This document shows positions 1 through 64,000 of a stretch of 64,000 nucleotides of DNA, in pieces. Position numbers and translations under genes: made by a program. The notes beneath the pieces were generated by a model, which was given only the letters and a program-made list of their open reading frames with translations, ran no database searches and was not told the origin of the DNA. Source of the DNA: Defluviimonas aquaemixtae (GTDB lineage Bacteria > Pseudomonadota > Alphaproteobacteria > Rhodobacterales > Rhodobacteraceae); NCBI RefSeq assembly GCF_900302475.1, contig NZ_OMOQ01000001.1, positions 1,302,001-1,366,000 of the forward strand, given 5' to 3'. Position 1 is the first letter of the stretch, and every line of letters begins with the position of its first letter.

Positions 1-179
1 CACGGTCGGAACGAGCGCCGGCCGGGATCGATGCCCCAGTGCTCGGGAAACAGGCCCAGCCACTCGGCGCCTGCCAGCGTGAGGCACAGCGCCACGGCGA
101 CCGAGACGATGATCACCCGCCTGCGCGACGGCGGATGGCGGGCCCAGCGCGCCATCCGCAATAACTGGGTAAGGTTCAT
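1..179 (-). CDS. Conserved small membrane-anchored protein, 3' part cut by the window edge
   Basis: Reading leftwards from an ATG at 179, 59 residues are visible before the window ends. The frame opens with a basic stretch ([14 protein letters not shown]) and then one hydrophobic segment of about 17 residues ([17 protein letters not shown]), so it looks like an N-terminally anchored inner-membrane protein. Its ATG overlaps the TGA of hpt in an ATGA junction, so it is very probably translated together with hpt. I do not recognise the family. The C-terminus is missing, so no function is assigned. Confidence 0.6.
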
Positions 180-724
180 GCCACTTCGTCCGTGAAGCGC
201 ACCTTGCCGATATGCGGCAGGTTCCGGTCGCGTTGCGCGAAGTCGATCCCGTACCCAACGACGAACTCGTCAGGGATCTCGAAGCCGGTCCAGGTCGCCT
301 TTATCGGCACTTCGCGTCGCGATGGCTTGTCGAGAAGCGCGCAGACCTCGAGCCGCGTCGGGCCGCGGCTTCTGAGCAGGTTGACCACGTGGTGAAGCGT
401 GAAACCGGTATCGACGATGTCCTCTACGACCAGCACGTCCCGCCCGGCGATCTCGCCCCTCAGGTCCTTGAGAATGCGCACCTCGCGGCTCGACTCCATC
501 GCGTCGCCGTAAGAGGAGGCTTCGAGGAAATCGACCTCGACCGGTAGGTCGATTTCGCGCACCAGATCGGCGATGAAGACGAATGAGCCCCTCAGAAGTC
601 CGACCACGACGAGCTTGTCGGTCCCCTCGAATGCCTTCGTGATCTCTTTTGCGAGTTCCTCGACCCGCGCGGCAATCGTCTTCGCCGAGATCATTTCGTC
701 GATGACATAGGGACGATGTGGCAT
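176..724 (-). CDS. hpt: Hypoxanthine phosphoribosyltransferase
   Basis: A 182-residue purine-salvage enzyme that joins hypoxanthine or guanine to PRPP in the cytosol. The PRPP-binding loop [13 protein letters not shown] is plain, preceded by the GLLRGS loop and the acidic EASSYGD flexible-loop region, as in the bacterial Hpt family. The ATG at 724 is chosen over an in-frame upstream ATG because an AAGGGG ribosome-binding site lies about six bases before it and the family N-terminus (YVIDEMIS) begins there. The stop overlaps the start of the next minus-strand gene by four bases. It is divergent from the RatA-like gene, with a 66-bp shared promoter region. Confidence 0.93.
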
Positions 725-790
725 GGGTACCCCTTGATTTCGCCCCCTCATTTAGCCACACGGGCGGTCAGTGTCACCAAGGACGAGAAG

Positions 791-1246
791 ATGCCCACGC
801 ATTCCGAGACGCGGACTATGCCCTACCGGGCCGACCAGATGTACGATCTGGTCGCCGATGTCGCGCGCTACCCGGAATTCCTGCCCTGGACGGCGGCTGC
901 GCGAATCCGCTCGCGCGCGCCCCGGCGCGACGGAAGCGAGGTGATGGAGGCCGATCTCGTGATCTCGTTCAAGGTCTTCCGCGAACGCTTCGGCAGCCGA
1001 GTGACGCTGTGGCGCGAGGAGAAGCGGATCGACACGGAGTATCTGGAAGGACCTTTCCGTCACATGCGCTCGCATTGGGTATTCCGAGCGTTGACCGACA
1101 CAAGCTGCGAAGTGTCATTCTTCGTGGATTTCGAGTTCAAGAATGTCATTCTGCAAAAGCTTATCGGCGTCGTCTTCGATGAAGCGATGCACCGTGTCGT
1201 GCGAGCTTTCGAGGCTCGGGCGGCGGCGCTCTACGGTCAGGGCTAG
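791..1246 (+). CDS. RatA/COQ10-like START-domain protein
   Basis: A 151-residue protein of the polyketide cyclase/START fold family that includes mitochondrial Coq10 and bacterial RatA. The family pattern is visible: MPYRADQMYDLVADVARYPEFLPW near the start, then a long beta-sheet region with DLVISFKVFRERFGSRV and a C-terminal helix (DEAMHRVVRAFEARA). Relatives bind ubiquinone or a lipid intermediate. In E. coli the homologue was described as RatA, an inhibitor of ribosome subunit joining. In Rhodobacteraceae a quinone-chaperone role is the more likely one, which is inference from the fold. The start at 791 follows AAGGACGAGAAG; the longer frame from 716 overlaps hpt and lacks family residues. 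Confidence 0.85.
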   Translation: MPTHSETRTMPYRADQMYDLVADVARYPEFLPWTAAARIRSRAPRRDGSEVMEADLVISFKVFRERFGSRVTLWREEKRIDTEYLEGPFRHMRSHWVFRALTDTSCEVSFFVDFEFKNVILQKLIGVVFDEAMHRVVRAFEARAAALYGQG

Positions 1247-1260
1247 TTGTCGCTCTGGCA

Positions 1261-1277
1261 TTTGACCGATCGTTCCA
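1261..1277. promoter_or_regulatory. Candidate TetR operator upstream of its own gene
   Basis: TTTGACCGATCGTTCCA lies immediately before the TetR-family gene. It matches, in inverted orientation, 15 of 17 bases of the site at 1893-1909 in front of the AhpD-like gene. The core is a dyad of five-base arms around a two-base centre (GACCG/CGTTC, one arm mismatch). Autoregulation is inferred. Confidence 0.6.
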
Positions 1278-1280
1278 GAC

Positions 1281-1877
1281 ATGCCAAATTGGGCCATGCC
1301 CTGGGAAAAGACATACGACGATACTGATGTTCTTGACCGCGCCATGCGCGCTTTTTGGGCCAATGGTTATGAGGCCACGTCGGTCAGCGACCTCGTGGCG
1401 GCCACGGGGCTGAACCGGGGGAGCCTCTACGGCGGGTTCGGCGACAAGCGTACCCTCTTCGTGCAGGCGCTGAGGCACTACGACGCGACTGAGCGGGAGG
1501 GGTTCCTGACGCGCGTCGCCGCGACCGAAGCGCCGCGGGACGCGATCCTCGCCGCCTTCGAACAGGCGGCCAGGGACCCCGGGCCGGGCGGGACGCCACC
1601 GGGCTGCCTTCTCGTCAACACCGCACTCGAATGCGCGCCGCATGATGCCGAGATCGCGGGGATCGTGAACGCGGCATTCTGCGAAGTCGAGGTCTTCTTC
1701 CGCACGCGGATCGAGGCCGCCATAGCTGACGGAGCACTCGGGTCCGATATCGAGCCCCGCGCAACGGCGCGCGCGCTGGTCGGCCTGTTTCTGGGGCTCC
1801 GGGTGCTCGCCCGTTCGGGCGCGGACCAGGCGCTGCACGAGGCAGTGATCGCGCAGGCGAGGAACATGGTCACGTAA
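1281..1877 (+). CDS. TetR/AcrR-family transcriptional regulator
   Basis: A 198-residue one-component repressor-type protein. The N-terminal TetR helix-turn-helix is clear (AMRAFWANGYEATSVSDLVAATG, then LNRGSLYGGFGDKRTLF); the LYGGFGDK variant of the usual LYYHF/LYGAFGSK motif resembles the ComR/YcfQ branch. The C-terminal ligand domain carries two Cys residues (GCLLVNTALEC). It starts at 1281, four bases after a near-palindromic operator candidate; an in-frame ATG at 1296 is an alternative start. Just downstream is an AhpD-like peroxidase preceded by the same site, so the regulator probably represses itself and that gene. The ligand, possibly an oxidant or electrophile, is inferred only. Confidence 0.88.
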   Translation: MPNWAMPWEKTYDDTDVLDRAMRAFWANGYEATSVSDLVAATGLNRGSLYGGFGDKRTLFVQALRHYDATEREGFLTRVAATEAPRDAILAAFEQAARDPGPGGTPPGCLLVNTALECAPHDAEIAGIVNAAFCEVEVFFRTRIEAAIADGALGSDIEPRATARALVGLFLGLRVLARSGADQALHEAVIAQARNMVT

Positions 1878-1892
1878 AACATTTGCCGATTT

Positions 1893-1909
1893 TGGAACGA
1901 CCGTTCAAA
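1893..1909. promoter_or_regulatory. Candidate TetR operator before the AhpD-like gene
   Basis: TGGAACGACCGTTCAAA lies 17 bp before the ATG of the peroxidase gene and 16 bp after the TetR stop codon. Its reverse complement agrees with the site at 1261-1277 in 15 of 17 positions. Here the dyad arms (GAACG and CGTTC, two-base centre) are perfect, so this may be the stronger site. A GGGAGG ribosome-binding site follows directly. Confidence 0.6.
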
Positions 1910-1925
1910 TGAAAGGGAGGAAACG

Positions 1926-2495
1926 ATGTCAGTATCCTATGTAGAACGCGACCAGGCGGGGCCAGAGACGATGGCCTTCTACGATGCGGCCGAAGACCGC
2001 TTCAAAGCGCTTCTGAACATCTTCAAGGTATTCGGTCACCAGCCGGAATACGGCCGTGTCTTCACCGAAACCATCATGGCGATCCTGAAGGATGGTGAAA
2101 TCGACTGGAACACCAAGGAGCTTCTGATCCTCAAGGCCACGCAGGGCAACGACTGCCAGTACTGCGTGGTCCAGCACGAGAGGCTCTGCGACATGCTCGG
2201 CATCCCGGCCGAGAAGGTCGCCGATATCGACGGCATAAAGTACCGCTCGAGCCCGCATTTCACCGAGGGGGAGAAGGCGCTTCTCGATTTCTGCGTCCAG
2301 ATTGGCGAGGACGCGAACCGCGTTCCGAAAGAGCTTTGGGACCGGCTCCACAAGCACTGGACCGAGCCTCAGATCGTCGATGCTGCTTTCGTCATCACCA
2401 CCTATATCGCGGTGTCGAAATTTGGCGATGCGCTCGGCGTGGAGCTTGAGCCGATGTTCGACGGCGTGAGGCCGCAACTCACGATCAGGCACTAG
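1926..2495 (+). CDS. Carboxymuconolactone decarboxylase/AhpD-family peroxidase-like protein
   Basis: A 189-residue all-helical protein of the AhpD-like superfamily. The redox signature is present as DCQYCVVQH (Cys77, Cys80, His84), matching the CxxC-x3-H motif of alkylhydroperoxidase-type members rather than the decarboxylases that lack the cysteines. A second helical repeat carries the FVITTYIAVSKFGDALGVEL segment typical of the family. It probably reduces organic peroxides or another reactive compound using a thiol donor; the glutaredoxin gene five bases downstream is a plausible partner. Expression is likely controlled by the adjacent TetR protein through 1893-1909. The physiological substrate is unknown. 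Confidence 0.85.
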   Translation: MSVSYVERDQAGPETMAFYDAAEDRFKALLNIFKVFGHQPEYGRVFTETIMAILKDGEIDWNTKELLILKATQGNDCQYCVVQHERLCDMLGIPAEKVADIDGIKYRSSPHFTEGEKALLDFCVQIGEDANRVPKELWDRLHKHWTEPQIVDAAFVITTYIAVSKFGDALGVELEPMFDGVRPQLTIRH

Positions 2496-2500
2496 GCCCG

Positions 2501-2722
2501 ATGCGGATCGAGATCTTCACCGGCCCGGGCTGCGCCCATTGCGAGGTCGCCAAGGCGCTTCTGAACCGCAGGGGCCTCACCTTCGAGGAGCGCGACGTCA
2601 GCGAGGAAGCGGTGCGGGAAGAGTTCGCGCAAAGACTGCCGCGCGTACGCTCCATTCCGCAGGTCTTCATCGACGACGAGCATATCGGCGGGCTCGAGGA
2701 CCTGAAGCTGCGCCTTGCCTGA
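2501..2722 (+). CDS. Glutaredoxin family protein
   Basis: A compact 73-residue thioredoxin-fold protein with the active-site motif CAHC (Cys11-Cys14) after the first strand MRIEIFTGPG, the cis-proline segment SIPQVFIDDEHIGG and the final helix. This is the size and order of a minimal dithiol glutaredoxin; CAHC in place of CPYC is a variant centre. It begins five bases after the AhpD-like gene, so both are probably on one transcript. This supports a role in recycling the peroxidase or in deglutathionylation under the same stress. It is too short for a thioredoxin. Confidence 0.88.
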   Translation: MRIEIFTGPGCAHCEVAKALLNRRGLTFEERDVSEEAVREEFAQRLPRVRSIPQVFIDDEHIGGLEDLKLRLA

Positions 2723-2736
2723 CGTGGAGGGGCCCG

Positions 2737-3915
2737 TCAGGACGTGTGATCGTAGGCCCGTTCGCCATGCACCGAGATGTCGAGGCCGTTGTACTCGGTC
2801 TCGGCATCAACACGGATCGACGTGATCGCGGCGGCAATCTTGGCCAGCACCCAGGTCGCCGCCACAGTGAACACCCCGACGATGACCAGCGCGCCGATCT
2901 GCGCCGCCCAGGCCCCTTGGCCAAAGACCGCGATCATGATCGTGCCGAACATGCCGCCCACGCCATGCACCGCGAAGACATCAAGCGTGTCGTCGATCCT
3001 CAGCTTGTTGCGGATGAGGTTCACCGCCTCCTGACACAGCACGCCCGCGATGGTGCCGATGATCAGCGCCGCAACCGGGCCGACAAACCCGCTCGCCGGG
3101 GTGATCGAGGCGAGCCCGGCGATCGTGCCAGTGACGAGGCCGACGAGCGACGCACGGCCGAACTTGATCCGTTCCCACAAGGCCCAGCTGAGCGAGGCCG
3201 CGGCGGCCGAGAGATGTGTGACCGTGATGGCCATCGCCGCGCCGCCGTCGGCGGCAAGCTGCGAGCCGCCATTGAAGCCGAACCAGCCGACCCAGAGCAG
3301 GGCCGCGCCCATCGCCACCATGCCGGGATTGTGCGGCGGCGTCGTCCGGTTCTGACGCGGCCCCACCACCAGCGCGAGCACGAGCGCCGCGAGGCCAGCA
3401 GTCTCGTGCACCACGATCCCGCCCGCGAAGTCCCGCGTCCCGGTCTCGCCGAAGATTCCGCCGTCGGCCAGGAACCCGCCGCCCCAGATCCAGTGGGCGA
3501 CCGGGGCGTAGACCAGAAGCATCCAGAGCGCGGAAAAGAGAAGAACGAAGCCGAAGCCGACGCGCTCGACAAAGGCGCCGAGAAAGAGCGCGGGCGTGAT
3601 GATCGCGAATGTCATCTGGAACGCGAAGAAGAGAACTTCGGGCAGCGTCCCCGACAACGTTTCGGCATCGACGCCGGCAAGGAAAGCGCGACCCAGCCCA
3701 CCCCAAAGAGGCCCGTCGCCGCCAAAGGCGATCGAATAGCCCGCCACAAACCACAGCACGCTCATGAGGCAGGCGATGGCAAAGCAATGCATGAACACGC
3801 TGAGCACGTTGCGCGCCCTGACGAGTCCGCCATAGAAAAGCGCGAGCCCCGGCAGCGTCATCAGAAGCACGAGGGCCGTGGCCACGAGAATCCAAGCAGT
3901 ATCGGCGCCGTTCAT
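2737..3915 (-). CDS. amt: Ammonium transporter, Amt family
   Basis: A 392-residue polytopic membrane protein with about eleven hydrophobic segments. Family landmarks include the N-terminal PGLALFYGGLVRARN, the conserved GGIVVHETAG and HNPGMVAMGAALLWVGWFGFNGGS blocks, and DTLDVFAVHGVGGMFGTI near the end, which carry the twin histidines and substrate-gate residues of Amt/MEP/Rh channels. It conducts ammonium across the inner membrane. No glnK/glnB gene is adjacent, so this is a solo Amt. The start at 3915 has AAGGAA about eight bases upstream; a longer open frame to 4023 lacks family sequence. The C-terminal tail (AETEYNGLDISVHGERAY) is the usual cytoplasmic PII-contact region. Confidence 0.93.
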   Translation of the reverse strand: MNGADTAWILVATALVLLMTLPGLALFYGGLVRARNVLSVFMHCFAIACLMSVLWFVAGYSIAFGGDGPLWGGLGRAFLAGVDAETLSGTLPEVLFFAFQMTFAIITPALFLGAFVERVGFGFVLLFSALWMLLVYAPVAHWIWGGGFLADGGIFGETGTRDFAGGIVVHETAGLAALVLALVVGPRQNRTTPPHNPGMVAMGAALLWVGWFGFNGGSQLAADGGAAMAITVTHLSAAAASLSWALWERIKFGRASLVGLVTGTIAGLASITPASGFVGPVAALIIGTIAGVLCQEAVNLIRNKLRIDDTLDVFAVHGVGGMFGTIMIAVFGQGAWAAQIGALVIVGVFTVAATWVLAKIAAAITSIRVDAETEYNGLDISVHGERAYDHTS

Positions 3916-4021
3916 TCGCGCGTTTCCTTGTCTGTGATATCCCCCTCGCCCGAAAAGCGCGGATCGCTTGCCGGGAAAAGAGGCAAGCTGAATGTCGGTG
4001 CCGGAATGGGAAGCATTTCGC

Positions 4022-4043
4022 AAACTGCCCCTTTTTCGGGCAG
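4022..4043 (-). terminator. Weak intrinsic terminator after the ispDF-pgpA-cinA operon
   Basis: On the minus strand a six-bp stem (CTGCCC/GGGCAG) with a seven-base loop is followed by a short TTT run, 41 bases past the cinA stop codon. The stem is short and the U-tract is minimal, so termination may be partial. Confidence 0.4.
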
Positions 4044-4083
4044 GGTTCGCAGCGCCTTGACGCGAAAGCGGGCAGTCCGAGGA

Positions 4084-4557
4084 TCAGCCTTCGAGCGCAC
4101 CGATCATCAGGTTGAGCGCATGATCGACCGCCGCGCGGCGCACCGCGGCCCGGCCGAGTGCACCGAATTCGACCGTTTCGGTGCGCGTTTCTAAGCCGCA
4201 TCGTGCCAGTCCGAAACAGACCCGGCCTTCGGGCTTGGACTCCGATCCGCCGGGACCGGCGATGCCGGTGACCGCGACCGCGAGTGTCGCATCGGAACGC
4301 GCGGCCGCGCCTTCGGCCATCTCCCGCGCGACCTCTTCACTGACCGCGCCGTGACGGTCGAGCGTGGCGCGTTGGACGCCCAGCATGTCCTCCTTGGCCG
4401 CGTTGGAGTACGTGACGAAACCCCGGTCGAATACTTCGGAAGACCCCGCCACGTCGGTTATCGCGGCGGCAATCATGCCGCCGGTGCAGCTTTCCGCTGT
4501 GGCGAGCATCACGCCACTGGCGCGCGCCGCCGCCAGAAGGGCCCCGGCACGCGTCAT
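4084..4557 (-). CDS. pncC: CinA-family nicotinamide-nucleotide amidohydrolase
   Basis: A 157-residue stand-alone CinA C-terminal domain (PncC type). The family motifs [37 protein letters not shown] and [10 protein letters not shown] are intact, including the Ser/Thr-rich active-site loop. Such enzymes deamidate NMN to nicotinate mononucleotide and thereby recycle pyridine nucleotides. The N-terminal COG1058 pyrophosphatase domain of full CinA is absent, as is common in proteobacteria. Its start overlaps the stop of pgpA by four bases, so it is translationally coupled as the last gene of the ispDF-pgpA-cinA operon. Confidence 0.9.
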
Positions 4558-5051
4558 CTGAGAAAGATGCCATGCCAGAGCGCGGCGAGCAGGGTGACGC
4601 AGACCGCCGCGAAGACGCCGGCGACGACATCGTCCAGCATCACGCCCAGGGCATCGCCGCGCCGGTCTGCCCAGCCGACGAGCCAGGGTTTCCAGATGTC
4701 GAAGAGCCTGAAGAGAAGAAACGCCGCGACCCAGCCGGGCCAGAGCGCGAGCAGGTCAGCCCCGGCACGCGATGCGCCAATCACAATGGGAAAAAGTGCG
4801 ATCCACTGGCCTACGACCTCGTCGATGACGATCTCCGAAGGGTCATGGTCTGCCTTGCCATGCGTCTCGACCGCCGTAGCCCCCCAGCCAAACACGAAGA
4901 CGACGAGCGTTGCGATCACTAGGCCCCAGGGGCCTGCCGCCTTGACGATCAGCCATGCGGCGGGCAGGGCTGCGAGCGAGCCCCAGGTGCCCGGGGCGGG
5001 CCTGAGCAGCCCCGCGCCGAAGAAGGTCGCGAATAGCCGCGCCGCGCTCAT
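4554..5051 (-). CDS. pgpA: Phosphatidylglycerophosphatase A
   Basis: A 165-residue membrane enzyme that removes the phosphate from phosphatidylglycerophosphate in phospholipid synthesis. It shows the PgpA landmarks: [17 protein letters not shown] near the start, the acidic [13 protein letters not shown] motif, and [19 protein letters not shown] followed by [13 protein letters not shown]. Three to four membrane segments are visible. It overlaps ispDF at its start and cinA at its end by four bases each, forming a tightly coupled three-gene operon. Confidence 0.93.
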
Positions 5052-6184
5052 CGGTTCACCAGCGTGACCGTGGCGATGGCGGCAATGCCTTCCTCGCGTC
5101 CCGTGAAGCCCAGACGCTCGGAGGTCGTCGCCTTGACGCTGACCCGGTTCGTTTCGGTGCCGAGGATCCGGGCCAGTTCCTTGGCCATGTCAATTGCATG
5201 CGGCCCAATCTTCGGACGTTCGCAGATCAGCGTCACATCGGCGTTCGCAAGCCTGTAGCCGTGCGCGGCGATGCGATCGGCGGCGTGCGACAGGAAGATG
5301 TGGCTCGCCGCGCCCTTCCACTCTGGATCGGTAGGCGGGAAATGGCGCCCGATATCGCCCTCGGCGAGCGCCCCGTAAATCGCGTCCGTCAACGCATGCA
5401 TGCCGACATCGGCGTCGGAATGTCCGGCGAGACCGCGTTCGTGCGGCACACGGACGCCGCAGAGCATCACGTGGTCACCCTTGGTGAAGGCGTGCACGTC
5501 GAAACCGTTTCCGCTGCGAACATCCATGCGCTTCTTCAGCATTCTCTCGGCCCGGGCGAAGTCTGCGGGCCACGTGAGTTTGATGTTCTCCTCCTCGCCT
5601 TCGACGATGGCGACGTCAAGCCCGGCGGCGAGGGCGACCTCCACATCATCGGCGGGTTCGCCCCTATAGGCGCGGTGCGCGGCGAGTATTTCGGGGAAGC
5701 GGAAGCCTTGCGGCGTCTGCGCACGGAAGAGTCCGTCGCGCGCCCGAAGCCCGGTCACGCGGCCGTCGGCACCGGTCCAGAGCGCATCGGTCACCGCGAG
5801 CGCCGGCGCGGCGGCCGGGCTGTCGGCAAGCGCCCCGCGCACCCGTTCGATGAGGGCGCGCGATGCGAAGGGCCGCGCCCCGTCGTGGATCAGGACCTCC
5901 GAAACTTCACCGCCAGTGAGTGTTTCGAGCGCGTTTCTAACCGACTGCGCCCGTGTCGCTCCTCCGGCGACGAGCGTGACGCGGCCCGCGAAGGTCTCGA
6001 TGCCGCGCGCCATGTCCTCGGGGTGAAGGACGACGATGGTGCGGCCGACGCCGTCGAAGGCGGCGGCGCTGCGCAGGAGGGCCGGGCGGCCTGCGAGGTC
6101 GCGCCATTGCTTCGGCAGGCCCGCACCGGCGCGTGTCCCGCGCCCCGCCGCGACGATTATGACTGCCGTTTCCGCCACGCGCAT
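5048..6184 (-). CDS. ispDF: Bifunctional IspD/IspF isoprenoid enzyme
   Basis: A 378-residue fusion catalysing two steps of the MEP pathway: CTP-dependent cytidylylation of methylerythritol 4-phosphate (IspD, roughly residues 1-215) and cyclisation to the 2,4-cyclodiphosphate (IspF, roughly 220-378). The IspD half has [19 protein letters not shown] and the IHDGARPF motif. The IspF half has [11 protein letters not shown] with the metal-binding Asp/His, [25 protein letters not shown] and [16 protein letters not shown]. The fusion is typical of alphaproteobacteria. The start at 6184 follows GGAAGGGAG; the open frame to 6319 is not conserved sequence. Confidence 0.95.
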
Positions 6185-6367
6185 CTCCCTTCCGCTTCCG
6201 TCTAATCCGCCCGCGCCGGCTCGGCAATGGCGGAGCCACTGCCGGACTCTTGCGGGGGCTGCGTATTTTTTGGGCGCCTTCGGTCTTGGTACTTGGATCG
6301 CGTTGGAAATGTTTGCCATCGCCGTGCCGGGCGACTAACAGGAAGGCGATTGCACAAGGATTAGGCA

Positions 6368-7360
6368 GTGATCCACCTCGGTGACATCACACTCGACCCG
6401 CCGGTCTTCCTCGCGCCGCTTGCGGGGATCACCGACCTGCCGTTCCGCCGACTGGTTGCGCGGTTCGGCGCGGGGCTCGTCGTGTCCGAGATGGTGGCCT
6501 CAGGTGAGCTTCTGACGGAGAAACCCTCCGTCCGGGCCAAGGCACGGACCGATCTGGGTCTTGCCGACGGTGCGGCGACCTCGGTCCAGCTCGCCGGACG
6601 CGAGGCGGGTGCGATGGCCGAGGCGGCGAAAGTCGTCGCCGGCATGGGCGCGCGCGTCATCGACATCAATATGGGATGCCCGGCGAAGAAGGTGACGGGC
6701 GGGGCGTCCGGTTCGGCGCTCATGCGCGATCTCGACCACGCGTTGGGGCTGATCGAAGCCGTCGTGGCGGCGGTCGACCTGCCGGTGACGCTGAAATGCC
6801 GGCTCGGCTGGGACACCGATTGCCTGAACGCGCCCGAACTCGCGCGCCGGGCCGAGGGAGCGGGCGTCCGCATGATCACCGTTCATGGCCGCACGCGGCA
6901 GCAATTCTACAAGGGCCAGGCCGATTGGTCCGCGATCGCGGCGGTGCGCGCGGGCGCCTCGATCCCGGTCATCGCCAACGGGGATATCGTCGATACGACC
7001 ACCGCCCGGCGCGCATTGGCAGAGTCGGGCGCGACAGGCGTGATGGTCGGGCGCGGCGCCCAGGGTGCGCCGTGGCGGCTGGCCCAGATCGCAGCCGATC
7101 TCTTTGGGACAGCTGCGCCAGTCATCCCTGTGCAGGACGCGCTTTCTGACCTGGTATCAGAACATTACGAGGCGATTCTCAGCTTCTACGGGCGAGACCT
7201 CGGCCTCAGGATCGCGCGCAAGCATCTGGGCTGGTACGCCGACGAGGCGGGCACCGATCCCTCGGTGCGCTCCCGCATGATGGTGGCGACGGACGCGGGC
7301 GATGTTCTCGCGCTTATCCGTGACGCCTTCGTGTCTCCGCGGCAAAGGCGCGCGGCATGA
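6368..7360 (+). CDS. dusB: tRNA-dihydrouridine synthase, NifR3/DusB type
   Basis: A 330-residue FMN-dependent TIM-barrel enzyme that reduces uridine to dihydrouridine in tRNA. Conserved segments are LAPLAGITDLPFRRL, the catalytic-cysteine loop MGCPAKKVTGG, LKCRLGWD and ITVHGRTRQQFY, with ANGDI and GVMVGRGAQG near the end of the barrel. The GTG start at 6368 follows AAGGATTAGGCA. The reading overlaps the ntrB start by four bases. The nifR3-ntrB-ntrC order is the classical Rhodobacter arrangement, in which dusB heads the nitrogen-regulation operon. Confidence 0.94.
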   Translation: MIHLGDITLDPPVFLAPLAGITDLPFRRLVARFGAGLVVSEMVASGELLTEKPSVRAKARTDLGLADGAATSVQLAGREAGAMAEAAKVVAGMGARVIDINMGCPAKKVTGGASGSALMRDLDHALGLIEAVVAAVDLPVTLKCRLGWDTDCLNAPELARRAEGAGVRMITVHGRTRQQFYKGQADWSAIAAVRAGASIPVIANGDIVDTTTARRALAESGATGVMVGRGAQGAPWRLAQIAADLFGTAAPVIPVQDALSDLVSEHYEAILSFYGRDLGLRIARKHLGWYADEAGTDPSVRSRMMVATDAGDVLALIRDAFVSPRQRRAA

Positions 7361-8436
7361 GCCTGCCTGCCGCCACCACGCTCTGGGCGTCTCTGCCGGT
7401 GCCGGCCATTCTGATCGATCCCGAGGACCGCGTGGAGGAGCTGAACCCCGAAGCAGAGCTCTTTCTCAACATCTCCGCGCGCGCGCTCTGCGGCCAGCCG
7501 CTGTTCGACCGGGTCGCCATCAACGCGCCGCTCGAGGAGGTGTTTGCCCGCGTGCGGACCAACCACTCCTCGCTCTACATCAACGATGTGGATATCGGCA
7601 CGGGAGAGCGCGCTCCGGTCCTGTGCAACCTCCAGGCCGCGCCGGTCGCCGAACGGCGGGGCACGGTGCTGCTCCTTATCTCACCGCGCGAGTTCGCCGA
7701 GCGGATCGGCCGCGGGCAGGGGATGAAGTCTTCCGCCCGCTCGGCGATCGGCATGGCCGAGATGCTGGCGCACGAGATCAAGAACCCGTTGGCCGGCATC
7801 ACCGGCGCGGCGCAACTCTTGTCTATGAACCTCGGCTCTGAAGATATTGAACTCGCTGATTTAATTGTCGCTGAGAGTCGCCGGATCGTCGCGCTTCTCG
7901 AACAGGTTGAGCAATTCGGAAACCTGCGTCCGCCTGAATTGCGGGCGCTCAATGTCCATGACATTCTCGACCGCGCACGGCGCTCTGCGCTTCTGGGTTT
8001 CGCCGCGCATATGATGATCCTGGAGGATTACGATCCGTCGCTGCCGCCGACGCTTGGCGATGCCGACCAACTCCTTCAGGTCTTGCTCAATCTTCTGAAG
8101 AACGCGGCCGAGGCGCGCAAAGACGGGCGGGGCACGATCCGGCTCAGGACGTTCTACGATCAGTCGCTGAGGCTCCGACGCGCCGATGGCGCGGGCACGG
8201 CGCTGCCGTTGCAAATCGAGATCATCGACGACGGGCCGGGCATTCCGCCCGCGATCGCGGCCGACATCTTTGATCCATTCGTCTCGGGCCGCGAGAACGG
8301 CACCGGGCTTGGGCTCGCGCTCGTCTCGAAGATCGTGGCCGACCACGGCGGCTGGATCAGCGTCGATTCTGTGCCCGGTCGCACCACTTTCCGCCTGTCG
8401 CTTCCCGTCGCCCCGAAATCCGAGGAGAACCGCTGA
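7357..8436 (+). CDS. ntrB: Nitrogen regulation sensor histidine kinase NtrB
   Basis: A 359-residue cytosolic kinase without membrane segments. A PAS domain (about 5-115) is followed by the H-box [15 protein letters not shown] with the phosphorylated His at about 139, then a HATPase_c domain with N-box [12 protein letters not shown]1 [10 protein letters not shown] and G2 [10 protein letters not shown]. In the known system, PII-controlled NtrB phosphorylates NtrC when nitrogen is scarce. The ntrB ATG overlaps the dusB stop, and its TGA overlaps the ntrC ATG (TGATG), so the three genes are co-translated. Confidence 0.95.
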
Positions 8437-9812
8437 TGGACGGCACAGTTCTTGTCGCCGACGATGATCGTACGATCCGCACCGTGCTGACCCAGGCGCT
8501 GACGCGTGCGGGTTGCAAGGTGCATGCCACCTCGTCGCTCGTCACGCTCATGCGGTGGGTCGAGGAGGGGAAGGGCGACCTCGTGATCTCCGATGTCGTC
8601 ATGCCGGACGGCAACGGGATCGAGGCGCTGCCGAAGATCGCCGCCGAAAGGCCAGGCCTGCCGGTCATCGTGATCTCGGCCCAGAACACGATCATGACGG
8701 CGATTCAGGCGGCCGAGGCCGAGGCCTACGACTACTTGCCCAAGCCCTTCGACCTGCCTGACCTGATGAAGCGCGCCTCGCGCGCGCTGTCCCAGAAACA
8801 CCGCGTGCAGCCTGCGGCGGATGCGGCGGCCACGCCGCGCGAACCGTCCGACGATCTGCCCCTTGTCGGGCGGACAGCGGCGATGCAGGCGCTCTACAGA
8901 CTTGTGGCGCGGGTCATGAACGCCGATCTGCCCGTGCTGATCATCGGGGAGTCGGGCACCGGAAAGTCGCTCGTCGCGCGCGCGATCCACGATTTCTCGG
9001 ACCGCCGGACGATGCCGTTCGTTGTTGCTCAGGCAACCGATTTCGAGGGCATGGACGGACCGTCTGCTCTGATCGCGCGTGCGCGCGGCGGAACGCTGCT
9101 GTTCGACGAGGTCGGCGATTTCGACGCCGAGGCGCAGGGCCGCATCGTGCGCATGATCGACGCATTGCCATCGAACGGCCCGCGAATCCTCGCCACCAGC
9201 CAGAAGGATCTGGCCACTACGATGAGCAAGGAACAGTTCCGCAGCGACCTGTTCTACCGGCTCGGCGGGGTGACGCTCGAAGTGCCGAGCCTGCGCGACC
9301 GGGTGGAGGATATTCCACTTCTTGCCGAGCATTTCCTGGCCCGCGCCGAACAGTCCGGCGCGTCTCAGCGGCGCCTGTCCGCCGAGGCGCAGGAATTCGT
9401 CCGCACGCATCGCTGGCCGGGCAACGTGCGACAGCTCGAAAACACGCTCCGCCGACTCGTCGTGACCGCGCTCGGGCCCGAGATCACGCGCGCCGAGGTC
9501 GTGGCTGCGCTCGGTGCGCAATCTGCCGAACGGCCCGAGACCGGTGCCGCCGAGGAAGGTGAGCAGCTTTCCGCCTCTATCGCCCGCCATCTCAAGCGGT
9601 ACTTCGACCTGCACGGCGACAGCCTCCCTCCGCCGGGACTATACGAGCGAATCCTGAGGGAAATGGAGCTACCGATGATCGAGATTGCACTCGACGCGAC
9701 GGGCGGAAATCAGGCAAAATGCGCCGAATTGCTCGGGATAAACCGCAATACGCTCAGAAAGAAGATCACCGATCTGGATATCCGCGTGACACGGCGCCGC
9801 AAGTTGATGTAA
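8436..9812 (+). CDS. ntrC: Nitrogen response regulator NtrC, GAFTGA-less form
   Basis: A 458-residue regulator with a receiver domain (phospho-acceptor Asp53 in [11 protein letters not shown]), an AAA+ domain (Walker A GESGTGKS at 171-178, Walker B LLFDE at about 222-226, arginine-finger region FRSDLFYRL) and a Fis-type DNA-binding domain ending [20 protein letters not shown]. Between [10 protein letters not shown] and [10 protein letters not shown] the usual ESELFGHEKGAFTGA segment is missing, so the sigma-54 contact loop is absent. This is the known Rhodobacter type of NtrC, which activates housekeeping-sigma RNA polymerase. It therefore should act on sigma-70-like promoters. It is co-transcribed with ntrB. 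Confidence 0.95.
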
Positions 9813-9827
9813 AACAGCAACACAAAC

Positions 9828-12185
9828 GTGGCCCATCGGCGTCAGCCGATGAAGGAACCACGAGATTTCGGCGGTCGCCGTGCAAGCGGCGCAATATTCA
9901 GGGGCAAGCTCGTGCAGGGCTTCGCGCGCAGTGTATCTTGGGAGCGGCTGAATCGGCTGCGCAGACAGCGCCGGGTTCAGAACGCATTTACGCTTGGCCT
10001 TGTGGTTCTCGGCCCGCTTCTGGCGCTTGCGACCTTCGTCGCGCTCGGACCTTTCGGACAGGGCGCGAATTCCGACGCACTCAGGCTGATCCTTCTCGCC
10101 GACTTCGTCTATTTCATCGCGCTCGGCGGGATGGTTCTGTCGCGCCTTGCGCGAATGATCGCCGCGCGGCGCGCGAAATCCGCAGGCTCCAGACTACACC
10201 TGCGGCTCACGGCTGTCTTCGCGGGGATCGCGCTCGTCCCCTCTATCCTCGTCGCGGTCTTCGCGGGGTTGACCGTGAATATCGGCCTTGAAGGCTGGTT
10301 CTCCGACCGTGTGCGCGGCGTCGTCGGCACCTCGCTCGCCGCCGCCGAGGCATATCAGGAAGAGCACAGGCGCGACCTCATCACCGATGCCGAGGCGCTC
10401 GCAGCGTTCCTGAATTCCGTTCGGCGATCCGAATTCTTGTTGTCGGACAGCGAGTTGCGGCAGTTTCTTACACAAGGCCAGAGCCAGATTCAACGCGGCC
10501 TTCGTGAGGCATTCGTGATCGACGGCGGCGGCGAACTGCGCGCGCGCGGCGACCGGAGCTACCTCTTTGACTTCGAAGAGCCGACCACTGACGAAGTCAG
10601 TCGCGCCCGTGCCGGAGAGACAGTTCTGATCGAGGACTGGGCCAACAATGAGTTCCGGGCTCTCGTGGCTCTGCCAGCCTTCGCCGACCGCTATCTCTAT
10701 GTCAGCCGCAACGTTGACGGCGAGATTCTGAGCCTGCTCGACGAAACGCGCGCCACTGTCGGCCTTTACCAGCAGCTCGAAGCATCGCGCGGGCGGGTGC
10801 TGTTCGAATTTGGGCTGGTCTATCTCGGCTTCGCGCTGATCCTTGTGCTTGCGGCGATCTGGATGGGTCTGTGGTTCGCCGAACGCCTGTCGCGGCCCGT
10901 CGGGCGGCTTGCCGGGGCGGCGCAGCGCGTCGGTGCGGGCGATCTTGCTGTGCAGGTCGCCGAGGAAGAGGGCGACGACGAGATTGCAATGCTGGGGCGG
11001 GTCTTCAACCAGATGACCCGCCAGCTCAGCGCCCAGCGCGAAGCGCTGATGGACAGCCACCGCGTGACAGAACGGCGCCGGCGGCTCTTCGATTCGGTTC
11101 TGTCGTCGGTCACGTCGGGGGTGATCGGGCTGGATGCAGAAGGCAGAATCGACTTCTTGAACCGGGCGGCGATGCGGCTTCTCCACCTCGACGAGGGCGC
11201 GGATGACGAGAGGGCGCTTGCCGAGGCGGTGCCGGAATTCGCGGCACTCTTCGAGCGGCTCCGCGACGGGATGGGCGAGGTTGCACAGGAAGAGATTCGC
11301 CTTAGCCGCGAAGGCCGGCTCGAGCGGCTGCTCGTGCGGATGGCGATCCGGCGCAATGCAGCGGGGCAGCTCGAAGGCTACGTGGTGGCGTTCGACGACG
11401 TGACCGATCTCGTATCGGCCCAGCGGATGGCCGCCTGGGGCGACGTCGCGCGCCGCATCGCGCACGAGATCAAGAACCCGCTTACGCCGATCCAGCTTTC
11501 GGCTGAGCGAATCCGGCGCAAGTTCACGTCGCTCGTCGGCGACGAGGCCGAGACACTTGGGCAAATGACCGACGTCATCGTTCGCCAAACCGGCGATCTC
11601 AGGCGGATCGTTGACGAGTTCTCGAAATTCGCCCGCATGCCCGAGCCCGACCGCCGCGAGCACGACCTGACGAAGCTCATGCGGGATGCGGTCACCCTTC
11701 AGCAGGATGCGCTGCACGGCGCGGTCCTGAAGGCGGACCTGCCGGCCGAACCCGTGATGATGGAGCTGGACGCCACGATGATTTCTCAGGCGGTGACAAA
11801 CCTCATCAAGAACGGCGGAGAAGCCGTTGAAACACTTATCGAAAATGGAACCGATGAAGGTTACGTGCCCGAAGTGCGCGTGTCGATGGAGGCGCAGGAC
11901 GATATGGTCACGATCCGCATCGAGGACAACGGGACCGGGTTGCCGGAAGATCGCGCGCGGCTCTTCGAACCCTATGTGACGACGCGCGAAAAGGGGACGG
12001 GCCTAGGCCTCTCCATCGTCAAGAAGATCATCGAGGAACATGGCGGAACGCTCACCTTGAGCGACGCCGAGCTGTTTGAAGGAAGCGCCCACAGGGGCGC
12101 GCTGGCCGAGATTCGCCTGCCCATGGCGCGAACCGGCCGCACATACAAGGAAAGGACCATGGACATGGCCGGAGGTGGGACATGA
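9828..12185 (+). CDS. ntrY: Sensor histidine kinase NtrY
   Basis: A 785-residue membrane sensor kinase. Order: a basic N-terminus; three membrane segments at about 45-150; an extracytoplasmic sensory region; a fourth segment at about 325-350; a HAMP domain; a PAS domain (about 420-530); the H-box [22 protein letters not shown]; and a HATPase_c domain with NLIKNGGEAVE and GTGLGLSIVKKIIEEHGG. In alphaproteobacteria NtrY phosphorylates NtrX and links nitrogen and redox or oxygen cues. The GTG at 9828 has no clear ribosome-binding site; the ATG at 9849 is an alternative start. The stop overlaps the ntrX start (ATGA). Confidence 0.93.
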   Translation: MAHRRQPMKEPRDFGGRRASGAIFRGKLVQGFARSVSWERLNRLRRQRRVQNAFTLGLVVLGPLLALATFVALGPFGQGANSDALRLILLADFVYFIALGGMVLSRLARMIAARRAKSAGSRLHLRLTAVFAGIALVPSILVAVFAGLTVNIGLEGWFSDRVRGVVGTSLAAAEAYQEEHRRDLITDAEALAAFLNSVRRSEFLLSDSELRQFLTQGQSQIQRGLREAFVIDGGGELRARGDRSYLFDFEEPTTDEVSRARAGETVLIEDWANNEFRALVALPAFADRYLYVSRNVDGEILSLLDETRATVGLYQQLEASRGRVLFEFGLVYLGFALILVLAAIWMGLWFAERLSRPVGRLAGAAQRVGAGDLAVQVAEEEGDDEIAMLGRVFNQMTRQLSAQREALMDSHRVTERRRRLFDSVLSSVTSGVIGLDAEGRIDFLNRAAMRLLHLDEGADDERALAEAVPEFAALFERLRDGMGEVAQEEIRLSREGRLERLLVRMAIRRNAAGQLEGYVVAFDDVTDLVSAQRMAAWGDVARRIAHEIKNPLTPIQLSAERIRRKFTSLVGDEAETLGQMTDVIVRQTGDLRRIVDEFSKFARMPEPDRREHDLTKLMRDAVTLQQDALHGAVLKADLPAEPVMMELDATMISQAVTNLIKNGGEAVETLIENGTDEGYVPEVRVSMEAQDDMVTIRIEDNGTGLPEDRARLFEPYVTTREKGTGLGLSIVKKIIEEHGGTLTLSDAELFEGSAHRGALAEIRLPMARTGRTYKERTMDMAGGGT

Positions 12186-13585
12186 GCGACATTCTGATCG
12201 TAGACGACGAACGCGATATCCGGGAACTGATCTCGGATATTCTGAAGGACGAAGGCTTCACGACGCGCCTCGCGGCGAACTCGGATGACTGTATGGCCGA
12301 GATCAACGCCGAACCGCCGGCGCTGATGATTCTCGACATCTGGCTGAAGGACAGCCGGATGGACGGGATCGACATCCTGAAGACGGTTAAGCGCGACAAT
12401 CCGGACGTGCCGATCATCATCATTTCGGGGCACGGCAACATCGAGATCGCCGTCGCCGCGATCAAGCAGGGGGCCTACGACTTTATCGAGAAGCCGTTCA
12501 ACCTCGACCAACTCATTGTCGTGATCACCCGGGCGATGGAAACCTCGCGGCTGAGGCGGGAGAACGCGTCACTTCGCCGTCGTGACGTGACATCGTCCGA
12601 AATGATCGGGTCGTCGTCCGCCTTCCGGGCGCTCAAGGGGCAGCTCGACAAGGTCACGAAGTCGAATGGCCGCGTGATGCTGACCGGTCAGCCGGGTTCG
12701 GGCAAGGAAGTGGCGGCGCGCTACATCCATGTCAATTCGAACCGGGCGAGCGGGCCGTTTGTCACTGTCTCCTCCGCGTCGATTGAACCGGAGCGAGTGG
12801 AAGAGGTTCTTTTCGGGCGCGAAACGCTCGAACGCGGCGTGGAAAAGGGGCTTCTGGAGCAGGCACATGGCGGCGTCGTCTATTTCGACGAGGTGGCCGA
12901 CATGCCTCTCGGCACGCAGTCCAAGATCCTCCGCGTGCTGACCGAGCAGCAGTTCACCCGTGTCGGCGGCACGGACAAGGTGCGCGTCGATCTGCGCGTG
13001 ATCTCGTCGACGACGCGCGACCTGCCGGCCGAGATCACTGCCGGGCGGTTCAGGCAAGAGTTGTACGACCGGTTGAACGTGGTGCCCATCGCAGTGCCCC
13101 CACTTGAGGAGCGGCGCGAGGACATCCCCGAGCTTGCGGCGCACTTCATCGAGCACTTCAACAAGAGCCAGGGGCTTCCCATCCGCGAGATCGCCGAGGA
13201 TGCCGAGGCGCTGATGCAGACAATGGCGTGGCCCGGCAACATCCGCCAGTTGAGAAACGTGATCGAACGCGTGTTAATCTTGGGCGAGGGGGCCGGTGCC
13301 ATAGAAGCGCGCGAGCTTCCGGGGCAGAGCGAGGCTTCGGCCGAGGAGGGTCGCGTCGTCCTGTCGGGGGCGCTCGCCACGCTTCCCCTGCGCGAGGCGC
13401 GGGAGCTGTTCGAACGCGAATACCTTCTGACCCAGATCAACCGCTTTGGCGGCAATATCAGCCGTACGGCAACCTTCGTCGGTATGGAGCGGTCGGCACT
13501 GCATCGCAAGCTCAAGTCCCTGGGCGTCGTGACCTCGTCGAAATCCGGCGCGCGCGTCGCCCATGTGGAGGAAGAGGATGCTTGA
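12182..13585 (+). CDS. ntrX: Response regulator NtrX
   Basis: A 467-residue NtrC-family regulator: receiver domain with Asp52 (LMILDIWLKDSRMDG), AAA+ domain with Walker A TGQPGSGKE and Walker B VVYFDE, and a C-terminal Fis-like helix-turn-helix (FGGNISRTATFVGMERSALHRKLKSLG). The stretch after LFGRE reads TLERGVEKGLLEQAHGG, where sigma-54 activators have EKGAFTGA, so the sigma-54 contact motif is absent here too. NtrX in relatives controls redox, nitrogen, envelope or cell-cycle genes. It is coupled to ntrY by a four-base overlap. Confidence 0.93.
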   Translation: MSDILIVDDERDIRELISDILKDEGFTTRLAANSDDCMAEINAEPPALMILDIWLKDSRMDGIDILKTVKRDNPDVPIIIISGHGNIEIAVAAIKQGAYDFIEKPFNLDQLIVVITRAMETSRLRRENASLRRRDVTSSEMIGSSSAFRALKGQLDKVTKSNGRVMLTGQPGSGKEVAARYIHVNSNRASGPFVTVSSASIEPERVEEVLFGRETLERGVEKGLLEQAHGGVVYFDEVADMPLGTQSKILRVLTEQQFTRVGGTDKVRVDLRVISSTTRDLPAEITAGRFRQELYDRLNVVPIAVPPLEERREDIPELAAHFIEHFNKSQGLPIREIAEDAEALMQTMAWPGNIRQLRNVIERVLILGEGAGAIEARELPGQSEASAEEGRVVLSGALATLPLREARELFEREYLLTQINRFGGNISRTATFVGMERSALHRKLKSLGVVTSSKSGARVAHVEEEDA

Positions 13586-13628
13586 GATGGCGGCGCGGCC
13601 GCAGGCAGGCTGAAGCGACGAGAGCAAC

Positions 13629-14324
13629 GTGGTTCAGATCATGATGGGCGGCGGACCGCCGGCGGACAAACGGCACCTTCTCCTGCCTGCGGGGCTTGCC
13701 TATGCAGTCATCATCGTCGCGGGGATCTGGAGCGAGGGTTTCGTACGGGCCGCGCTGATCGAGCCCGGCGACGCGGCGGCGACGGCAGCGGCGATTGCGG
13801 CGAACGAAACGCTGTTCCGTGCCAGCGTGGCTGCGGACATGGTCATGGCGCTCTGCGATGTGGCCCTTGCCGTGCTGCTTTACATGATCCTCAAATCTCA
13901 TGGCGCACTGCTCGCGCTTCTGGCGATGGTCCTGCGGCTCGTACAGGCGTCGATCATCGGGGCCAATCTGGTCAATCAGCAGGCGGCTTTGCTGGCTCTT
14001 GGCGGAGCGGGCGGGAGTGAGGCGGTCGCGCTGCTTCATCTTCAGATGCAGAGCCACGGCTACGATCTCGGCCTCGTCTTCTTCGGCGCGGCCAACATTG
14101 CGATCGCCGTTCTTATCCTGCGTTCGGGCTGGGTGCCGCGTCCGCTCGGCTGGCTCGTCGCGGCGGCGGGACTTGTCTATCTCGCGGGAAGCTTCCTGCG
14201 CATCCTGGCGCCGCATCTTTCCGGGACCTTCGTCTATGCCTACGCGGTGCCGGTAGTGGCCGAAACATCGTTCGCACTCTGGCTGCTCGCGGCCGGCTTC
14301 AGACCGAGGCTTGCGGCGCATTGA
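13629..14324 (+). CDS. DUF4386-family membrane protein
   Basis: A 231-residue polytopic membrane protein with about six hydrophobic segments. The pattern of the DUF4386 family is visible: LLPAGLAYAVIIVAGIWSEGFVR, a middle block with VLRLVQASIIGANLVN, and a C-terminal LGWLVAAAGLVYLAGSFLRIL. No enzymatic or transport motif is apparent and its role is unknown. A GTG start at 13629 is taken; ATGs at 13641 and 13644 are alternatives. It sits 43 bp after ntrX and 55 bp before trkA, an insertion into an otherwise standard ntrYX-trk gene order. Confidence 0.75.
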   Translation: MVQIMMGGGPPADKRHLLLPAGLAYAVIIVAGIWSEGFVRAALIEPGDAAATAAAIAANETLFRASVAADMVMALCDVALAVLLYMILKSHGALLALLAMVLRLVQASIIGANLVNQQAALLALGGAGGSEAVALLHLQMQSHGYDLGLVFFGAANIAIAVLILRSGWVPRPLGWLVAAAGLVYLAGSFLRILAPHLSGTFVYAYAVPVVAETSFALWLLAAGFRPRLAAH

Positions 14325-14379
14325 CCGTGCCCGCGACACGTGCCTATCAAGGGCGGCGGCCTGAGAGGGGAGCGTTCGG

Positions 14380-15756
14380 ATGAAGGTCATCATTTGTGGT
14401 GCGGGCCAGGTCGGCTGGCAGATCGCGCGCCATCTCTCAGGCGAGAGGAACGACGTCACGGTTGTCGACTACAATCCTGAACTCGTCCGCCGCGCGACCG
14501 AGGCGCTGGACGTTCAGGGCGTAACGGGCTTTGCCTCGTACCCGGATGTTCTCGACCGTGCTGGCGCGCGTGATGCAGACATGATCATCGCGGCCACGCA
14601 TTCGGACGAGGTGAACATGGTCACCTGCCAGGTCGCGCATTCGATCTTCGGTATCACCCGCAAGATCGCGCGGCTTCGGGCGCGATCCTACATGGACGCG
14701 ATCTATTCCGACCTTTACCGGCGCGACCACCTGCCGATCGACGTCGTGATCAGCCCCGAACGCGAAGTGGCCGAAGCCGCGCTGCAGCGGCTTGCGGCGC
14801 CCTCGACCTTCGATACCGAAAGCTTCATGGGGGGCAAGGCGCAACTTCTCGGCGTCGCGCTCGATGAGGACTGCCCGGTCCTGAACACGCCCTTGCGCCA
14901 GCTCACCGATCTTTTCTCGACCTTGCGCGCAATCGTCGTCGGGATCCGCCGCGAGGGGCGGCTCTTCGCACCTGAGCCGGGCGATCAGCTTTTCGCGGGC
15001 GACCAGATCTACGTCTTCAGCCATGTCGAGGACGTGAACCGCACGTTAGACATTTTCGGCAAGGCGACGAAGAAGCAGGAGCGCATCGTCATCATCGGTG
15101 GCGGCAACGTGGGCCTGGCCGTTGCGCGCGCGCTTGAAGCGCGGACGGACCGCATCCGCGCGAAGATGATCGAGATGAACCGCGCCTCCGCGGAACGTGC
15201 GGCCGACGCGCTGGAACGGACGATCGTTCTAAACGGCGACGGCATGAGTGCAGAACTTCTGGCCGAGGCCAACATCGACCGTGCCGATGCTGTCCTTGCC
15301 GTCACCGACGATGACAAGACCAATCTTCTCGCAGCCGTACGCGCAAAGCAGGCCGGCTGTCCGATGGCGATTGCGCTCATCAACGATCCGACACTCGTGC
15401 CATTAATGGGCGCTCTCGACATCGATGCCTATATCAATCCACGCGCCACGACCGTGTCGTCCATCCTGCGTCATATCCGCCATGGCCGAGTGCGGGCGAT
15501 CTATTCGATCGGCGATGCCGAAGCCGAGGTGATCGAGGCGCAGGTCTTATCGACTTCGCCTGTCGCGGGTCGCGCGGTGCGCGACATCGAGTTTCCCGAG
15601 GGGGTGCTCATGGGGGCGCTCATGAAGGGGGACCGTGTCGTGAAGCCCACACCCGATACGCGCGTCGAGGAGGGCGACGTCATCGCGCTCTTCTGCATGT
15701 CGGGCGATGTGCCCGAGGTCGAACGCCTTCTCCAAGTCTCGATTGACTTCTTCTGA
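14380..15756 (+). CDS. trkA: Trk potassium uptake regulatory subunit TrkA
   Basis: A 458-residue cytosolic protein with two tandem halves, each an RCK/TrkA-N Rossmann domain followed by a TrkA-C domain. The first nucleotide-binding motif is GAGQVGWQIARHL (start of the protein) and the second is GGGNVGLAVARAL (residues about 240-252). It binds NAD(H) or ATP and gates the TrkH pore. It lies three bases before trkH and is co-transcribed with it. The start is preceded by AGAGGGGAG. Confidence 0.95.
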   Translation: MKVIICGAGQVGWQIARHLSGERNDVTVVDYNPELVRRATEALDVQGVTGFASYPDVLDRAGARDADMIIAATHSDEVNMVTCQVAHSIFGITRKIARLRARSYMDAIYSDLYRRDHLPIDVVISPEREVAEAALQRLAAPSTFDTESFMGGKAQLLGVALDEDCPVLNTPLRQLTDLFSTLRAIVVGIRREGRLFAPEPGDQLFAGDQIYVFSHVEDVNRTLDIFGKATKKQERIVIIGGGNVGLAVARALEARTDRIRAKMIEMNRASAERAADALERTIVLNGDGMSAELLAEANIDRADAVLAVTDDDKTNLLAAVRAKQAGCPMAIALINDPTLVPLMGALDIDAYINPRATTVSSILRHIRHGRVRAIYSIGDAEAEVIEAQVLSTSPVAGRAVRDIEFPEGVLMGALMKGDRVVKPTPDTRVEEGDVIALFCMSGDVPEVERLLQVSIDFF

Positions 15757-15759
15757 GCG

Positions 15760-17274
15760 ATGCGCCGCCTCACCGATCTTCCGTTCGTGGTTGTCCTGAT
15801 GGGGTTTGGCGCAGTTGCCATGTATGTACCGGCGGTCCACGCATTCACCCAGAGCGACTATGAGATCGCCCGCGCCTTCTTCTATTCAGGCTCGCTCTTT
15901 TTCATGCTCGCCATCCTCATCGGGATGGCGACTGCCGCCAATCGCCCGGGGCCGCAGGCGCGCAACCAGCTTCTGACGCTGGTTGCGACTTTCACGCTCC
16001 TGCCGCTCATGCTTGCCGTGCCGTTCGCCGAATCGGTGCCCGACACCAATTTCTTGAGCGCCTGGTGGGAAATGATCTCGTCCCTCACCACGACAGGAGC
16101 GACGCTGTTCGAACCGGAACGCTTGTCACCCTCTGTGCATCTGTGGCGGGCGCTGGTCGGCTGGCTCGGTGGCTTCTTCATACTCGTGACGGCGGTCGCG
16201 GTTCTGGCACCGATGAATCTCGGCGGCTTCGAGGTGCTGAGCGGCGCGACTGCAGGGCAGGGGGCTGTCATCGGCGGCCCTGTGGCGCGCGGCTCTGTGC
16301 CGTCAGGCAGAATCAGCCGCCACGCGCGGATACTCTTTCCTGTCTACGCGGCTCTGACGCTTCTCTTGTGGGTCGGGCTCATTCTCGCCGGCGACCCGCC
16401 GCTCGTCGCGGCGAGCCACGCGATGTCGACGCTCGCCACATCCGGCATCTCGCCAATCGGCGGATTGAACGCAGCGCCGTCGGGCGTCGGGGGCGAAGTG
16501 ATCATCATTCCCTTCTTCGCCTTCGCGCTGTCGCGCCAGCTCTACCCTGCAGGCCGCACGATCCGCCGCTCCGAAAGTTTGAGCTACGACCCCGAACTGC
16601 GCATGGCGATCTTGTTCGCGACCATCGTGCCCGCGCTATTGTTCCTGCGCCACTGGGTAGGTGCGCTCGAAGTCGACGAGATCGCCGATACGGCGGCCGC
16701 GATGCGCGCGCTCTGGGGCACGACTTTCACCGTGCTCTCGTTCCTCTCGACGACGGGGTTCGAATCCGCGGACTGGAGTGAGGCGCGGTCATGGTCGGGG
16801 CTGACAACGCCGGGGCTCATCCTGGCCGGTCTCGCGGTGATGGGGGGAGGCGTGGCGACAACGGCGGGGGGCGTCAAGCTCCTCCGGGTATACGCGCTGT
16901 ATCGCCACGGAGAGCGCGAGGTCGAACGGCTCGTTCATCCGAATTCGATCGGCGGGTCGGGCAGCCAGGCGCGGCGGCTGAGGCGGCAGGGCGCGCAGAT
17001 GGCGTGGATCTTCTTCATGCTCTTCGCGCTCTCGATCGCGGTCACAATGTTGGCGCTGGCACTGACGGGGCTCGACTTCGAAGGCTCGACGACCTTCGCC
17101 GTCGCCGCGTTGTCCACGACCGGTCCGCTCGCAACAGTCGCGACCGAGGTACCGCTAAGTTGGGCTGACCTTGACACGGCCGCGCGGGGCATTACCGCGG
17201 CGGCGATGATCCTTGGTCGGCTCGAAACGCTGGCGATCATCGCGCTGCTCAACCCCGATTTCTGGCGCGGTTGA
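15760..17274 (+). CDS. trkH: Trk potassium channel subunit TrkH
   Basis: A 504-residue inner-membrane protein with about ten hydrophobic segments, organised as four M1-P-M2 pore repeats. Selectivity-filter-like turns are visible at [32 protein letters not shown] and [10 protein letters not shown]. With TrkA it imports potassium. The gene starts three bases after the trkA stop. No trkG or potassium-sensing regulator is adjacent; the next gene is hfq after about 140 bp. Confidence 0.94.
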
Positions 17275-17416
17275 TTTCCCTAGCGGAAACAGGTCCGTTC
17301 CGGTCCCATTTTTAGGGTGGAAAGTCCTGAATTCTTACGCATACTCGCCTCAAGCTCCCGGTGCAGCGCCGAGGGGCGTGACTAAGCGCGAAAACAAAAA
17401 ACAAGGCGACGATAAC

Positions 17417-17650
17417 ATGGCTGCCGACAAGCAAAATTTGCAAGACGCTTTTCTCAACCATGTCCGCAAGGGCAAAGTTCCCGTTACGATCTTCCTTATT
17501 AATGGCGTGAAGCTTCAGGGCGTCATAACCTGGTTCGACAATTTTTGCGTGCTTCTGCGGCGTGACGGGCAATCGCAGCTCGTCTACAAGCATGCCATTT
17601 CGACCATCATGCCGGGCCAGCCGATCTCGCTATACGAGGGCGAAGACTGA
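17417..17650 (+). CDS. hfq: RNA chaperone Hfq
   Basis: A 77-residue Sm-like protein. Sm1 (about 9-50) and Sm2 ([15 protein letters not shown]) are complete, and the distal-face KH-containing motif YKHAIST is present. It has the short C-terminus typical of alphaproteobacteria. It forms a hexamer that pairs small RNAs with mRNAs. The start at 17417 follows AAGGCGA. The stop codon region is of interest because hflX appears to begin inside it (CTGA junction). Confidence 0.96.
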
Positions 17651-18939
17651 GCGATCCGAATCCTGTCAGGGACCACCCGACCCGGGCTTGGGTCCTGCAT
17701 CCCGACCTGAAGTCCGGCAGCCGCGCGCGCCGGCTTCCCGATCATGCATTGGCCGAGGCTGTGGCGCTGGCCGCCGCGCTTCCCGATCTCGAAATCCTCG
17801 GCGCCGAGGTAGTGCGCCTGAATCGGCCCCAGGCCGGGATGCTGTTCGGGTCCGGCAAGATCGGGGAGTTAAAGCACCGTTTCGCGGAGGATGGAGTGGA
17901 GCTGGTGCTCGTCGACGGGGCGGTCAGCCCAGTGCAGCAGCGCAACCTCGAGCGGGAGTGGAACGTGAAGCTCCTCGACCGGACTGGACTTATCCTCGAA
18001 ATCTTTGCTGATCGCGCGCGCACGCGGGAGGGCGTTTTGCAGGTGGAGCTTGCCGCGCTCAGCTATCAGCGGACACGGCTCGTCCGGGCCTGGACTCACC
18101 TGGAACGCCAGCGCGGCGGGCTCGGTTTCGTGGGCGGCCCCGGCGAGACGCAGATCGAGGCTGACCGGCGCGCGATTGACGAAGAGGTCGTGCGCATCCG
18201 CCGCCAGCTCGCGAAGGTGGTCAAGACGCGCGAGCTGCACCGGGCCGCGCGGCGCAAGGTGCCGTTCCCGGTCGTTGCGCTCGTCGGCTACACGAACGCG
18301 GGCAAATCCACGCTCTTCAACCGCATGACGGGTGCGGAGGTTCTGGCCAAGGACATGCTCTTCGCCACGCTTGATCCGACGATGCGGGGCGTGGCGTTGC
18401 CCTCGGGAAAGAAGGTGATCCTGTCCGACACGGTGGGCTTCATCTCTGATCTGCCTACCCAACTCGTCGCGGCATTCCGCGCTACGCTGGAGGAAGTGCT
18501 AGAGGCCGATCTCATCCTCCATGTCCGGGACATCGCCCATCCCGAGACCGAGGAACAGGCCGCCGATGTCCGCGACATCCTCGATAGCCTCGGCGTCGAT
18601 GAGGGCGTGCCCTTGTTCGAGGTGTGGAACAAGATCGACCTTCTCGCGCCGCCGCTCCGGGACGCGCTGAAGGTCCAGGACGCGCGAAACCCCGGCATCC
18701 ACGCCGTCTCGGCGATCACGGGCGAGGGGATCGCGCCGCTTCTCGATGCGATCACCGGGGCGCTCGACGACGAAAGGCAGGAGACGGAACTGGTGCTGCC
18801 CTTCAGCGAGGGACGCAAGCGGGCGTGGCTGCACGATCGCCAACTCGTCAGGGCCGAGGCAGAGGGCAAGGATGCGTGGCGCGTCACGGTGCGCTGGACC
18901 AGCCGGCAGCGGGCTGCGTTCGACCGGCTGGAAGGTTAA
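17647..18939 (+). CDS. hflX: GTPase HflX, probable CTG start overlapping hfq
   Basis: A ribosome-associated GTPase that splits stalled or hibernating ribosomes. Visible: N-terminal HflX domain ([34 protein letters not shown]), then the G domain with G1 [10 protein letters not shown]3 DTVGFI and G4 NKID. The first ordinary start codon in frame is a TTG at 17749, but that would remove about 34 residues including [12 protein letters not shown], which matches the expected HflX N-terminus. The frame is open back to hfq with no ATG, GTG or TTG. A CTG at 17647 overlaps the hfq stop (CTGA) and has GAGGG six bases upstream, giving 430 residues. The family call is firm; the CTG start is inference. Confidence 0.88.
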
Positions 18940-18966
18940 GCGGGACGACCCGTGCCAAGCGCCTCG

Positions 18967-19746
18967 TCACACCTCCTCGTCCTTGCCGCTCTTGTCTGCG
19001 CGCATCGGCAAGAGATCCACGGGCAGCGGGAAAATGACGATCGAGGTCTTGTCGGTGGCGATATCGTTCAGCGCATTGAAGTACCGCAACTGCATCGAGT
19101 TTGGTTGCGCGGCGAGCATCTTACCCGCCTCCACCAGCTTCGCTGCCGCCTGATACTCACCCTCGGCATTGATGACCCGCGCCCGCCGCAGCCGCTCCGC
19201 CTCGGCCTGCTTGGCGATGGCGCGGATCATGCTTTCATCGATATCGACATGCTTGATCTCGACATTGGCGACCTTGATCCCCCAAGCGTCGGTCTGCCGG
19301 TCGAGGATCTCTTGCACATCGGCGTTCAGCTTGTCGCGTTCGGCCAGCATCTCGTCGAGCTCGTGCTTGCCGAGCACCGATCGCAGCGTCGTCTGCGCGA
19401 GTTGGCTGACCGCGACGGCGAAATCGGCGACGTTGATGATCGCGCGTTGCGGGTCGACTATTCGAAAATAGATAACCGCGTTTACCTTCACCGAGACATT
19501 GTCGCGCGAGATGACATCCTGGCTGGGCACGTCTTCGACGATCATGCGCAGATCGGTGCGCACGACCTGCTGGACAAAGGGGATGAGGAGGACGAAGCCG
19601 GGCCCGGAGACCTTTGTGAACCGGCCGAGCGTGAACACAACCCCGCGCTCGTATTCGCGAAAGATGTAGATCGCCGAATAGAGCACGTAGATGACCAGCG
19701 CCACGAGGAAGAGCTGGAAGATCCAGTCGAATATGAAAACCGGCAT
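18967..19746 (-). CDS. SPFH/Band 7 protein (slipin)
   Basis: A 259-residue stomatin-like membrane protein: one N-terminal hydrophobic segment (WIFQLFLVALVIYVLYSAIYIF), then the Band 7 domain (YERGVVFTLGRFTKVSGPGFVLLIPFV) and a helical region with EAERLRRARVINAEGEYQAAAKL. It is shorter than HflK/HflC and matches slipins. In bacteria slipin genes are typically paired with nfeD, as here: the nfeD-like gene ends two bases upstream. The proteins probably form a membrane-microdomain scaffold. The start at 19746 has GGAAGGAG upstream. Confidence 0.92.
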   Translation of the reverse strand: MPVFIFDWIFQLFLVALVIYVLYSAIYIFREYERGVVFTLGRFTKVSGPGFVLLIPFVQQVVRTDLRMIVEDVPSQDVISRDNVSVKVNAVIYFRIVDPQRAIINVADFAVAVSQLAQTTLRSVLGKHELDEMLAERDKLNADVQEILDRQTDAWGIKVANVEIKHVDIDESMIRAIAKQAEAERLRRARVINAEGEYQAAAKLVEAGKMLAAQPNSMQLRYFNALNDIATDKTSIVIFPLPVDLLPMRADKSGKDEEV

Positions 19747-19748
19747 GG

Positions 19749-21209
19749 CTACACTTCTCCTTCCGCGCCGCGAAGCGCCGCTGCGGGCTCGACGCTGAGC
19801 GTGAGCCCGTCGATATCGAGAACGCGTATCGCTTGGCCCGAAGCTAGAGCGGCCGCGCATCGGGCATGCCAGCGCTCACCCTCGACCCAGACGTACCCCT
19901 CGTAACCTGACCACTCGACAACGCGCCCGGGTGCGCCGATCATCCGCGATCGGCCTGTGACCGGCGCACCCTTGTAGACGCGGATCGTGAATCCCAGAAG
20001 AAGCATCAGGACCGCGGCGCTGACGGCCGCCATCGTGCCGATCATCAGCCAGGAGATCTGGTATTCCGGTACATCGGTGTCGACGAGCATCGCCGACCCC
20101 ACTACGAAGGCCACGAGCCCGCCGAGACCGAGGACACCGAAGGCCGGCGTGACCGCCTCGGCGACCATGAATCCTATGCCGAGGATCAGGAGCGCCAGCC
20201 CGGCATAGTCGAGCGGCAGCTGATTTAACGCGTAGAGTCCGAGCATCAGGCTGATCGCGCCAATGACGCCCGGAACAATGGCGCCGGGATTCCAGAACTC
20301 GAATACGATCCCGTAAATGCCGACCATCATCAGAATAAGCGCGATGTTCGGGTTGGACAGCACGCTCAGAATACGGGTGATCGCGTCCATCTCGACCCGT
20401 TCGATCACGAGGCTGTTTGTGCTCAGCACCCGTTCTTCGCCAGCGAATATTATCTTGCGCCCATCGGCTGCTGCCAGAAGCTCCTGCTCGTCGCGGGCAA
20501 TGATGTCGATTACGCCCTTCTCGAGCGCCGCCTCGGCCGACAGGCTCGCAGCCTGCCGCACTGCCTCTTCGGCCCAGTCGGCATTCCGCCCGTGCATCTC
20601 GGCGAGACTGCGGATCAGCGCCACGGCGTCGTTGGTGGCCTTGGCCGTCATCGCATCTTCCGGTGCGAGCGACTCGGAGCCTTCGCCCGATCCGTCGTCA
20701 CCATCCTTCTCGCCGCCTTTCGCGGAGTCGCCTTCCGCGCCCTTCGGCTCGGGTGGCGGCTCCTGCCCCGGAAGGCCTTCGGGTAGCCCGCCGATGGAAA
20801 CCGGCGTTGCTGCGCCGACATTCGTGCCGGGTGCCATGGCGGCGAGGTGCGTGGCATAGAGAATGTAGGTTCCGGCGCTGGCCGCGTGGGCCCCCGACGG
20901 CGCAACGTGGCCGATCACTGGGGCAGGCGATGCAAGCAGACTCGTGATGATCTCGCGCATCGCGTCGGCGAGGCCGCCCGGCGTGTTCAGACGCAAGATC
21001 ACGACCTCAGCGCCCAGTTCAGCGGCGCGGTCAAGCACTCTGTCAACGTGATGCACGGTCGCGGGACCAATCGGCCCCTCAATCGCCGCGAGGATCGCAA
21101 TCGGGCGGGTGTCGGCTTCCTCGGCAATTTGGGCTGCCGTCAGCGTAACAGCTATCAATGAAGCCACAGCTGCCGCCAAGAGACGGCGCAACCCTCGGGC
21201 AATCGGCAC
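19749..21209 (-). CDS. NfeD-family membrane serine protease
   Basis: A 486-residue protein: signal-anchor N-terminus, a ClpP-like protease domain (about 35-240) with LRLNTPGGLADAMREII, the nucleophile region SGAHAASAGTYI and GTNVGAATPV, then four to five membrane segments and a C-terminal OB-fold NfeD domain (about 420-486). Between GLPEGLPGQ and APEDAMTAK lies an acidic, Gly/Ser/Glu-rich low-complexity stretch of about 35 residues. Relatives cleave the C-terminus of the partner stomatin. A GTG at 21209 with GGGAGG upstream is the likely start. It is in an operon with the slipin gene. Confidence 0.91.
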   Translation of the reverse strand: MPIARGLRRLLAAAVASLIAVTLTAAQIAEEADTRPIAILAAIEGPIGPATVHHVDRVLDRAAELGAEVVILRLNTPGGLADAMREIITSLLASPAPVIGHVAPSGAHAASAGTYILYATHLAAMAPGTNVGAATPVSIGGLPEGLPGQEPPPEPKGAEGDSAKGGEKDGDDGSGEGSESLAPEDAMTAKATNDAVALIRSLAEMHGRNADWAEEAVRQAASLSAEAALEKGVIDIIARDEQELLAAADGRKIIFAGEERVLSTNSLVIERVEMDAITRILSVLSNPNIALILMMVGIYGIVFEFWNPGAIVPGVIGAISLMLGLYALNQLPLDYAGLALLILGIGFMVAEAVTPAFGVLGLGGLVAFVVGSAMLVDTDVPEYQISWLMIGTMAAVSAAVLMLLLGFTIRVYKGAPVTGRSRMIGAPGRVVEWSGYEGYVWVEGERWHARCAAALASGQAIRVLDIDGLTLSVEPAAALRGAEGEV

Positions 21210-21327
21210 TTTCGCCTCCCTGGGGGAAGTATAAGCGCCGCGTCGTCACACAACAATGCAGATGCGCGTGACCGTCGTCGGTCTGCCACGGGGTCGCCGG
21301 TGCACGCGGGGCGTGGAGGGTCGCGTC

Positions 21328-23787
21328 CTATCCGTCGGGCGTCAGCACGGTTACCCCCGTGGCTGCCGCGCGCGCCAGATCGGGATCAAGCGACATCGGC
21401 ACATATTCACCGCGCCGCCACAGAATGCTCAGATCGTCGTAGTGGCGCGACAGCGGATGACCCGACTGGCCGGTCGAGATGATGAAAACCGAACTGTCGG
21501 GGTCGGCAAAGTCGTAGACTCCGCGGTAACCCGCGCCGTTGACGTTGAGATAGGGCTCCGGCCCCGTTCCGGCGAGCCGTCCGCGATCGAGTGTATGGTC
21601 GCCGCCGGACCGTGACTGGCGGATGTTCACGATCCACTTCACGACCGGCATCTCGCCCAGCACCTCATGGTCCTGCTTCGCCTGATGCGCGTCACCCCAG
21701 CGCCAACTTTCGACATTGCGCCCATAGCGCTCCGCTAGTTCCAATAGCGCGTCGTCGAGGGCCATACGCGCGACGTCGGTGCAGGTCTCCACGGGCGCCG
21801 ACTGGATGATATCGCACCACCGTGCGGCGCCGTCGATGTCGCGGTAGACCCGCTCGATGAACAGGGGCTCGACCGTGGTGAAGCGATCCGCGAGGGGGCC
21901 GAGTTCGTCCCGAATAAGCCGGTTCTGAAGTGCCCGCACCCAGGCGGCATAGATCAGAGGCTCCGGCAAGTGTTCGTTCATGTCGCCGTCCCATTCTGCG
22001 AGGACCTGAAGCGCGCGCTGGCGCAACTGTTCCGGCGTGCCGTCGGGCGCCGCTTCGCCGGTGAACCAGAGATCGGCCCCGATGAGCGGCAGGACGGTGC
22101 GCGCCGCCGGGGACACGGCGTCGAGCTGGGCGGCGATGAAGCTTTCACGGCTGTGGACCTCGCGTTCCTGCATCAGCCGGGTCCAACGCTGGACCCGCTG
22201 GGTATCGCCCCAGGCGAAACTCACGTGGCGCGGGAAGGGACGGTTGACGGTCTTGTTGTTGGTGTTGCCGACGATGCCGCCCTCGGGCTCGACGAAGCGG
22301 GGATTGTTGGCGTAGGGCAGAATGCCCACCCACCGGTTCTCCGCCATCCAGCCGAGTGAGGGCAGGCGACCCTGGCCGCGCATCTTTGCGTCGCGCTCCG
22401 GCATCTTGCCGAACATGACCATGGCGATGCCGTCCTGATCGGCCATGGTGACGTTCTGTGCTGGCGCCACGAAATCCTGCCCCGCCGCGATCCCCTCCTC
22501 GATGCTCCGGGACGACATCAGCCGGATCGCGGCGCTCATCGAGGTGTCGGCCGGATCGAGCGCCGTCCAGCTCAGCGCCGCGACATGGCCGGGCGGCGTG
22601 ACCGAGGCGAGGTCGAAATGCGACCCCGGCAGGACCGGTCCGTTATCGGTCCAGCGCATGGTGATCGTGATCGGGGGCGCGTCCTTGACATCGATGATGC
22701 TGCGGCGGCTCTCAAAGGTTTTCCAGCCGTCGGGGGTCCGATAGCGCTCGGGGTCGGCGGGATTCAGCTCTTCCATCCGGATGTCCTGATCGTCGAGCCA
22801 GGCCGCCGTGATGCCCCAGCCGAGCGCAGCGTTGCGGCCGGCGAGGACGGCGGGGATGCCGGGAATGGTGGCGCCGATCACGCCGCCGGCCTCGAGTTGC
22901 AGCCGTGCGAGATACCAAAGGGACGGTGCCGAGAAATCGACATGCGGGTCATTGGCCAGAAGCGATCCGCCCGCCGCCGATCGGCTTGGCGCAGCCGCCC
23001 AGGCGTTCGAGGCGCCCCCAAGCGACAGGGGTGGTACGGGCCAGAAGGCGGGCGGCGATCCGGCGTCGGCCGTGCGGGTCTGGCGCGTGCCGGGAACAAG
23101 GTTCGCATAAGGCGGCAGTGCCGCGACCCCTTCGCCCGGACCGTCTGGCATGAGATCGGCGGCCCAGTCGGGCGACAGGAGCGAGACCCGCGCCCGGAGC
23201 ACCTCGGCATCGATCTGCGAGCTCGAGCGCAGCGCCATGAGCTTCAGGATCGCGACGGAATCGGTCGGTTGCCAATAGGCGATTTCCTTGGAGAAGAGGA
23301 AGAATTCCGGCGCTCCGCGGCCGCGCGCCTCGGCGTTCACGATGCCGATCCAGGCGTTGACCCCGCGCGCATAGGATTCGAGCGCGTCGCGTGTCGCGCC
23401 ATCCTGCACCGCGACTGACCGCGCCGCCTGCCCGTAAAGGTCGAGCCGGCGCATCAGCTCGTCAGTCTTGATCGTGCGCGTGCCGAACATTTCCGATAGC
23501 CGCCCCTGCACCGTGCGGCGCAGCACGATCATCTGCCACAACCGGTCCTGGGCATGCGCGAAGCCGAGCGCGAAGAAGACGTCGGCGTCAGCCTCGCCAA
23601 ATATGTGCGGCACATCGGCGGTGTCGCGGACGATCTCGACCGGCGCGGTCAGGCCCGCGATCGCGTAATCCTCGTCGTAGTCGGGGAGCGAGCGCGACGC
23701 GAAATAGTAGATCAGCGCGCAGACGCCCAGCGTGAGGAACAGGAGCCCCGAGACGATGCGCAAGAGCCATCGGAACGCAGTAAGCAT
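21328..23787 (-). CDS. Penicillin acylase-family Ntn hydrolase
   Basis: An 819-residue secreted or membrane-anchored hydrolase. It begins with one hydrophobic segment (residues about 8-29), followed by the alpha-chain region (VPHIFGEADADVFFALGFAHAQDRLWQM). The beta-chain nucleophile is Ser260 in GGASNAWAAAP, where autocatalytic cleavage would occur. LLANDPHVDFSAPSLWY and AGRNAALGWGITAAWLD follow in the family order. Members cleave amide bonds in beta-lactams, acyl-homoserine lactones or other N-acyl compounds; the substrate cannot be told from sequence. The gene stands alone, divergent from the beta-hydroxyacid dehydrogenase. Confidence 0.9.
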   Translation of the reverse strand: MLTAFRWLLRIVSGLLFLTLGVCALIYYFASRSLPDYDEDYAIAGLTAPVEIVRDTADVPHIFGEADADVFFALGFAHAQDRLWQMIVLRRTVQGRLSEMFGTRTIKTDELMRRLDLYGQAARSVAVQDGATRDALESYARGVNAWIGIVNAEARGRGAPEFFLFSKEIAYWQPTDSVAILKLMALRSSSQIDAEVLRARVSLLSPDWAADLMPDGPGEGVAALPPYANLVPGTRQTRTADAGSPPAFWPVPPLSLGGASNAWAAAPSRSAAGGSLLANDPHVDFSAPSLWYLARLQLEAGGVIGATIPGIPAVLAGRNAALGWGITAAWLDDQDIRMEELNPADPERYRTPDGWKTFESRRSIIDVKDAPPITITMRWTDNGPVLPGSHFDLASVTPPGHVAALSWTALDPADTSMSAAIRLMSSRSIEEGIAAGQDFVAPAQNVTMADQDGIAMVMFGKMPERDAKMRGQGRLPSLGWMAENRWVGILPYANNPRFVEPEGGIVGNTNNKTVNRPFPRHVSFAWGDTQRVQRWTRLMQEREVHSRESFIAAQLDAVSPAARTVLPLIGADLWFTGEAAPDGTPEQLRQRALQVLAEWDGDMNEHLPEPLIYAAWVRALQNRLIRDELGPLADRFTTVEPLFIERVYRDIDGAARWCDIIQSAPVETCTDVARMALDDALLELAERYGRNVESWRWGDAHQAKQDHEVLGEMPVVKWIVNIRQSRSGGDHTLDRGRLAGTGPEPYLNVNGAGYRGVYDFADPDSSVFIISTGQSGHPLSRHYDDLSILWRRGEYVPMSLDPDLARAAATGVTVLTPDG

Positions 23788-23922
23788 CGGATCGCCCGCA
23801 TCAGCACGTGGCCCGGTGCAAGCCCCGCGCGGACACCGAGCCCGAGGAACCGGTTGACGGCGCGGGCAGGGCGGTTAACTAGGACAGAAACCAGACAACC
23901 GCAATCGAAATGGGAGGGTCAG

Positions 23923-24795
23923 ATGGCGAAGGTCGCTTTTCTTGGTCTGGGCGTGATGGGCTATCCGATGGCGGGTCACCTCGCCGCGAAAGGGCATGAG
24001 GTGACGGTTTACAACCGGACGGACGCCAAATCCGATGCCTGGGCGAAGGAGCACAAGGGACGCGCTGCGCCGACACCGGCCGCGGCCGCGAAAGGCGCCG
24101 AGCTCGTCATGGCCTGCGTCGGCAACGACGACGACCTGCGCGCCGTGTGCCTCGGCAAAGACGGCGCCTTCGCCGGCATGGAGAAGGGTGCGATCTTCGT
24201 CGATCACACCACCGTCTCGGCCGCCGTCACGCGCGAGCTTGCCGCCGTTGCCGGCGAGGCCGGCATCGGCTATGTCGATGCGCCGGTCTCCGGCGGTCAG
24301 GCCGGCGCCGAGAACGGAGTCCTGTCGGTCATGTGTGGCGGTGACGCCGGCGACTACAGCCAGGCGGAGCCGGTCATCGCCGCCTATTCCCGCATCTGCC
24401 GTCGGCTGGGCGACACCGGCGCGGGGCAGCTTGCCAAGATGGTCAACCAGATCTGCATCGCGGGCCTCGTCCAGGGCCTGTCAGAGGGCCTGCATTTCGC
24501 CGAAAAGGCCGGGCTCGACATCGAGGAGCTCGTCGAGGTTATCAGCCAGGGCGCGGCCGGGTCGTGGCAGATGGCCAACCGCCACAAGACCATGGCCGAG
24601 GGCAAGTTCGACTATGGCTTCGCGGTCGATTGGATGCGCAAGGACCTCGGCATCTGCCTGTCGACGGCAGAGGAGAACGGCGCGAGCCTACCGGTCACCG
24701 CACTCGTCGACCAGTTCTACAAGGATGTCCAGAAGATGGGTGGCGGACGCTGGGACACATCGAGTCTCTTCGCGCGGCTTCGCAAGCTCGGCTGA
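23923..24795 (+). CDS. NAD(P)-dependent beta-hydroxyacid dehydrogenase
   Basis: A 290-residue oxidoreductase of the 3-hydroxyisobutyrate/tartronate-semialdehyde reductase family. The Rossmann motif GLGVMG (residues 8-13), the substrate loop DAPVSGGQAGAENG and the catalytic lysine segment KMVNQICIAG are intact, followed by the all-helical C-terminal domain (SWQMANRHKTMAEGKFDYGFAVDWMRKDL). The exact hydroxyacid is not decidable; neighbours give no valine or glyoxylate pathway context. The start at 23923 follows GGGAGGG. Confidence 0.9.
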   Translation: MAKVAFLGLGVMGYPMAGHLAAKGHEVTVYNRTDAKSDAWAKEHKGRAAPTPAAAAKGAELVMACVGNDDDLRAVCLGKDGAFAGMEKGAIFVDHTTVSAAVTRELAAVAGEAGIGYVDAPVSGGQAGAENGVLSVMCGGDAGDYSQAEPVIAAYSRICRRLGDTGAGQLAKMVNQICIAGLVQGLSEGLHFAEKAGLDIEELVEVISQGAAGSWQMANRHKTMAEGKFDYGFAVDWMRKDLGICLSTAEENGASLPVTALVDQFYKDVQKMGGGRWDTSSLFARLRKLG

Positions 24796-24830
24796 TAACC
24801 CGGCCGGTCGTGAATTGGGACAGGGCAGGA

Positions 24831-24970
24831 GGGGGCGCTGCCCCCAATTCCCGCTTCCGCGGGAACTCCCCCGGAGTATTTTCCAGACAGTAAGTGAAAC
24901 GCTCGCACTCTTGACTTTCTGTCTGGAGATCCTCTCGGGGGGCCGAAAGCCCTCCGGCGGGTCGCCCCGG
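24831..24970. repeat. Pair of convergent GC-rich REP-like hairpin repeats joined by an inverted repeat
   Basis: Between two convergent genes lie two related GC-rich units facing each other. The left unit (24831-24882, minus orientation) has the hairpins GGGGGCGCTGCCCCC and TTCCCGCTTCCGCGGGAA, then CTCCCCCGGAGTATTT. The right unit (24931-24966, plus orientation) reads CTCTCGGGGGGCCGAAAGC and onward to CGGCGGGTCG. Their inner borders are joined by a perfect eight-base inverted repeat, CCAGACAG (24883-24890) and CTGTCTGG (24919-24926). Related units occur at 39101-39147 and 59301-59345. They probably act as bidirectional terminators or mRNA 3'-end protectors here. Confidence 0.6.
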
Positions 24971-24991
24971 CGCCAGCCGGGGCGAAACGGA

Positions 24992-25549
24992 TCAAGGAAT
25001 GATCCGCGTGTACTTGGTCCCTTCGAGCGTCGCGCCCGCGATGAAGCCCGCTTGACCGAACACAAGCGCAATGACAGGGGCGAGTGTCGTCGTCGTGTCC
25101 GCAGCGATCGAGCCGCCCTGATCGGGCGTCGCGTATTTCGCGTCCGCACCCATCGCCCAGCCGTCCGAGGCGCGGAAATTGGCGAGCGCCTGCTGGGTCA
25201 TGAAGAAAAGTGCGTGCGCGTATTGCTGCGCGCCGATCTGCAAGCCCCAACTCGCCTGAGTGGCCGAATAGTAGTCAACCGTCACGTCGTTGATCCTGAG
25301 CGCGCCGCGCCCGTAGGCGCCACCAAAGACGAAGCCCGCTTCGGTCATCAGCGGCATGTAGAGGACGCCCGCCGACTTGTTGGTCAGGTCGACCGTGCCG
25401 GGGTACTGCTGGTGCAGGAAATCGCGCGTCGCGTCCACCCGCGCGTCGAGCCGCGCCGCGCCGCCGCCGCCCACGCCGTTGCCACAGGCCGAAAGGCCCA
25501 GTACCGCGCCGCCCGATACTAAGAGTCCCCGTCGGGAAATGCCGTTCAT
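24992..25549 (-). CDS. SYLF-domain (YSC84-like) lipoprotein with Tat-type signal
   Basis: A 185-residue protein. The N-terminus has a twin-arginine motif (SRRGLL) and ends in a lipobox-like LSAC, so it looks like a Tat-exported lipoprotein. The mature part matches the SYLF/lipid-binding family: AGVLYMPLMTEAGFVFGGAYGRGAL, YYSATQASWGLQIGAQQYAHALFFM, and a glycine-rich C-terminus. Relatives bind phosphoinositides in eukaryotes, while bacterial members are uncharacterised envelope proteins. It is monocistronic. The start at 25549 is chosen because the signal peptide begins there. Confidence 0.85.
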   Translation of the reverse strand: MNGISRRGLLVSGGAVLGLSACGNGVGGGGAARLDARVDATRDFLHQQYPGTVDLTNKSAGVLYMPLMTEAGFVFGGAYGRGALRINDVTVDYYSATQASWGLQIGAQQYAHALFFMTQQALANFRASDGWAMGADAKYATPDQGGSIAADTTTTLAPVIALVFGQAGFIAGATLEGTKYTRIIP

Positions 25550-25670
25550 CTGACTGCTCCGCTCAATGTTGCCTGCCGGCCTGTTCCGACCGGTTCCGCT
25601 ACTAGCTATAGGGCAGAACGCGCGCCCTGTCATTAGGTGTTGTGTCCCAACCTGTTCACATCTGCGCTGA

Positions 25671-26693
25671 TTAGCGCCAGGTTCGGGCGATGTCCGGCGC
25701 GAAATAAGTCAAGATCCCGTCGCAGCCCGCGCGCCGGAAGGCGAGAAGACTTTCGAGGATTGCGTCCTCCTTCAGCCAGCCCTGCATCACCGCGCCTTTC
25801 AGCATCGCGTATTCGCCTGAGACCTGGTAGGCGAATGTCGGCGCGCCGAACGCCTCCTTCACCGCCGCGCAGATGTCGAGATAGGCGAGGCCGGGCTTGA
25901 CCATGACCATGTCGGCGCCCTCGGCAAGGTCACGCGCGACGAGCCTGAGCGCCTCGTCGCGGTTCGCCGGATTCATCTGGTAGGTCTTCTTGTCGCCCTT
26001 CAGTGCGCCAGACGCCCCAACCGCGTCGCGGAACGGCCCGTAAAAATTCGACGCGTACTTCGCCGCGTAGGACAGGATCGCGACATCCTTGTGACCTTCG
26101 GTCTCAAGTGCGCGCCGCATCGCGCCGATCCGTCCGTCCATCATGTCGGACGGGCCGAGTATGTCCGCCCCGGCCTCGGCCTGGGCGAGCGCCATCTTGA
26201 CCAGCGCCTCGATCGTCTCGTCGTTCAGGATTACGCCATCGCGCACGAGGCCGTCGTGACCATTGGCGTTGTAGGGATCGAGCGCGACATCGGTCATCAC
26301 TGAGATCTCGGGCACGGCGGCCTTGATGGCGCGCACTGCGCGGTTCGACAGGTTGTCGGGATTCCATGCCTCCTCGCAAGCTTCGGTCCTGAGCGCGGGA
26401 TCGGTGTAGGGAAAGAGGCAGATCGCCGGAATGCCGAGCCGCATCGCCTCTTCCGCGGCGCGCACCGTGCCTTCCACCGTCCGGCGCACGACGCCGGGCA
26501 TGGAAGGCACTTCGGCATCGGCGCCCGGTACATCCGTGACGAAGACCGGCCAGATGAGATCGCTGGCCGAAAGCCGCGCCTCGGCGACAAGATCGCGCAA
26601 CGCGGGCGTGCGGCGCAGGCGGCGGAAGCGGGTGGCGGGAAAGGGGGCATGGATCGGGGTCATGTCGGGGGACCTGTTCATCGTCTTGTCCAC
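25671..26693 (-). CDS. hemB: Delta-aminolevulinic acid dehydratase (porphobilinogen synthase)
   Basis: A cytosolic tetrapyrrole enzyme of up to 340 residues that condenses two aminolevulinate molecules. Family blocks are intact: RRLRRTPALRDLVAEARL, LIWPVFVTD, GIPAICLFPYTDP, the first active-site Lys region (YAAKYASNFYGPFRDAVG) and the Schiff-base Lys in ADMVMVKPGLAYLD. The metal-site cysteine triad of zinc enzymes is replaced by an aspartate-rich version (MTDVALDPYNANGHDG), as in magnesium-type alphaproteobacterial HemB. The GTG at 26693 and ATGs at 26678 and 26663 are all possible starts. Confidence 0.94.
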   Translation of the reverse strand: MDKTMNRSPDMTPIHAPFPATRFRRLRRTPALRDLVAEARLSASDLIWPVFVTDVPGADAEVPSMPGVVRRTVEGTVRAAEEAMRLGIPAICLFPYTDPALRTEACEEAWNPDNLSNRAVRAIKAAVPEISVMTDVALDPYNANGHDGLVRDGVILNDETIEALVKMALAQAEAGADILGPSDMMDGRIGAMRRALETEGHKDVAILSYAAKYASNFYGPFRDAVGASGALKGDKKTYQMNPANRDEALRLVARDLAEGADMVMVKPGLAYLDICAAVKEAFGAPTFAYQVSGEYAMLKGAVMQGWLKEDAILESLLAFRRAGCDGILTYFAPDIARTWR

Positions 26694-26779
26694 GGGTTAC
26701 ACGCTTGGCAAGAGATCACAAGGGTGGAATCCGCCGCAGGGCGCGACTAGCATTCACGGGCACCGTTCGGGGACAGGAC

Positions 26780-27307
26780 TTGGACTTCACGAAGCTGATT
26801 TTCGACCTGATCGATCTCAGGTCCTTTTCCAACCTCTGGTACTGGATCGCGCTCGCCGTCACCTGGTCTTCGGCTTCGCACTGGGTGCTCGGCATTCCCT
26901 ACGACATGGTGATGCGCGCCCGCAGGCTCGGCGGGCAGGCCGAGGCGGATCTGCAGGATATCGCGCGGATCAACATCTCGCGCATTCTCTATATCGGGCG
27001 CGAGGCGGGCATGATCCTCGTCACGATCGGCGCCTTCTTCCTGACCGCGCTCGCGATTCTGGGCTTCTGGTATCATGTGGAATTTTGCCAGGCCGTGTTC
27101 CTCTTGGCACTGCCCTTGTCGATCGTCGGTCTCCTCAGCCTCTCGACCGCCGCGAGGATCGAGGCCGAAGGCGACACAGGCGAGGCTCTGCGCCGGCGGC
27201 TCGCCATTCATCGCCTGACTGTGCAGGTGATCGGCATGATCTCGATCTTCGTCACCGCCTTCTGGGGCATGCTGCAAAACTTCTCAGTCTCGATCCTGCC
27301 CGGTTGA
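26780..27307 (+). CDS. Small four-helix membrane protein upstream of mfd
   Basis: About 175 residues with four hydrophobic segments (LWYWIALAVTWSSASHWVLGIP; AGMILVTIGAFFLTALAILGFW; AVFLLALPLSIVGLLSL; LTVQVIGMISIFVTAFWGML). I believe Rhodobacteraceae homologues next to mfd are sometimes annotated as a component of the SufBCD complex, but nothing in the sequence supports an Fe-S role. The likely start is TTG at 26780 (LDFTKLIFDLIDLRSF), preceded by GGGGACAGGA. The stop is 21 bp before mfd, so the two may be co-transcribed. Function unknown. Confidence 0.7.
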   Translation: MDFTKLIFDLIDLRSFSNLWYWIALAVTWSSASHWVLGIPYDMVMRARRLGGQAEADLQDIARINISRILYIGREAGMILVTIGAFFLTALAILGFWYHVEFCQAVFLLALPLSIVGLLSLSTAARIEAEGDTGEALRRRLAIHRLTVQVIGMISIFVTAFWGMLQNFSVSILPG

Positions 27308-27328
27308 CACCGGCGAGAGGAAGGCTAG

Positions 27329-30300
27329 GTGGGGGCGATGACCTCGCCCACTCACATCACGCTTTCCGGCGCGCCCGAAGGGTATGACGCCCGCCTCCTC
27401 GCCCGCGAGCTGGGGAAAGGCGCGCCCGTCGTCCATGTCGCGCGCGACGACAAGCGGCTGGAGGCGATGCGGGCAGCGCTGGCTTTCTTCGCGCCCGACG
27501 CATTGGTCCTGACCTTCCCGGCCTGGGACTGTCTGCCCTATGACCGCGTCTCCCCCAATGCCGATGTCTCGGCGACGCGAATGGCGACGCTCGCAGCGCT
27601 CGCCCAGGGGGTGCCTGGGCCGTTCATCCTGCTCACGACGCTGAATGCCGCGACCCAGCGAGTGCCCGCGCACGACGTGCTGAAGGCCGCCGCCTTCACC
27701 GCGAAGGTCGGTGGGCGCGTGAACGAGGCGGGGCTGCGCGAATTCCTCGTCCGCATGGGCTTTTCGCAAAGCCCGACCGTGACCGAGCCCGGCGACTACG
27801 CGATCCGCGGCGGCATCATCGACATCTACCCGCCCGGCGAAGGCGGTCCGGTGCGGCTTGACCTCTTCGGCGACGTCTTGGACGGAGCGCGGCGCTTCGA
27901 CCCCGCAACCCAGCGGACGACGGCGAAGCTCGACGCGGTGGAACTCGCGCCTGCCTCGGAGGTCATCCTCGACGAGGCCGCGATCACCCGGTTCCGTCAG
28001 AACTACCGGATCGAGTTCGGCGCCGCCGGCACCGACGACCCGCTCTACGAGGCGGTGAGCGCGGGGCGCAAGCATGCCGGGATGGAGCACTGGCTGCCAT
28101 TCTTCCACGAGAGGCTGGAGACCTTGTTCGACTACCTCCCCGGCGCGTCGGTGATGCTCGACGACCAGACCGCACCCGCGCGGCTCGCCCGCTGGGAGGG
28201 GATCGAGGACCAGTACGACGCCCGGCGCGAGGCGATGGCTCGCAAGGACCGGCTCGACTCGGTCTACAAGCCCGCGCCACCGCAGGCGCTCTATCTCGAC
28301 GATGCGGGCTGGACGGAGGCGCTCGCCGGGCACCGGGCGCTCCAGCTCGTCGAATTGCCGCAGGCGACGGGGCCGGGCGTTCTGGATGCCGGGGGGCGGA
28401 TCGGACGCAACTTTTCATCCGAGCGACAGCTCGAACACGTCAATCTTTTCAACGTTCTGGCCGATCATGTGAATGCTCGGCGCGAAACAGGTCAGGTCGT
28501 TGTCGCCTCCTATTCGGAGGGCGCGCGCGAACGACTCAAGGGGCTTCTCGAGGACGAGGAGGTCGTGGGTGCCAAGCCCGTCCGCGACATCCGTGACGTG
28601 CCGGAAGGCAAGGGCGGGCTGTACCTCACAGTCTGGGCGCTCGAACACGGGTTCGAGGGTGCTGGCCTGACGGTCATATCCGAGCAGGACGTGCTCGGCG
28701 ACCGGCTCATACGCGGGGCGAAAAAGCGCCGGAAAGCCGAGAACTTCCTCACCGAAGCTCAGTCGCTTTCCCCGGGCGATCTGGTGGTCCACGTCGATCA
28801 CGGAGTGGGGCGCTATACCGGGCTCGAGACGATCACGGCACTCGGCGCGCCACATGATTGTGTTGCTCTGGAATATGCCGGCGGCGACCGGCTCTACCTT
28901 CCGGTCGAAAATATCGAGCTTCTCAGCCGCTACGGCCACGAGGAGGGGCTACTCGACAAGCTCGGCGGCGGCGCATGGCAGGCGAAGAAGGCCAAGCTGA
29001 AGGAGCGTATCCGCCAAATAGCCGAACGACTGATGCGCGTCGCGGCCGAACGCGCGCTCAGGAAGGCGCCGATCCTGGAGGCGGCGCATCATGACTGGGA
29101 CGCCTTCTCGGCGCGCTTTCCCTATCAGGAAACCGACGATCAACTCACCGCGATCGACGAGGTCGTCGACGATCTGGCTGAAGGCCGGCCAATGGACCGG
29201 CTCATCGTCGGGGATGTGGGTTTCGGCAAGACCGAGGTCGCGATGCGCGCGGCGTTCATCTCGGCGCAGTCCGGCATTCAGGTGGCGGTCATCGCGCCGA
29301 CAACGCTGCTCGCCCGCCAGCATTTCAAGACCTTCGCGGACCGCTTCCGCGGCACCGCTATCACTGTCCGGCCTCTCTCTCGCTTTGTGTCGGCCCGTGA
29401 TGCCGCCGAGACGCGCGCCGGGCTCGCCGAGGGAACCGTCGATATCGTCATCGGCACGCATGCAGTCCTGTCGAAGCAGGTGAAGTTCCGCAACCTCGGC
29501 CTTTTGGTTATCGACGAGGAGCAGCATTTCGGCGTATCGCACAAGGAGCGGCTCAAGGAGATGCGGTCGGAGATCCACGTCCTTACCCTCACCGCGACGC
29601 CAATTCCGCGAACACTTCAACTGTCGCTTACAGGTGTCCGGGATCTTTCGATAATCGGCACGCCGCCCATCGACCGGCTCGCGATCCGCACCTATGTCAG
29701 TGAGTTCGATACGGTGACGATCCGCGAGGCGCTTCTGCGTGAGCGTTACAGGGGCGGGCAGTCGTTCTACGTGGTCCCGCGCATCGCCGATCTGCCCGAG
29801 ATCGAGGACTTCCTGAAGACCCATGTTCCGGAAGTCAGCTACGTGGTCGCGCACGGCCAGATGGCGGCGGGCGAGCTCGACCAGCGCATGAACGCGTTCT
29901 ATGACGGGCAGTACGACGTGTTGCTCGCGACGACCATTGTTGAAAGCGGGCTGGATATTCCCACCGCCAATACGATGATTGTGCACCGCGCGGACATGTT
30001 CGGCCTCGCGCAGCTCTACCAGATTCGGGGCAGAGTGGGGCGGTCGAAAGTCCGCGCCTATTGCTACATGACCACGAAGCCGCGCGCGCCGCTTACCCCG
30101 AACGCCCAGAAGCGGCTCCGGCTTCTGGGTTCGCTCGACAGCCTCGGCGCGGGCTTCTCGCTCGCCTCCCAGGATCTCGACCTGAGGGGTGCCGGCAACA
30201 TCCTGGGCGAGGAGCAGTCAGGCCACATCACCGAGGTCGGCTACGAGCTCTACCAGTCTATGCTCGAAGACACGATCGCGCGGATCAAGGCGGGCGACAT

Positions 30301-30796
30301 CGAGACACCGACCGACGAAAACGGCCAGTGGTCGCCCCAGATAAATCTCGGCGTACCGGTGATGATTCCCGAGAGCTACGTGCCCGATCTCGACGTGCGC
30401 CTCGGTCTTTACCGCCGTCTGTCCGGCCTGACCTCCAAGGTAGAACTGGAGGGCTTCGCCGCCGAGCTCATCGACCGTTTCGGCCCCGTCCCGAAGGAGG
30501 TCAACACGCTCCTCCTCGTCATGCGGATCAAGGCGATGTGCCACCGGGCCGGAATAGGGCGGCTCGACGCCGGTCCGAAGGGCGCGACGATCCAGTTTCA
30601 CAACGACAAGTTCGCCAATCCCGCCGGCCTCGTCGACTTCCTGCAGGATCAGCGCGGGCTCGCCAAGGTGAAAGACAACACGATCATCGTACGCCGCGAC
30701 TGGACGAAGGACAGCGACCGCATACGCGGTGCCTACGCGGTGGCGCGCGATCTGGCTGAGAAGGCTAAGGAACCGGCCCCGGCCCGGCCCGCATGA
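27329..30796 (+). CDS. mfd: Transcription-repair coupling factor Mfd
   Basis: A 1155-residue SF2 translocase that removes RNA polymerase stalled at DNA lesions and recruits UvrA. Domains in order: N-terminal UvrB-like module (VLTFPAWDCLPYDRVSPN), RNA-polymerase interaction domain with SPGDLVVHVDHGVGRYTGLE, helicase motifs (Walker A GDVGFGKTEVAMRAAF, DEEQHFG box, ESGLDIPTANTMIVHRADMFGLAQLYQIRGRVGRS) and the C-terminal TRCF domain. The length is normal. The GTG at 27329 is taken as start because AGGAAGG lies about six bases upstream; an ATG at 27338 is in frame. Confidence 0.96.
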   Translation: MGAMTSPTHITLSGAPEGYDARLLARELGKGAPVVHVARDDKRLEAMRAALAFFAPDALVLTFPAWDCLPYDRVSPNADVSATRMATLAALAQGVPGPFILLTTLNAATQRVPAHDVLKAAAFTAKVGGRVNEAGLREFLVRMGFSQSPTVTEPGDYAIRGGIIDIYPPGEGGPVRLDLFGDVLDGARRFDPATQRTTAKLDAVELAPASEVILDEAAITRFRQNYRIEFGAAGTDDPLYEAVSAGRKHAGMEHWLPFFHERLETLFDYLPGASVMLDDQTAPARLARWEGIEDQYDARREAMARKDRLDSVYKPAPPQALYLDDAGWTEALAGHRALQLVELPQATGPGVLDAGGRIGRNFSSERQLEHVNLFNVLADHVNARRETGQVVVASYSEGARERLKGLLEDEEVVGAKPVRDIRDVPEGKGGLYLTVWALEHGFEGAGLTVISEQDVLGDRLIRGAKKRRKAENFLTEAQSLSPGDLVVHVDHGVGRYTGLETITALGAPHDCVALEYAGGDRLYLPVENIELLSRYGHEEGLLDKLGGGAWQAKKAKLKERIRQIAERLMRVAAERALRKAPILEAAHHDWDAFSARFPYQETDDQLTAIDEVVDDLAEGRPMDRLIVGDVGFGKTEVAMRAAFISAQSGIQVAVIAPTTLLARQHFKTFADRFRGTAITVRPLSRFVSARDAAETRAGLAEGTVDIVIGTHAVLSKQVKFRNLGLLVIDEEQHFGVSHKERLKEMRSEIHVLTLTATPIPRTLQLSLTGVRDLSIIGTPPIDRLAIRTYVSEFDTVTIREALLRERYRGGQSFYVVPRIADLPEIEDFLKTHVPEVSYVVAHGQMAAGELDQRMNAFYDGQYDVLLATTIVESGLDIPTANTMIVHRADMFGLAQLYQIRGRVGRSKVRAYCYMTTKPRAPLTPNAQKRLRLLGSLDSLGAGFSLASQDLDLRGAGNILGEEQSGHITEVGYELYQSMLEDTIARIKAGDIETPTDENGQWSPQINLGVPVMIPESYVPDLDVRLGLYRRLSGLTSKVELEGFAAELIDRFGPVPKEVNTLLLVMRIKAMCHRAGIGRLDAGPKGATIQFHNDKFANPAGLVDFLQDQRGLAKVKDNTIIVRRDWTKDSDRIRGAYAVARDLAEKAKEPAPARPA

Positions 30797-31073
30797 GAAA
30801 GACGGCAACCCGGGGACAGGGTGCCGCCTTTCAATACGAGGGTCACTCGTTTAGTAGTTTCGCGCCCATTGGCCGATGCCGGATCGCGCAATGCGACAGC
30901 CACTTGATTTCGATCCGGTCGCCCTTCCGCAAGACGCCGCAAGCGGTTGGCCTTACACTTCGTCTCGTTACCCACCCGGACCCACCCGGTCCGGTAGCGG
31001 AAGCTTTGAGGAACAAGTCCCACCACGAAAAAGGCTCGCAGAAGATCTGTCGATAACCAATATCGGTCCTGTG
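30797..31073. other. Intergenic region between convergent mfd and exporter genes
   Basis: About 277 bp without a convincing gene. Short open frames on both strands lack family sequence and ribosome-binding sites. I see no strong terminator hairpin; a degenerate CCCACCCGGACCCACCCGG repeat lies near 30973-30991. Nothing further can be supported. Confidence 0.5.
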
Positions 31074-32303
31074 TTATCTGATAACATCGGGCGGAGGGAC
31101 TGCCCGCATCAGCGGAAGCGCGATCAGGCAAAAGATCAGTACTCCGGTCATCAGCGGCACGGGTGTCCCGTCGAAGGCGAGCCCGAACGGCACCGCGATT
31201 GGCACCGACAGGACCGTCGCAATCGCCGCCACGATCGACGCGGCGGTCCCAGCGATATGGCCCATCGGTTCGAGCGCGAGCGCATTAAGGTTGCCTAGCG
31301 TCAGCCCAGCCATCCCGAAGACGGTGATTGTCCAGAACAGATAGGCTGGAAAGGCCAGTGCGTCCGGCATCCAGCCAGTCCAGAATAAAAATACCATGAC
31401 TGCCGAATTCACAACCTGCGCCGTGAAGGTTGCCGTCACCATGCCCCGCATGCCGATCCTGACGACGAGGCGTGCATTCAGAATGCTCGCGGTCCCGGCG
31501 AAAAGCGCGATAACGGCAAACCAGATCGGAAAGCTGTCCGCCTTGCCGAAGCTCTGGTCAAAGACCTGCTGTGTCGAAGAGAGCGTCGCGAAGAGACTCG
31601 CGAAAGAAAGCGCCTGAGCGAATGTCACGAGCATCACGACACGGTGGGTCAAGACCTCGCGCGCCGCGGAAAGAAGGCTTCGCGGATTGAGCGGGAGACG
31701 CGCCTCCGGGGCGAGCGTTTCGGCCTGGCGCATTACGAACCATGACATAGCGACCGCGGCAAACAGCACGAAGGCCACGAAGATCGCCCGCCAACCAAAG
31801 CCCGCGATGATGAACGAACCGATAAGAGGCGCGACCGCCGGGACGAGCGTGAAGATCATCATCACGAAGGAGATCAGCCGCGCCATCGCGCGACCGGTGT
31901 AAAGATCGCGGACGAGCGCCATGCCCGCGATGCGCGGCCCCGCCACGCCCAAGCCCTGAAGAAAGCGCGCGGCGAGCACCAGTTCGAGCGTCGGCGCGGC
32001 CCAAGCCAGCATCGCACCGAACGAATAGAGGATTGCGCCCGATACGATCACGATACGCCGCCCGTAGGCATCCGAAAGGGGGCCGGTGACGAAGGTGCCG
32101 ACGCCCATGCCGAGCACGAAGCTCGTGATGATGAGCTGCGCGCGGTTTGGCGCGTCGGAAGTGAGTTCGGCCGCGATCTCGGGCATGGCGGGGAGCATCG
32201 CGTCAATCGAGAATGCCGTCATCGCGAACATCATCGCGAGAAGCGCGACGAATTCGGCCACGGGCAGGCGGCGTTCCTGCGGCAGATCGGTGAGCGTGGT
32301 CAT
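31074..32303 (-). CDS. Bcr/CflA-type multidrug MFS transporter
   Basis: A 409-residue twelve-segment exporter. Drug:H+ antiporter features include the N-terminal MFAMTAFSIDAMLPAMPEIAAEL, motif A-like FVTGPLSDAYGRRIVIV, and RFLQGLGVAGPRIAGMALVRDLYTGRAMAR, which is characteristic of the Bcr/CflA subfamily. The substrate is unknown. It is the last gene of an operon with an AMP-dependent ligase and a DsbA-like protein; its ATG overlaps the stop of the latter by four bases. This suggests export or detoxification of a compound linked to those enzymes, but that is inference. Confidence 0.9.
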   Translation of the reverse strand: MTTLTDLPQERRLPVAEFVALLAMMFAMTAFSIDAMLPAMPEIAAELTSDAPNRAQLIITSFVLGMGVGTFVTGPLSDAYGRRIVIVSGAILYSFGAMLAWAAPTLELVLAARFLQGLGVAGPRIAGMALVRDLYTGRAMARLISFVMMIFTLVPAVAPLIGSFIIAGFGWRAIFVAFVLFAAVAMSWFVMRQAETLAPEARLPLNPRSLLSAAREVLTHRVVMLVTFAQALSFASLFATLSSTQQVFDQSFGKADSFPIWFAVIALFAGTASILNARLVVRIGMRGMVTATFTAQVVNSAVMVFLFWTGWMPDALAFPAYLFWTITVFGMAGLTLGNLNALALEPMGHIAGTAASIVAAIATVLSVPIAVPFGLAFDGTPVPLMTGVLIFCLIALPLMRAVPPPDVIR

Positions 32304-32959
32304 CCTGCGGGGCGGTCCTCGGCGGTGGCGAGTTGCGCCGCGACGTCGTCGATGATCCGGACCCAGGTCTCGGTCGGTTGGGCGCCTTGTACGACATGCT
32401 GGTTGGCGATCACGAAGGTCGGAACGCCGGACACGCCCTTTTCGCGCGCGTGGGCATCCCGGGTGCGGATGTCGTCGGCGTCGCCGTCGCTGTCGAGAAG
32501 CCGACGGATCATTTCGCGGTCGAGACCAACTTCGCCTGCGATATCCGCCAATGTGTCGGCATCGCCGAGGTCGCGCCCGTCGCGCCAGAGCGCGCGGAAG
32601 AGGGCTGCAACCATCGCGGTCTGCCGCCCTTCGAGCCCGGCCCAGTGAATCATCCGGTGCGCGTCGAGCGTGTTGGGCTGGCACGTGATCCGGTCGAGGT
32701 TCAAATCGATGCCCGCGGCCTTTGCATGTTCGACGAGCGGCGCGTAGGCGCGCACCGCGCCCTCGCGGCCGCCGAACTTCGCCTCCATGTAGGCGCGCCG
32801 ATCCATGCCGTCTTTCGGCATCTCGGGATTGAGCTGAAAGGGATGCCACTCGATCAGGAACGGATGGTCGGGCCGCGCTTCGAGCGCGCGGTCGAGATAG
32901 GCCTTCCCGACATAGCACCAGGGGCAAGCGACGTCCGAGATGATGTCGAGCCTGATCAT
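32300..32959 (-). CDS. DsbA-family oxidoreductase (FrnE-like)
   Basis: A 219-residue thioredoxin-fold protein with no signal peptide, so cytosolic. The active site CPWC is at residues 12-15 (DIISDVACPWCYVGK), followed by the helical insertion and the cis-Pro segment GVSGVPTFVI, then GAQPTETW. This pattern is that of the FrnE/HCCA-isomerase-like DsbA branch, whose members act in thiol-disulfide exchange or as glutathione-dependent isomerases. It is coupled by four-base overlaps to the ligase gene upstream and the MFS exporter downstream. Confidence 0.9.
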   Translation of the reverse strand: MIRLDIISDVACPWCYVGKAYLDRALEARPDHPFLIEWHPFQLNPEMPKDGMDRRAYMEAKFGGREGAVRAYAPLVEHAKAAGIDLNLDRITCQPNTLDAHRMIHWAGLEGRQTAMVAALFRALWRDGRDLGDADTLADIAGEVGLDREMIRRLLDSDGDADDIRTRDAHAREKGVSGVPTFVIANQHVVQGAQPTETWVRIIDDVAAQLATAEDRPAG

Positions 32960-34467
32960 TGGGTTTCCTTCCATTCTTCACGTAATGCGCGACGGTTGAG
33001 CTTGCCATTAGCGGTCACCGGCAACTCGTCGCGGCGGATGTACATTCGCGGCTGCTTGTAGCGCGCGAGACAGGCCGCGGCGTGGGCCTGAAGCGCCGCC
33101 TCGTTGGCACCCCCGGTGTAGAAGGCGGCGATGACGCTCGCATCGGCGCGGACCGGCAGTTCCACGGCGGCGCTCGCGCCGACTTCCGGATGAGCGTTCA
33201 GCGCGGCCTCGATCTCGGCGGGCGAGACGCGGAAGCCGCCGGCATTGATCATGTCGTCGGCGCGGCCGAGGCTGGCGATCGCACCACCCTCGGCCATGAC
33301 GACCATGTCGCCGGTCTGGAACCATTCACCCTCGGGCGCGAGGATCGCGTCACCGTCCAGCCGGCCGAGGAAGAGGCCGGGATCGCTGCGGTGCACGGCA
33401 AGGATGCCGGGCGTGCCGCGCTGAACGGGCGCGCCGTCCGGTCCGAGAACGGCCACCCGGCGGCCCGGCTGCGGATAGCCGGTCGCGCCCTCAGGGGCGG
33501 GCCGGCCGGGCGAGGAGGAGAGGAAGGTCGAGCATTCCGACATGCCCATCGCCTCGTGCAGGTCGGTGCCCGTCGCGGCGCGCCAGGCTTCGCGGGTCGC
33601 GGGCGGCAGCTTTTCACCCGCCGACAGCCCATGACGCAGGCGCGGCAGGGCAATCTTCCTGCCATGTTTGAGGATTCTGCGGTAAATGCCTGGGACGGCA
33701 GCGAAAATCGTCGCATCGAAGCGCCGCGCCAGGAGTGGGAGCTGCTCGGGCGCGACACCGTCAGTGGCCACCAGCGCCGTGGCTCCGGCGGCCCAGGGAT
33801 CGAAAAGGCCCGTGCCGAGCGTATAGGTCCAGTTCAGGGCGCCTGCATGCAGGAGCCGGTCCGTTCCCGCGATGCCCGTCCAGCCGGGGCCCATCATCCG
33901 TCGCGCCCAGACCGCGCGATGGGCATGGGCGACCGCGCGCGGCCGGCCGGACGTGCCGGAGGTAAAGACGACATAACCGAGACGGTCGGGATCGCCCATC
34001 GCCCAGTCGGCAGGTTGCAGCGCTTCGAACGCGCTCAGGTCGGCGGCGGAGAGCACCGGGCAGGGCGGCGTGTCGGGAAGCGCGACACCCTCGTCCGCGA
34101 CAATGAGCCGGGGCTGGACGACGGTGCAAAGCCGGTTGACCTCGCCCGCAGTCAATCCGGCGGCGGTCGGTACGGGGACGAGCCCGGCCGCGACTGCGCC
34201 GAGAAAAGCCAGCGGAAAGACCACACCGTTGCCGAGCCGAAGCATCACCCGGTCGCCCGGAACGAGACCCCGCGACAAAAGCCCTGTCGCCACGCCGCGA
34301 ACCGCGGCTTCGAGCCGCCCGTAACTCCAGCGTTCGGCGCCGGCGGGGCGCAGGATTTGAAGCGCCACGTGGTCGGGCCGTTCGACCGCCGCCGCAAGCA
34401 CATGCGCCGCGAGGTTGAACGGCGCGGGGCAGGGCTCGACGGGCGCAGGCTCGGTCACGGACAGCAT
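32956..34467 (-). CDS. AMP-dependent acyl/aryl-CoA ligase family protein
   Basis: A 503-residue ANL-superfamily enzyme. The P-loop is FTSGTSGRPRAVAHAHRA (the usual final Lys is Arg), the adenine motif region reads GMSECSTF, the hinge Asp motif is EWFQTGDMV, and the catalytic Lys lies in LPVTANGKLNRRAL at the end. Size and architecture resemble benzoate- and short acyl-CoA ligases; the acid is unknown. It is the first gene of the minus-strand operon with the DsbA-like and MFS genes, divergent from an XRE-cupin regulator that may control it. Confidence 0.88.
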   Translation of the reverse strand: MLSVTEPAPVEPCPAPFNLAAHVLAAAVERPDHVALQILRPAGAERWSYGRLEAAVRGVATGLLSRGLVPGDRVMLRLGNGVVFPLAFLGAVAAGLVPVPTAAGLTAGEVNRLCTVVQPRLIVADEGVALPDTPPCPVLSAADLSAFEALQPADWAMGDPDRLGYVVFTSGTSGRPRAVAHAHRAVWARRMMGPGWTGIAGTDRLLHAGALNWTYTLGTGLFDPWAAGATALVATDGVAPEQLPLLARRFDATIFAAVPGIYRRILKHGRKIALPRLRHGLSAGEKLPPATREAWRAATGTDLHEAMGMSECSTFLSSSPGRPAPEGATGYPQPGRRVAVLGPDGAPVQRGTPGILAVHRSDPGLFLGRLDGDAILAPEGEWFQTGDMVVMAEGGAIASLGRADDMINAGGFRVSPAEIEAALNAHPEVGASAAVELPVRADASVIAAFYTGGANEAALQAHAAACLARYKQPRMYIRRDELPVTANGKLNRRALREEWKETQ

Positions 34468-34552
34468 GACCCCTCGCTACGCCTCGCGCAGGGGCGTTGC
34501 AACCCGGCTTTGAAAGGCGCTATTGCACAGGCATGCCTCGCGGAAGGAACAG

Positions 34553-35179
34553 ATGAGCGACATCGACCCCATCGGCATCATTCGCATCGCGCGCGAGGAC
34601 GGCGCCTCGGTCCACGAGGCCGAGCCGCTCAACCTCGGCGAACGGGTGCGTGAGCTCAGGAAGGCGCGGGGCTGGACGCTCGAACAGGCGGCGGGGCAGG
34701 CGGGGCTCGCCCGGTCGACGCTATCGAAGATCGAGAACGGCCAGATGTCGCCCACCTACGAGGCGCTGAAGAAGCTCGCCGAGGGGCTGGCGATCACCGT
34801 GCCGCAGCTATTTACGCCGCCGTCCAGGGCGCAGATCTCGGGCCGCATGGCGGTGACCAAGGCGAGCGAGGGCCAGGCGGTCGCGACCGCAACCTACGAG
34901 CACCGGCTGTTGGCCGGAGCGCTGCGCGCCAAGCAGATGCTGCCCTATTCGACGCGCGTCCGCGCCCGCGATATGGCGGAGTTCGACGGCTGGGTGCGCC
35001 ATGACGGCGAGGAATTCCTCTACGTACTGACTGGCGTCGTGCGGCTTTACACCGAGTTCTACGAGCCGGTCGATCTGAGGCGTGGCGACAGCACCTATTA
35101 CGACGCGACGATGGGCCACAACGTCATTTCGCTCAGCGCCGAGGACGCGACGATCCTGTGGGTGACGAGCCTGACATAG
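34553..35179 (+). CDS. XRE-family regulator with C-terminal cupin domain
   Basis: A 208-residue regulator: helix-turn-helix at about 28-85 (LGERVRELRKARGWTLEQAAGQAGLARSTLSKIENGQMSPTYEALKKLAEGL) and a cupin_2 fold at about 125-205 (HDGEEFLYVLTGVVRLYTEFYEPVDLRRGDSTYYDATMGHNV). Such proteins sense small molecules with the cupin domain. It is divergent from the AMP-ligase operon, with 85 bp between, so it probably regulates that operon or itself. The start at 34553 follows GGAAGGAACAG. Confidence 0.9.
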   Translation: MSDIDPIGIIRIAREDGASVHEAEPLNLGERVRELRKARGWTLEQAAGQAGLARSTLSKIENGQMSPTYEALKKLAEGLAITVPQLFTPPSRAQISGRMAVTKASEGQAVATATYEHRLLAGALRAKQMLPYSTRVRARDMAEFDGWVRHDGEEFLYVLTGVVRLYTEFYEPVDLRRGDSTYYDATMGHNVISLSAEDATILWVTSLT

Positions 35180-35285
35180 CAGCCGAAGACGGCCTGCCGT
35201 CCCAGGTGCTGCCGGAGGGTTCGTCGATGGTTCGGACCGATGGCGACCCACGGGGAACGAGGGTCAAGACGAGGATGGGGTGGGG

Positions 35286-36284
35286 TCAGTCCCTCAGACG
35301 ACGCCCCTCGGCGTCGAAAGCGAAGGCGTGGGCGTCCGCGTAGTCGAGCCCGATGGCCTGTCCGACACGATGCTCGTGCTGGCCAAAGAGGCGAACGGTG
35401 ATCGTGTCGCCGGTTTCTGTCGCGACGAGAAGATTGGTATCGCCGCCAAGGCGTTCTACGTGGCTGACATCGCCCTTCAGCGCGCCATCCGGCGCAACGC
35501 GCAGATGTTCGGGGCGGATGCCGAGAGTGGCGCCCCTGGCGCCGAGAGGGCCCGCGGGAAGGAAATTCATCGAGGGCGCGCCGAGGAAACCCGCGACGAA
35601 CTGGTTGTCGGGATCGTTGTAGAGTTCCATTGGCGTGCCCACCTGCTCGATCCGTCCGTCGCGCAGGACGACGATGCGGTCGGCGAGCGTCATCGCCTCG
35701 GTCTGGTCGTGCGTGACGTAGACCATGCTGGCGCCGAGTTCGCGGTGAAGTCGGGCGATCTCGACCCGCGTCGCCATGCGAAGGGCGGCGTCGAGGTTCG
35801 AGAGCGGCTCGTCGAACAGGAAAAGCTCGGGCTTTCTGACGATGGCGCGGCCGATCGCGACGCGCTGGCGCTGGCCGCCGCTGAGCTCGGCGGGGCGGCG
35901 TTTGAGGTAGTCCTCGAGCGACAGCATCTTCGCCGCCATCTCGATGCGCTCGGCGATCACCGGCTTTGCCTCGCCGGCCTGCCTGAGCCCCAGCGCCATG
36001 TTCCCCTGGACGTCGAGATGGGGGTAGAGCGCGTAGGACTGGAAGACCATCGCGATGCCGCGCTTGGCGGGCGGAGTCGTCGTCACGTCCCTGCCGCCGA
36101 TGCGGATCGTGCCCGTCGTCGCATCCTCTAGCCCCGCGATCACGCGGAGCAGTGTGGACTTGCCGCAGCCGGAGGGACCGACGAAGACGATGAACTCACC
36201 TTCTGTGACGTCGAGGTTGATGTCCTTCAATACACGAACAGGGCCGAAGGATTTTGTTATGTTTTCAAGAGATAGGGCGGTCAT
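35286..36284 (-). CDS. Sugar ABC transporter ATP-binding protein (UgpC/MalK type)
   Basis: A 332-residue ATPase: Walker [11 protein letters not shown]-loop, signature [16 protein letters not shown], Walker [14 protein letters not shown]-loop [15 protein letters not shown], and a C-terminal MalK-like regulatory OB domain (about 240-332) with RPEHLRV. It energises the importer encoded just upstream in the operon (binding protein, two permeases). It is the last gene of the minus-strand arm of the amino-sugar island, nine bases after the Gfo/Idh gene. Confidence 0.94.
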
Positions 36285-36293
36285 GTTCAGATC

Positions 36294-37310
36294 CTAAAGG
36301 TCGATGGCGCGGCCGCTGCGGATGCTCTCGTCGGCAGCAATGCAGATGGCGAGCGACGACACCGCATCGGCCATGTGACGGGTGAGGTCGATGTCTTCGG
36401 TAATCGTCCGAAGCAGGTAGCCCTGCTCAGCGTCGCAAAGTTCCTGATGGCCGGGCTCGCCGGGGAAGTCGACGTCTTCGTCCGTGCCGCCGGTGCGGTG
36501 AATGCGCAGGCTTCCGACCTTGGTATGGCCCTCGACGCTGTCCGACTCCGGATGCATGCCGGAGAGGATCGACACCGCGCCGTTGGGCGAGATCACGTCC
36601 TTCACGAAATACGCGACCTCTGACATCATCGGGCCCCAGCCGGCCTCGTACCAGCCCACCGATCCATCTTCAAAAACGACCTGGAACTGACCGTAATTGT
36701 ACATGTTTTCGGCGATCTCATCGGACAGGCGCAGGCCCATCCCGTGGACGCGGACGGGTTTCGCATCGGTGATCTGGCACATCACGTCGACATAGTGCAC
36801 GCCGCAATCGACGATCGGGGGCGTGGTCTGCATGAGCGCCTTGTGCACCTCCCACGTGGCGCCGGTCGATTGCTGGTTGAGGTTCAGCCGGAAGACGTAA
36901 GGTCCGCCGAGCGCGCGCGCCTCGGCGATGAGCCGCTGCCACGCGGGATGGTGACGCAGGATGTAGCCGACGACAAGCTTGCGGCCCAGCCGCCGCGCCG
37001 TCTCGACCACCCGGCGCGCGTCGGCGACGGTCGTGGCCAGCGGCTTTTCGACGAAGACATGGCAACCCCGCTCCATCGCGGCACAGGCGTAATCGGCGTG
37101 ACTGTCGGAATAGGTGGCGATGACAGCGACTTCGGGCTTCGTGTCAAGTCCCTCCGCGAAAGTTCTGAAAACTGGATAGGATTTCAACTCAGAGGGCAGG
37201 GAAACGTCGGACCGGTTCACGAGGCCCACGATTTCCGCCCCGGGATGCTTGTGGTGCGCCATTGCATGGCTTCGCCCCATATTGCCGAGACCGGCGACGA
37301 GCACCCTCAT
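36294..37310 (-). CDS. Gfo/Idh/MocA-family oxidoreductase
   Basis: A 338-residue NAD(P)-dependent sugar dehydrogenase-type protein. The Rossmann motif GLGNMGRSHAMAHHKH, the EKPLATTVADARR block with its conserved Lys, and the C-terminal sheet with DCGVHYVDVMC (His in the active-site helix) are present. It overlaps the MalG-like permease gene by four bases (ATGA) and is embedded in the importer operon, so it should act on the imported sugar or a derivative. No step in the standard MurNAc/GlcNAc route needs it, which makes it the odd member of the cluster. Confidence 0.88.
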   Translation of the reverse strand: MRVLVAGLGNMGRSHAMAHHKHPGAEIVGLVNRSDVSLPSELKSYPVFRTFAEGLDTKPEVAVIATYSDSHADYACAAMERGCHVFVEKPLATTVADARRVVETARRLGRKLVVGYILRHHPAWQRLIAEARALGGPYVFRLNLNQQSTGATWEVHKALMQTTPPIVDCGVHYVDVMCQITDAKPVRVHGMGLRLSDEIAENMYNYGQFQVVFEDGSVGWYEAGWGPMMSEVAYFVKDVISPNGAVSILSGMHPESDSVEGHTKVGSLRIHRTGGTDEDVDFPGEPGHQELCDAEQGYLLRTITEDIDLTRHMADAVSSLAICIAADESIRSGRAIDL

Positions 37311-38146
37311 TTGACGGCTCCCGACGTGATGCCGCGGATCAGTTGCCGCGAGAAGATGACGTAGAGGACGAGCACCGGCAGGATCGCGAGCGACAGGGCC
37401 GAGAGAACCGCGTTCCAGTCGGTCACGAACTGGCCGATGAAGACCTGGCTGCCAAGCGTCAGCGTCTTGGTGCTCTCCCCCGGCGCGAGGATCAGCGGGA
37501 ACCACAGGTCGTTCCAGATCGGGATCATGTTGAAAACCGCGACCGTCGCCATTGCCGGGCGCACGAGCGGCAGGACGAGCTTGAAGAAGATCGCGTATTC
37601 GCTCATCCCGTCGATCCGGCCGGCATTCTTCAGGTCGTCCGAAACCTGGCGCATGAACTCGCTGAGAATGAAAACCGCGAGCGGCAGGCCCTGCGCGGTA
37701 TAGACAAGAATGAGCGCCATCAGCGTATTGACGAGCCCGGTCTGCACCATCAGCTCGAGGATCGCGACCGTGCCGATGCGGATCGGGATCATGATCCCGA
37801 GCGCGAGATAAAGCCCCATCAGCGTATTGCCCGGGAACCGGTACTCCGAAAGTGCGAAGGCCGCCATCGCCCCGAAAAGGAGGATGAAGAAAAGCGAGGC
37901 GACGGTGACGACGAAGGAATTCTGGAAGTAGAGGAAGAAATCCCCCTGCTTCATCACCGTCTGGTAGCCGATCAGCGAAAAGCTCTCGGGCGAGGGCAGC
38001 GCCAGGGGCTCGCGGAAGATCGCCTTTCTTGTCTTGAACGAGTTGATAAGGATCACCACGACCGGGAAGAGCGCGATGATCGTGTAGGCGATCAGCGCCG
38101 CATGGGCGGCGAAGCTGTTCAGCGGGTTGGTGCGGGCCTTGCTCAT
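37307..38146 (-). CDS. Sugar ABC transporter permease (MalG/NgcG-like)
   Basis: A 279-residue inner-membrane permease with six membrane segments. The EAA loop that contacts the ATPase is visible as DDLKNAGRIDGMSEYAIFFKLVLPLVRPAM. It belongs to the carbohydrate CUT1 group and ends with QLIRGITSGAVK, a MalG-like terminus. It lies ten bases after the MalF-like permease gene and overlaps the next gene, so the subunits should be made together. Confidence 0.93.
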   Translation of the reverse strand: MSKARTNPLNSFAAHAALIAYTIIALFPVVVILINSFKTRKAIFREPLALPSPESFSLIGYQTVMKQGDFFLYFQNSFVVTVASLFFILLFGAMAAFALSEYRFPGNTLMGLYLALGIMIPIRIGTVAILELMVQTGLVNTLMALILVYTAQGLPLAVFILSEFMRQVSDDLKNAGRIDGMSEYAIFFKLVLPLVRPAMATVAVFNMIPIWNDLWFPLILAPGESTKTLTLGSQVFIGQFVTDWNAVLSALSLAILPVLVLYVIFSRQLIRGITSGAVK

Positions 38147-38156
38147 GGTCTCCCCC

Positions 38157-39068
38157 TCAGAACTGGTAGCGCCGCATGCGCGTCTGGATCAGGAACAGGT
38201 AGATGCAGACCCCGGTCAGGATGATCGCGAACATCGCGGTGGCGATGGCCGATCCCATATGCGGGTCACCAAGCTGGAGCTGAAAGCCAAAGAACGTCCG
38301 GTAGAGAAAAGTGCCAAGGATGTCGGTCGAGAAATCCGGGCCCGCCAGCGCGCCTTGCGCCGCATATATTAGGTCGAACGCGTTGAAATTGCCGACGAAA
38401 GTCAGGATCGATATGATCCCGATCGAGGGCAGGATCAGGGGCAGCTTGATCTTCCAGAAGGCGGACATGCCGGTGATGCCTTCTATCTCGCCGGCCTCGA
38501 GGATTTCCTCTGGGATCGACAGGAGCGCTGCGTAGATCAGCATCATCGGGATGCCCACGAACTGCCAGACCGAGACGAGCGCGAGCGTCGTCAGGGCATA
38601 TTCCTCGCGGCCGAGCCAGGGCGCGAACAGCGCCTTCAGCCCCACCGCGTCCAGCATCGAGGGCGCGATTCCCCAGATCGGGGAGAGGATCAGTTTCCAG
38701 GCGAAGCCCACGATCACGAAGCTGAGGATCGTCGGGATGAAGATCGCCGATCGGTAGAGCGCGGCGAAGCGCAGGCGCGGATGCGAGAGGATCGCCGCCA
38801 GCGCGATGCCGATCGGGTTCTGAACCAGCATATGCACGACGAAGAACCAGGTGTTGTTGCCGAGCGCGTTCCAGAAGCTTTCCGACCAGCGCGGGTCGCC
38901 GAAGAGCGTCCGGAAGTTCATCAGGCCCGCAAAGACCCGGCCTTCCTCTCCCGATGTGTAAAGTGCGAGCCGCAAGGTGTTGAAAAGTGGCCAGATCATC
39001 ACCGCAGTGTAGACGAGCACCGCAGGCGCGAGGAACACGGCGATATGCAGACGGGGCTTCGATGCCAT
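38157..39068 (-). CDS. Sugar ABC transporter permease (MalF/NgcF-like)
   Basis: A 303-residue CUT1-type permease with six membrane segments and the EAA motif EEILEAGEIEGITGMSAFWKIKLPLILPS. It pairs with the permease at 37307-38146. The start at 39068 is preceded by GAGGAGG. Between it and the upstream binding-protein gene lies a GC-rich hairpin repeat (39101-39147), which could lower permease expression relative to the binding protein. Confidence 0.93.
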   Translation of the reverse strand: MASKPRLHIAVFLAPAVLVYTAVMIWPLFNTLRLALYTSGEEGRVFAGLMNFRTLFGDPRWSESFWNALGNNTWFFVVHMLVQNPIGIALAAILSHPRLRFAALYRSAIFIPTILSFVIVGFAWKLILSPIWGIAPSMLDAVGLKALFAPWLGREEYALTTLALVSVWQFVGIPMMLIYAALLSIPEEILEAGEIEGITGMSAFWKIKLPLILPSIGIISILTFVGNFNAFDLIYAAQGALAGPDFSTDILGTFLYRTFFGFQLQLGDPHMGSAIATAMFAIILTGVCIYLFLIQTRMRRYQF

Positions 39069-39100
39069 GAAAGCCTCCTCATGCCTTCTTCTGTTCAGAT

Positions 39101-39147
39101 CTACTCTCGGGGGGGTCCGGGGGGCGGAAAGCCCCCCGGCGGGTCGC
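39101..39147 (+). repeat. GC-rich REP-like hairpin repeat inside the sugar ABC operon
   Basis: CTACTCTCGGGGGGGTCC followed by the hairpin GGGGGGCGGAAAGCCCCCC and CGGCGGGTCG. It is near-identical in order to the right-hand unit at 24931-24966 and related to 59301-59345. It lies between the stop of the binding-protein gene and the start of the first permease, where E. coli malE-malF also carries REP hairpins. mRNA stabilisation or partial termination is inferred. Confidence 0.6.
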
Positions 39148-39167
39148 CGGCGTCAGCGCGCGAAACC

Positions 39168-40427
39168 CTATTGTTGCGGTTCGTACCAGGAAGCGAGGCC
39201 TTCCTGCAGCCTGGTCGCCGCATCGCCCGGCGTCTCGGCCCCGCGAATGACGTTGGCCGAGGCGTTCCAGGTCTCGTTCTCGAGGTTTGGCGTGCCGCGC
39301 GACAGGATCTGGTAGGTCGAGCGGATCGTCGATTGGCACTTGCCGCGCCAGGAAACGAACTCCTGGGCAAGCGGGTCCGCCATCTCGACTGCCGCCGAGT
39401 TCAGCGAGAAGAAGCCGGGCAGGGCATTGGCGTAGAGCGAGGCGAATTCGGCCGAGCCCACCCATTCGAGGAAGGTCCTTGCGGCCTCGGCATTCGGGCT
39501 CGCGGCGTTCAGCCCGATCGCGATATCGGTGTGGTCCGAGATGTAGCACTCGTCACCCGCGGCCGCGACCGGGGGCGGGAAGGCCCCCATCTCGAAATCG
39601 GCCTGCGCGTTGAAGCCCGTGATCTCCCACGACCCTGCCGGGTAGATGGCGGCGCGGCCGAGGGTGAACAGGTTCTGGCTGTCGGGATAGGTCTGCGCCT
39701 CGTAGCCGTCTCCGAGATACTCGCCCCAGCGCGCGAGCTGGGCGTAGGGTGCTACCCAAGGCTCGTCGGTCAGTTTCTGCTCGCCCTTGATCAGCGCGAG
39801 CCGCCCCTCCTCGCCCTTCCAGTAGTTCGGGCCGATGTTCTGGTAGCCCATCGTGGCGGCCTCCCACTGGTCGTTGGTGCCCATCGCCATCGGGATGTAG
39901 GTGCCGTCCTCCCTGATCTTGTCGAGCACGGCAAAGAACTCCTCTTCCGTCGCCGGAACCTCGAGCCCCAGTTCGGCGAAGGCGTCCTTGTTGTAGATGA
40001 AGCCGTGGATGACCGAAGCCATCGGCACGCAGAAGGTTGCGCTGCCATCATCCGTCTGCCACGCCGATTTCGCGACGTCGGAGAAATTCGCCATGGCGGA
40101 GAGGTCGGAGAGGTCAGCAAGCTTGCCGCCATCATACAGCGCGAGCGAGGCGTCGAAGGGGCGGCAGGTGATGAGATCGCCCGCCGAACCGGCATCGAGC
40201 TTGGAATTCAGCGCGGCGTTGTATTCGGCCGGCGCCGATGGCGTGAATTCGACCTTGATGCCGGGATTGGCCGCCTCGAAGGCCGGGATGATCGAATCCT
40301 GCCAGATCGTCAGGTCGTCATTGCGCCAGCTTTCGATCGTCAGCGTCACGTCCTGTGCATTCGCCGCGAGGGCCGATCCGAGAACCGTCGTGGCCATCAG
40401 AAGGCCGGTCAGTCGTGTCGTCGTCAT
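39168..40427 (-). CDS. Sugar ABC transporter substrate-binding protein, family 1
   Basis: A 419-residue periplasmic protein. A signal peptide is clear (TTRLTGLLMATTVLGSALAANA, cut before QDV). The mature part has the family-1 pattern: SIIPAFEAANPGIKVEFT, the hinge GTNDQWEAATMG, and RAAIYPAGSWEITGF. It should deliver an amino sugar, muropeptide sugar or chito-oligosaccharide to the permeases, judged from its neighbours. The ATG at 40427, with AAGGGAG about seven bases before, overlaps the murQ stop (TGATG); a GTG at 40430 is also in frame. Confidence 0.92.
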   Translation of the reverse strand: MTTTRLTGLLMATTVLGSALAANAQDVTLTIESWRNDDLTIWQDSIIPAFEAANPGIKVEFTPSAPAEYNAALNSKLDAGSAGDLITCRPFDASLALYDGGKLADLSDLSAMANFSDVAKSAWQTDDGSATFCVPMASVIHGFIYNKDAFAELGLEVPATEEEFFAVLDKIREDGTYIPMAMGTNDQWEAATMGYQNIGPNYWKGEEGRLALIKGEQKLTDEPWVAPYAQLARWGEYLGDGYEAQTYPDSQNLFTLGRAAIYPAGSWEITGFNAQADFEMGAFPPPVAAAGDECYISDHTDIAIGLNAASPNAEAARTFLEWVGSAEFASLYANALPGFFSLNSAAVEMADPLAQEFVSWRGKCQSTIRSTYQILSRGTPNLENETWNASANVIRGAETPGDAATRLQEGLASWYEPQQ

Positions 40428-41359
40428 CACTCACTCCCTTGGTTGGTCTTGCCTTTCCGGCCCTCCCGGCCGGTCGTCCCGATTCGTTCGAGCGCGGCGC
40501 GCAGATTGCCGCCCGTGGCCGACAGCGCTTCCTCGGCCTCCTCCGGCATCGCGCCCGTGGCGATGAGCACGGCGCCCTTGACCGCGCCACCCGCAGCGGC
40601 GAGTGCATCGGCGGCGCGGGCGGCATCGACGCCTGCGATGGTCTCCACCATGCCGCGCGCGCGGTCGCGCAGCTTGGCATTGTCCGCCACCAGCCCGACC
40701 ATCATACCGTCATGGACTTGGCCGAGACGGATTCCCATCAGCGTCGACATCATGTTGAGCGCCGCCTTCTGCGCCGTGCCAGCCCCCATGCGGGTGGATC
40801 CCGCGACGATCTCGGGCGGCGTCGGCAGGCAGATGGCGACATCGGCAATCTCGAAGATCGGAGCGCCGGAGTTGTTGGCGACAGCAATGACCGAGGCGCC
40901 CTTGGCCCGCGCCGCCCGCGCCACCGCGACGGGGTAGGGCGTCTGGCCCGAAGCGGTGACCGCGATCACGGCATCGCCCGCTTCAATCCGGGCGGCATCC
41001 CGGGCGCCCGCCGCCGCATCATCCTCGGTCGCGCCGGGCATGCGTGCATCCGTGGGCAGTCCGCCCGCCATCAGAAGAAGAATGCGCACGGGGTCGATGC
41101 CGAACGTTGCTGGCAGTTCCAGCCCGTCGGCATTTGCCATCAGCGCCGAGGACCCGGCCCCGGCATAGACGAGCCGGCCCCCGCCTCGGATCGCGTCGAC
41201 CATGATCTCGCTCGCCTGCGCGAGTGTGGGCAGGGCGCTCTTCACGCTGGCCAAAGCTTCTGTCTGAACGTCGAGCATCCGGCGCAGGGCCTCTTCGGCG
41301 GGCAGCGCGTCGAGCCCGTTGGCCAAAGTATGCAGTTGCTCCGTCACGGATTGCGGCAT
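40427..41359 (-). CDS. murQ: N-acetylmuramic acid 6-phosphate etherase
   Basis: A 310-residue SIS-domain lyase that removes D-lactate from MurNAc-6-phosphate to give GlcNAc-6-phosphate. Key blocks are recognisable though divergent: RLVYAGAGSSALMANADGLELPATFGIDP (the catalytic Glu of the xExPPTFG motif is kept), and the strongly conserved AGSTRMGAGTAQKAALNMMSTLMGIRLGQVHDGMMV. A UBA-like helical tail follows. It is the first gene of the minus-strand arm and coupled to the binding-protein gene. It has AGGGGG before its ATG. Candidate regulator sites lie 24-41 bp upstream. Confidence 0.9.
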   Translation of the reverse strand: MPQSVTEQLHTLANGLDALPAEEALRRMLDVQTEALASVKSALPTLAQASEIMVDAIRGGGRLVYAGAGSSALMANADGLELPATFGIDPVRILLLMAGGLPTDARMPGATEDDAAAGARDAARIEAGDAVIAVTASGQTPYPVAVARAARAKGASVIAVANNSGAPIFEIADVAICLPTPPEIVAGSTRMGAGTAQKAALNMMSTLMGIRLGQVHDGMMVGLVADNAKLRDRARGMVETIAGVDAARAADALAAAGGAVKGAVLIATGAMPEEAEEALSATGGNLRAALERIGTTGREGRKGKTNQGSE

Positions 41360-41382
41360 CGAATCCCCCTGATCGCAACAAG

Positions 41383-41400
41383 AATACCTATCTAATACCT
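41383..41400. promoter_or_regulatory. Candidate GntR operator A in the divergent amino-sugar promoter region
   Basis: AATACCT-ATCT-AATACCT: two identical heptamers spaced 11 bp centre to centre, one helical turn, lying 24 bp before the murQ start. A matching array in the opposite orientation is at 41495-41512. Confidence 0.55.
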
Positions 41401-41494
41401 TTTGTCCAGAAGAAGTTTATGCGGTGCAATAATTGGAGCGAATATTCAAAATTGGTAGCAGTGCAGCATCAAATCGGGCTTCCCTTCCCGCAAT

Positions 41495-41512
41495 AGGTAT
41501 TATATAGGTATC
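41495..41512. promoter_or_regulatory. Candidate GntR operator B overlapping the kinase ribosome-binding site
   Basis: AGGTATT-ATAT-AGGTATC, the reverse-orientation counterpart of 41383-41400 (GATACCT-ATAT-AATACCT on the minus strand). It ends two bases before the ATG at 41515, so the only AGG-type ribosome-binding site is inside the operator. Bound protein could block both transcription and access to the start. Confidence 0.55.
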
Positions 41513-41514
41513 TT

Positions 41515-42390
41515 ATGTCACACGCAGAGCCCATTCTTATCGGCGTCGATGGCGGCGGCACGTCCTGTCGCGCGGCGCTCGCCATGTCGGGCCGGCGTAT
41601 CGATCTCAAGGGCGGGCCCACCAACGTTTCGGATTTCAATGGCGCGATCGATCGTCTGCGGACGCTTCTCGACCGCCTGATCGGCATGGCAGAGGTCGCC
41701 GAACCCGACCGGGTAGCAATCCGCATCCACCTTGGTCTTGCCGGTGTGATGGACGACGGAATCGCCACGCGGGTGGCCGCCGCCTTGCCGTTCGAGCGGG
41801 TGTGCGTGACCGATGATCAGCCCACGACCATCGCGGGCGCGCTCGGCCCCGAGGATGGTGCAGTCGCCGCGATTGGGACGGGCTCGTTCGTCGGACGCCA
41901 GTTCGGTGGTCAAATACGCACGATTGGCGGCTGGGGCTTCCTGCTTGGCGACGAGGCATCGGGCGCCTGGCTCGGCCGAAGAATTCTCGGTGAGACGCTT
42001 CATGTGTTGGACGGCTTGGCCGAGCCAAGCGCCTTGACGCAGGAGATCGCCGGCGAACTCGGCCAGGGTGCCGGCGTGGTGGCCTTCGCGCTCTCCGCCA
42101 GTCCGGCCGAGTTCGGCGCGCTTGCACCCCGCGTTCTCGCTGCGGCGGAGAGTGGCGATCCCGCCGCGCGGCGCCTGATGGGCGAGGGCGCGGACTATGT
42201 CCGACGGGCGCTTCGGGCGCTCGGCCATGAAGCGGGCGCAACCCTCTGCCTCACGGGTGGTCTCGGCCCGGTCTATGCGGCCTATCTGCCGGAGGCGCTG
42301 TCACAAGACGTGGTTGAACCGCGCGGCACGGCGCTCGACGGCGCGCTGGTGCTTGCCGCACGAATGGCGGCGGGGGAGGGCGCGATATGA
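41515..42390 (+). CDS. BadF/BadG-family ATPase, probable GlcNAc/MurNAc kinase
   Basis: A 291-residue actin-fold (ASKHA) kinase: phosphate-1 motif LIGVDGGGTSCRAAL, phosphate-2 region GAVAAIGTGSFVGRQF, GGWGFLLGDEASGAWLGRR, and adenosine motif LCLTGGLGPVYAAYLPEAL. This is the family of mammalian GlcNAc kinase and of clostridial MurK, which phosphorylates both MurNAc and GlcNAc. Next to murQ and nagA it very probably makes GlcNAc-6-P and/or MurNAc-6-P. Its stop overlaps the GntR start (ATGA). Confidence 0.88.
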   Translation: MSHAEPILIGVDGGGTSCRAALAMSGRRIDLKGGPTNVSDFNGAIDRLRTLLDRLIGMAEVAEPDRVAIRIHLGLAGVMDDGIATRVAAALPFERVCVTDDQPTTIAGALGPEDGAVAAIGTGSFVGRQFGGQIRTIGGWGFLLGDEASGAWLGRRILGETLHVLDGLAEPSALTQEIAGELGQGAGVVAFALSASPAEFGALAPRVLAAAESGDPAARRLMGEGADYVRRALRALGHEAGATLCLTGGLGPVYAAYLPEALSQDVVEPRGTALDGALVLAARMAAGEGAI

Positions 42391-43145
42391 GGATCGCGGA
42401 TTATCTCACGCCCGACCGCTGGCTGGATCCCGACGGCGGACCGCTCTACGTGCAGCTGCGAAAGCGCATCGAGGCGGGGATCGCGGATGGCCGCCTCGCC
42501 CCCGAAACGCCGCTGCCGCCGGAACGCGAGATCGCCGCGATCACCGATCTGTCGCGCGTGACCGTGCGCAAGGCAATCGCAGAACTTGTCGAGCGCGGGC
42601 TGATCGTCCAGCGTCAGGGCTCTGGCTCGTTCGTTGCATCCCGGCACGCGCGGGTCGAACAGTCGCTGTCGCGGCTCACATCCTTTTCGGAGGACATGGC
42701 GCGGCGCGGCTTCAAGTCCGAGATGGACTGGCTCGAGCGTGGCATCTTCCTGCCGTCGCCCGAGGAGGTTCTCGCGCTCGGCCTCGGCGCGGGCGACGAG
42801 GTGGCTCGGCTCGCGCGGCTCAGGCGCGCCGACGGGCGGCCGATGGCGATCGAGCGCGCCTCGCTGCCGACGGATATCTTGCCCAACCCGCTTGCTGTCA
42901 GCCGTTCGCTTTATGAAGTTCTGGGCGAGGCAGGGCGACGTCCGGTGCGCGCGGTGCAGAAGATCTCGGCGATCAATCTTGGCGAGGCGGATTCGGCGCT
43001 TCTGGGCGTGACGCCCATGGCCGCGGGGCTCAGGATAGAGCGGACCTCCTATCTGCCGGAGGGCCGAGTAGTGGAGTTCACGCGGTCGCTTTACCGGGGC
43101 GACGCCTACGATTTCGTCGCCGAACTGCGTATGACGGAGAATTGA
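42387..43145 (+). CDS. GntR/HutC-family regulator with UTRA domain
   Basis: A 252-residue regulator: N-terminal winged helix (LYVQLRKRIEAGIADGRLAPETPLPPEREIAAITDLSRVTVRKAIAELVERGLIVQRQGSGSFV) and a UTRA effector domain from about residue 95 (SFSEDMARRGFKSE to the end). UTRA regulators of this type (NagR/NagQ) bind GlcNAc-6-P or GlcN-6-P. It sits between kinase and deaminase genes and should repress both divergent arms by binding the paired direct repeats at 41383-41400 and 41495-41512. That link is inferred. Confidence 0.92.
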   Translation: MRIADYLTPDRWLDPDGGPLYVQLRKRIEAGIADGRLAPETPLPPEREIAAITDLSRVTVRKAIAELVERGLIVQRQGSGSFVASRHARVEQSLSRLTSFSEDMARRGFKSEMDWLERGIFLPSPEEVLALGLGAGDEVARLARLRRADGRPMAIERASLPTDILPNPLAVSRSLYEVLGEAGRRPVRAVQKISAINLGEADSALLGVTPMAAGLRIERTSYLPEGRVVEFTRSLYRGDAYDFVAELRMTEN

Positions 43146-43146
43146 G

Positions 43147-44178
43147 ATGACTGATGTCGAAAGCCTCATGCGCGCCGAGGTGCGCGAGATTCCCGAGGCG
43201 GTGCAGAGGCTTCTTGACCGGGGCGGGGCGGCGATCCGCGACGCCGCCCGCGCGGCGCGCGATCTCGATCCTGCCTTCATGGCCACTGTGGCGCGCGGAT
43301 CGTCGGACCACGCCTGCAGCTACCTCAAATACGCCGCTGAATTGACGCTTGGGCTGCCGGTCGCCTCGATCGGTCCCTCTGTGGCCTCGATCTATCGCGC
43401 GCCGCTCAGGCTTGGCGGAAGCCTCTGCCTGTCGGTCTCGCAATCCGGCCGCAGCCCCGACATCGTGGAACTGGCGCGCGTGGCGCGGGCCAGCGGGGCG
43501 CTAAGCGTCGCGGTCACAAACGACGCGGGATCGGAGGTCGCGCAGGCCGCCGACCACGTGCTCGACATCCAGGCGGGGCCGGAGCTTTCGGTGGCCGCCA
43601 CCAAAACCTTCGTGACCTCTGCAGTCGCGGGTCTCGCGCTGATCGCGGAGTGGTGCGGCGACACGGATCTCCAGAACGCGATCAACAGTTTGCCTGGCTA
43701 TCTCGACAATGCTGCCCAGACCGACTGGAGCGCTCTTGGGACACTTCTGGCAAGCGCGGAGTCGCTCTACACGCTCGGCCGCGGGCCCGGCTTCGCGATG
43801 TCCGGCGAGGCGGCGCTGAAATTCAAGGAGACCTGCCAGATCCACGCCGAGAACTATTCTTCCGCCGAAGTTCTGCACGGTCCGGTCTCGATCGTGCGCC
43901 ACGGTTTCCCGGTCCTTGCTTTCGCCGCCGCCGATGCTGCCGAGGACGCGGTCGTCGAGGTCGCTGACGCCATCGCGGGGAAGGGCGCCGATGTTTGGGT
44001 CACCTCCGACCGGGCAAGCGTAGCGCACCGGCTGGAGCCGGTGCGCACGGATCATCATTTGACCGATTCGATCGCGCTCATCGTGACGTTCTATGCGATG
44101 GTTGAAGGCGTGGCGCGCGCGCGAGGGATCGACCCGGACACGCCCCGGCATCTGCGAAAAGTGACCGAGACTGTTTGA
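43147..44178 (+). CDS. SIS-domain glucosamine-6-phosphate deaminase/isomerase (NagB-II/AgaS-like)
   Basis: A 343-residue protein with two SIS domains but no glutaminase domain. The first has TVARGSSDHACSYLKYAAE and SVSQSGRSPDIVELARVAR; the second has LGRGPGFAMSGEAALKFKETCQIHAENYSSAEVLHGPVSI, with the conserved Glu/His cluster of GlmS isomerase domains. In nag clusters such proteins (NagB-II) convert GlcN-6-P to fructose-6-P and ammonia. A classical NagB is absent from the window. It starts one base after the GntR stop and overlaps nagA. Confidence 0.9.
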   Translation: MTDVESLMRAEVREIPEAVQRLLDRGGAAIRDAARAARDLDPAFMATVARGSSDHACSYLKYAAELTLGLPVASIGPSVASIYRAPLRLGGSLCLSVSQSGRSPDIVELARVARASGALSVAVTNDAGSEVAQAADHVLDIQAGPELSVAATKTFVTSAVAGLALIAEWCGDTDLQNAINSLPGYLDNAAQTDWSALGTLLASAESLYTLGRGPGFAMSGEAALKFKETCQIHAENYSSAEVLHGPVSIVRHGFPVLAFAAADAAEDAVVEVADAIAGKGADVWVTSDRASVAHRLEPVRTDHHLTDSIALIVTFYAMVEGVARARGIDPDTPRHLRKVTETV

Positions 44179-45344
44179 TGAGCTGCCTCCTGCAAGGTGC
44201 CCATATATTTGACGGAACGAGTATCTGTCCGGGCTCACTCCTGATCGGCGGGGGCCGCATACTTGCGCGGCTGCCCGCAGACGCTAAGGCCGAGGCGGAA
44301 CCGATCACGCTCGACGGCGGCATCCTCGCGCCGGGTTTCGTCGATCTGCAACTCAATGGCGGCGGCGGTGTCATGCTCGGCGACGACCCGAGCGAAGAGA
44401 CCGTCGAGCGCATCGCGCGCGCCCATGCGCGGCTTGGTGCGACGACGATCCTGCCGACGCTGATCACCGACACGCCTGACAAGACCCGCGCCGCTGTCGA
44501 AGCGGTCGAACGCGCCATTGCTCGCAACGTGCCCGGCGTCGCCGGATTGCACCTTGAAGGGCCGCATCTCAGCCTTGCGCGAAAGGGGGCGCACGATCCC
44601 GCGCTGATCCGGGCCATGACGGAGGACGATCTGGCCTTTCTGACCGAGGCCGCACGCCGGCTTCCGCGGCTTCTTGTCACGCTCGCGCCGGAAAGCGTCA
44701 CGGGCGCGCAGATCGCGGCGCTATCAGCCGCTGGCGTGATTGTCTCGCTCGGGCATACGGATGCCGGATTCGCGGCCTGCCGCGCAGCGTTCGAGGCGGG
44801 CGCACGCGTCGCCACGCATCTCTTCAACGCGATGAGCGGGCTCGATCACCGCGAACCGGGCCTTGTCGGCGCGGTCCTGGCCGGAGGGCGCATCAGCGCG
44901 GGACTGATCGCTGACGGGATTCATGTGCATCCGGACGCACTGACCGTGGCGCTCCGGGCCAAGGCGGGGCCGGGCGAGATCTTCCTTGTCACGGACGCTA
45001 TGGCGACGGCGGGCTCAAACATCGCGTCGTTCACCCTGAACGGCCGCGAGATCCGACGGAGCGATGGAAGGCTCACGCTTGCCGACGGCACACTGGCCGG
45101 AGCCGACCTGGACATGGCGGGCGCTCTGCGCGTTCTCAGGAGTATCGGCTGGCCGCTCGTGCGCAGCCTTTCCATGGCAACGTCGATCCCGGCGCGCGTG
45201 CTTGGGCTGTCGGATCGCGCGGGACACCTCGCGGAAGGATGCGTGGCCGATATCGTTCATCTCGACGACGATCTCTGTCTGAATGCGATCTGGCAGCGGG
45301 GGGAGCGGATCGAGCCGTTCCGGACGGATGCAATAGTCCGATAA
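44178..45344 (+). CDS. nagA: N-acetylglucosamine-6-phosphate deacetylase
   Basis: A 388-residue amidohydrolase that makes GlcN-6-P. Metal and substrate motifs: GFVDLQLNGGGGVML, the metal-ligand Glu in LHLEGPHLS, GHTDAGFAACRAAF, THLFNAMSGLDHREPG, and the catalytic Asp in FLVTDAMATAG. The start codon overlaps the upstream stop (TGATG). It is the last gene of the plus-strand arm. No clear terminator follows in the 135 bp before rpe. Confidence 0.94.
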   Translation: MSCLLQGAHIFDGTSICPGSLLIGGGRILARLPADAKAEAEPITLDGGILAPGFVDLQLNGGGGVMLGDDPSEETVERIARAHARLGATTILPTLITDTPDKTRAAVEAVERAIARNVPGVAGLHLEGPHLSLARKGAHDPALIRAMTEDDLAFLTEAARRLPRLLVTLAPESVTGAQIAALSAAGVIVSLGHTDAGFAACRAAFEAGARVATHLFNAMSGLDHREPGLVGAVLAGGRISAGLIADGIHVHPDALTVALRAKAGPGEIFLVTDAMATAGSNIASFTLNGREIRRSDGRLTLADGTLAGADLDMAGALRVLRSIGWPLVRSLSMATSIPARVLGLSDRAGHLAEGCVADIVHLDDDLCLNAIWQRGERIEPFRTDAIVR

Positions 45345-45479
45345 GCAGAATTATGTAAAGTGAAGAGACGCGGACATACCGCTAAAACTCGCATATGCGC
45401 ATTCTGACGCAACAACGCCTGTAGACCTGCCCCCCGTCAAGCCGTTACACGGATGCCGATAGCCAACCGGAGCCAGTCA

Positions 45480-46172
45480 ATGCCCACGCAATCTGCCATC
45501 AAGATCGCCCCGTCCATCCTGTCGGCCGATTTCGCCGATTTCGGGCGCGAGATCCAGGCCATAGAAGCGCAAGGCGCCGATTGGGTCCATGTGGATGTGA
45601 TGGATGGCCACTTCGTGCCGAACCTGACATTTGGCCCACAGCTCTGCAAGGCGATCCGGCGGCACATCAAGACGGTCATGGACGTACATCTCATGATTTC
45701 GCCGGTCGACACTTATATCGAGGCCTTTGCAGAGGCCGGTGCCGATATCATTACCGCGCATGCCGAAGCTGGACCGCACATGCACCGCACGCTGCAAGCC
45801 ATTCGCGCGACGGGGAAAAAAGCCGGTCTTGCGCTCAATCCCGGGACGCCTGCGGAGGCTGCGGCGCCGCTCCTTGATCTCGTCGACCTGATCTGCGTGA
45901 TGACCGTGAATCCTGGTTTTGGTGGCCAGAAATTTCTTCATTCCCAGATAGATAAGGTCCGTTCCTTGCGCGCGATGATAGGCGGCCGACCGATCCATAT
46001 CGAGATCGATGGCGGCATCACGCCAGAGACAGCACCGCTCGTCACGGCGGCCGGAGCAGACGTGCTTGTTGCAGGCTCCAGCGTATTTTCCGGCGGGTCG
46101 GTCGAAAGGCCCGAGATCTACGGGCGGAACATCCGCGCGATCCGCGCCGCCGTCGAAACCGTTGCCGTCTGA
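45480..46172 (+). CDS. rpe: Ribulose-phosphate 3-epimerase
   Basis: A 230-residue TIM-barrel metalloenzyme of the pentose phosphate and Calvin cycles. Intact motifs: KIAPSILSADFADFGREI, VDVMDGHFVPNLTFGP, DVHLMI, VMTVNPGFGGQKF and IEIDGGI...GADVLVAGSSVFSG. No cbb genes are adjacent, so the general pentose phosphate role is more likely. The ATG at 45480 (MPTQSAIKIAPS) is chosen with CGGAGCC upstream; an upstream in-frame ATG at 45453 adds nine unconserved residues. Confidence 0.94.
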   Translation: MPTQSAIKIAPSILSADFADFGREIQAIEAQGADWVHVDVMDGHFVPNLTFGPQLCKAIRRHIKTVMDVHLMISPVDTYIEAFAEAGADIITAHAEAGPHMHRTLQAIRATGKKAGLALNPGTPAEAAAPLLDLVDLICVMTVNPGFGGQKFLHSQIDKVRSLRAMIGGRPIHIEIDGGITPETAPLVTAAGADVLVAGSSVFSGGSVERPEIYGRNIRAIRAAVETVAV

Positions 46173-46183
46173 GGAGGAAGACC

Positions 46184-46738
46184 ATGGCCGTATCCCCGCC
46201 CGTCTGTGACTTCGGCTGGAAGGCCGTCGATTTCACGCTGCCCGGAACCGACGGCCGCGACTGGGCGCTCGCCGATGTCGCGGGCCCGAACGGCACGCTG
46301 ATCATGTTCATCTGCAATCACTGCCCCTATGTGAAATCCGTCGTCGACCGGATCGTTCACGAGGCGAAGGCGCTGCAGGATATGGGCGTCGGCGTTGCCG
46401 CGATCTGCGCCAACGACGCGGTCCGTTACTCCGAGGACAGCTTCGACAACATGAAGGTCTTCGCGGAGCGGCACGGCTTCTCCTTCCCATATCTCCACGA
46501 TGAGAGCCAGGAGGTCGCGCGAGCCTACGACGCCATCTGCACGCCGGACTTCTTCGGCTTCAACGCCAAGGGCGAGCTTCAATATCGCGGACGTCTCGAC
46601 GCCTCGGGCCGGCAGGCCGCAGGTCCGGATGTGCGGCGCGAGCTATTCGAGGCGATGAAGCTTGTCGCCGAAACGGGGCTGGGACCGGCCGAGCAGGTGC
46701 CGTCGATGGGCTGCTCAATCAAGTGGAAGGCTGCCTGA
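46184..46738 (+). CDS. Thioredoxin-fold (AhpC/TSA-redoxin-like) protein
   Basis: A 184-residue cytosolic protein of the redoxin superfamily. The active-site region is MFICNHCPYVKSVVDRI, with one resolvable cysteine in the NHCPYVK motif common to this uncharacterised thioredoxin group, and PDFFGFNAKGELQYRGRLDASGR as the cis-Pro and dimer region. Another cysteine pair lies near the end (SMGCSIKW). It follows rpe by 11 bp behind a GGAGGAAG site and may be co-transcribed. The reaction is unknown; a peroxidase or thiol reductase role is plausible. Confidence 0.85.
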   Translation: MAVSPPVCDFGWKAVDFTLPGTDGRDWALADVAGPNGTLIMFICNHCPYVKSVVDRIVHEAKALQDMGVGVAAICANDAVRYSEDSFDNMKVFAERHGFSFPYLHDESQEVARAYDAICTPDFFGFNAKGELQYRGRLDASGRQAAGPDVRRELFEAMKLVAETGLGPAEQVPSMGCSIKWKAA

Positions 46739-47098
46739 CCCCCCTGCCCCCTCACGGCGTCGTCGAAAGCGGCACTGAAGATCGCAGCTCGTGACGCCGT
46801 CGGCAGGTTCGGATGAGACCTCATCCTATGGTGCCGCTGCGTTCGCGCCTATCGCGGCGCTGGCACGACGGTGCGACACTGTCCCCTCTTGCCTCCGGCC
46901 TCGGCCCTTGCTTATCAGGATGTCAGCAACGGGAAGACCTCTCGACAGAGGAGGCCCGTCATGGCACAAGTGAGTTGGGGATGGTGCTATGATATCGCTG
47001 TCACGAAAGGGCATAGCCCTTGCCGCTTGGCCGGCAAGGGCCTACAGGCAACGGCGGTGTGCGCCCGGCATCCTGCGTCTTGGCGTGGGAGTGTTCGC
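46739..47098. other. Leader and intergenic region upstream of the LuxR-type gene
   Basis: 360 bp with no supported gene. Short frames lack recognisable sequence. The distal part contains a strong hairpin (47016-47041) and is probably the 5' leader of the luxR-type gene. No clear promoter consensus could be placed with confidence. Confidence 0.5.
47016..47041 (+). promoter_or_regulatory. Perfect ten-bp hairpin in the luxR-type leader
   Basis: GCCCTTGCCG and CGGCAAGGGC form a perfect stem with a six-base loop, 57 bases upstream of the ATG. No U-run follows, so it is not a simple terminator. It could control mRNA stability or small-RNA binding. Confidence 0.45.
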
Positions 47099-47878
47099 AT
47101 GAGCGCATCCAGACAGGCCGGCGAAAACCTCATCAGCCATCTCGAGCTTGTGATCGAGGCCATGAGCATCGAAGAGCTCTGGTCGCTGCACTTGAAAAAG
47201 ATGGCGTCCTACGGATTTGACCGCCTTCTCTACGGCTTCACGCGGTTCCGGACGCCGAATTCGTTCGGCAGTGCCGACGACCTGCTCGTTCTATCCAATC
47301 ACGAAGAGAAATATCTCGACGAATTCGTGAAAAGCGGCATCTACAATCATGCGCCTATGGTCAAGTGGGCGGCCGTCAATGAAGGCGCCTGTTCCTGGCG
47401 GCTGATCGAAGATGTGCTGGCCACCGGCACCGTGACCGCGACCGAGCGGCGGATAATCGAGATGAATCACCGCTACAACATCCGTGCAGGCTATTCGATC
47501 AGCTTTCGCGACGTGTCCGTGCGCGCGAAGGGCGCGATCGGGCTGTGCGCGCAAAAGGACATGCGGCAGCACGAAGTCGACTCGATGTGGGACGACAAGG
47601 GACGCGAGATCACGGTGATCAACAACGTCACCCATCTCAAGATAACGTCAATGCCCTTCGCGTCGGCACGCCGGTCGCTGACACCGCGTCAGCGAGAGGC
47701 GCTCGAATGGGTCGGCGACGGCAAGACGATGCAGGACATTGCCACCATCATGGGGCTGACGCCGGCAACGGTCGAGAAGCATCTCCGGCTCGCGCGCGAG
47801 GCGCTGGATGTGGAGACGACAGCGCAGGCAGTGCTGAAGGCATCCTTCCAGAACCAGATCTTCGTGGTTCCTGGTTAA
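47099..47878 (+). CDS. LuxR-family regulator with autoinducer-binding-like domain (solo)
   Basis: A 259-residue regulator: N-terminal autoinducer-binding-like domain (about 20-170) and C-terminal LuxR helix-turn-helix (SLTPRQREALEWVGDGKTMQDIATIMGLTPATVEKHLRLAREAL). No luxI synthase gene is in the window, so it is a solo. In the ligand pocket the block usually reading DPVV appears as APMVKWA, so the acyl-homoserine-lactone-contacting Asp seems to be Ala. It may therefore sense another ligand or none. The ATG at 47099 is chosen because the family sequence begins there. It is followed by a 757-bp region with two structured repeats. Confidence 0.88.
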   Translation: MSASRQAGENLISHLELVIEAMSIEELWSLHLKKMASYGFDRLLYGFTRFRTPNSFGSADDLLVLSNHEEKYLDEFVKSGIYNHAPMVKWAAVNEGACSWRLIEDVLATGTVTATERRIIEMNHRYNIRAGYSISFRDVSVRAKGAIGLCAQKDMRQHEVDSMWDDKGREITVINNVTHLKITSMPFASARRSLTPRQREALEWVGDGKTMQDIATIMGLTPATVEKHLRLAREALDVETTAQAVLKASFQNQIFVVPG

Positions 47879-47898
47879 AGTCCGATTCGCGACGATTC

Positions 47899-47915
47899 GT
47901 TTACGCTAGGTAAAC
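47899..47915. promoter_or_regulatory. Dyad just after the luxR-type gene, possible operator
   Basis: GTTTAC-GCTAG-GTAAAC is a perfect six-base inverted repeat with a five-base centre, 21 bp past the stop codon and about 130 bp before the first structured element. A second dyad, AATCG-TTA-CGATT, is at 47971-47983. Neither has a U-tract, so operators are more likely than terminators. The binding protein is unknown. Confidence 0.35.
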
Positions 47916-48041
47916 AATGTGTCCCTTATCAGAGTGTAATTCGGCAACTTTGTTCGCAATTTCAGCCTTAAATCGTTACGATTCAACCGGGTAAGGATTC
48001 CCATACTTCCCTTCCCTTGCGTAAAGCTGCAATATGCACTG

Positions 48042-48257
48042 GTTCCGTGAGTGGTGGCATTGGCCAGGAACAGCGCCCCGGACTAGCCCGTAATTTGCGG
48101 GGGAATGGGGGGCCCGGGAAACCGGACGCTGGGCCTGTTGGGTGAATAGTCCGCCTGGCAGGTCTAGCACCAGAGACGCGCCCTGTCCTCATCCCCAACA
48201 GGTGCTGGCGCGACATAGGGCGGTACGGTCCACGAGATCGTGCCGCCCTTATCTTTT
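48042..48257 (+). ncRNA. Structured RNA candidate 1 (conserved 87-bp core plus terminator)
   Basis: The core at 48042-48128 is about 90% identical by hand alignment to 48355-48444. It folds as GTTCC...GGAAC with an almost invariant loop, CCCG...CGGG with a variable loop, and CCGG-GAAA-CCGG with a GNRA-type tetraloop. A long stem CCTGTTGGG (48134-48142) with CCCAACAGG (48194-48202) follows. A strong terminator closes the unit: ten-bp stem 48218-48227/48239-48248 (one T-G pair), 11-base loop, then TTATCTTTT. No coding frame is shared by the copies with conserved start and stop. Transcription is inferred. Confidence 0.45.
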
Positions 48258-48354
48258 GTCCGCACTCTCACACCGCCGGTCCGGCCGGCGGCTTATATGG
48301 CTCCCTCCTGATTTCGATCAATCGCGCCAGAGGCGAATCGATCTTACATGAGGC

Positions 48355-48568
48355 GTTCCATGAGTGGTGGCATTGGCCAGGAACGGCGCCCCGGACCAGC
48401 CCGACGAATTGCGGGGGAATGGGGGGCTCCGGGAAAACCGGACGGCGGGCGTGCCGAAACATTGCCTTCGGCGAGCCCGCAACATGGCGCGGTAAGACTT
48501 GTCCCTCAGGGGACGACGCGCAGCTTCAGGGGCGGCGCGCATCGTTGCAGAGCGCGCCGCCCCTTTCT
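48355..48568 (+). ncRNA. Structured RNA candidate 2 (paralogue of candidate 1)
   Basis: This unit repeats the core of candidate 1 (48355-48444) with the same three hairpins; differences fall in loops or linkers. Its own middle part differs: GCGGGC...GCCCGC enclosing GCCGAA...TTCGGC (about 48446-48480), then GTCCC-TCAG-GGGAC (48501-48514). It ends in a twelve-bp terminator stem (48529-48540/48552-48563) with an 11-base loop and TTTCTG. Same orientation and similar length to unit 1 suggest tandem duplicated small-RNA genes. Confidence 0.45.
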
Positions 48569-48584
48569 GACCGAAGCCCGAACG

Positions 48585-48612
48585 AAAAAGGGGGCCGGTC
48601 TAGCCGGCCCCC
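48585..48612 (-). terminator. Intrinsic terminator of the rpsB-tsf operon
   Basis: On the minus strand a perfect nine-bp stem (GGGGGCCGG/CCGGCCCCC, loop CTAGA) is followed by five T residues, 24 bases past the tsf stop codon. It is a textbook Rho-independent terminator for tsf and meets the opposing unit-2 terminator almost back to back. Confidence 0.85.
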
Positions 48613-48635
48613 TCGCACGGTAACTTCCAAACCGG

Positions 48636-49511
48636 TCAGGCGCCGCGTGTCTTCGCGACCTCGGCGGCGAAATCTTCCTTCTCTTTCTCGATCCCCTCGC
48701 CCACGGCCATACGGGCGAAACCGGTGATCTCGACGCCCGCGTCCTTGGCGGCCTGCGCCACGGTGACATCGGGGTTGATCACGAATTTCTGGCCGAGAAG
48801 CGTGATCTCTTCGAAGAACTTCGCCATGCGCCCGACGATCATCTTCTCGATGACCGCCTCGGGCTTGCCCGACTCGCGCGCCTGCTCGGTCAGCACGGAC
48901 TTCTCACGCTCGACGAGCGCAGGGTCGAGGTCCTTTTCGCTGAGCGAGGCCGGCGAAGTGGCGGCGACATGCATCGCGATCTGCTTGCCGATGCCGTTGT
49001 CAGCGCCCTTGAGGCCCACGAGCACGCCGATCTTGCCCAGTCCGGGGGCAGCAGCATTGTGCACGTAGGAAACGACCGAGTCGCCCTCGACCGCCACCAT
49101 GCGGCGCAGCGTCATGTTCTCGCCAATCTTGGCGATCGCGGCGGTCAGCGCCTCGTCCACGGTCTTGCCGTCGACCGTTGTCGATTTCAACGCCTCGATA
49201 TCCGACACGCCGAGCGCGGCTTCGGTTATCGACGCCACCATCGACTGGAACTCCGCGTTCTTCGCGACGAAGTCGGTTTCCGAGTTGACCTCGACGGCCA
49301 CGCCTTTTCCGCCCTTGACGGCAACGCCGACGAGGCCCTCGGCTGCGACGCGGCCCGATTTCTTCGCTGCCTTGGCGAGGCCCTTCGTGCGCAGCCAGTC
49401 CTGCGCCGCCTCCATATCGCCGTTCGTTTCGGTCAGCGCCTTCTTGGCGTCCATCATCCCTGCGCCGGTCGACTCGCGCAGCTCTTTCACCATTTGTGCG
49501 GTGATCGCCAT
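48636..49511 (-). CDS. tsf: Elongation factor Ts
   Basis: A 291-residue guanine-nucleotide exchange factor for EF-Tu. It starts with [44 protein letters not shown] (UBA-like domain) and has the core motif [13 protein letters not shown]. The C-terminal dimer-like repeats are of normal length. It has AAGGAG upstream and lies about 110 bp after rpsB, in the universal rpsB-tsf order. A strong terminator follows. Confidence 0.97.
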
Positions 49512-49621
49512 GTCTGGCTCTCCTTCGAAAATGTCCAACTGGGTCGGGCGGGGATTAGCCCCGCCAGATGAGTGTCCTGAGACAGCGGGGCCGGGCAAGT
49601 ACCCGTTACCCGCTGAACCGG

Positions 49622-50455
49622 TCAGGCGCTTTCCGCTTTTTCGGCAGCCGGGGCTTCCTCGGCAGCTGGGGCCTCGTCGGCGGCCTCTTCCGCTGGAGCC
49701 TCGTCGGTGGCCGCCTCCTCCTCGGGCGACTCGTCGAGCGCGCCGATGTCGATGCCGGCGGCACCCATCTGAGCCGACATGCCCTCAAGCGCAGCGCGGC
49801 TCACGAGATCGCAGTACAGCGCGATCGCGCGCGCAGCGTCGTCGTTGCCCGGAATGATGTAGTCCACACCGTCGGGCGAGCAGTTGGTGTCGACGACCGC
49901 GACGACCGGAATGCCGAGCTTCTTGGCTTCGGCGATGGCGAGGTCTTCCTTGTTCACGTCGATGACGAACAGCAGATCGGGCACGCCGCCCATTTCCCGG
50001 ATACCCCCGAGCGAGGCCTGAAGCTTGGCCTGCTCGCGCTCCATGCCGAGCCGTTCCTTCTTGGTCAGGCCCTCTGCGCCCGAGCCCAGGACCTCGTCGA
50101 TGTTCTTCAGCCGGCTGATCGACTGCGAAACGGTCTTCCAGTTCGTCAGCGTGCCGCCGAGCCAGCGGTGGTTCATGTAGTATTGCGCGCACTTTTCGGC
50201 GGCGTCCGCGATCGGCTTCTGCGCCTGACGCTTGGTGCCGACGAAAAGGATGCGGCCGTTCTTGGCCACGGTCTCGCGGATCACATTCAGCGCGGCGTCG
50301 AGCATCGGCACCGTCTGCGTCAGGTCGATGATGTGGATGCCGTTGCGGTCGCCGTAGATGTACTCGCCCATCCGCGGATTCCAGCGCTGGGTCTGGTGGC
50401 CGTAGTGAACGCCAGCTTCCAATAGCTGACGCATGGAGAATTCAGGGAGCGCCAT
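49622..50455 (-). CDS. rpsB: 30S ribosomal protein S2
   Basis: A 277-residue ribosomal protein: [46 protein letters not shown], and [15 protein letters not shown] are family signatures. The C-terminal 45 residues form an acidic, Ala/Glu-rich tail ([17 protein letters not shown]), common in Rhodobacteraceae S2. The ATG at 50455 (MALPEF) with AAAGGAAA upstream is preferred over the ATG six bases earlier. Confidence 0.97.
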
Positions 50456-50607
50456 GTCCATTTCCTTTCCGGTTTGCGCCTCGGCGAAGCTATTCAGGGA
50501 TTTCTCCCAACCGGCGGACCGAACGGGGATGTCTCCCCCGAAGGCCCAAGCCTCGCCTGTGAAGTGGCGCGCGTATAGAATGGATTTGCCGCGCGCGCAA
50601 GCCCCGC

Positions 50608-50667
50608 AGCGCGCCTCCGGCGGAGGATACTTGGGCTGTGAAGGAGCCGCGGGGGGTTCCCCGAATC
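50608..50667 (-). repeat. GC-rich hairpins downstream of the DUF2461 gene
   Basis: The region after the DUF2461 stop codon contains CGGGGAACCCCCCG-type and CCTCCGGCGGAGG hairpins next to an AAGTATCC motif (minus-strand reading). It resembles the degenerate end of the hairpin repeats seen at 24.8 and 59.3 kb and probably serves as a terminator. Confidence 0.35.
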
Positions 50668-51348
50668 TCAGAGCGCGTGAAGCCAGCCGACTAGCGGCAT
50701 GAGCGCACGGGTCCGGTCGAGCACCTCGTCGACCGCTTTTTCGGTGCCGATCCAGTCGGGCATGATGCGCCCCTCCATCGTCCGCGCGACGATGCCCTTG
50801 TAACGCAGGAGATAGTCCCAGTCGGGCGCGGAGTCGTAACCCTTCGGCAGCCGCTTCAGGTGCGGCTCATCGAGATGGCATCCAACCCGCGCGGCCTCTT
50901 CCAGTGCGGCAATTAACGCGGAGCGGTCCTTCGAGTTATTAAGCCGTTTTCGATAGCGTTCAAGCACCGGCCCGTCGAAGGCCCAGCGGCCCGCGCCATA
51001 GCCGACGCCGTCGGGGGTAAGCACGACATGCACCCCAGCGCTCTTGTTGAGATGTTCACCTGGCGAAAAGATCATATGCAGCCAGGGCTCGTAGGGCGAC
51101 TTGTCGGCCGAGAAGCGAACGTCGCGGTTGATGCGGCGGAGCGAGCCGTTGATCTTGGGCTCGGCCTTCATCGCCGGCTCCAACGCCGCCATGCCAGGCG
51201 CGATCGCTTCGATGAACGCGAGCGCCGGCGCCTTCCAGTGCGCCTCGTAGCGGTCGCGATTGGCCTCGAACCAGCTGCGCCTGTTGTTGTCCTTCAACTC
51301 GTCGAGGAAGCGGAAGGTTTCTTCGGAAAACCCGGCAAAGTCATGCAT
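50668..51348 (-). CDS. DUF2461 family protein
   Basis: A 226-residue soluble protein that fits the DUF2461/TIGR02453 family: [28 protein letters not shown], the block [18 protein letters not shown], and [18 protein letters not shown]. The function of the family is unknown and I see no catalytic motif. It is monocistronic, 65 bp from the GNAT gene upstream. Confidence 0.88.
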
Positions 51349-51412
51349 GTTTGGCTCCGTTGCGTGTCGCGGCAGGTCACGACGGGCACTATAGCAGCCG
51401 AAGACCGGGGCG

Positions 51413-52009
51413 CTATGCGCCGCGCAGCCGGTCGGCGTCCTTTACCATCAAGAACCATTCCGTGCCCGGATTCTCCCAACCGTCCTTGGCCATTGACCGC
51501 CGGGCGGCCACGCGGTAGCCCGCGCGCTCGTAGAGCCGACGCGCGCCCGCATTGGCGTCCGATACAATGAGGCTCATGCCCTGCGGCCCCGCCTGGTGTT
51601 CGGCGAAGGCCAGTAGCCTGCTGCCGATGCCACGGCCCTGAAACTCGGGTCGTGTGGCGAGCACGTTGACATAGAAGGTTCCTGGCGCGGAGTTCTCCAA
51701 CTCCTGAAGCGGAACGAACATACGGGGCAGATCCGGTGCGATCGGCTCAGGCACGTCGGGCTGGACATAGCCGACCAGGCCGCCGGCGCCCTGATCCTTT
51801 TCCTCGGCGATCCAGGCATTCCGCCAGCTGAAGGCGCCTTCGTCGCGTGCGGCCCGGGCGCGGCCGGTCGTCCACGGATCGCCGCCCGGAGGGGTCATCG
51901 AGTGCCAGACGTAAAACGGCAGCCCCTCGCCCGCGAGATTCACAAGCTCGGCGATCAGGGCGGCGTCGCCGCGCTTCGCGGGACGGATCGTGATGTCGGT
52001 CGCGGTCAT
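51413..52009 (-). CDS. GNAT-family N-acetyltransferase
   Basis: A 198-residue acyltransferase. It begins TDITIRPAKRGDAALIAELVNLAGEGLP and carries the acetyl-CoA motif A as VNVLATRPEFQGRGIGSRLLAFAEHQA, followed by motif B NAGARRLYERAGYRVAARRSM. The acceptor substrate is unknown. It resembles the group in which the first helix reads ...AGEGLPFYVWHSM, often annotated as ribosomal-protein-type GNATs. No operon partner is evident. Confidence 0.88.
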   Translation of the reverse strand: MTATDITIRPAKRGDAALIAELVNLAGEGLPFYVWHSMTPPGGDPWTTGRARAARDEGAFSWRNAWIAEEKDQGAGGLVGYVQPDVPEPIAPDLPRMFVPLQELENSAPGTFYVNVLATRPEFQGRGIGSRLLAFAEHQAGPQGMSLIVSDANAGARRLYERAGYRVAARRSMAKDGWENPGTEWFLMVKDADRLRGA

Positions 52010-52105
52010 GTCGGTTTGTCCTTCGCAGTCATCCTACCACCTTGCCGGAGGAAAAAAGAGGGCGGCTCACCGGCCGCCCCCCCTTCACCTGAGTGGGTCT
52101 CCAGT

Positions 52106-52690
52106 TCAGCCTCGATCTTCGAACACCGGGCCGGTGTATACACCCGCCTTCCTGACCTCGTCGTCGATGGTGAACTGCAGGCGCACGCCCATGCCTTCGC
52201 TCATGCCCAGCATGACTTGGCGCAGCGGTTCCTCGATCCCGGCATAATCCCCGGTGCCTCCGGTGATCGCGCGCAGAACAGGAACGCCCTCATCGACGAG
52301 TTCGGGTCCCTGCGAGATGAGAAGGTCGCCGTCCTCGAACTGGAATATCTGACGGGTGATCACCACGGGGCCGGTCGTGGTGTGCATGCCGTCGCCGACG
52401 AAATAGCCATCGCAGGTCCAGGTGCCGATCACCTTGTCGGGCCAGACCGGGCTTCCGTCCGGGTTGACGCCCTCGACACCGCCGTCGAGCGTGCCGGCCG
52501 GGTAGATGTAGCCCTGCGTGACGAAGGCGTTGCCGAAAGCGGGCAATCCGTCATCGAAGACCGGCTGGGCCGCAAAGATGAAGCGGGTATGATCCTCGGC
52601 GACGTCGAAGGCTTCGAGCGCCGGGTCAGCGAAGGCCGGAAGCGCCATCAGCGTGGCGAGAGCAGTTCCGTAGAATGCGGACTTGAGCAT
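52106..52690 (-). CDS. Secreted protein with allene-oxide-cyclase-like barrel pattern
   Basis: A 194-residue exported protein with a signal peptide (MLKSAFYGTALATLMALPAFA, cut before DPALE). The mature part contains alternating strand-like segments and GTWTCDGYFVGDG, a hydrophobic strand ITRQIFQFEDGDLLISQG, and TGGTGDYAGIEEPLRQVM. The GGTGDYAG turn is typical of allene oxide cyclase/dirigent-like barrels found in secreted bacterial proteins of unknown role. A second protein with a similar turn is at 57655-58137. Confidence 0.7.
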   Translation of the reverse strand: MLKSAFYGTALATLMALPAFADPALEAFDVAEDHTRFIFAAQPVFDDGLPAFGNAFVTQGYIYPAGTLDGGVEGVNPDGSPVWPDKVIGTWTCDGYFVGDGMHTTTGPVVITRQIFQFEDGDLLISQGPELVDEGVPVLRAITGGTGDYAGIEEPLRQVMLGMSEGMGVRLQFTIDDEVRKAGVYTGPVFEDRG

Positions 52691-52839
52691 GGTTCTCTCC
52701 TTTGGATTCTCGTCCAATGGGGCGCGTTCATCTGTTCGGCGGGCGCCCCGGCGCCGCCGTCGTCCGGGCGGCGAATGCGCCGCCCAAATGGTTAGTGGGT
52801 GATGTCAGCGGGTGGAGGTCAGCGCCGCCACCCCCTGCA

Positions 52840-53781
52840 TCAGGCCGCGACCGTCCCGTGGAAATGCGCCGAAGCGCAGCCCACGTGGCGGTGGTCAGTG
52901 CCGCAGCAGCCGCCGATGACCCTCAGGTTGGGCAGCTTCGGCGCGAAAGCGCTGTAGAGCTGGCCGAACTCCTCGGGGTCGCCGTCGTCGAGTTCTTCGG
53001 CGGCGTCCAGTTCTTCGTGGCTCTTGCGGGAGGCATTGGCGCGGATTGCGCCGATCCGGCCCGTCCACTCACCCGCGAGTTCGTCCATGAAATGCGTCGG
53101 ATGGGCGCAGTTGATCATGAACGACACGGCTGCGCCGTCCGTTGCGTCTTCCGTTGCGCGGATCGCCTCGCCGATGGTCTCGCCCGAGGGCAGCTTGCCG
53201 TCGGTCTCGACGGTGAAGCCGATGGAAAACGGCAGCCGCGCCTTGATCGCGGCGCGCGCGATGCCGATCGCTTCGCCCGAATGGGTCATGGTCACTGCGG
53301 TCACGATGTCGACGCCGCCTTCGGCATAGGCCTCGGCCTGAACGCGGTGGCGCGACTCGGACTTCTCCGGGGACAGTGCGTCGCCCACGACGTATCCGTC
53401 ACCAGACGGGCCGACAACGCCGTTGATGACGATCGGCAGCTCTGCGGTCTCCCATTCGTCGCGGATCCGGGTGCAGAAGGCGACCGCATCCCGATTGATC
53501 CGGCGAATGTCCTTCTCGCCGAGCCCCATCACCCTGCCCCATTCACTGTTCGCGCGCCAGGTTGGCAGATCGAGCACGAAGCCCGTCCGCGCCTCACGCG
53601 CAAGTTTCAGATAGGTCTCGTAGTACCGTGTCAGGGCGTCACGACCCTCCTCGCTGTCGAGCAGCGTGAAAGCGGCGAATTCCGGCAGCTCCAGGCTCTC
53701 GTGAAACACCATCGTCGTCTCGAGCCCACCATCGGTAAGGTAAGGGCGGGCGGAGGTCGTCAGTTGTTCAAGTCGTGTCAT
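52840..53781 (-). CDS. Homocysteine S-methyltransferase family protein
   Basis: A 313-residue zinc-dependent methyltransferase-like barrel. The N-terminus YLTDGGLETTMVFHESLELPEFAAF and the C-terminal zinc ligands in RVIGGCCGTDHRHV (GGCCGT motif) are conserved, and an upstream Cys in FMINCAHPTHFMD supplies the third ligand. Donors in this family include S-methylmethionine and betaine; the one used here is not decidable. The start at 53781 follows AGAGGAAT. It is monocistronic. Confidence 0.9.
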   Translation of the reverse strand: MTRLEQLTTSARPYLTDGGLETTMVFHESLELPEFAAFTLLDSEEGRDALTRYYETYLKLAREARTGFVLDLPTWRANSEWGRVMGLGEKDIRRINRDAVAFCTRIRDEWETAELPIVINGVVGPSGDGYVVGDALSPEKSESRHRVQAEAYAEGGVDIVTAVTMTHSGEAIGIARAAIKARLPFSIGFTVETDGKLPSGETIGEAIRATEDATDGAAVSFMINCAHPTHFMDELAGEWTGRIGAIRANASRKSHEELDAAEELDDGDPEEFGQLYSAFAPKLPNLRVIGGCCGTDHRHVGCASAHFHGTVAA

Positions 53782-54283
53782 CTCAATTCCTCTGTCAAAG
53801 TTGCGGGCGGCCATGCCGATTCCGCGTGTTTGGCCGGTATTGGCCTGAATCGTCACTGGTCAGCTTGAATACTGGTCCTGGCGTTCAGCCGGGTTTTCCG
53901 ACGAATGCGGCCTGCGAAACTTGCCGAAATACTTGGCATGACTCTTCCCGCTGCCGCAGGCCGGCTATGTGCCACAACCGCAGCCGCCGACCTACCGTGA
54001 CGATCGCGGAGCTGCTGTGACCAGAGTTCACAGCTTTCACCGTCCAGAGGCCACCGGCGGATCGCTCTCTCGGTCGGAAGCCGCCCGGTGCGGATCGCGA
54101 ATATCCAAGACGTGTCATCATTGCATCTCGCCGTCAGTTCTGGACCCGCAGCAACTTGGCCCGTGGCCGGATTCGAAGCTAGTTGACCCGTGGTCCAGAG
54201 GTGGACGAGCAAATTATTCGCATAAATAACAGAGAGTTGGACGCAGAGCAGATGTGAGCGCCCGACCCGCTTCTTGTCAATAC
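53782..54283. other. Long intergenic region between divergent genes
   Basis: About 500 bp between the methyltransferase start and the TetR operator. Open frames on either strand (for example a minus-strand frame through 53853-54317) show no recognisable domain and no ribosome-binding site. I looked for a SAM-type riboswitch before the methyltransferase and did not find the conserved elements. The region may contain decayed sequence. Confidence 0.45.
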
Positions 54284-54298
54284 TGTACCAGTGGTACA
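54284..54298. promoter_or_regulatory. Perfect palindromic operator of the psu operon TetR
   Basis: TGTACCA-G-TGGTACA is a perfect seven-base inverted repeat, 21 bp before the TetR start. A TTGTCA hexamer at 54274-54279 could be the -35 element, which would place the operator over the promoter spacer. Confidence 0.65.
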
Positions 54299-54319
54299 CT
54301 GCCGTGGGAGGGTACAACC

Positions 54320-54937
54320 ATGACCAAGGGCACCGAGACGCGCACCCGCATCATGGACATTGCCGAAGCGGCGGTACTTGCCAAGGGCTTCGATGCGACC
54401 TCAATCGACGAAATCGTGGCCGCGGCCGAGATAACCAAGGGCGGGTTCTTCTATCATTTCCCGGACAAAAACGCGCTCGCCCGCGCGCTGATCGAACGCT
54501 ACATCGAAACCGAGAACAAGCTATTCGACGACCTCTGGGCGCGCGCGAGAGAGTTGAATGAAGACCCGCTGCACGCCGCGCTGATCGGACTGAAGCTATT
54601 GGCCGAAATGCTCGAGGACATGCCGAACGGCCATCCCGGCTGCATCATCGCCTCGGCCGCCTATCAGGACCGGTTGTTCGACGCCGAGGTTCGCGAAATG
54701 AACCGCCGGGCGGTGCTGGGATGGAGGACCCGTTTCCGGCCGATCTTCGACGAAATCGCCGCCATCTACCAGCCGCGCGAAGATGTCGATCTGGATGCGC
54801 TGTCGGACTTCGTCAACACCGTTGTGGAAGGAGGGCTGGTGATGGGCAAGGCGCTGTCCCAGCCGCACATGATCTGCGGCCAGATCATGCTCTTGCGCAG
54901 CTATATCAGGCTCCTGTTCGAGCCGCGCTTGCAGTAA
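54320..54937 (+). CDS. TetR-family regulator heading the pseudouridine operon
   Basis: A 205-residue repressor-type protein with a classical TetR helix-turn-helix (IMDIAEAAVLAKGFDATSIDEIVAAAEITKGGFFYHFPDKNALARALIERY) and a helical ligand domain containing GHPGCIIASAAYQDRLFD. The start at 54320 follows GGGAGGGTACAACC. It is 26 bp before psuK on the same strand and has a perfect palindrome at its promoter. It probably represses its own operon and responds to a pseudouridine-related ligand. That specificity is inferred from position only. Confidence 0.9.
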   Translation: MTKGTETRTRIMDIAEAAVLAKGFDATSIDEIVAAAEITKGGFFYHFPDKNALARALIERYIETENKLFDDLWARARELNEDPLHAALIGLKLLAEMLEDMPNGHPGCIIASAAYQDRLFDAEVREMNRRAVLGWRTRFRPIFDEIAAIYQPREDVDLDALSDFVNTVVEGGLVMGKALSQPHMICGQIMLLRSYIRLLFEPRLQ

Positions 54938-54963
54938 GTCGCGTTTGGCTGCAAAGGAAGGGG

Positions 54964-55857
54964 ATGACTGCCCGCCCCGACATCCTCTGCATTGGTGCCG
55001 TCCTGTGGGACATTGTCGGCCGCTCGCCGGCGCACCTGACGATGGGGTCCGACGTGCCCGGCCGGATCACGCGTCTGCCGGGCGGCGTGGCGATGAACAT
55101 CGCCGTGACGCTCGCCCGCTTCGGAATGCGTCCCGGCCTGCTGGCCGCGATCGGCCGCGACGCGGAGGGAGAGGCTCTCGTTTCCGCCTGCGGCAGCCTT
55201 GGGCTGATTACCGATCACATCTACCGGTCAGACGATCTACCAACCGATCGCTACATGGCTGTCGAAGGTGCCAACGGTCTCGTCGCCGCCATCGCCGACG
55301 CGCACTCGCTCGAAGCGGCGGGCGCGAAGATACTGCGCCCGCTTTCCGATGGCTCGCTCGGAAGTTCCGCGCGGCCGTGGAATGGTCCCGTTGCACTCGA
55401 CGGCAATCTCACGCAGGCGCTTCTGGCCGAAATCGCCGGCTCCGGCCTCTTTGCGGCGGCCGATCTCAGGATCGCCCCCGCGAGCCCCGGAAAGGCGGAG
55501 CGGCTGCTGCCGCTCCTGCCCGTCGCAAACGCGACGATCTACGTAAATCGGGAGGAAGCGGAGCTGATCTGCCAGCGCACGTTCGGCGACGCGAGGGCGG
55601 CAGCCGAGGGTCTTCTCGCCCGGGGGACTGCACGGATGCTCGTCACAGATGGCGGCCGATCGACGGCCGACGGGTCTGTCGACGGGGTTCTCACCGCCGA
55701 ACCGCCGCCGGTTCTCGTGACCCGCGTGACCGGTGCGGGCGATGCGTTCATGGCCGCCCACATCGCCGCCGAAACGCGCGGCGAGTCGCGCGCCGACGCG
55801 CTACAGTCAGCGCTCGAAGCCGCGGCGCACCATGTTTCGGGAGACATTGGCTCATGA
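54964..55857 (+). CDS. psuK: Pseudouridine kinase (PfkB family)
   Basis: A 297-residue ribokinase-like enzyme. It has the N-terminal sugar-binding strand DILCIGAVLWDIVGR, the GGVAMNIAVTLARFG glycine motif, and the PfkB signature VTRVTGAGDAFMAAHIAA with the catalytic Asp. Its stop overlaps the psuG start by four bases (ATGA), and that partner identifies it as PsuK, which makes pseudouridine 5'-phosphate. Without the partner only PfkB-family kinase could be said. Confidence 0.9.
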   Translation: MTARPDILCIGAVLWDIVGRSPAHLTMGSDVPGRITRLPGGVAMNIAVTLARFGMRPGLLAAIGRDAEGEALVSACGSLGLITDHIYRSDDLPTDRYMAVEGANGLVAAIADAHSLEAAGAKILRPLSDGSLGSSARPWNGPVALDGNLTQALLAEIAGSGLFAAADLRIAPASPGKAERLLPLLPVANATIYVNREEAELICQRTFGDARAAAEGLLARGTARMLVTDGGRSTADGSVDGVLTAEPPPVLVTRVTGAGDAFMAAHIAAETRGESRADALQSALEAAAHHVSGDIGS

Positions 55858-56771
55858 CAGACCTTCCCCTCGCCTATGCGCCCGAGGTTGCCGATGCGCG
55901 GGCCGAAGGCCGGCCAATCGTTGCGCTGGAATCCACGATCATCACACATGGCATGCCGTATCCGCAGAATCTGGAAACGGCGCGGCTGGTCGAGGCGACG
56001 GTGCGCGACGCCGGCGCGGTGCCCGCCACCATCGCCGTCATGATGGGGATGGTACACGTTGGGCTGAGTGACGACAGGCTCGCCGCGCTCGCACAGACTC
56101 GCGACGCGATGAAACTGTCGCGCGCCGATCTCGCCGTCTGCCTCGCCACGGGGCGAACCGGGGCGACCACGGTCGCCGCGACCATGATCGCCGCGCGTCT
56201 CGCCGGGATCGCCGTCTTCGCCACGGGCGGGATCGGCGGCGTGCACCGCGGCGCGGAGACGAGCTTCGACGTTTCCGCCGACCTCAACGAACTCGCCCGC
56301 ACACCGGTCACTGTTGTCGCCGCCGGCGCCAAGGCGATCCTAGATGTCGAAAAGACGCTTGAGGTGCTCGAAACGCTTGGCGTGCCGGTCATCGCCTACG
56401 GTCAGGACGACTTCCCCGCCTTCTGGTCGCGCAGGTCCGGCCTCGCCGCGCCGCTCCGGATGGACAGCGCCGACGAGATCGCGGCGGCGCATCTGATGCG
56501 GGCCCGGCTCGGCCTTGAGGGCGGCCAGCTTGTCGCCAACCCAATCCCCGCGGGCGATGAGATCCCGCGCGACGAGATTACCCCCGCGATCGACGCCGCG
56601 CTTGGCGAAGCGTCCCGCCGGCACATCGCCGCAAAAGAGGTCACGCCCTTCCTCCTGCAGCGCATCTTCGACCTGACCGACGGCCGCTCGCTCGACGCGA
56701 ATATCGCGCTCGTCCGCAACAATGCCCGCCTCGGTGCGGCGATTGCCGCGGCTATCGCCTCTCGCGCCTGA
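55854..56771 (+). CDS. psuG: Pseudouridine-5'-phosphate glycosidase
   Basis: A 305-residue enzyme that splits pseudouridine 5'-phosphate to uracil and ribose 5-phosphate. Family blocks: VALESTIITHGMPYPQNLETA, TIAVMMGMVHVGL, the catalytic-Lys region DAMKLSRADLAVC, FATGGIGGVHRGAE, and the C-terminal RDEITPAIDAALGEASRR. Length is normal. It is translationally coupled to psuK and lies downstream of the TetR gene, so the three genes form a salvage operon for modified-RNA breakdown products. Confidence 0.95.
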   Translation: MTDLPLAYAPEVADARAEGRPIVALESTIITHGMPYPQNLETARLVEATVRDAGAVPATIAVMMGMVHVGLSDDRLAALAQTRDAMKLSRADLAVCLATGRTGATTVAATMIAARLAGIAVFATGGIGGVHRGAETSFDVSADLNELARTPVTVVAAGAKAILDVEKTLEVLETLGVPVIAYGQDDFPAFWSRRSGLAAPLRMDSADEIAAAHLMRARLGLEGGQLVANPIPAGDEIPRDEITPAIDAALGEASRRHIAAKEVTPFLLQRIFDLTDGRSLDANIALVRNNARLGAAIAAAIASRA

Positions 56772-56838
56772 AAACCGCCCATTGTGAGCGGCCCCGCAAA
56801 CCCCTACATTCCCACCCGGGAAGCGGGAACCGAACGGA

Positions 56839-57588
56839 ATGAGCCCAGAGCACGACGGCCACGAACATACTGTGCTTCATCCGCCGAGGCGGCGGGGCCT
56901 GCTGGCGCGTTTTCGCGCCAACTTCCTGACGGGCCTTGTCGTCGTCGCGCCGGTTGCCTTCACGCTTTGGCTGATCTGGACGGTCACCGGCTGGATCGAC
57001 GGTTGGGTATTGCCCTTCGTTCCCAACAACTACCAACCCGAGCGACTTCTGAAGAACCTGTTCGGCGAGGACACGGCGATCAACGTGCGTGGCGTCGGCG
57101 TCGTCCTGTTCCTGGTCTTCACAGTGTTCGTCGGCTGGATCGCCAAGGGGATCATGGGCCGCTCGCTCATCGCCTGGGGCGAGAGCATCGTCGACCGCAT
57201 GCCGGTCGTGCGCTCGATCTACAGCGGCGTGAAACAGGTTGCCGAAACGGTCTTCTCCCAGACCGAGTCCAAGTTCGACAAGGCCTGTCTCATCGAATAC
57301 CCACGCAAAGGCATTTGGGCGATCGGCTTTGTCTCGACCTCGGCCAAGGGCGAGGTTCTGTCGAAGCTCCCAGATGACGAGGTGCTGACCGTCTTCCTGC
57401 CGACGACTCCGAACCCGACGTCGGGCTTCCTGCTCTACCTGCCCAAGCGGGATGTGACCTTCCTCGACATGAGCGTCGAGGATGCGGCGAAACTCGTGAT
57501 CTCAGCGGGACTCGTCTACCCGAACGGCAAGGACAAGACCGGCGGCGGCGCAGCGGCCCAACCGGACGTCGCCGCAGGTCATTTCTGA
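56839..57588 (+). CDS. DUF502 family membrane protein
   Basis: A 249-residue protein with two membrane segments (FLTGLVVVAPVAFTLWLIWTVTGWI and GVGVVLFLVFTVFVGWIAKGI) and a soluble domain with RMPVVRSIYSGVKQVAETVFSQ, ETESKFDKACLIEYPRKGIWAIGFVS, and TPNPTSGFLLYLPKRDV. These are DUF502 hallmarks. The biochemical function is unknown. It follows psuG by 67 bp and may or may not be part of that transcript. Confidence 0.9.
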   Translation: MSPEHDGHEHTVLHPPRRRGLLARFRANFLTGLVVVAPVAFTLWLIWTVTGWIDGWVLPFVPNNYQPERLLKNLFGEDTAINVRGVGVVLFLVFTVFVGWIAKGIMGRSLIAWGESIVDRMPVVRSIYSGVKQVAETVFSQTESKFDKACLIEYPRKGIWAIGFVSTSAKGEVLSKLPDDEVLTVFLPTTPNPTSGFLLYLPKRDVTFLDMSVEDAAKLVISAGLVYPNGKDKTGGGAAAQPDVAAGHF

Positions 57589-57654
57589 TATCGGCCGATC
57601 GATGCTATCCTTGTCGGCGCGCTTGACCGGGCGTCAATCAAAGGGGGGCATATC

Positions 57655-58137
57655 ATGAAGTCGATCTTGTGTCTGAGCACGGCTTTGTCGTTCGCCGCTG
57701 CAACTGCGGCACTGGCCGAGCAGACCTATTCGAACAACGGCGTCGGAACCGCCCAGGCGACCTCGACGATGCACGAGATTGCCGAGGGGCACGTTCTGGT
57801 CGAAATCGAGAGCAGCTATTCGAACATCGCGCCCGAAGATGAAAGCAATCCGCTGAACGGCGCAACGGGCCCCTGCTTCGGGTCCATGGAGATCATGGCG
57901 CCGAACATCAGCGGCGCGGGCCACTGCGTATATACCGACGCCGACGGCGATATCGCGATCATTGCCTGGAACGCCGACACGCTCGGCGAAGGCGGCGCGA
58001 CCGGCGGCGAATGGAGCCTGACCGGCGGCAACGGCAAGTATGCCGGAGGCAGCGGCGGCGGGCGCTATGACGTGGTGACAGACGCCGCGACCGGCGCCCA
58101 GACCAATACCGTAACCGGAGAGATCACGCTTCCCTGA
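57655..58137 (+). CDS. Secreted small barrel-like protein
   Basis: A 160-residue exported protein: signal peptide MKSILCLSTALSFAAATAALA, then a beta-rich mature part with GATGPCFGSMEIMAP, GAGHCVYTDADGD, WNADTLGEGG and GGNGKYAGGSGGGRYDVV. Two cysteines may form a disulfide. The GGxGxYAG turn resembles the protein at 52106-52690 and allene-oxide-cyclase/dirigent-like barrels. I do not recognise a precise family. It has AAAGGGGGG before its ATG and is monocistronic. Confidence 0.7.
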   Translation: MKSILCLSTALSFAAATAALAEQTYSNNGVGTAQATSTMHEIAEGHVLVEIESSYSNIAPEDESNPLNGATGPCFGSMEIMAPNISGAGHCVYTDADGDIAIIAWNADTLGEGGATGGEWSLTGGNGKYAGGSGGGRYDVVTDAATGAQTNTVTGEITLP

Positions 58138-58234
58138 GCCCGGCGGGGGCGCGGGCTCGGACAGCAAGGTCGCCGGCCCCGCGCTCCGGGGCGTTGCGCT
58201 CGCGACGTTGACGTTGCCGGCCGCATCGGCGCGG

Positions 58235-59272
58235 TCAGGAAATCATGGCGCCGAGATCGACGGTCCCCTCGACCCCGATCCGCGCCCCGTCGCGCGCCAG
58301 AAACGCCTCCGCCGCTTCACGCCCTGCCGCCTTCAGCTCCCATAAGAGCTCCGGAGTCGGGGCCGTCTTGCTGCGCGCGTTCAGCCGGTTCATCAGCGCG
58401 TCGTCGGCGATGAGGTGCAGCCGCACATCCTTCATCGCACCCTCCGCGATCTTACCCGCCGCGATCAGCTCCTTGACGAAGTTTATCGCCCTGAGTTCGC
58501 GCAATAGCGACGAGTTGAAGCTGATCTCGTTGATCCGATCGAGAATATCCTGCGCCGATATCGGCAGTTCCTCGCGCCTGAGCGGGTTGATGCTGACCAC
58601 GACGACGTCATCCGGCAGCGCCGGGTCGAACAGCGGGAAGAGTGCGGGGTTGCCGGTGTAGCCGCCGTCCCAGTAGTGCTCGATCTCACCAGTATTCGGG
58701 TCGGCAAGCTCCACCGCCTGAAAGATCGTCGGGAGACAGGCCGAGGCGAGGATCGACTGTGTCGAGATCTCGGGCCCCGTGAAGACACGGATCTTGCCGG
58801 TGCGCACGCTGGTTGCCGCGACGAAAAACCTCGGTCCAGCGCCCCCGCAGACGAGATCGTAGCGGAAATTTTCGACCACGCGCTCCAGCGGATTGCGGTA
58901 GAACGGGCCGTAGTCGTAAGGGCTGAAGAGCCGCGTGAGGGTTTCCCCGGGCGAAAACGGCGCGTAGCGTTCGGTCACCGCCTCCCAGAGCCCGACCGCG
59001 GGGAGAAAGGCGCGGAACCAGCCGGCAATCCGCATGTCGCCCACGGCGCCGACCTGCGCCCAGAGCCAGTCGAGATTGGTTCGCGCCGCCGCGCGACCAC
59101 CCATCATCAGCCCCGCCTTCAACGCGGCGCCGTTGAGCGCCCCTGCCGAGGTGCCCGAGATGCCGGCGATCTCGATCCAGTCCTCCTCAAGAAGTCGGTC
59201 GAGCACACCCCAGGTGAAGGCGCCATGTGCCCCGCCCCCTTGCAGTGCTAGATTGATCCGTGTGGTGGCCAA
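58235..59272 (-). CDS. Patatin-like phospholipase
   Basis: A 345-residue lipid acyl hydrolase. It has the glycine-rich oxyanion motif LALQGGGAHGAFTWGVLD, the nucleophile elbow GISGTSAGALNGAAL (GxSxG) and the catalytic Asp motif YWDGGYTGNP (DGG). The probable start is TTG at 59272 (LATTRINLALQGGG) with GAGGACAGG upstream; an open frame extends farther but crosses a repeat. Substrate and location are unknown; no signal peptide is evident. It lies downstream of bdhA, separated by a GC-rich hairpin repeat. Confidence 0.9.
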   Translation of the reverse strand: MATTRINLALQGGGAHGAFTWGVLDRLLEEDWIEIAGISGTSAGALNGAALKAGLMMGGRAAARTNLDWLWAQVGAVGDMRIAGWFRAFLPAVGLWEAVTERYAPFSPGETLTRLFSPYDYGPFYRNPLERVVENFRYDLVCGGAGPRFFVAATSVRTGKIRVFTGPEISTQSILASACLPTIFQAVELADPNTGEIEHYWDGGYTGNPALFPLFDPALPDDVVVVSINPLRREELPISAQDILDRINEISFNSSLLRELRAINFVKELIAAGKIAEGAMKDVRLHLIADDALMNRLNARSKTAPTPELLWELKAAGREAAEAFLARDGARIGVEGTVDLGAMIS

Positions 59273-59300
59273 CGCCGACCTGTCCTCATCACCTGTTCTC

Positions 59301-59345
59301 AAATACCTCGGGGGGGGTCGGGGGGCGGCGCCCCCCGGCGGATCG
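59301..59345 (+). repeat. GC-rich REP-like hairpin repeat between bdhA and the patatin gene
   Basis: AAATACCTCGGGGGGGGTCG then the hairpin GGGGGGCGGCGCCCCCC and CGGCGGATCG. A second hairpin (GATCGGCCCGCGAAAGCGGGCCGATC, 59341-59366) follows and serves as a probable terminator for bdhA on the minus strand. It is related to 24831-24966 and 39101-39147. Confidence 0.6.
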
Positions 59346-59369
59346 GCCCGCGAAAGCGGGCCGATCCGG

Positions 59370-60140
59370 TCATAGTGCCGTCCAGCCGCCGTCCACGGAA
59401 ATCGTCGTCCCCGTGATCTGCGCCGCCGCGTCCGAGCAAAGGAAAACGGCCGTGCCACCAAGCTCCTCAACTGTCGCGAACTGGCGCGAGGGCTGGCGCT
59501 CCAGCATCACTTCCCGGATCACCGTCTCCCGGTCCATGTTATGGGCCTTCATCTGATCGGGGATCTGCGCCTCGACCAGCGGCGTCAGGACATAGCCCGG
59601 GCAGATCGCATTGACCGTGATCCCCTTCCCAGCCGCTTCGAGCGCAACGGTCTTGGTGAGGCCCACCACCCCATGCTTGGCCGTAACATAGGCCGACTTG
59701 TACGGCGATGCGGTAAGCCCGTGCGCCGAGGCGACATTGATGATCCGCCCCCAGCCTTTCTCGCGCATACCCGGCAGCGCGACTGCGGTCGTGTGAAACG
59801 CCGAGGTCATGTTGATCGCGATGATAGCGTCCCACCTCTCGACCGGAAACTCTTCGATCGCCGCGACATGCTGGATGCCCGCATTGTTCACGAGGATGTC
59901 GCAGCCGCCCGCCCGTTCGACCAGCGCCCTGCATTCGTCTCCCTTCGACATGTCGGCCTTGATGTAGCGCGCGCTCACGCCAAATTCCTTGGACATGCCT
60001 TTGGCAAGTTCGTGGTCCTCGTTTCGGTCCGTGAACGAATTCAGGACCACGTCGGCTCCGGCCCGCGCGAGCTCGCGCGCAACGCCGAGCCCGATGCCGG
60101 AATTCGATCCAGTGATGATCGCTGTCTTACCGGAAAGCAT
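59370..60140 (-). CDS. bdhA: 3-hydroxybutyrate dehydrogenase (SDR family)
   Basis: A 256-residue short-chain dehydrogenase. Motifs: TGSNSGIGLGVARELA (NAD-binding), NNAGIQHVAAIEEFP, the catalytic Ser in INVASAHGLTASPYKSAYVTAKHG (YxxxK), and ICPGYVLTPLVEAQI, which is typical of D-3-hydroxybutyrate dehydrogenases. It ends with the conserved TTISVDGGWTAL. The enzyme oxidises 3-hydroxybutyrate from polyhydroxybutyrate turnover; the nearby lipase-like gene fits loosely. Confidence 0.92.
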   Translation of the reverse strand: MLSGKTAIITGSNSGIGLGVARELARAGADVVLNSFTDRNEDHELAKGMSKEFGVSARYIKADMSKGDECRALVERAGGCDILVNNAGIQHVAAIEEFPVERWDAIIAINMTSAFHTTAVALPGMREKGWGRIINVASAHGLTASPYKSAYVTAKHGVVGLTKTVALEAAGKGITVNAICPGYVLTPLVEAQIPDQMKAHNMDRETVIREVMLERQPSRQFATVEELGGTAVFLCSDAAAQITGTTISVDGGWTAL

Positions 60141-60366
60141 CGCGAAACCCCTCTAATGACGATGTTTGACAGATAGGTAAATGCTGCGCGCGCAGAATGC
60201 ACCCGCGTTCAGGGTCAAATCACACAGTTTCTCGCGATCGTCGGGACCCCGGTCGCGTGCCAAGCCAGATCGGCGGATTCGCGCACGGATCGGGTCGCGG
60301 GAACGGCTGCTGCAGGAACGACTGGTCACGGTTACAATTGGGTGTCGTCGGTCGCGAAAGGGCCCC

Positions 60367-60918
60367 ATGCATTCCTCAGAACGGCTTGATCCGACGGACC
60401 GTCCTGCCCTGCAGCCCGCGCCGCTGATAAAGGCGCTGGCGAAGTTCAAGGTCCGCTGGGTGCTGTGCGGTTCGCAAGTGCTCGCGCTGCATGGCGCCGG
60501 TATCGTGGCGAACGATCTGGATGTCGTTCCCCACCTCGAATCGGAGAACCTGAGGCGGGTTGCCGCGTGTCTTGAGTATCTGCGCGCGGTTGCGGCCTAT
60601 CTGGACGGTTGGGGAGGGGAGCGAGGCACGCTTGAGGCTTGCCGGGCGTGGCGGCCCGTTCCGCCGACTTCGGAAAACCTGGACTGGCTCTTTGTGACGC
60701 ATCTGGGAATGCTAGACATCGTGATTGAGAAAGCTGACCCTTACGAGTCCCTCATGGATCACGCCGAGGTTCGATCTGCCGGGGGCACGCCATATTGGCT
60801 GTGTGATCCGAGGCGAGTTCTTAAGGCGCTTGAAGGGCGGGCGCGCAAGAAGGACCGAGAAAGGGACGCCATCTACCGCCTCATGCGGCGACGGCTCGGA
60901 ATGCCGGAGTTGCCGTGA
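60367..60918 (+). CDS. Nucleotidyltransferase-fold-like protein, orphan
   Basis: A 183-residue protein. The segment KVRWVLCGSQVLALHGAGIVANDLDVVPHLESENLRR follows the minimal nucleotidyltransferase pattern (GS...hG, then DxD as DLD), as in AbiEii/MNT-like proteins. A later acidic LDIVIEKADPYESL may supply the third acidic residue, followed by a helical tail. No HEPN, AbiEi or other toxin-antitoxin partner is adjacent, so a toxin role is not supported. The start at 60367 has AAAGGG upstream; an open frame to 60181 adds unconserved sequence. Confidence 0.7.
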   Translation: MHSSERLDPTDRPALQPAPLIKALAKFKVRWVLCGSQVLALHGAGIVANDLDVVPHLESENLRRVAACLEYLRAVAAYLDGWGGERGTLEACRAWRPVPPTSENLDWLFVTHLGMLDIVIEKADPYESLMDHAEVRSAGGTPYWLCDPRRVLKALEGRARKKDRERDAIYRLMRRRLGMPELP

Positions 60919-61003
60919 GAATCTGGGGGCGCGGCTAGCACATCCACCAAGATTCCGACGCGCGCATCGCTGGCCCGACGCATCGAAAGAGAAGGATCGC
61001 AAC

Positions 61004-61048
61004 ATGGCCAAAAAAAACGCCCGCACAAGGCGGGCGTTAAGTTATTGA
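61004..61048 (+). CDS. Possible 14-residue peptide frame (MAKKNARTRRALSY)
   Basis: An ATG six bases after GAAGGA opens a 14-codon frame that spans the hairpin at 61016-61038 and ends in TGA. The good ribosome-binding site is the only evidence. It could be a leader peptide, a gene fragment or chance. Confidence 0.2.
   Translation: MAKKNARTRRALSY
61010..61038 (-). terminator. Strong hairpin with U-tract on the minus strand
   Basis: AACGCCCGC (61016-61024) pairs with GCGGGCGTT (61030-61038), loop ACAAG. On the minus strand it is followed by a run of eight T residues (A run at 61010-61017 on plus), a textbook terminator. On the plus strand only TTAAGTTATT follows. No minus-strand gene is known to its right. 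Confidence 0.65.
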
Positions 61049-61198
61049 GGCAGGTTTCATACAGGCAAGAAACCTATCGAGCAGTGCTTTCTTTATACGC
61101 GGTCCTTCGCCGCTGTCCAAGCTAAAAGTTTGAAAAGGCAGGAAAGCAAAGCTAGCGTCGCGCCAAATGAGACAAGGGCAGAGGGGATTGTTGCCGAA

Positions 61199-63013
61199 AT
61201 GGGACCGGAAATTTTCGCTCGGATCAGGACGGCCATAGCCGCGTTTTGCCTTGGCACGTTGGCCCAGAATGCGGCCGCCGAGCCGCAGCACGGCATAGCT
61301 ATGTATGGCCGCCCCGCGCTCCCACCCGATTTTGTGTCTCTTTCCTACGTCAATCCCGAGGCGCCCAAGGGCGGCCGAATCGTGTTCGGTGAGCCGGGCG
61401 GCTTCGATTCGCTCAATCCCTACATCCTGAAGGGCACCGCGCCATGGGGTCTCGGGCTCCACACGGTCGAGACGCTGATGGGACGAACGATCGACGAACC
61501 CTTCACGCTCTACGGCCTTCTGGCCGAATCGGTCGAGACCGACGCGTCCCGGAGTTGGGTCGAATTCACCCTCCGCCCCCAAGCGCGGTTCTCCGACGGA
61601 TCGCCAGTCTCGATCGAGGACGTGATGTGGAGCTACGAGACCCTCGGCACCCAGGGCCACCCGCGCTATCGCAACACCTGGTCGAAGGTCGCCAAGATGG
61701 AGCAGACGGGCGAACGCTCGGTCAGGTTCACCTTCGCCACCGAGGACCGGGAACTCGCGCTTCTGATGGGCATGCGGCCGATCCTCAAGAAAGCGCAGTG
61801 GGAGGGCAAGGACTTTGCCCAAAGCTCGCTCGACGTGCCAGTGGGCTCCGGCCCTTACGTCGTCGAGAGCTTCGAACCCGGCCGCTTCATCACCTTCCGC
61901 CGCAATCCCGACTACTGGGGCCGCGACCTGTCATTCAACCGCGGACAGCATAATTTCGACGAGATCCGCTACGACTACTTCGGCGACGGCGACGTGGTCT
62001 TCCAGGCCTTCACCGCTGGCGAGACGATGAGCCACCGCGAAACGAACGCGGCGAAGTGGCTGGCTCAGTATAACTTCGCCGCGATCCGGTCGGGCGAGGT
62101 CGTTAAATCCGAGATTCCGAACCAGAGGCCCTCGGGCATCACCGGGCTCGTGATGAACACCCGCAACCCGGTTTTCGCTGACTGGAGGGTGCGCGAGGCG
62201 ATGATCCTCGCCTTCAATTTCGAGTTCATCAACCAGACCCTGAACGGCGGGACCGAGCCGCGCATCACCTCCTATTTCTCGAACTCCGTCCTCGCGATGG
62301 ATCACGGCCCCGCCGAGGGGCGCGTCGCCGAACTCCTCGCCCCCTTCGCCGCCGATCTGCCGCCCGGCACGGTCGAAGGCTACGGGCTGCCCGAGGGCAA
62401 CGCCGATCGCGCGATCGACCGGGGAAATCTGAGAAAAGCGATCGCGCTTCTGGAGGAGGCCGGCTGGACCGTGCAGGACGGTGTGATGAAGAACGCCGAC
62501 GGCAAGCCGCTCAGCTTCGAAATCGTGCTGGCTTCGGGTGCGACGGGCACGCATTCGGTTGTCGACATCTATGTCGAGGCGCTGAAGAACCTCGGCGTCG
62601 AGCCCCAGATCACCATGGTCGACAGCGCCCAGTACAAGGAGCGCACGAACGCCTACGAATTCGACATGGCGTGGTATACGCGCGCGCTGTCCTTGAGCCC
62701 CGGCAACGAGCAGATTCTCTACTGGGGGGCCAAAGGCGTGACCGAGCCCGGTACCCGGAACTGGATGGGCATGAACTCGCCCGCCGCCGAGGCTATGGTC
62801 GCCGACATGGTGGGCGCCGAAAGTCAGGAGGAGTTCATCGCAGCGACTCGCGCGCTCGACCGGATTCTGACGGCGGGGCGCTACGTGATCCCCGTGTGGT
62901 TTAGTCGGGTCTCGCGCATTGCCCATTCGAACCATCTTCACTACCCCGAGCGCATTCCGCTATATGGGGACTGGCCGGGCTTTCAGCCGGAAGTCTGGTG
63001 GTTTGAGGACTGA
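61199..63013 (+). CDS. Peptide ABC transporter substrate-binding protein, family 5 (YejA-like)
   Basis: A 604-residue periplasmic protein with an N-terminal signal sequence (IRTAIAAFCLGTLAQNAAA). Family-5 signatures: ALPPDFVSLSYVNPEAPKGGRIVFGEPGGFDSLNPYIL, a SDGSPVSIEDVMWSYE block, and DVPVGSGPYVVESFEPGRFITFRRNPDYWGRDL. This pattern fits YejA, which serves oligopeptide and microcin-C-like uptake. Permease and ATPase genes (yejBEF) are not next to it; the next gene is an entericidin-like one. Whether it is an orphan binder is unknown. Confidence 0.92.
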   Translation: MGPEIFARIRTAIAAFCLGTLAQNAAAEPQHGIAMYGRPALPPDFVSLSYVNPEAPKGGRIVFGEPGGFDSLNPYILKGTAPWGLGLHTVETLMGRTIDEPFTLYGLLAESVETDASRSWVEFTLRPQARFSDGSPVSIEDVMWSYETLGTQGHPRYRNTWSKVAKMEQTGERSVRFTFATEDRELALLMGMRPILKKAQWEGKDFAQSSLDVPVGSGPYVVESFEPGRFITFRRNPDYWGRDLSFNRGQHNFDEIRYDYFGDGDVVFQAFTAGETMSHRETNAAKWLAQYNFAAIRSGEVVKSEIPNQRPSGITGLVMNTRNPVFADWRVREAMILAFNFEFINQTLNGGTEPRITSYFSNSVLAMDHGPAEGRVAELLAPFAADLPPGTVEGYGLPEGNADRAIDRGNLRKAIALLEEAGWTVQDGVMKNADGKPLSFEIVLASGATGTHSVVDIYVEALKNLGVEPQITMVDSAQYKERTNAYEFDMAWYTRALSLSPGNEQILYWGAKGVTEPGTRNWMGMNSPAAEAMVADMVGAESQEEFIAATRALDRILTAGRYVIPVWFSRVSRIAHSNHLHYPERIPLYGDWPGFQPEVWWFED

Positions 63014-63017
63014 GAGC

Positions 63018-63131
63018 ATGAAGAAACTGATGCTGATCGCTTTGCTGGTTGGACTTGCGGGCTGCAATACGGTCGCGGGCATCGGAGACGATGTCTCCGG
63101 CGGCGCGCGCACGGTGCAAAGCTGGTTCTGA
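63018..63131 (+). CDS. Entericidin-family small lipoprotein
   Basis: A 37-residue lipoprotein precursor: MKKLMLIALLVGLAGC with the lipobox LAGC, then NTVAGIGDDVSGGARTVQSWF. This matches the entericidin A/B family, where small lipoproteins form an antidote/toxin pair in E. coli. Only one member is present. It starts four bases after the upstream stop codon, so it may be co-transcribed with the peptide-binding protein. Confidence 0.85.
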   Translation: MKKLMLIALLVGLAGCNTVAGIGDDVSGGARTVQSWF

Positions 63132-63242
63132 CGGACGGGTTCCGGTCACGATGACCCCCGACTGTGCGACTGCGGCGTCCAGGGTCCGCCCGATCTGGCC
63201 CGCCCGTCAGTCAGGGGGCGCTCCATCGGGACCGTTTGAACG

Positions 63243-63884
63243 TTTGGCCGGCTTGCGGCCAAGCTCTCGGTGCCGCCTTCCTGCTGATCACAGCCGTCGG
63301 GTCAGGGATCATGGCCGACGCGCAATCGGGCGTGAACGCGGGCCTCGTCTTTCCGGCAAATGCGCTCGCGACGGGCTGCGCGTTCTACGTTCTTGTCACG
63401 GTATGTGGCCCTATCTCGGGAGTGCACTTCAACCCTGCCGTGACGTTTGCCTTCGCGCTGCTGCGCCATGTCGCCCCCGGCGCGGCACTGGCCTGTTTCG
63501 CGGTGCAGGTCGCGAGTGGGATTGCGGGCGCCTGGATCGCGCAGGGCGTGCCGACCTCGACATCCTGCAGCTCTCGCAGAGCGGCCGCACGGGTCCGCGC
63601 CCATCGCTGGCAGAGGTGGTCGCGACCTTCGGGATGCCGTTCGCGATCATCGGAGACTGCGCCTTTCACCTGCACACGCGCCTGTCTTCGTTGCTGTCTA
63701 CATCATCGGGGCCCGCTGGTTCACCGCTTCGACGAGCTTCGCCAATCCCGCAGTCACCATCGCTCGCGGGCTGACCGACACCTTTGCAGGTATCCTGCCG
63801 AGCCTCGTCCCGTCCTACCTCCTCGCCCAGCTTGCTGGCGCGGCATTTGCCGCGTTTTTCCTGCCGAAGCTCTTTTCCGGCTGA
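63243..63884 (+). pseudogene. Frameshifted aquaporin/glycerol-facilitator-type channel (AqpS-like)
   Basis: Aquaporin sequence is spread over three frames. RLAAKL is in the first frame, then GAAFLLITAVGSGIMA and the first NPA motif (SGVHFNPAVTFAFALLRHV) in the second. The middle, LDILQLSQSGRTG...FGMPFAIIG, is in the third. Finally the second NPA motif (ARWFTASTSFANPAVTIARGLTDTFAGILPS) to the end at 63884 is back in the first frame. The reading needs one-base shifts near 63265, 63548 and 63660-63680, each like a single deletion. The NPAVTIAR...LTDTFAGI ending is typical of arsenic-linked AqpS channels. No ars gene is visible. Assembly error is possible. Confidence 0.75.
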
Positions 63885-63930
63885 AGTTTCGGGTGCAGAC
63901 TGTTTGGAACCCGAAGACGGAGTTCGGACG

Positions 63931-64000
63931 ATGAAATGGCATCACGTTGAGGAGAACTGGTCTGCGTTCTTCGACGCGATCACCGACCGCTGGCCGGATG
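63931..64000 (+). CDS. CsbD-like protein, 5' part only
   Basis: The frame begins MKWHHVEENWSAFFDAITDRWPD and runs off the window. The pattern M-W-x-x-V/I-E-x-x-W at the start is that of CsbD-like small stress proteins, which are widespread and of unknown function. With only 23 residues visible the assignment is tentative. Confidence 0.5.
   Translation, partial: MKWHHVEENWSAFFDAITDRWPD

Follow-up and report, generated by a model that had tools for sequence, protein, structure and literature searches.

A structured small RNA beside a LuxR-type solo regulator in Rhodobacteraceae, probably activated by that regulator and duplicated with a possibly rewired twin in Defluviimonas aquaemixtae

LuxR solos are, to our knowledge, common in this group of bacteria and mostly without known targets. 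In the window, i.e., the whole 64,000-nucleotide stretch of Defluviimonas aquaemixtae DNA analysed here, such a solo gene is followed by two similar sequence cores and then by the convergent tsf gene (Table 1), which raises the question of what the two cores are and what they have to do with the regulator. The original prediction took them for twin small RNAs linked to the luxR-type gene. We propose that the solo activates a dedicated structured small RNA (sRNA) acting in trans, and that the sRNA gene has been duplicated here with a rewired twin; our probability for this reading is roughly 0.7. The similarity of the two cores was borne out, as they form direct repeats (48042-48134 and 48355-48450) with 89% identity over the 96-base query. 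The RNA is located downstream of luxR on the same strand, at a median spacing of about 130 bp. The start of tsf was taken at the methionine of MAITAQ within its open frame. The gap from the unit 2 terminator to the tsf stop holds a terminator-like hairpin for tsf on the minus strand (48588-48614), and unit 2 and the convergent tsf terminate in separate hairpins. No tRNA was found in the window.

Table 1. Positions of the genes, predicted RNA units and signals at the locus, numbered from the first letter of the window
Feature	Position	Strand	Basis or remark
LuxR-type solo regulator gene	47099..47878	+	Pfam PF03472 (autoinducer-binding) and PF00196 (GerE helix-turn-helix), above cut-off
Conserved palindromic box GGTAAGGATTCCCATACTTCC, proposed LuxR operator	47990..48010	+	at -52 of unit 1
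Proposed -10 hexamer CAATAT, unit 1	48030..48035	+	puts inferred +1 at core G 48042
Unit 1 RNA gene, predicted, about 215 nt	48042..48257	+	fold, terminator, model R1 score
Unit 1 helix P1, GUUCC...GGAAC, loop GUGAGUGGUGGC	48042..48071	+	other complementary arms in several divergent relatives
Unit 1 helix P2 (covarying) around hairpin P3, AUU in loop	48073..48113	+	
Unit 1 hairpin P4, CCGG-GAAA-CCGG	48114..48125	+	
Unit 1 exposed CAUCCCCA loop, proposed pairing seed	48190..48197	+	C-rich
Unit 1 intrinsic terminator	48217..48257	+	terminator scan
FNR-like site CTGAT-N4-ATCAA	48308..48321	+	-47 of unit 2, replaces LuxR box
Unit 2 RNA gene, predicted, about 214 nt, without CAUCCCCA loop	48355..48568	+	fold, model R1 score
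Unit 2 intrinsic terminator, 13 bp stem, 11-base loop	48528..48567	+	inverted repeat
Open frame with tsf (elongation factor Ts)	48636..49598	-	convergent right flank, outside the system

The original prediction had named scattered copies of the core as the sign of a REP-type repeat, and these did not appear. A search of the whole genome with the core pattern, allowing up to 3 mismatches, gave exactly two matches, both at this locus, which ruled out a non-transcribed repeat, and elsewhere the element occupies a syntenic locus. BLAST with the core was positive in 22 of 61 genomes, our own included; the same-genus genomes without a match, G010 and G015, carry luxR and have neither box nor core. 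With the P1 pattern, at least 118 loci were retrieved from the named genome collection, among them loci of Rhodobacter capsulatus, Rhodovulum, Ruegeria, Leisingera, Salipiger, Thalassovita and others. Among the 118 matches listed, a luxR homologue lies immediately upstream on the same strand in 111, with 3 offering no room to tell and 4 without luxR, and tsf lies downstream and convergent in 104, with 10 offering no room and 4 without tsf. Three of the records, labelled Nocardioides (L071), Enemella (L089) and Sphingomonadales (L047, a MAG), carry the Rhodobacteraceae locus; these assemblies are probably mislabelled, or their content suggests contamination.

A wider search with the covariance model R2 matched 185 of the 292 genomes of the order, in 84 of 112 genera, figures that overestimate absence within the family, as the large R2 searches filter strictly. 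One match per genome was found in 183 of the positive genomes and two matches in the other two. In a class-wide sample of 289 genomes, R2 matched 3, all of the same family, and the matches listed for the class sample include one genome of that family and none of the rest. Among the 48 genomes with luxR and without an R2 match, 18 were checked: 14 have the box, with a diverged and still recognisable RNA-like sequence 52 bases past it, and 4 have neither box nor core. No match to the element was found in the plasmid collection. Two remote second copies of the RNA, both away from luxR and tsf, were observed, one with the box in Tateyamaria (L120, 2743-2900) and one without it in Tranquillimonas (L056, 3137-3240).

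We regard it as near certain that each unit is a structured RNA gene. When folded as 221-nt sequences, units 1 and 2 gave z scores of -3.8 and -5.1, respectively, and for neither was any of 200 dinucleotide shuffles as stable. Model R1, whose source alignment includes both units, scored them at 114.6 bits and 100.5 bits. The RNA architecture consists of P1, P2 enclosing P3, P4, P5, P6 with a C-rich loop, and the terminator. The earlier claim that the differences between the cores are confined to the loops holds roughly for the two copies, and the structural evidence comes instead from other genomes. In an alignment-free test, 59 of 136 units had a P2 helix score of at least 15, compared to 1.8 in mononucleotide shuffles, and the P2 arms comprised 89 distinct sequences among 101. 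RNAalifold on the plain 137-row MAFFT alignment (A2) returned six pairs only and zero covariation, because MAFFT misaligns the variable arms; the alignment-free helix test and a model-fitted alignment (A3, 100 matches) were therefore used. In A3, 95.4% of the cells were paired, double-change cells numbered 331 compared to 98 in shuffles, and covariation was 0.348, compared to 0.03-0.05 after sliding the partners. Since A3 is biased towards its own structure, the alignment-free P2 test weighs more. The covariance-model search and comparative alignment that had been suggested with the original prediction gave matches across the family and covarying helices, and the conserved, covarying secondary structure that marks an independent bacterial sRNA gene is present.

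The invariance of P1 in L029-L146 is built in by the pattern that retrieved those loci. Among the best model-found loci, P1 is present in 28 of 29, and it is absent from the divergent ones. In L207-L224, chiefly of genera g42 and g77, luxR and the box are kept and the P1 sequence is changed; several of the P1 variants are other complementary arms, and the P2/P3-like part remains. Three divergent or short forms were folded, of which two were more stable than nearly all shuffles and one, L219 (z -1.7, 12 of 200 shuffles as good), was not clearly better.

A small protein gene would account for the GTG or ATG that stands after GUUCC in 133 of the 137 units, a count that is partly owing to the choice of pattern. 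The reading frame from the P1 start codon is not conserved, ranging from 4 to 106 residues, and on this ground the small protein gene was rejected. With the compensatory helix changes, the two copies in this genome and a single syntenic place in all but two of the model-positive genomes also against them, we consider a protein gene and a duplicated, non-transcribed REP-type repeat extremely improbable.

Each core was predicted to have a terminator of its own with an 11-base loop. The terminators were recovered for both units, and the loop size was right for unit 2, which shows 13 perfect pairs and a modest T-run. For unit 1, the terminator scan gave 14 pairs and a 5-base loop at 48217-48249 followed by TATCTTTTGT; there, an 11-base loop is possible only with the inner pairs open. 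The scan permits loops of 3-8 bases only, and the unit 2 terminator is thus unlisted by it. Across the family, terminator-like hairpins were found in 113 of 137 units, compared to 17 in shuffles, with a median end near +210.

A 21-bp palindromic box (consensus GGTaaGGaatnCCttACTttC, also written GGTAAGGAATCCnTTACTTTC) starts 52-53 bp before nearly every RNA. Its weight matrix score reached at least 6 in 129 of 134 promoters, a score with a chance of 0.2% in a 35-base stretch, and relative to the core G the best position was -52 in 102 promoters and -53 in 24. An A at -11 and a T at -7 were conserved over the 134 promoters; therefore, the core G is most likely the +1, and the box centre would be near -43. 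Binding sites in class-II LuxR activation are centred near -42 to -44. A sigma-70 consensus scan of 47600-48900 found no promoter. Judged by the box, the two conserved bases and the hairpin at its end, the gene appears to have its own promoter and its own intrinsic terminator, as expected of an sRNA gene.

The RNA lies a short distance past luxR on the same strand, and it could also be a structured 3' untranslated region of the luxR mRNA, either a cis element or a processed 3'-UTR RNA without its own promoter. This reading is opposed by the near-fixed spacing of the conserved box and A-11/T-7 from the RNA, by the L120 copy, which has the box away from luxR, and by the second units of tandem loci, which sit about 300 bp further on than the first units with an FNR-type site of their own. 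We hold it to be quite improbable.

The original prediction had drawn the link to luxR through a perfect dyad (GTTTACGCTAGGTAAAC) at 47899-47915. The dyad exists, and as it was absent there in the 22 other loci scanned, it was rejected as a conserved operator; the link runs instead through the palindrome 52 bp before the RNA. The twin small RNAs themselves were supported as RNA genes by covariation, promoter geometry and terminators. The box at 47990-48010, the FNR-like site at 48308-48321, the C-rich loop at 48190-48197 and the conservation across the family go beyond that prediction. In part of the family (about 35 of 137 units), the stretch from box to -10 also contains a dyad of the form TTAC-N4-7-GTAA with its start at -31 or -30, which the one at 47899 resembles.

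Of the 118 loci listed, 111 have luxR next to the RNA, and the box was present in 109 of these; of the 4 loci that lack luxR there, 1 has the box (Fisher 1.6e-4). Of the four, L046 and L085 are box-less and come from genomes in which this LuxR was matched only weakly and in the HTH region; the box-less L056 is the second RNA copy of Tranquillimonas, whose luxR-linked copy (L145) has the box; and L120, a second copy as well, has the box, with luxR elsewhere in that genome. Over the 292 genomes, 174 have luxR and RNA, 48 luxR only, 11 RNA only and 59 neither, at cut-offs of E 1e-40 for luxR and 1e-3 for the RNA and with counts uncorrected for relatedness. In 7 of the 11 RNA-only genomes, all of genus g46, a below-cut-off luxR with 30-38% identity lies directly upstream, and all seven have the box at -52 or -53 with scores of 9.4 to 24.1. 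Three others (two of g116 and one of g99) have tsf in place and neither luxR nor box, with box scores of -19 and lower, and at L200 the box is present and no luxR lies within the 1.5 kb stretch. Of the 11 model-found genomes, all 7 with a diverged luxR thus have the box, as does 1 of the 4 others; one of these four, from g116, is the genome of L085 again. When the two sets were pooled with L085 counted once, 7 loci had no luxR next to the RNA, and 5 of them lacked the box, compared to 2 of the 118 loci that had luxR there.

In G226 (L232 1501-2900, contig C31), a second luxR with 45% identity has a box to itself and, on the opposite strand, a further copy of the RNA with P1 changed to GUUUC/GAAAC, and here regulator and RNA were apparently co-duplicated. 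In genus g46 (L198-L206), the diverged luxR (30-38%) is accompanied in part by a shifted GGTAGGGTTTTCCACCGTTTC-type box; it is possible that regulator and operator changed together.

Two loci, L066 and L146, have luxR adjoining the RNA and no recognisable box, two have the box and no luxR in the stretch, and no box was found upstream of luxR itself. These observations would fit a palindrome bound by another factor or an alternative sigma factor, with luxR as a syntenic bystander. They are opposed by the pooled counts, by the box that accompanies the second luxR-RNA pair in G226, and by the box beside luxR in 14 of the 18 checked genomes where the RNA escaped the model; hence, we rate the bystander as rather unlikely. 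Because of the position of the box and the co-loss of box and luxR, we propose that the LuxR-type solo likely activates the adjacent sRNA. In this genome, the only zero-mismatch box site is the unit 1 promoter, and the search for further LuxR targets gave 26 sites at up to 3 mismatches, compared to 28 for the reversed control pattern, so that no target other than this one stood out.

The regulator has the autoinducer-binding and GerE domains by which LuxR-type proteins are recognised in Pfam. AHL receptors have a conserved Asp before a Pro in the ligand pocket. When the pocket column was aligned through QscR and CviR, the 105 homologues showed 89 Ala, 13 Gly, 2 Ser and 1 Thr, and none had Asp; therefore, the ligand of this regulator is probably not an AHL. 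No luxI was noticed among the open frames read between 43000 and 53000.

Feedback of the RNA on luxR was also considered. About 122 bases before luxR, the window carries TTGGGGATG, which is complementary to the RNA loop; of 115 luxR 5' regions, 11 contain GGGGATG, compared to 4.1 in shuffles. Since GGGGATG stands just before a TATGA-like -10 in the genus, we take it for part of a promoter and make no claim of pairing. The region before luxR (46940-46995) shows CTCGACAG, CATGGCA, GGGGAT and TATGA in this order in most of 16 aligned genus loci, and in L004-L022 and the window this set has the appearance of a promoter preceded by an unusual element.

Most genomes with the RNA have one gene for it, and the twin pair of the original prediction is a feature of a few: tandem copies occur in 3 of the 20 same-genus genomes with a match, our own included (G000, G016 and G018), and G004 has two matches on separate contigs. 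FNR-controlled promoters have TTGAT-N4-ATCAA near -41.5. At each of the three tandem loci, the LuxR box is missing before the second copy, and an FNR-like site that matches 8-9 of the 10 consensus positions stands at exactly -47; none of the other 134 promoters has such a site. This genome encodes an FNR-like protein with a CGDCPIRYTAVC Cys motif and ETVSR, motifs which we take to mark such a protein. FNR control of unit 2 is plausible on these grounds. As the ATCCCC loop is also lost or changed in all three second copies, we infer from the sequences that the gene was duplicated and that the copy then took on another signal and another target specificity.

How the RNA might act is suggested by this C-rich loop. 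ATCCCC was found in 109 of 137 units, compared to about 8 expected in shuffles; its mean unpaired probability was 0.85, compared to 0.44 for random places, and it was enclosed by a helix in 97%. It is missing in 28 of the 137 units, including the three second units and Rhodobacter capsulatus, whose RNA is a shorter form without the loop, and the loop is therefore not essential everywhere. Small RNAs whose targets are G-rich ribosome-binding regions typically expose C-rich loops for pairing. Pairing in trans through the CAUCCCCA loop with G-rich mRNA stretches is plausible, and it is the least certain step of our proposal.

The RNA might instead titrate a protein without base pairing, as a CsrA/RsmA-like sponge or by 6S-like binding of the polymerase. 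P1 with its strongly conserved loop and the GGA motifs would suit a protein-binding site. On the other side, a search of 25 genomes gave no member of the CsrA family, whereas the same search was positive in 3 of 14 named control genomes; a sponge of the CsrB or RsmY type, which needs CsrA in the host, is therefore unlikely. A 6S function is made unlikely by a separate 6S RNA gene in this genome (G000 C1:2202732), and the 6S RNA model RF00013 had no match at this locus. We judge titration unlikely, although less so than the other alternatives.

The preferred reading, activation of a trans-acting sRNA by the solo, can be put as follows. Each unit would encode a non-coding multi-hairpin sRNA with an intrinsic terminator at its end and a length of about 190-220 nt, and its gene would be a Rhodobacteraceae gene that usually lies between the LuxR-type solo and tsf. 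As the position and the co-loss suggest, the solo would bind the palindrome centred near -43 and activate the RNA promoter, and the RNA would act in trans, most likely by pairing of its CAUCCCCA loop with G-rich mRNA stretches. Here the gene would have been duplicated, the second copy having an FNR-type site at -47, a changed loop and no LuxR box. Unit 1 would then respond to the ligand of the solo and unit 2 to low oxygen, and the two would reach different targets. A wider statement, on which we see the odds as even, is that the one conserved family-wide target of a non-AHL LuxR solo is the adjacent multi-hairpin riboregulator, losses of the box going with losses of luxR and duplication of luxR with duplication of the RNA, and that in one genus a copy came under the oxygen sensor FNR and its targeting loop was altered, two sister RNAs thereby integrating oxygen with a chemical signal. 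The box, promoter geometry and RNA would give this solo a directly testable output in cultured genera, Rhodobacter, Ruegeria and Leisingera among them, and the tandem copies would clearly illustrate how a duplicated sRNA can change its signal through exchange of its promoter.

The prediction that no named RNA family fits was confirmed, as no Rfam 15 family reached the gathering threshold in the 64 kb window. At E<=5, two weak below-threshold matches were obtained, near the unit 2 and tsf terminators, and the loci of seven relatives gave no Rfam match. This is a structured RNA family without a description in Rfam 15. No description of a sRNA linked to luxR and tsf was found in the open-access literature searched, and the transcript may already be contained, unnamed, in the published sRNA catalogues of R. 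capsulatus, R. pomeroyi or Paracoccus.

Among known sRNAs of the Rhodobacteraceae, CcsR1-4, the CUCCUCCC-motif sRNAs of Rhodobacter, also have C-rich exposed loops and tandem copies, and they lie next to a DUF1127 gene. The RNA described here differs from them in that the CUCCUCCC motif is all but lacking (only 1 of 137 units has CTCCTCC within its first 230 bases), its own motif is CAUCCCCA, and its neighbour is luxR. With the classical lux box of V. fischeri luxI, the palindrome shares a centre near -42 to -44, as in class-II activation, whereas its sequence, GTAAGG-N4-CCTTAC, is unlike the classical box as we know it. StsR of Rhodobacter sphaeroides is an sRNA of the same bacterial family that is under RpoHI/RpoHII; by its description it stands apart, and the main text of that paper is without the words LuxR or tsf (PMC8307010). 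A 188-nt RNA of Ruegeria pomeroyi, riboswitch82, is listed at SPO1974 (LuxR-family, autoinducer-binding) and marked Antisense in PMC4809877. In the Ruegeria profundi copy (L070), we counted 194 nt, a similar length, and both RNAs are tied to a LuxR-type gene; riboswitch82 may or may not be this RNA. A parallel for the regulation is VtlR, which, according to PMC7486931, directly controls sRNA genes in Brucella (abcR2) and Agrobacterium. In both systems, a conserved alphaproteobacterial transcription factor would directly control sRNA genes and act on many genes indirectly. By description, VtlR is a LysR-type protein with three sRNAs and other targets in Agrobacterium, whereas the regulator here is a LuxR-type solo, and the one perfect box in this genome is that of the adjacent RNA.
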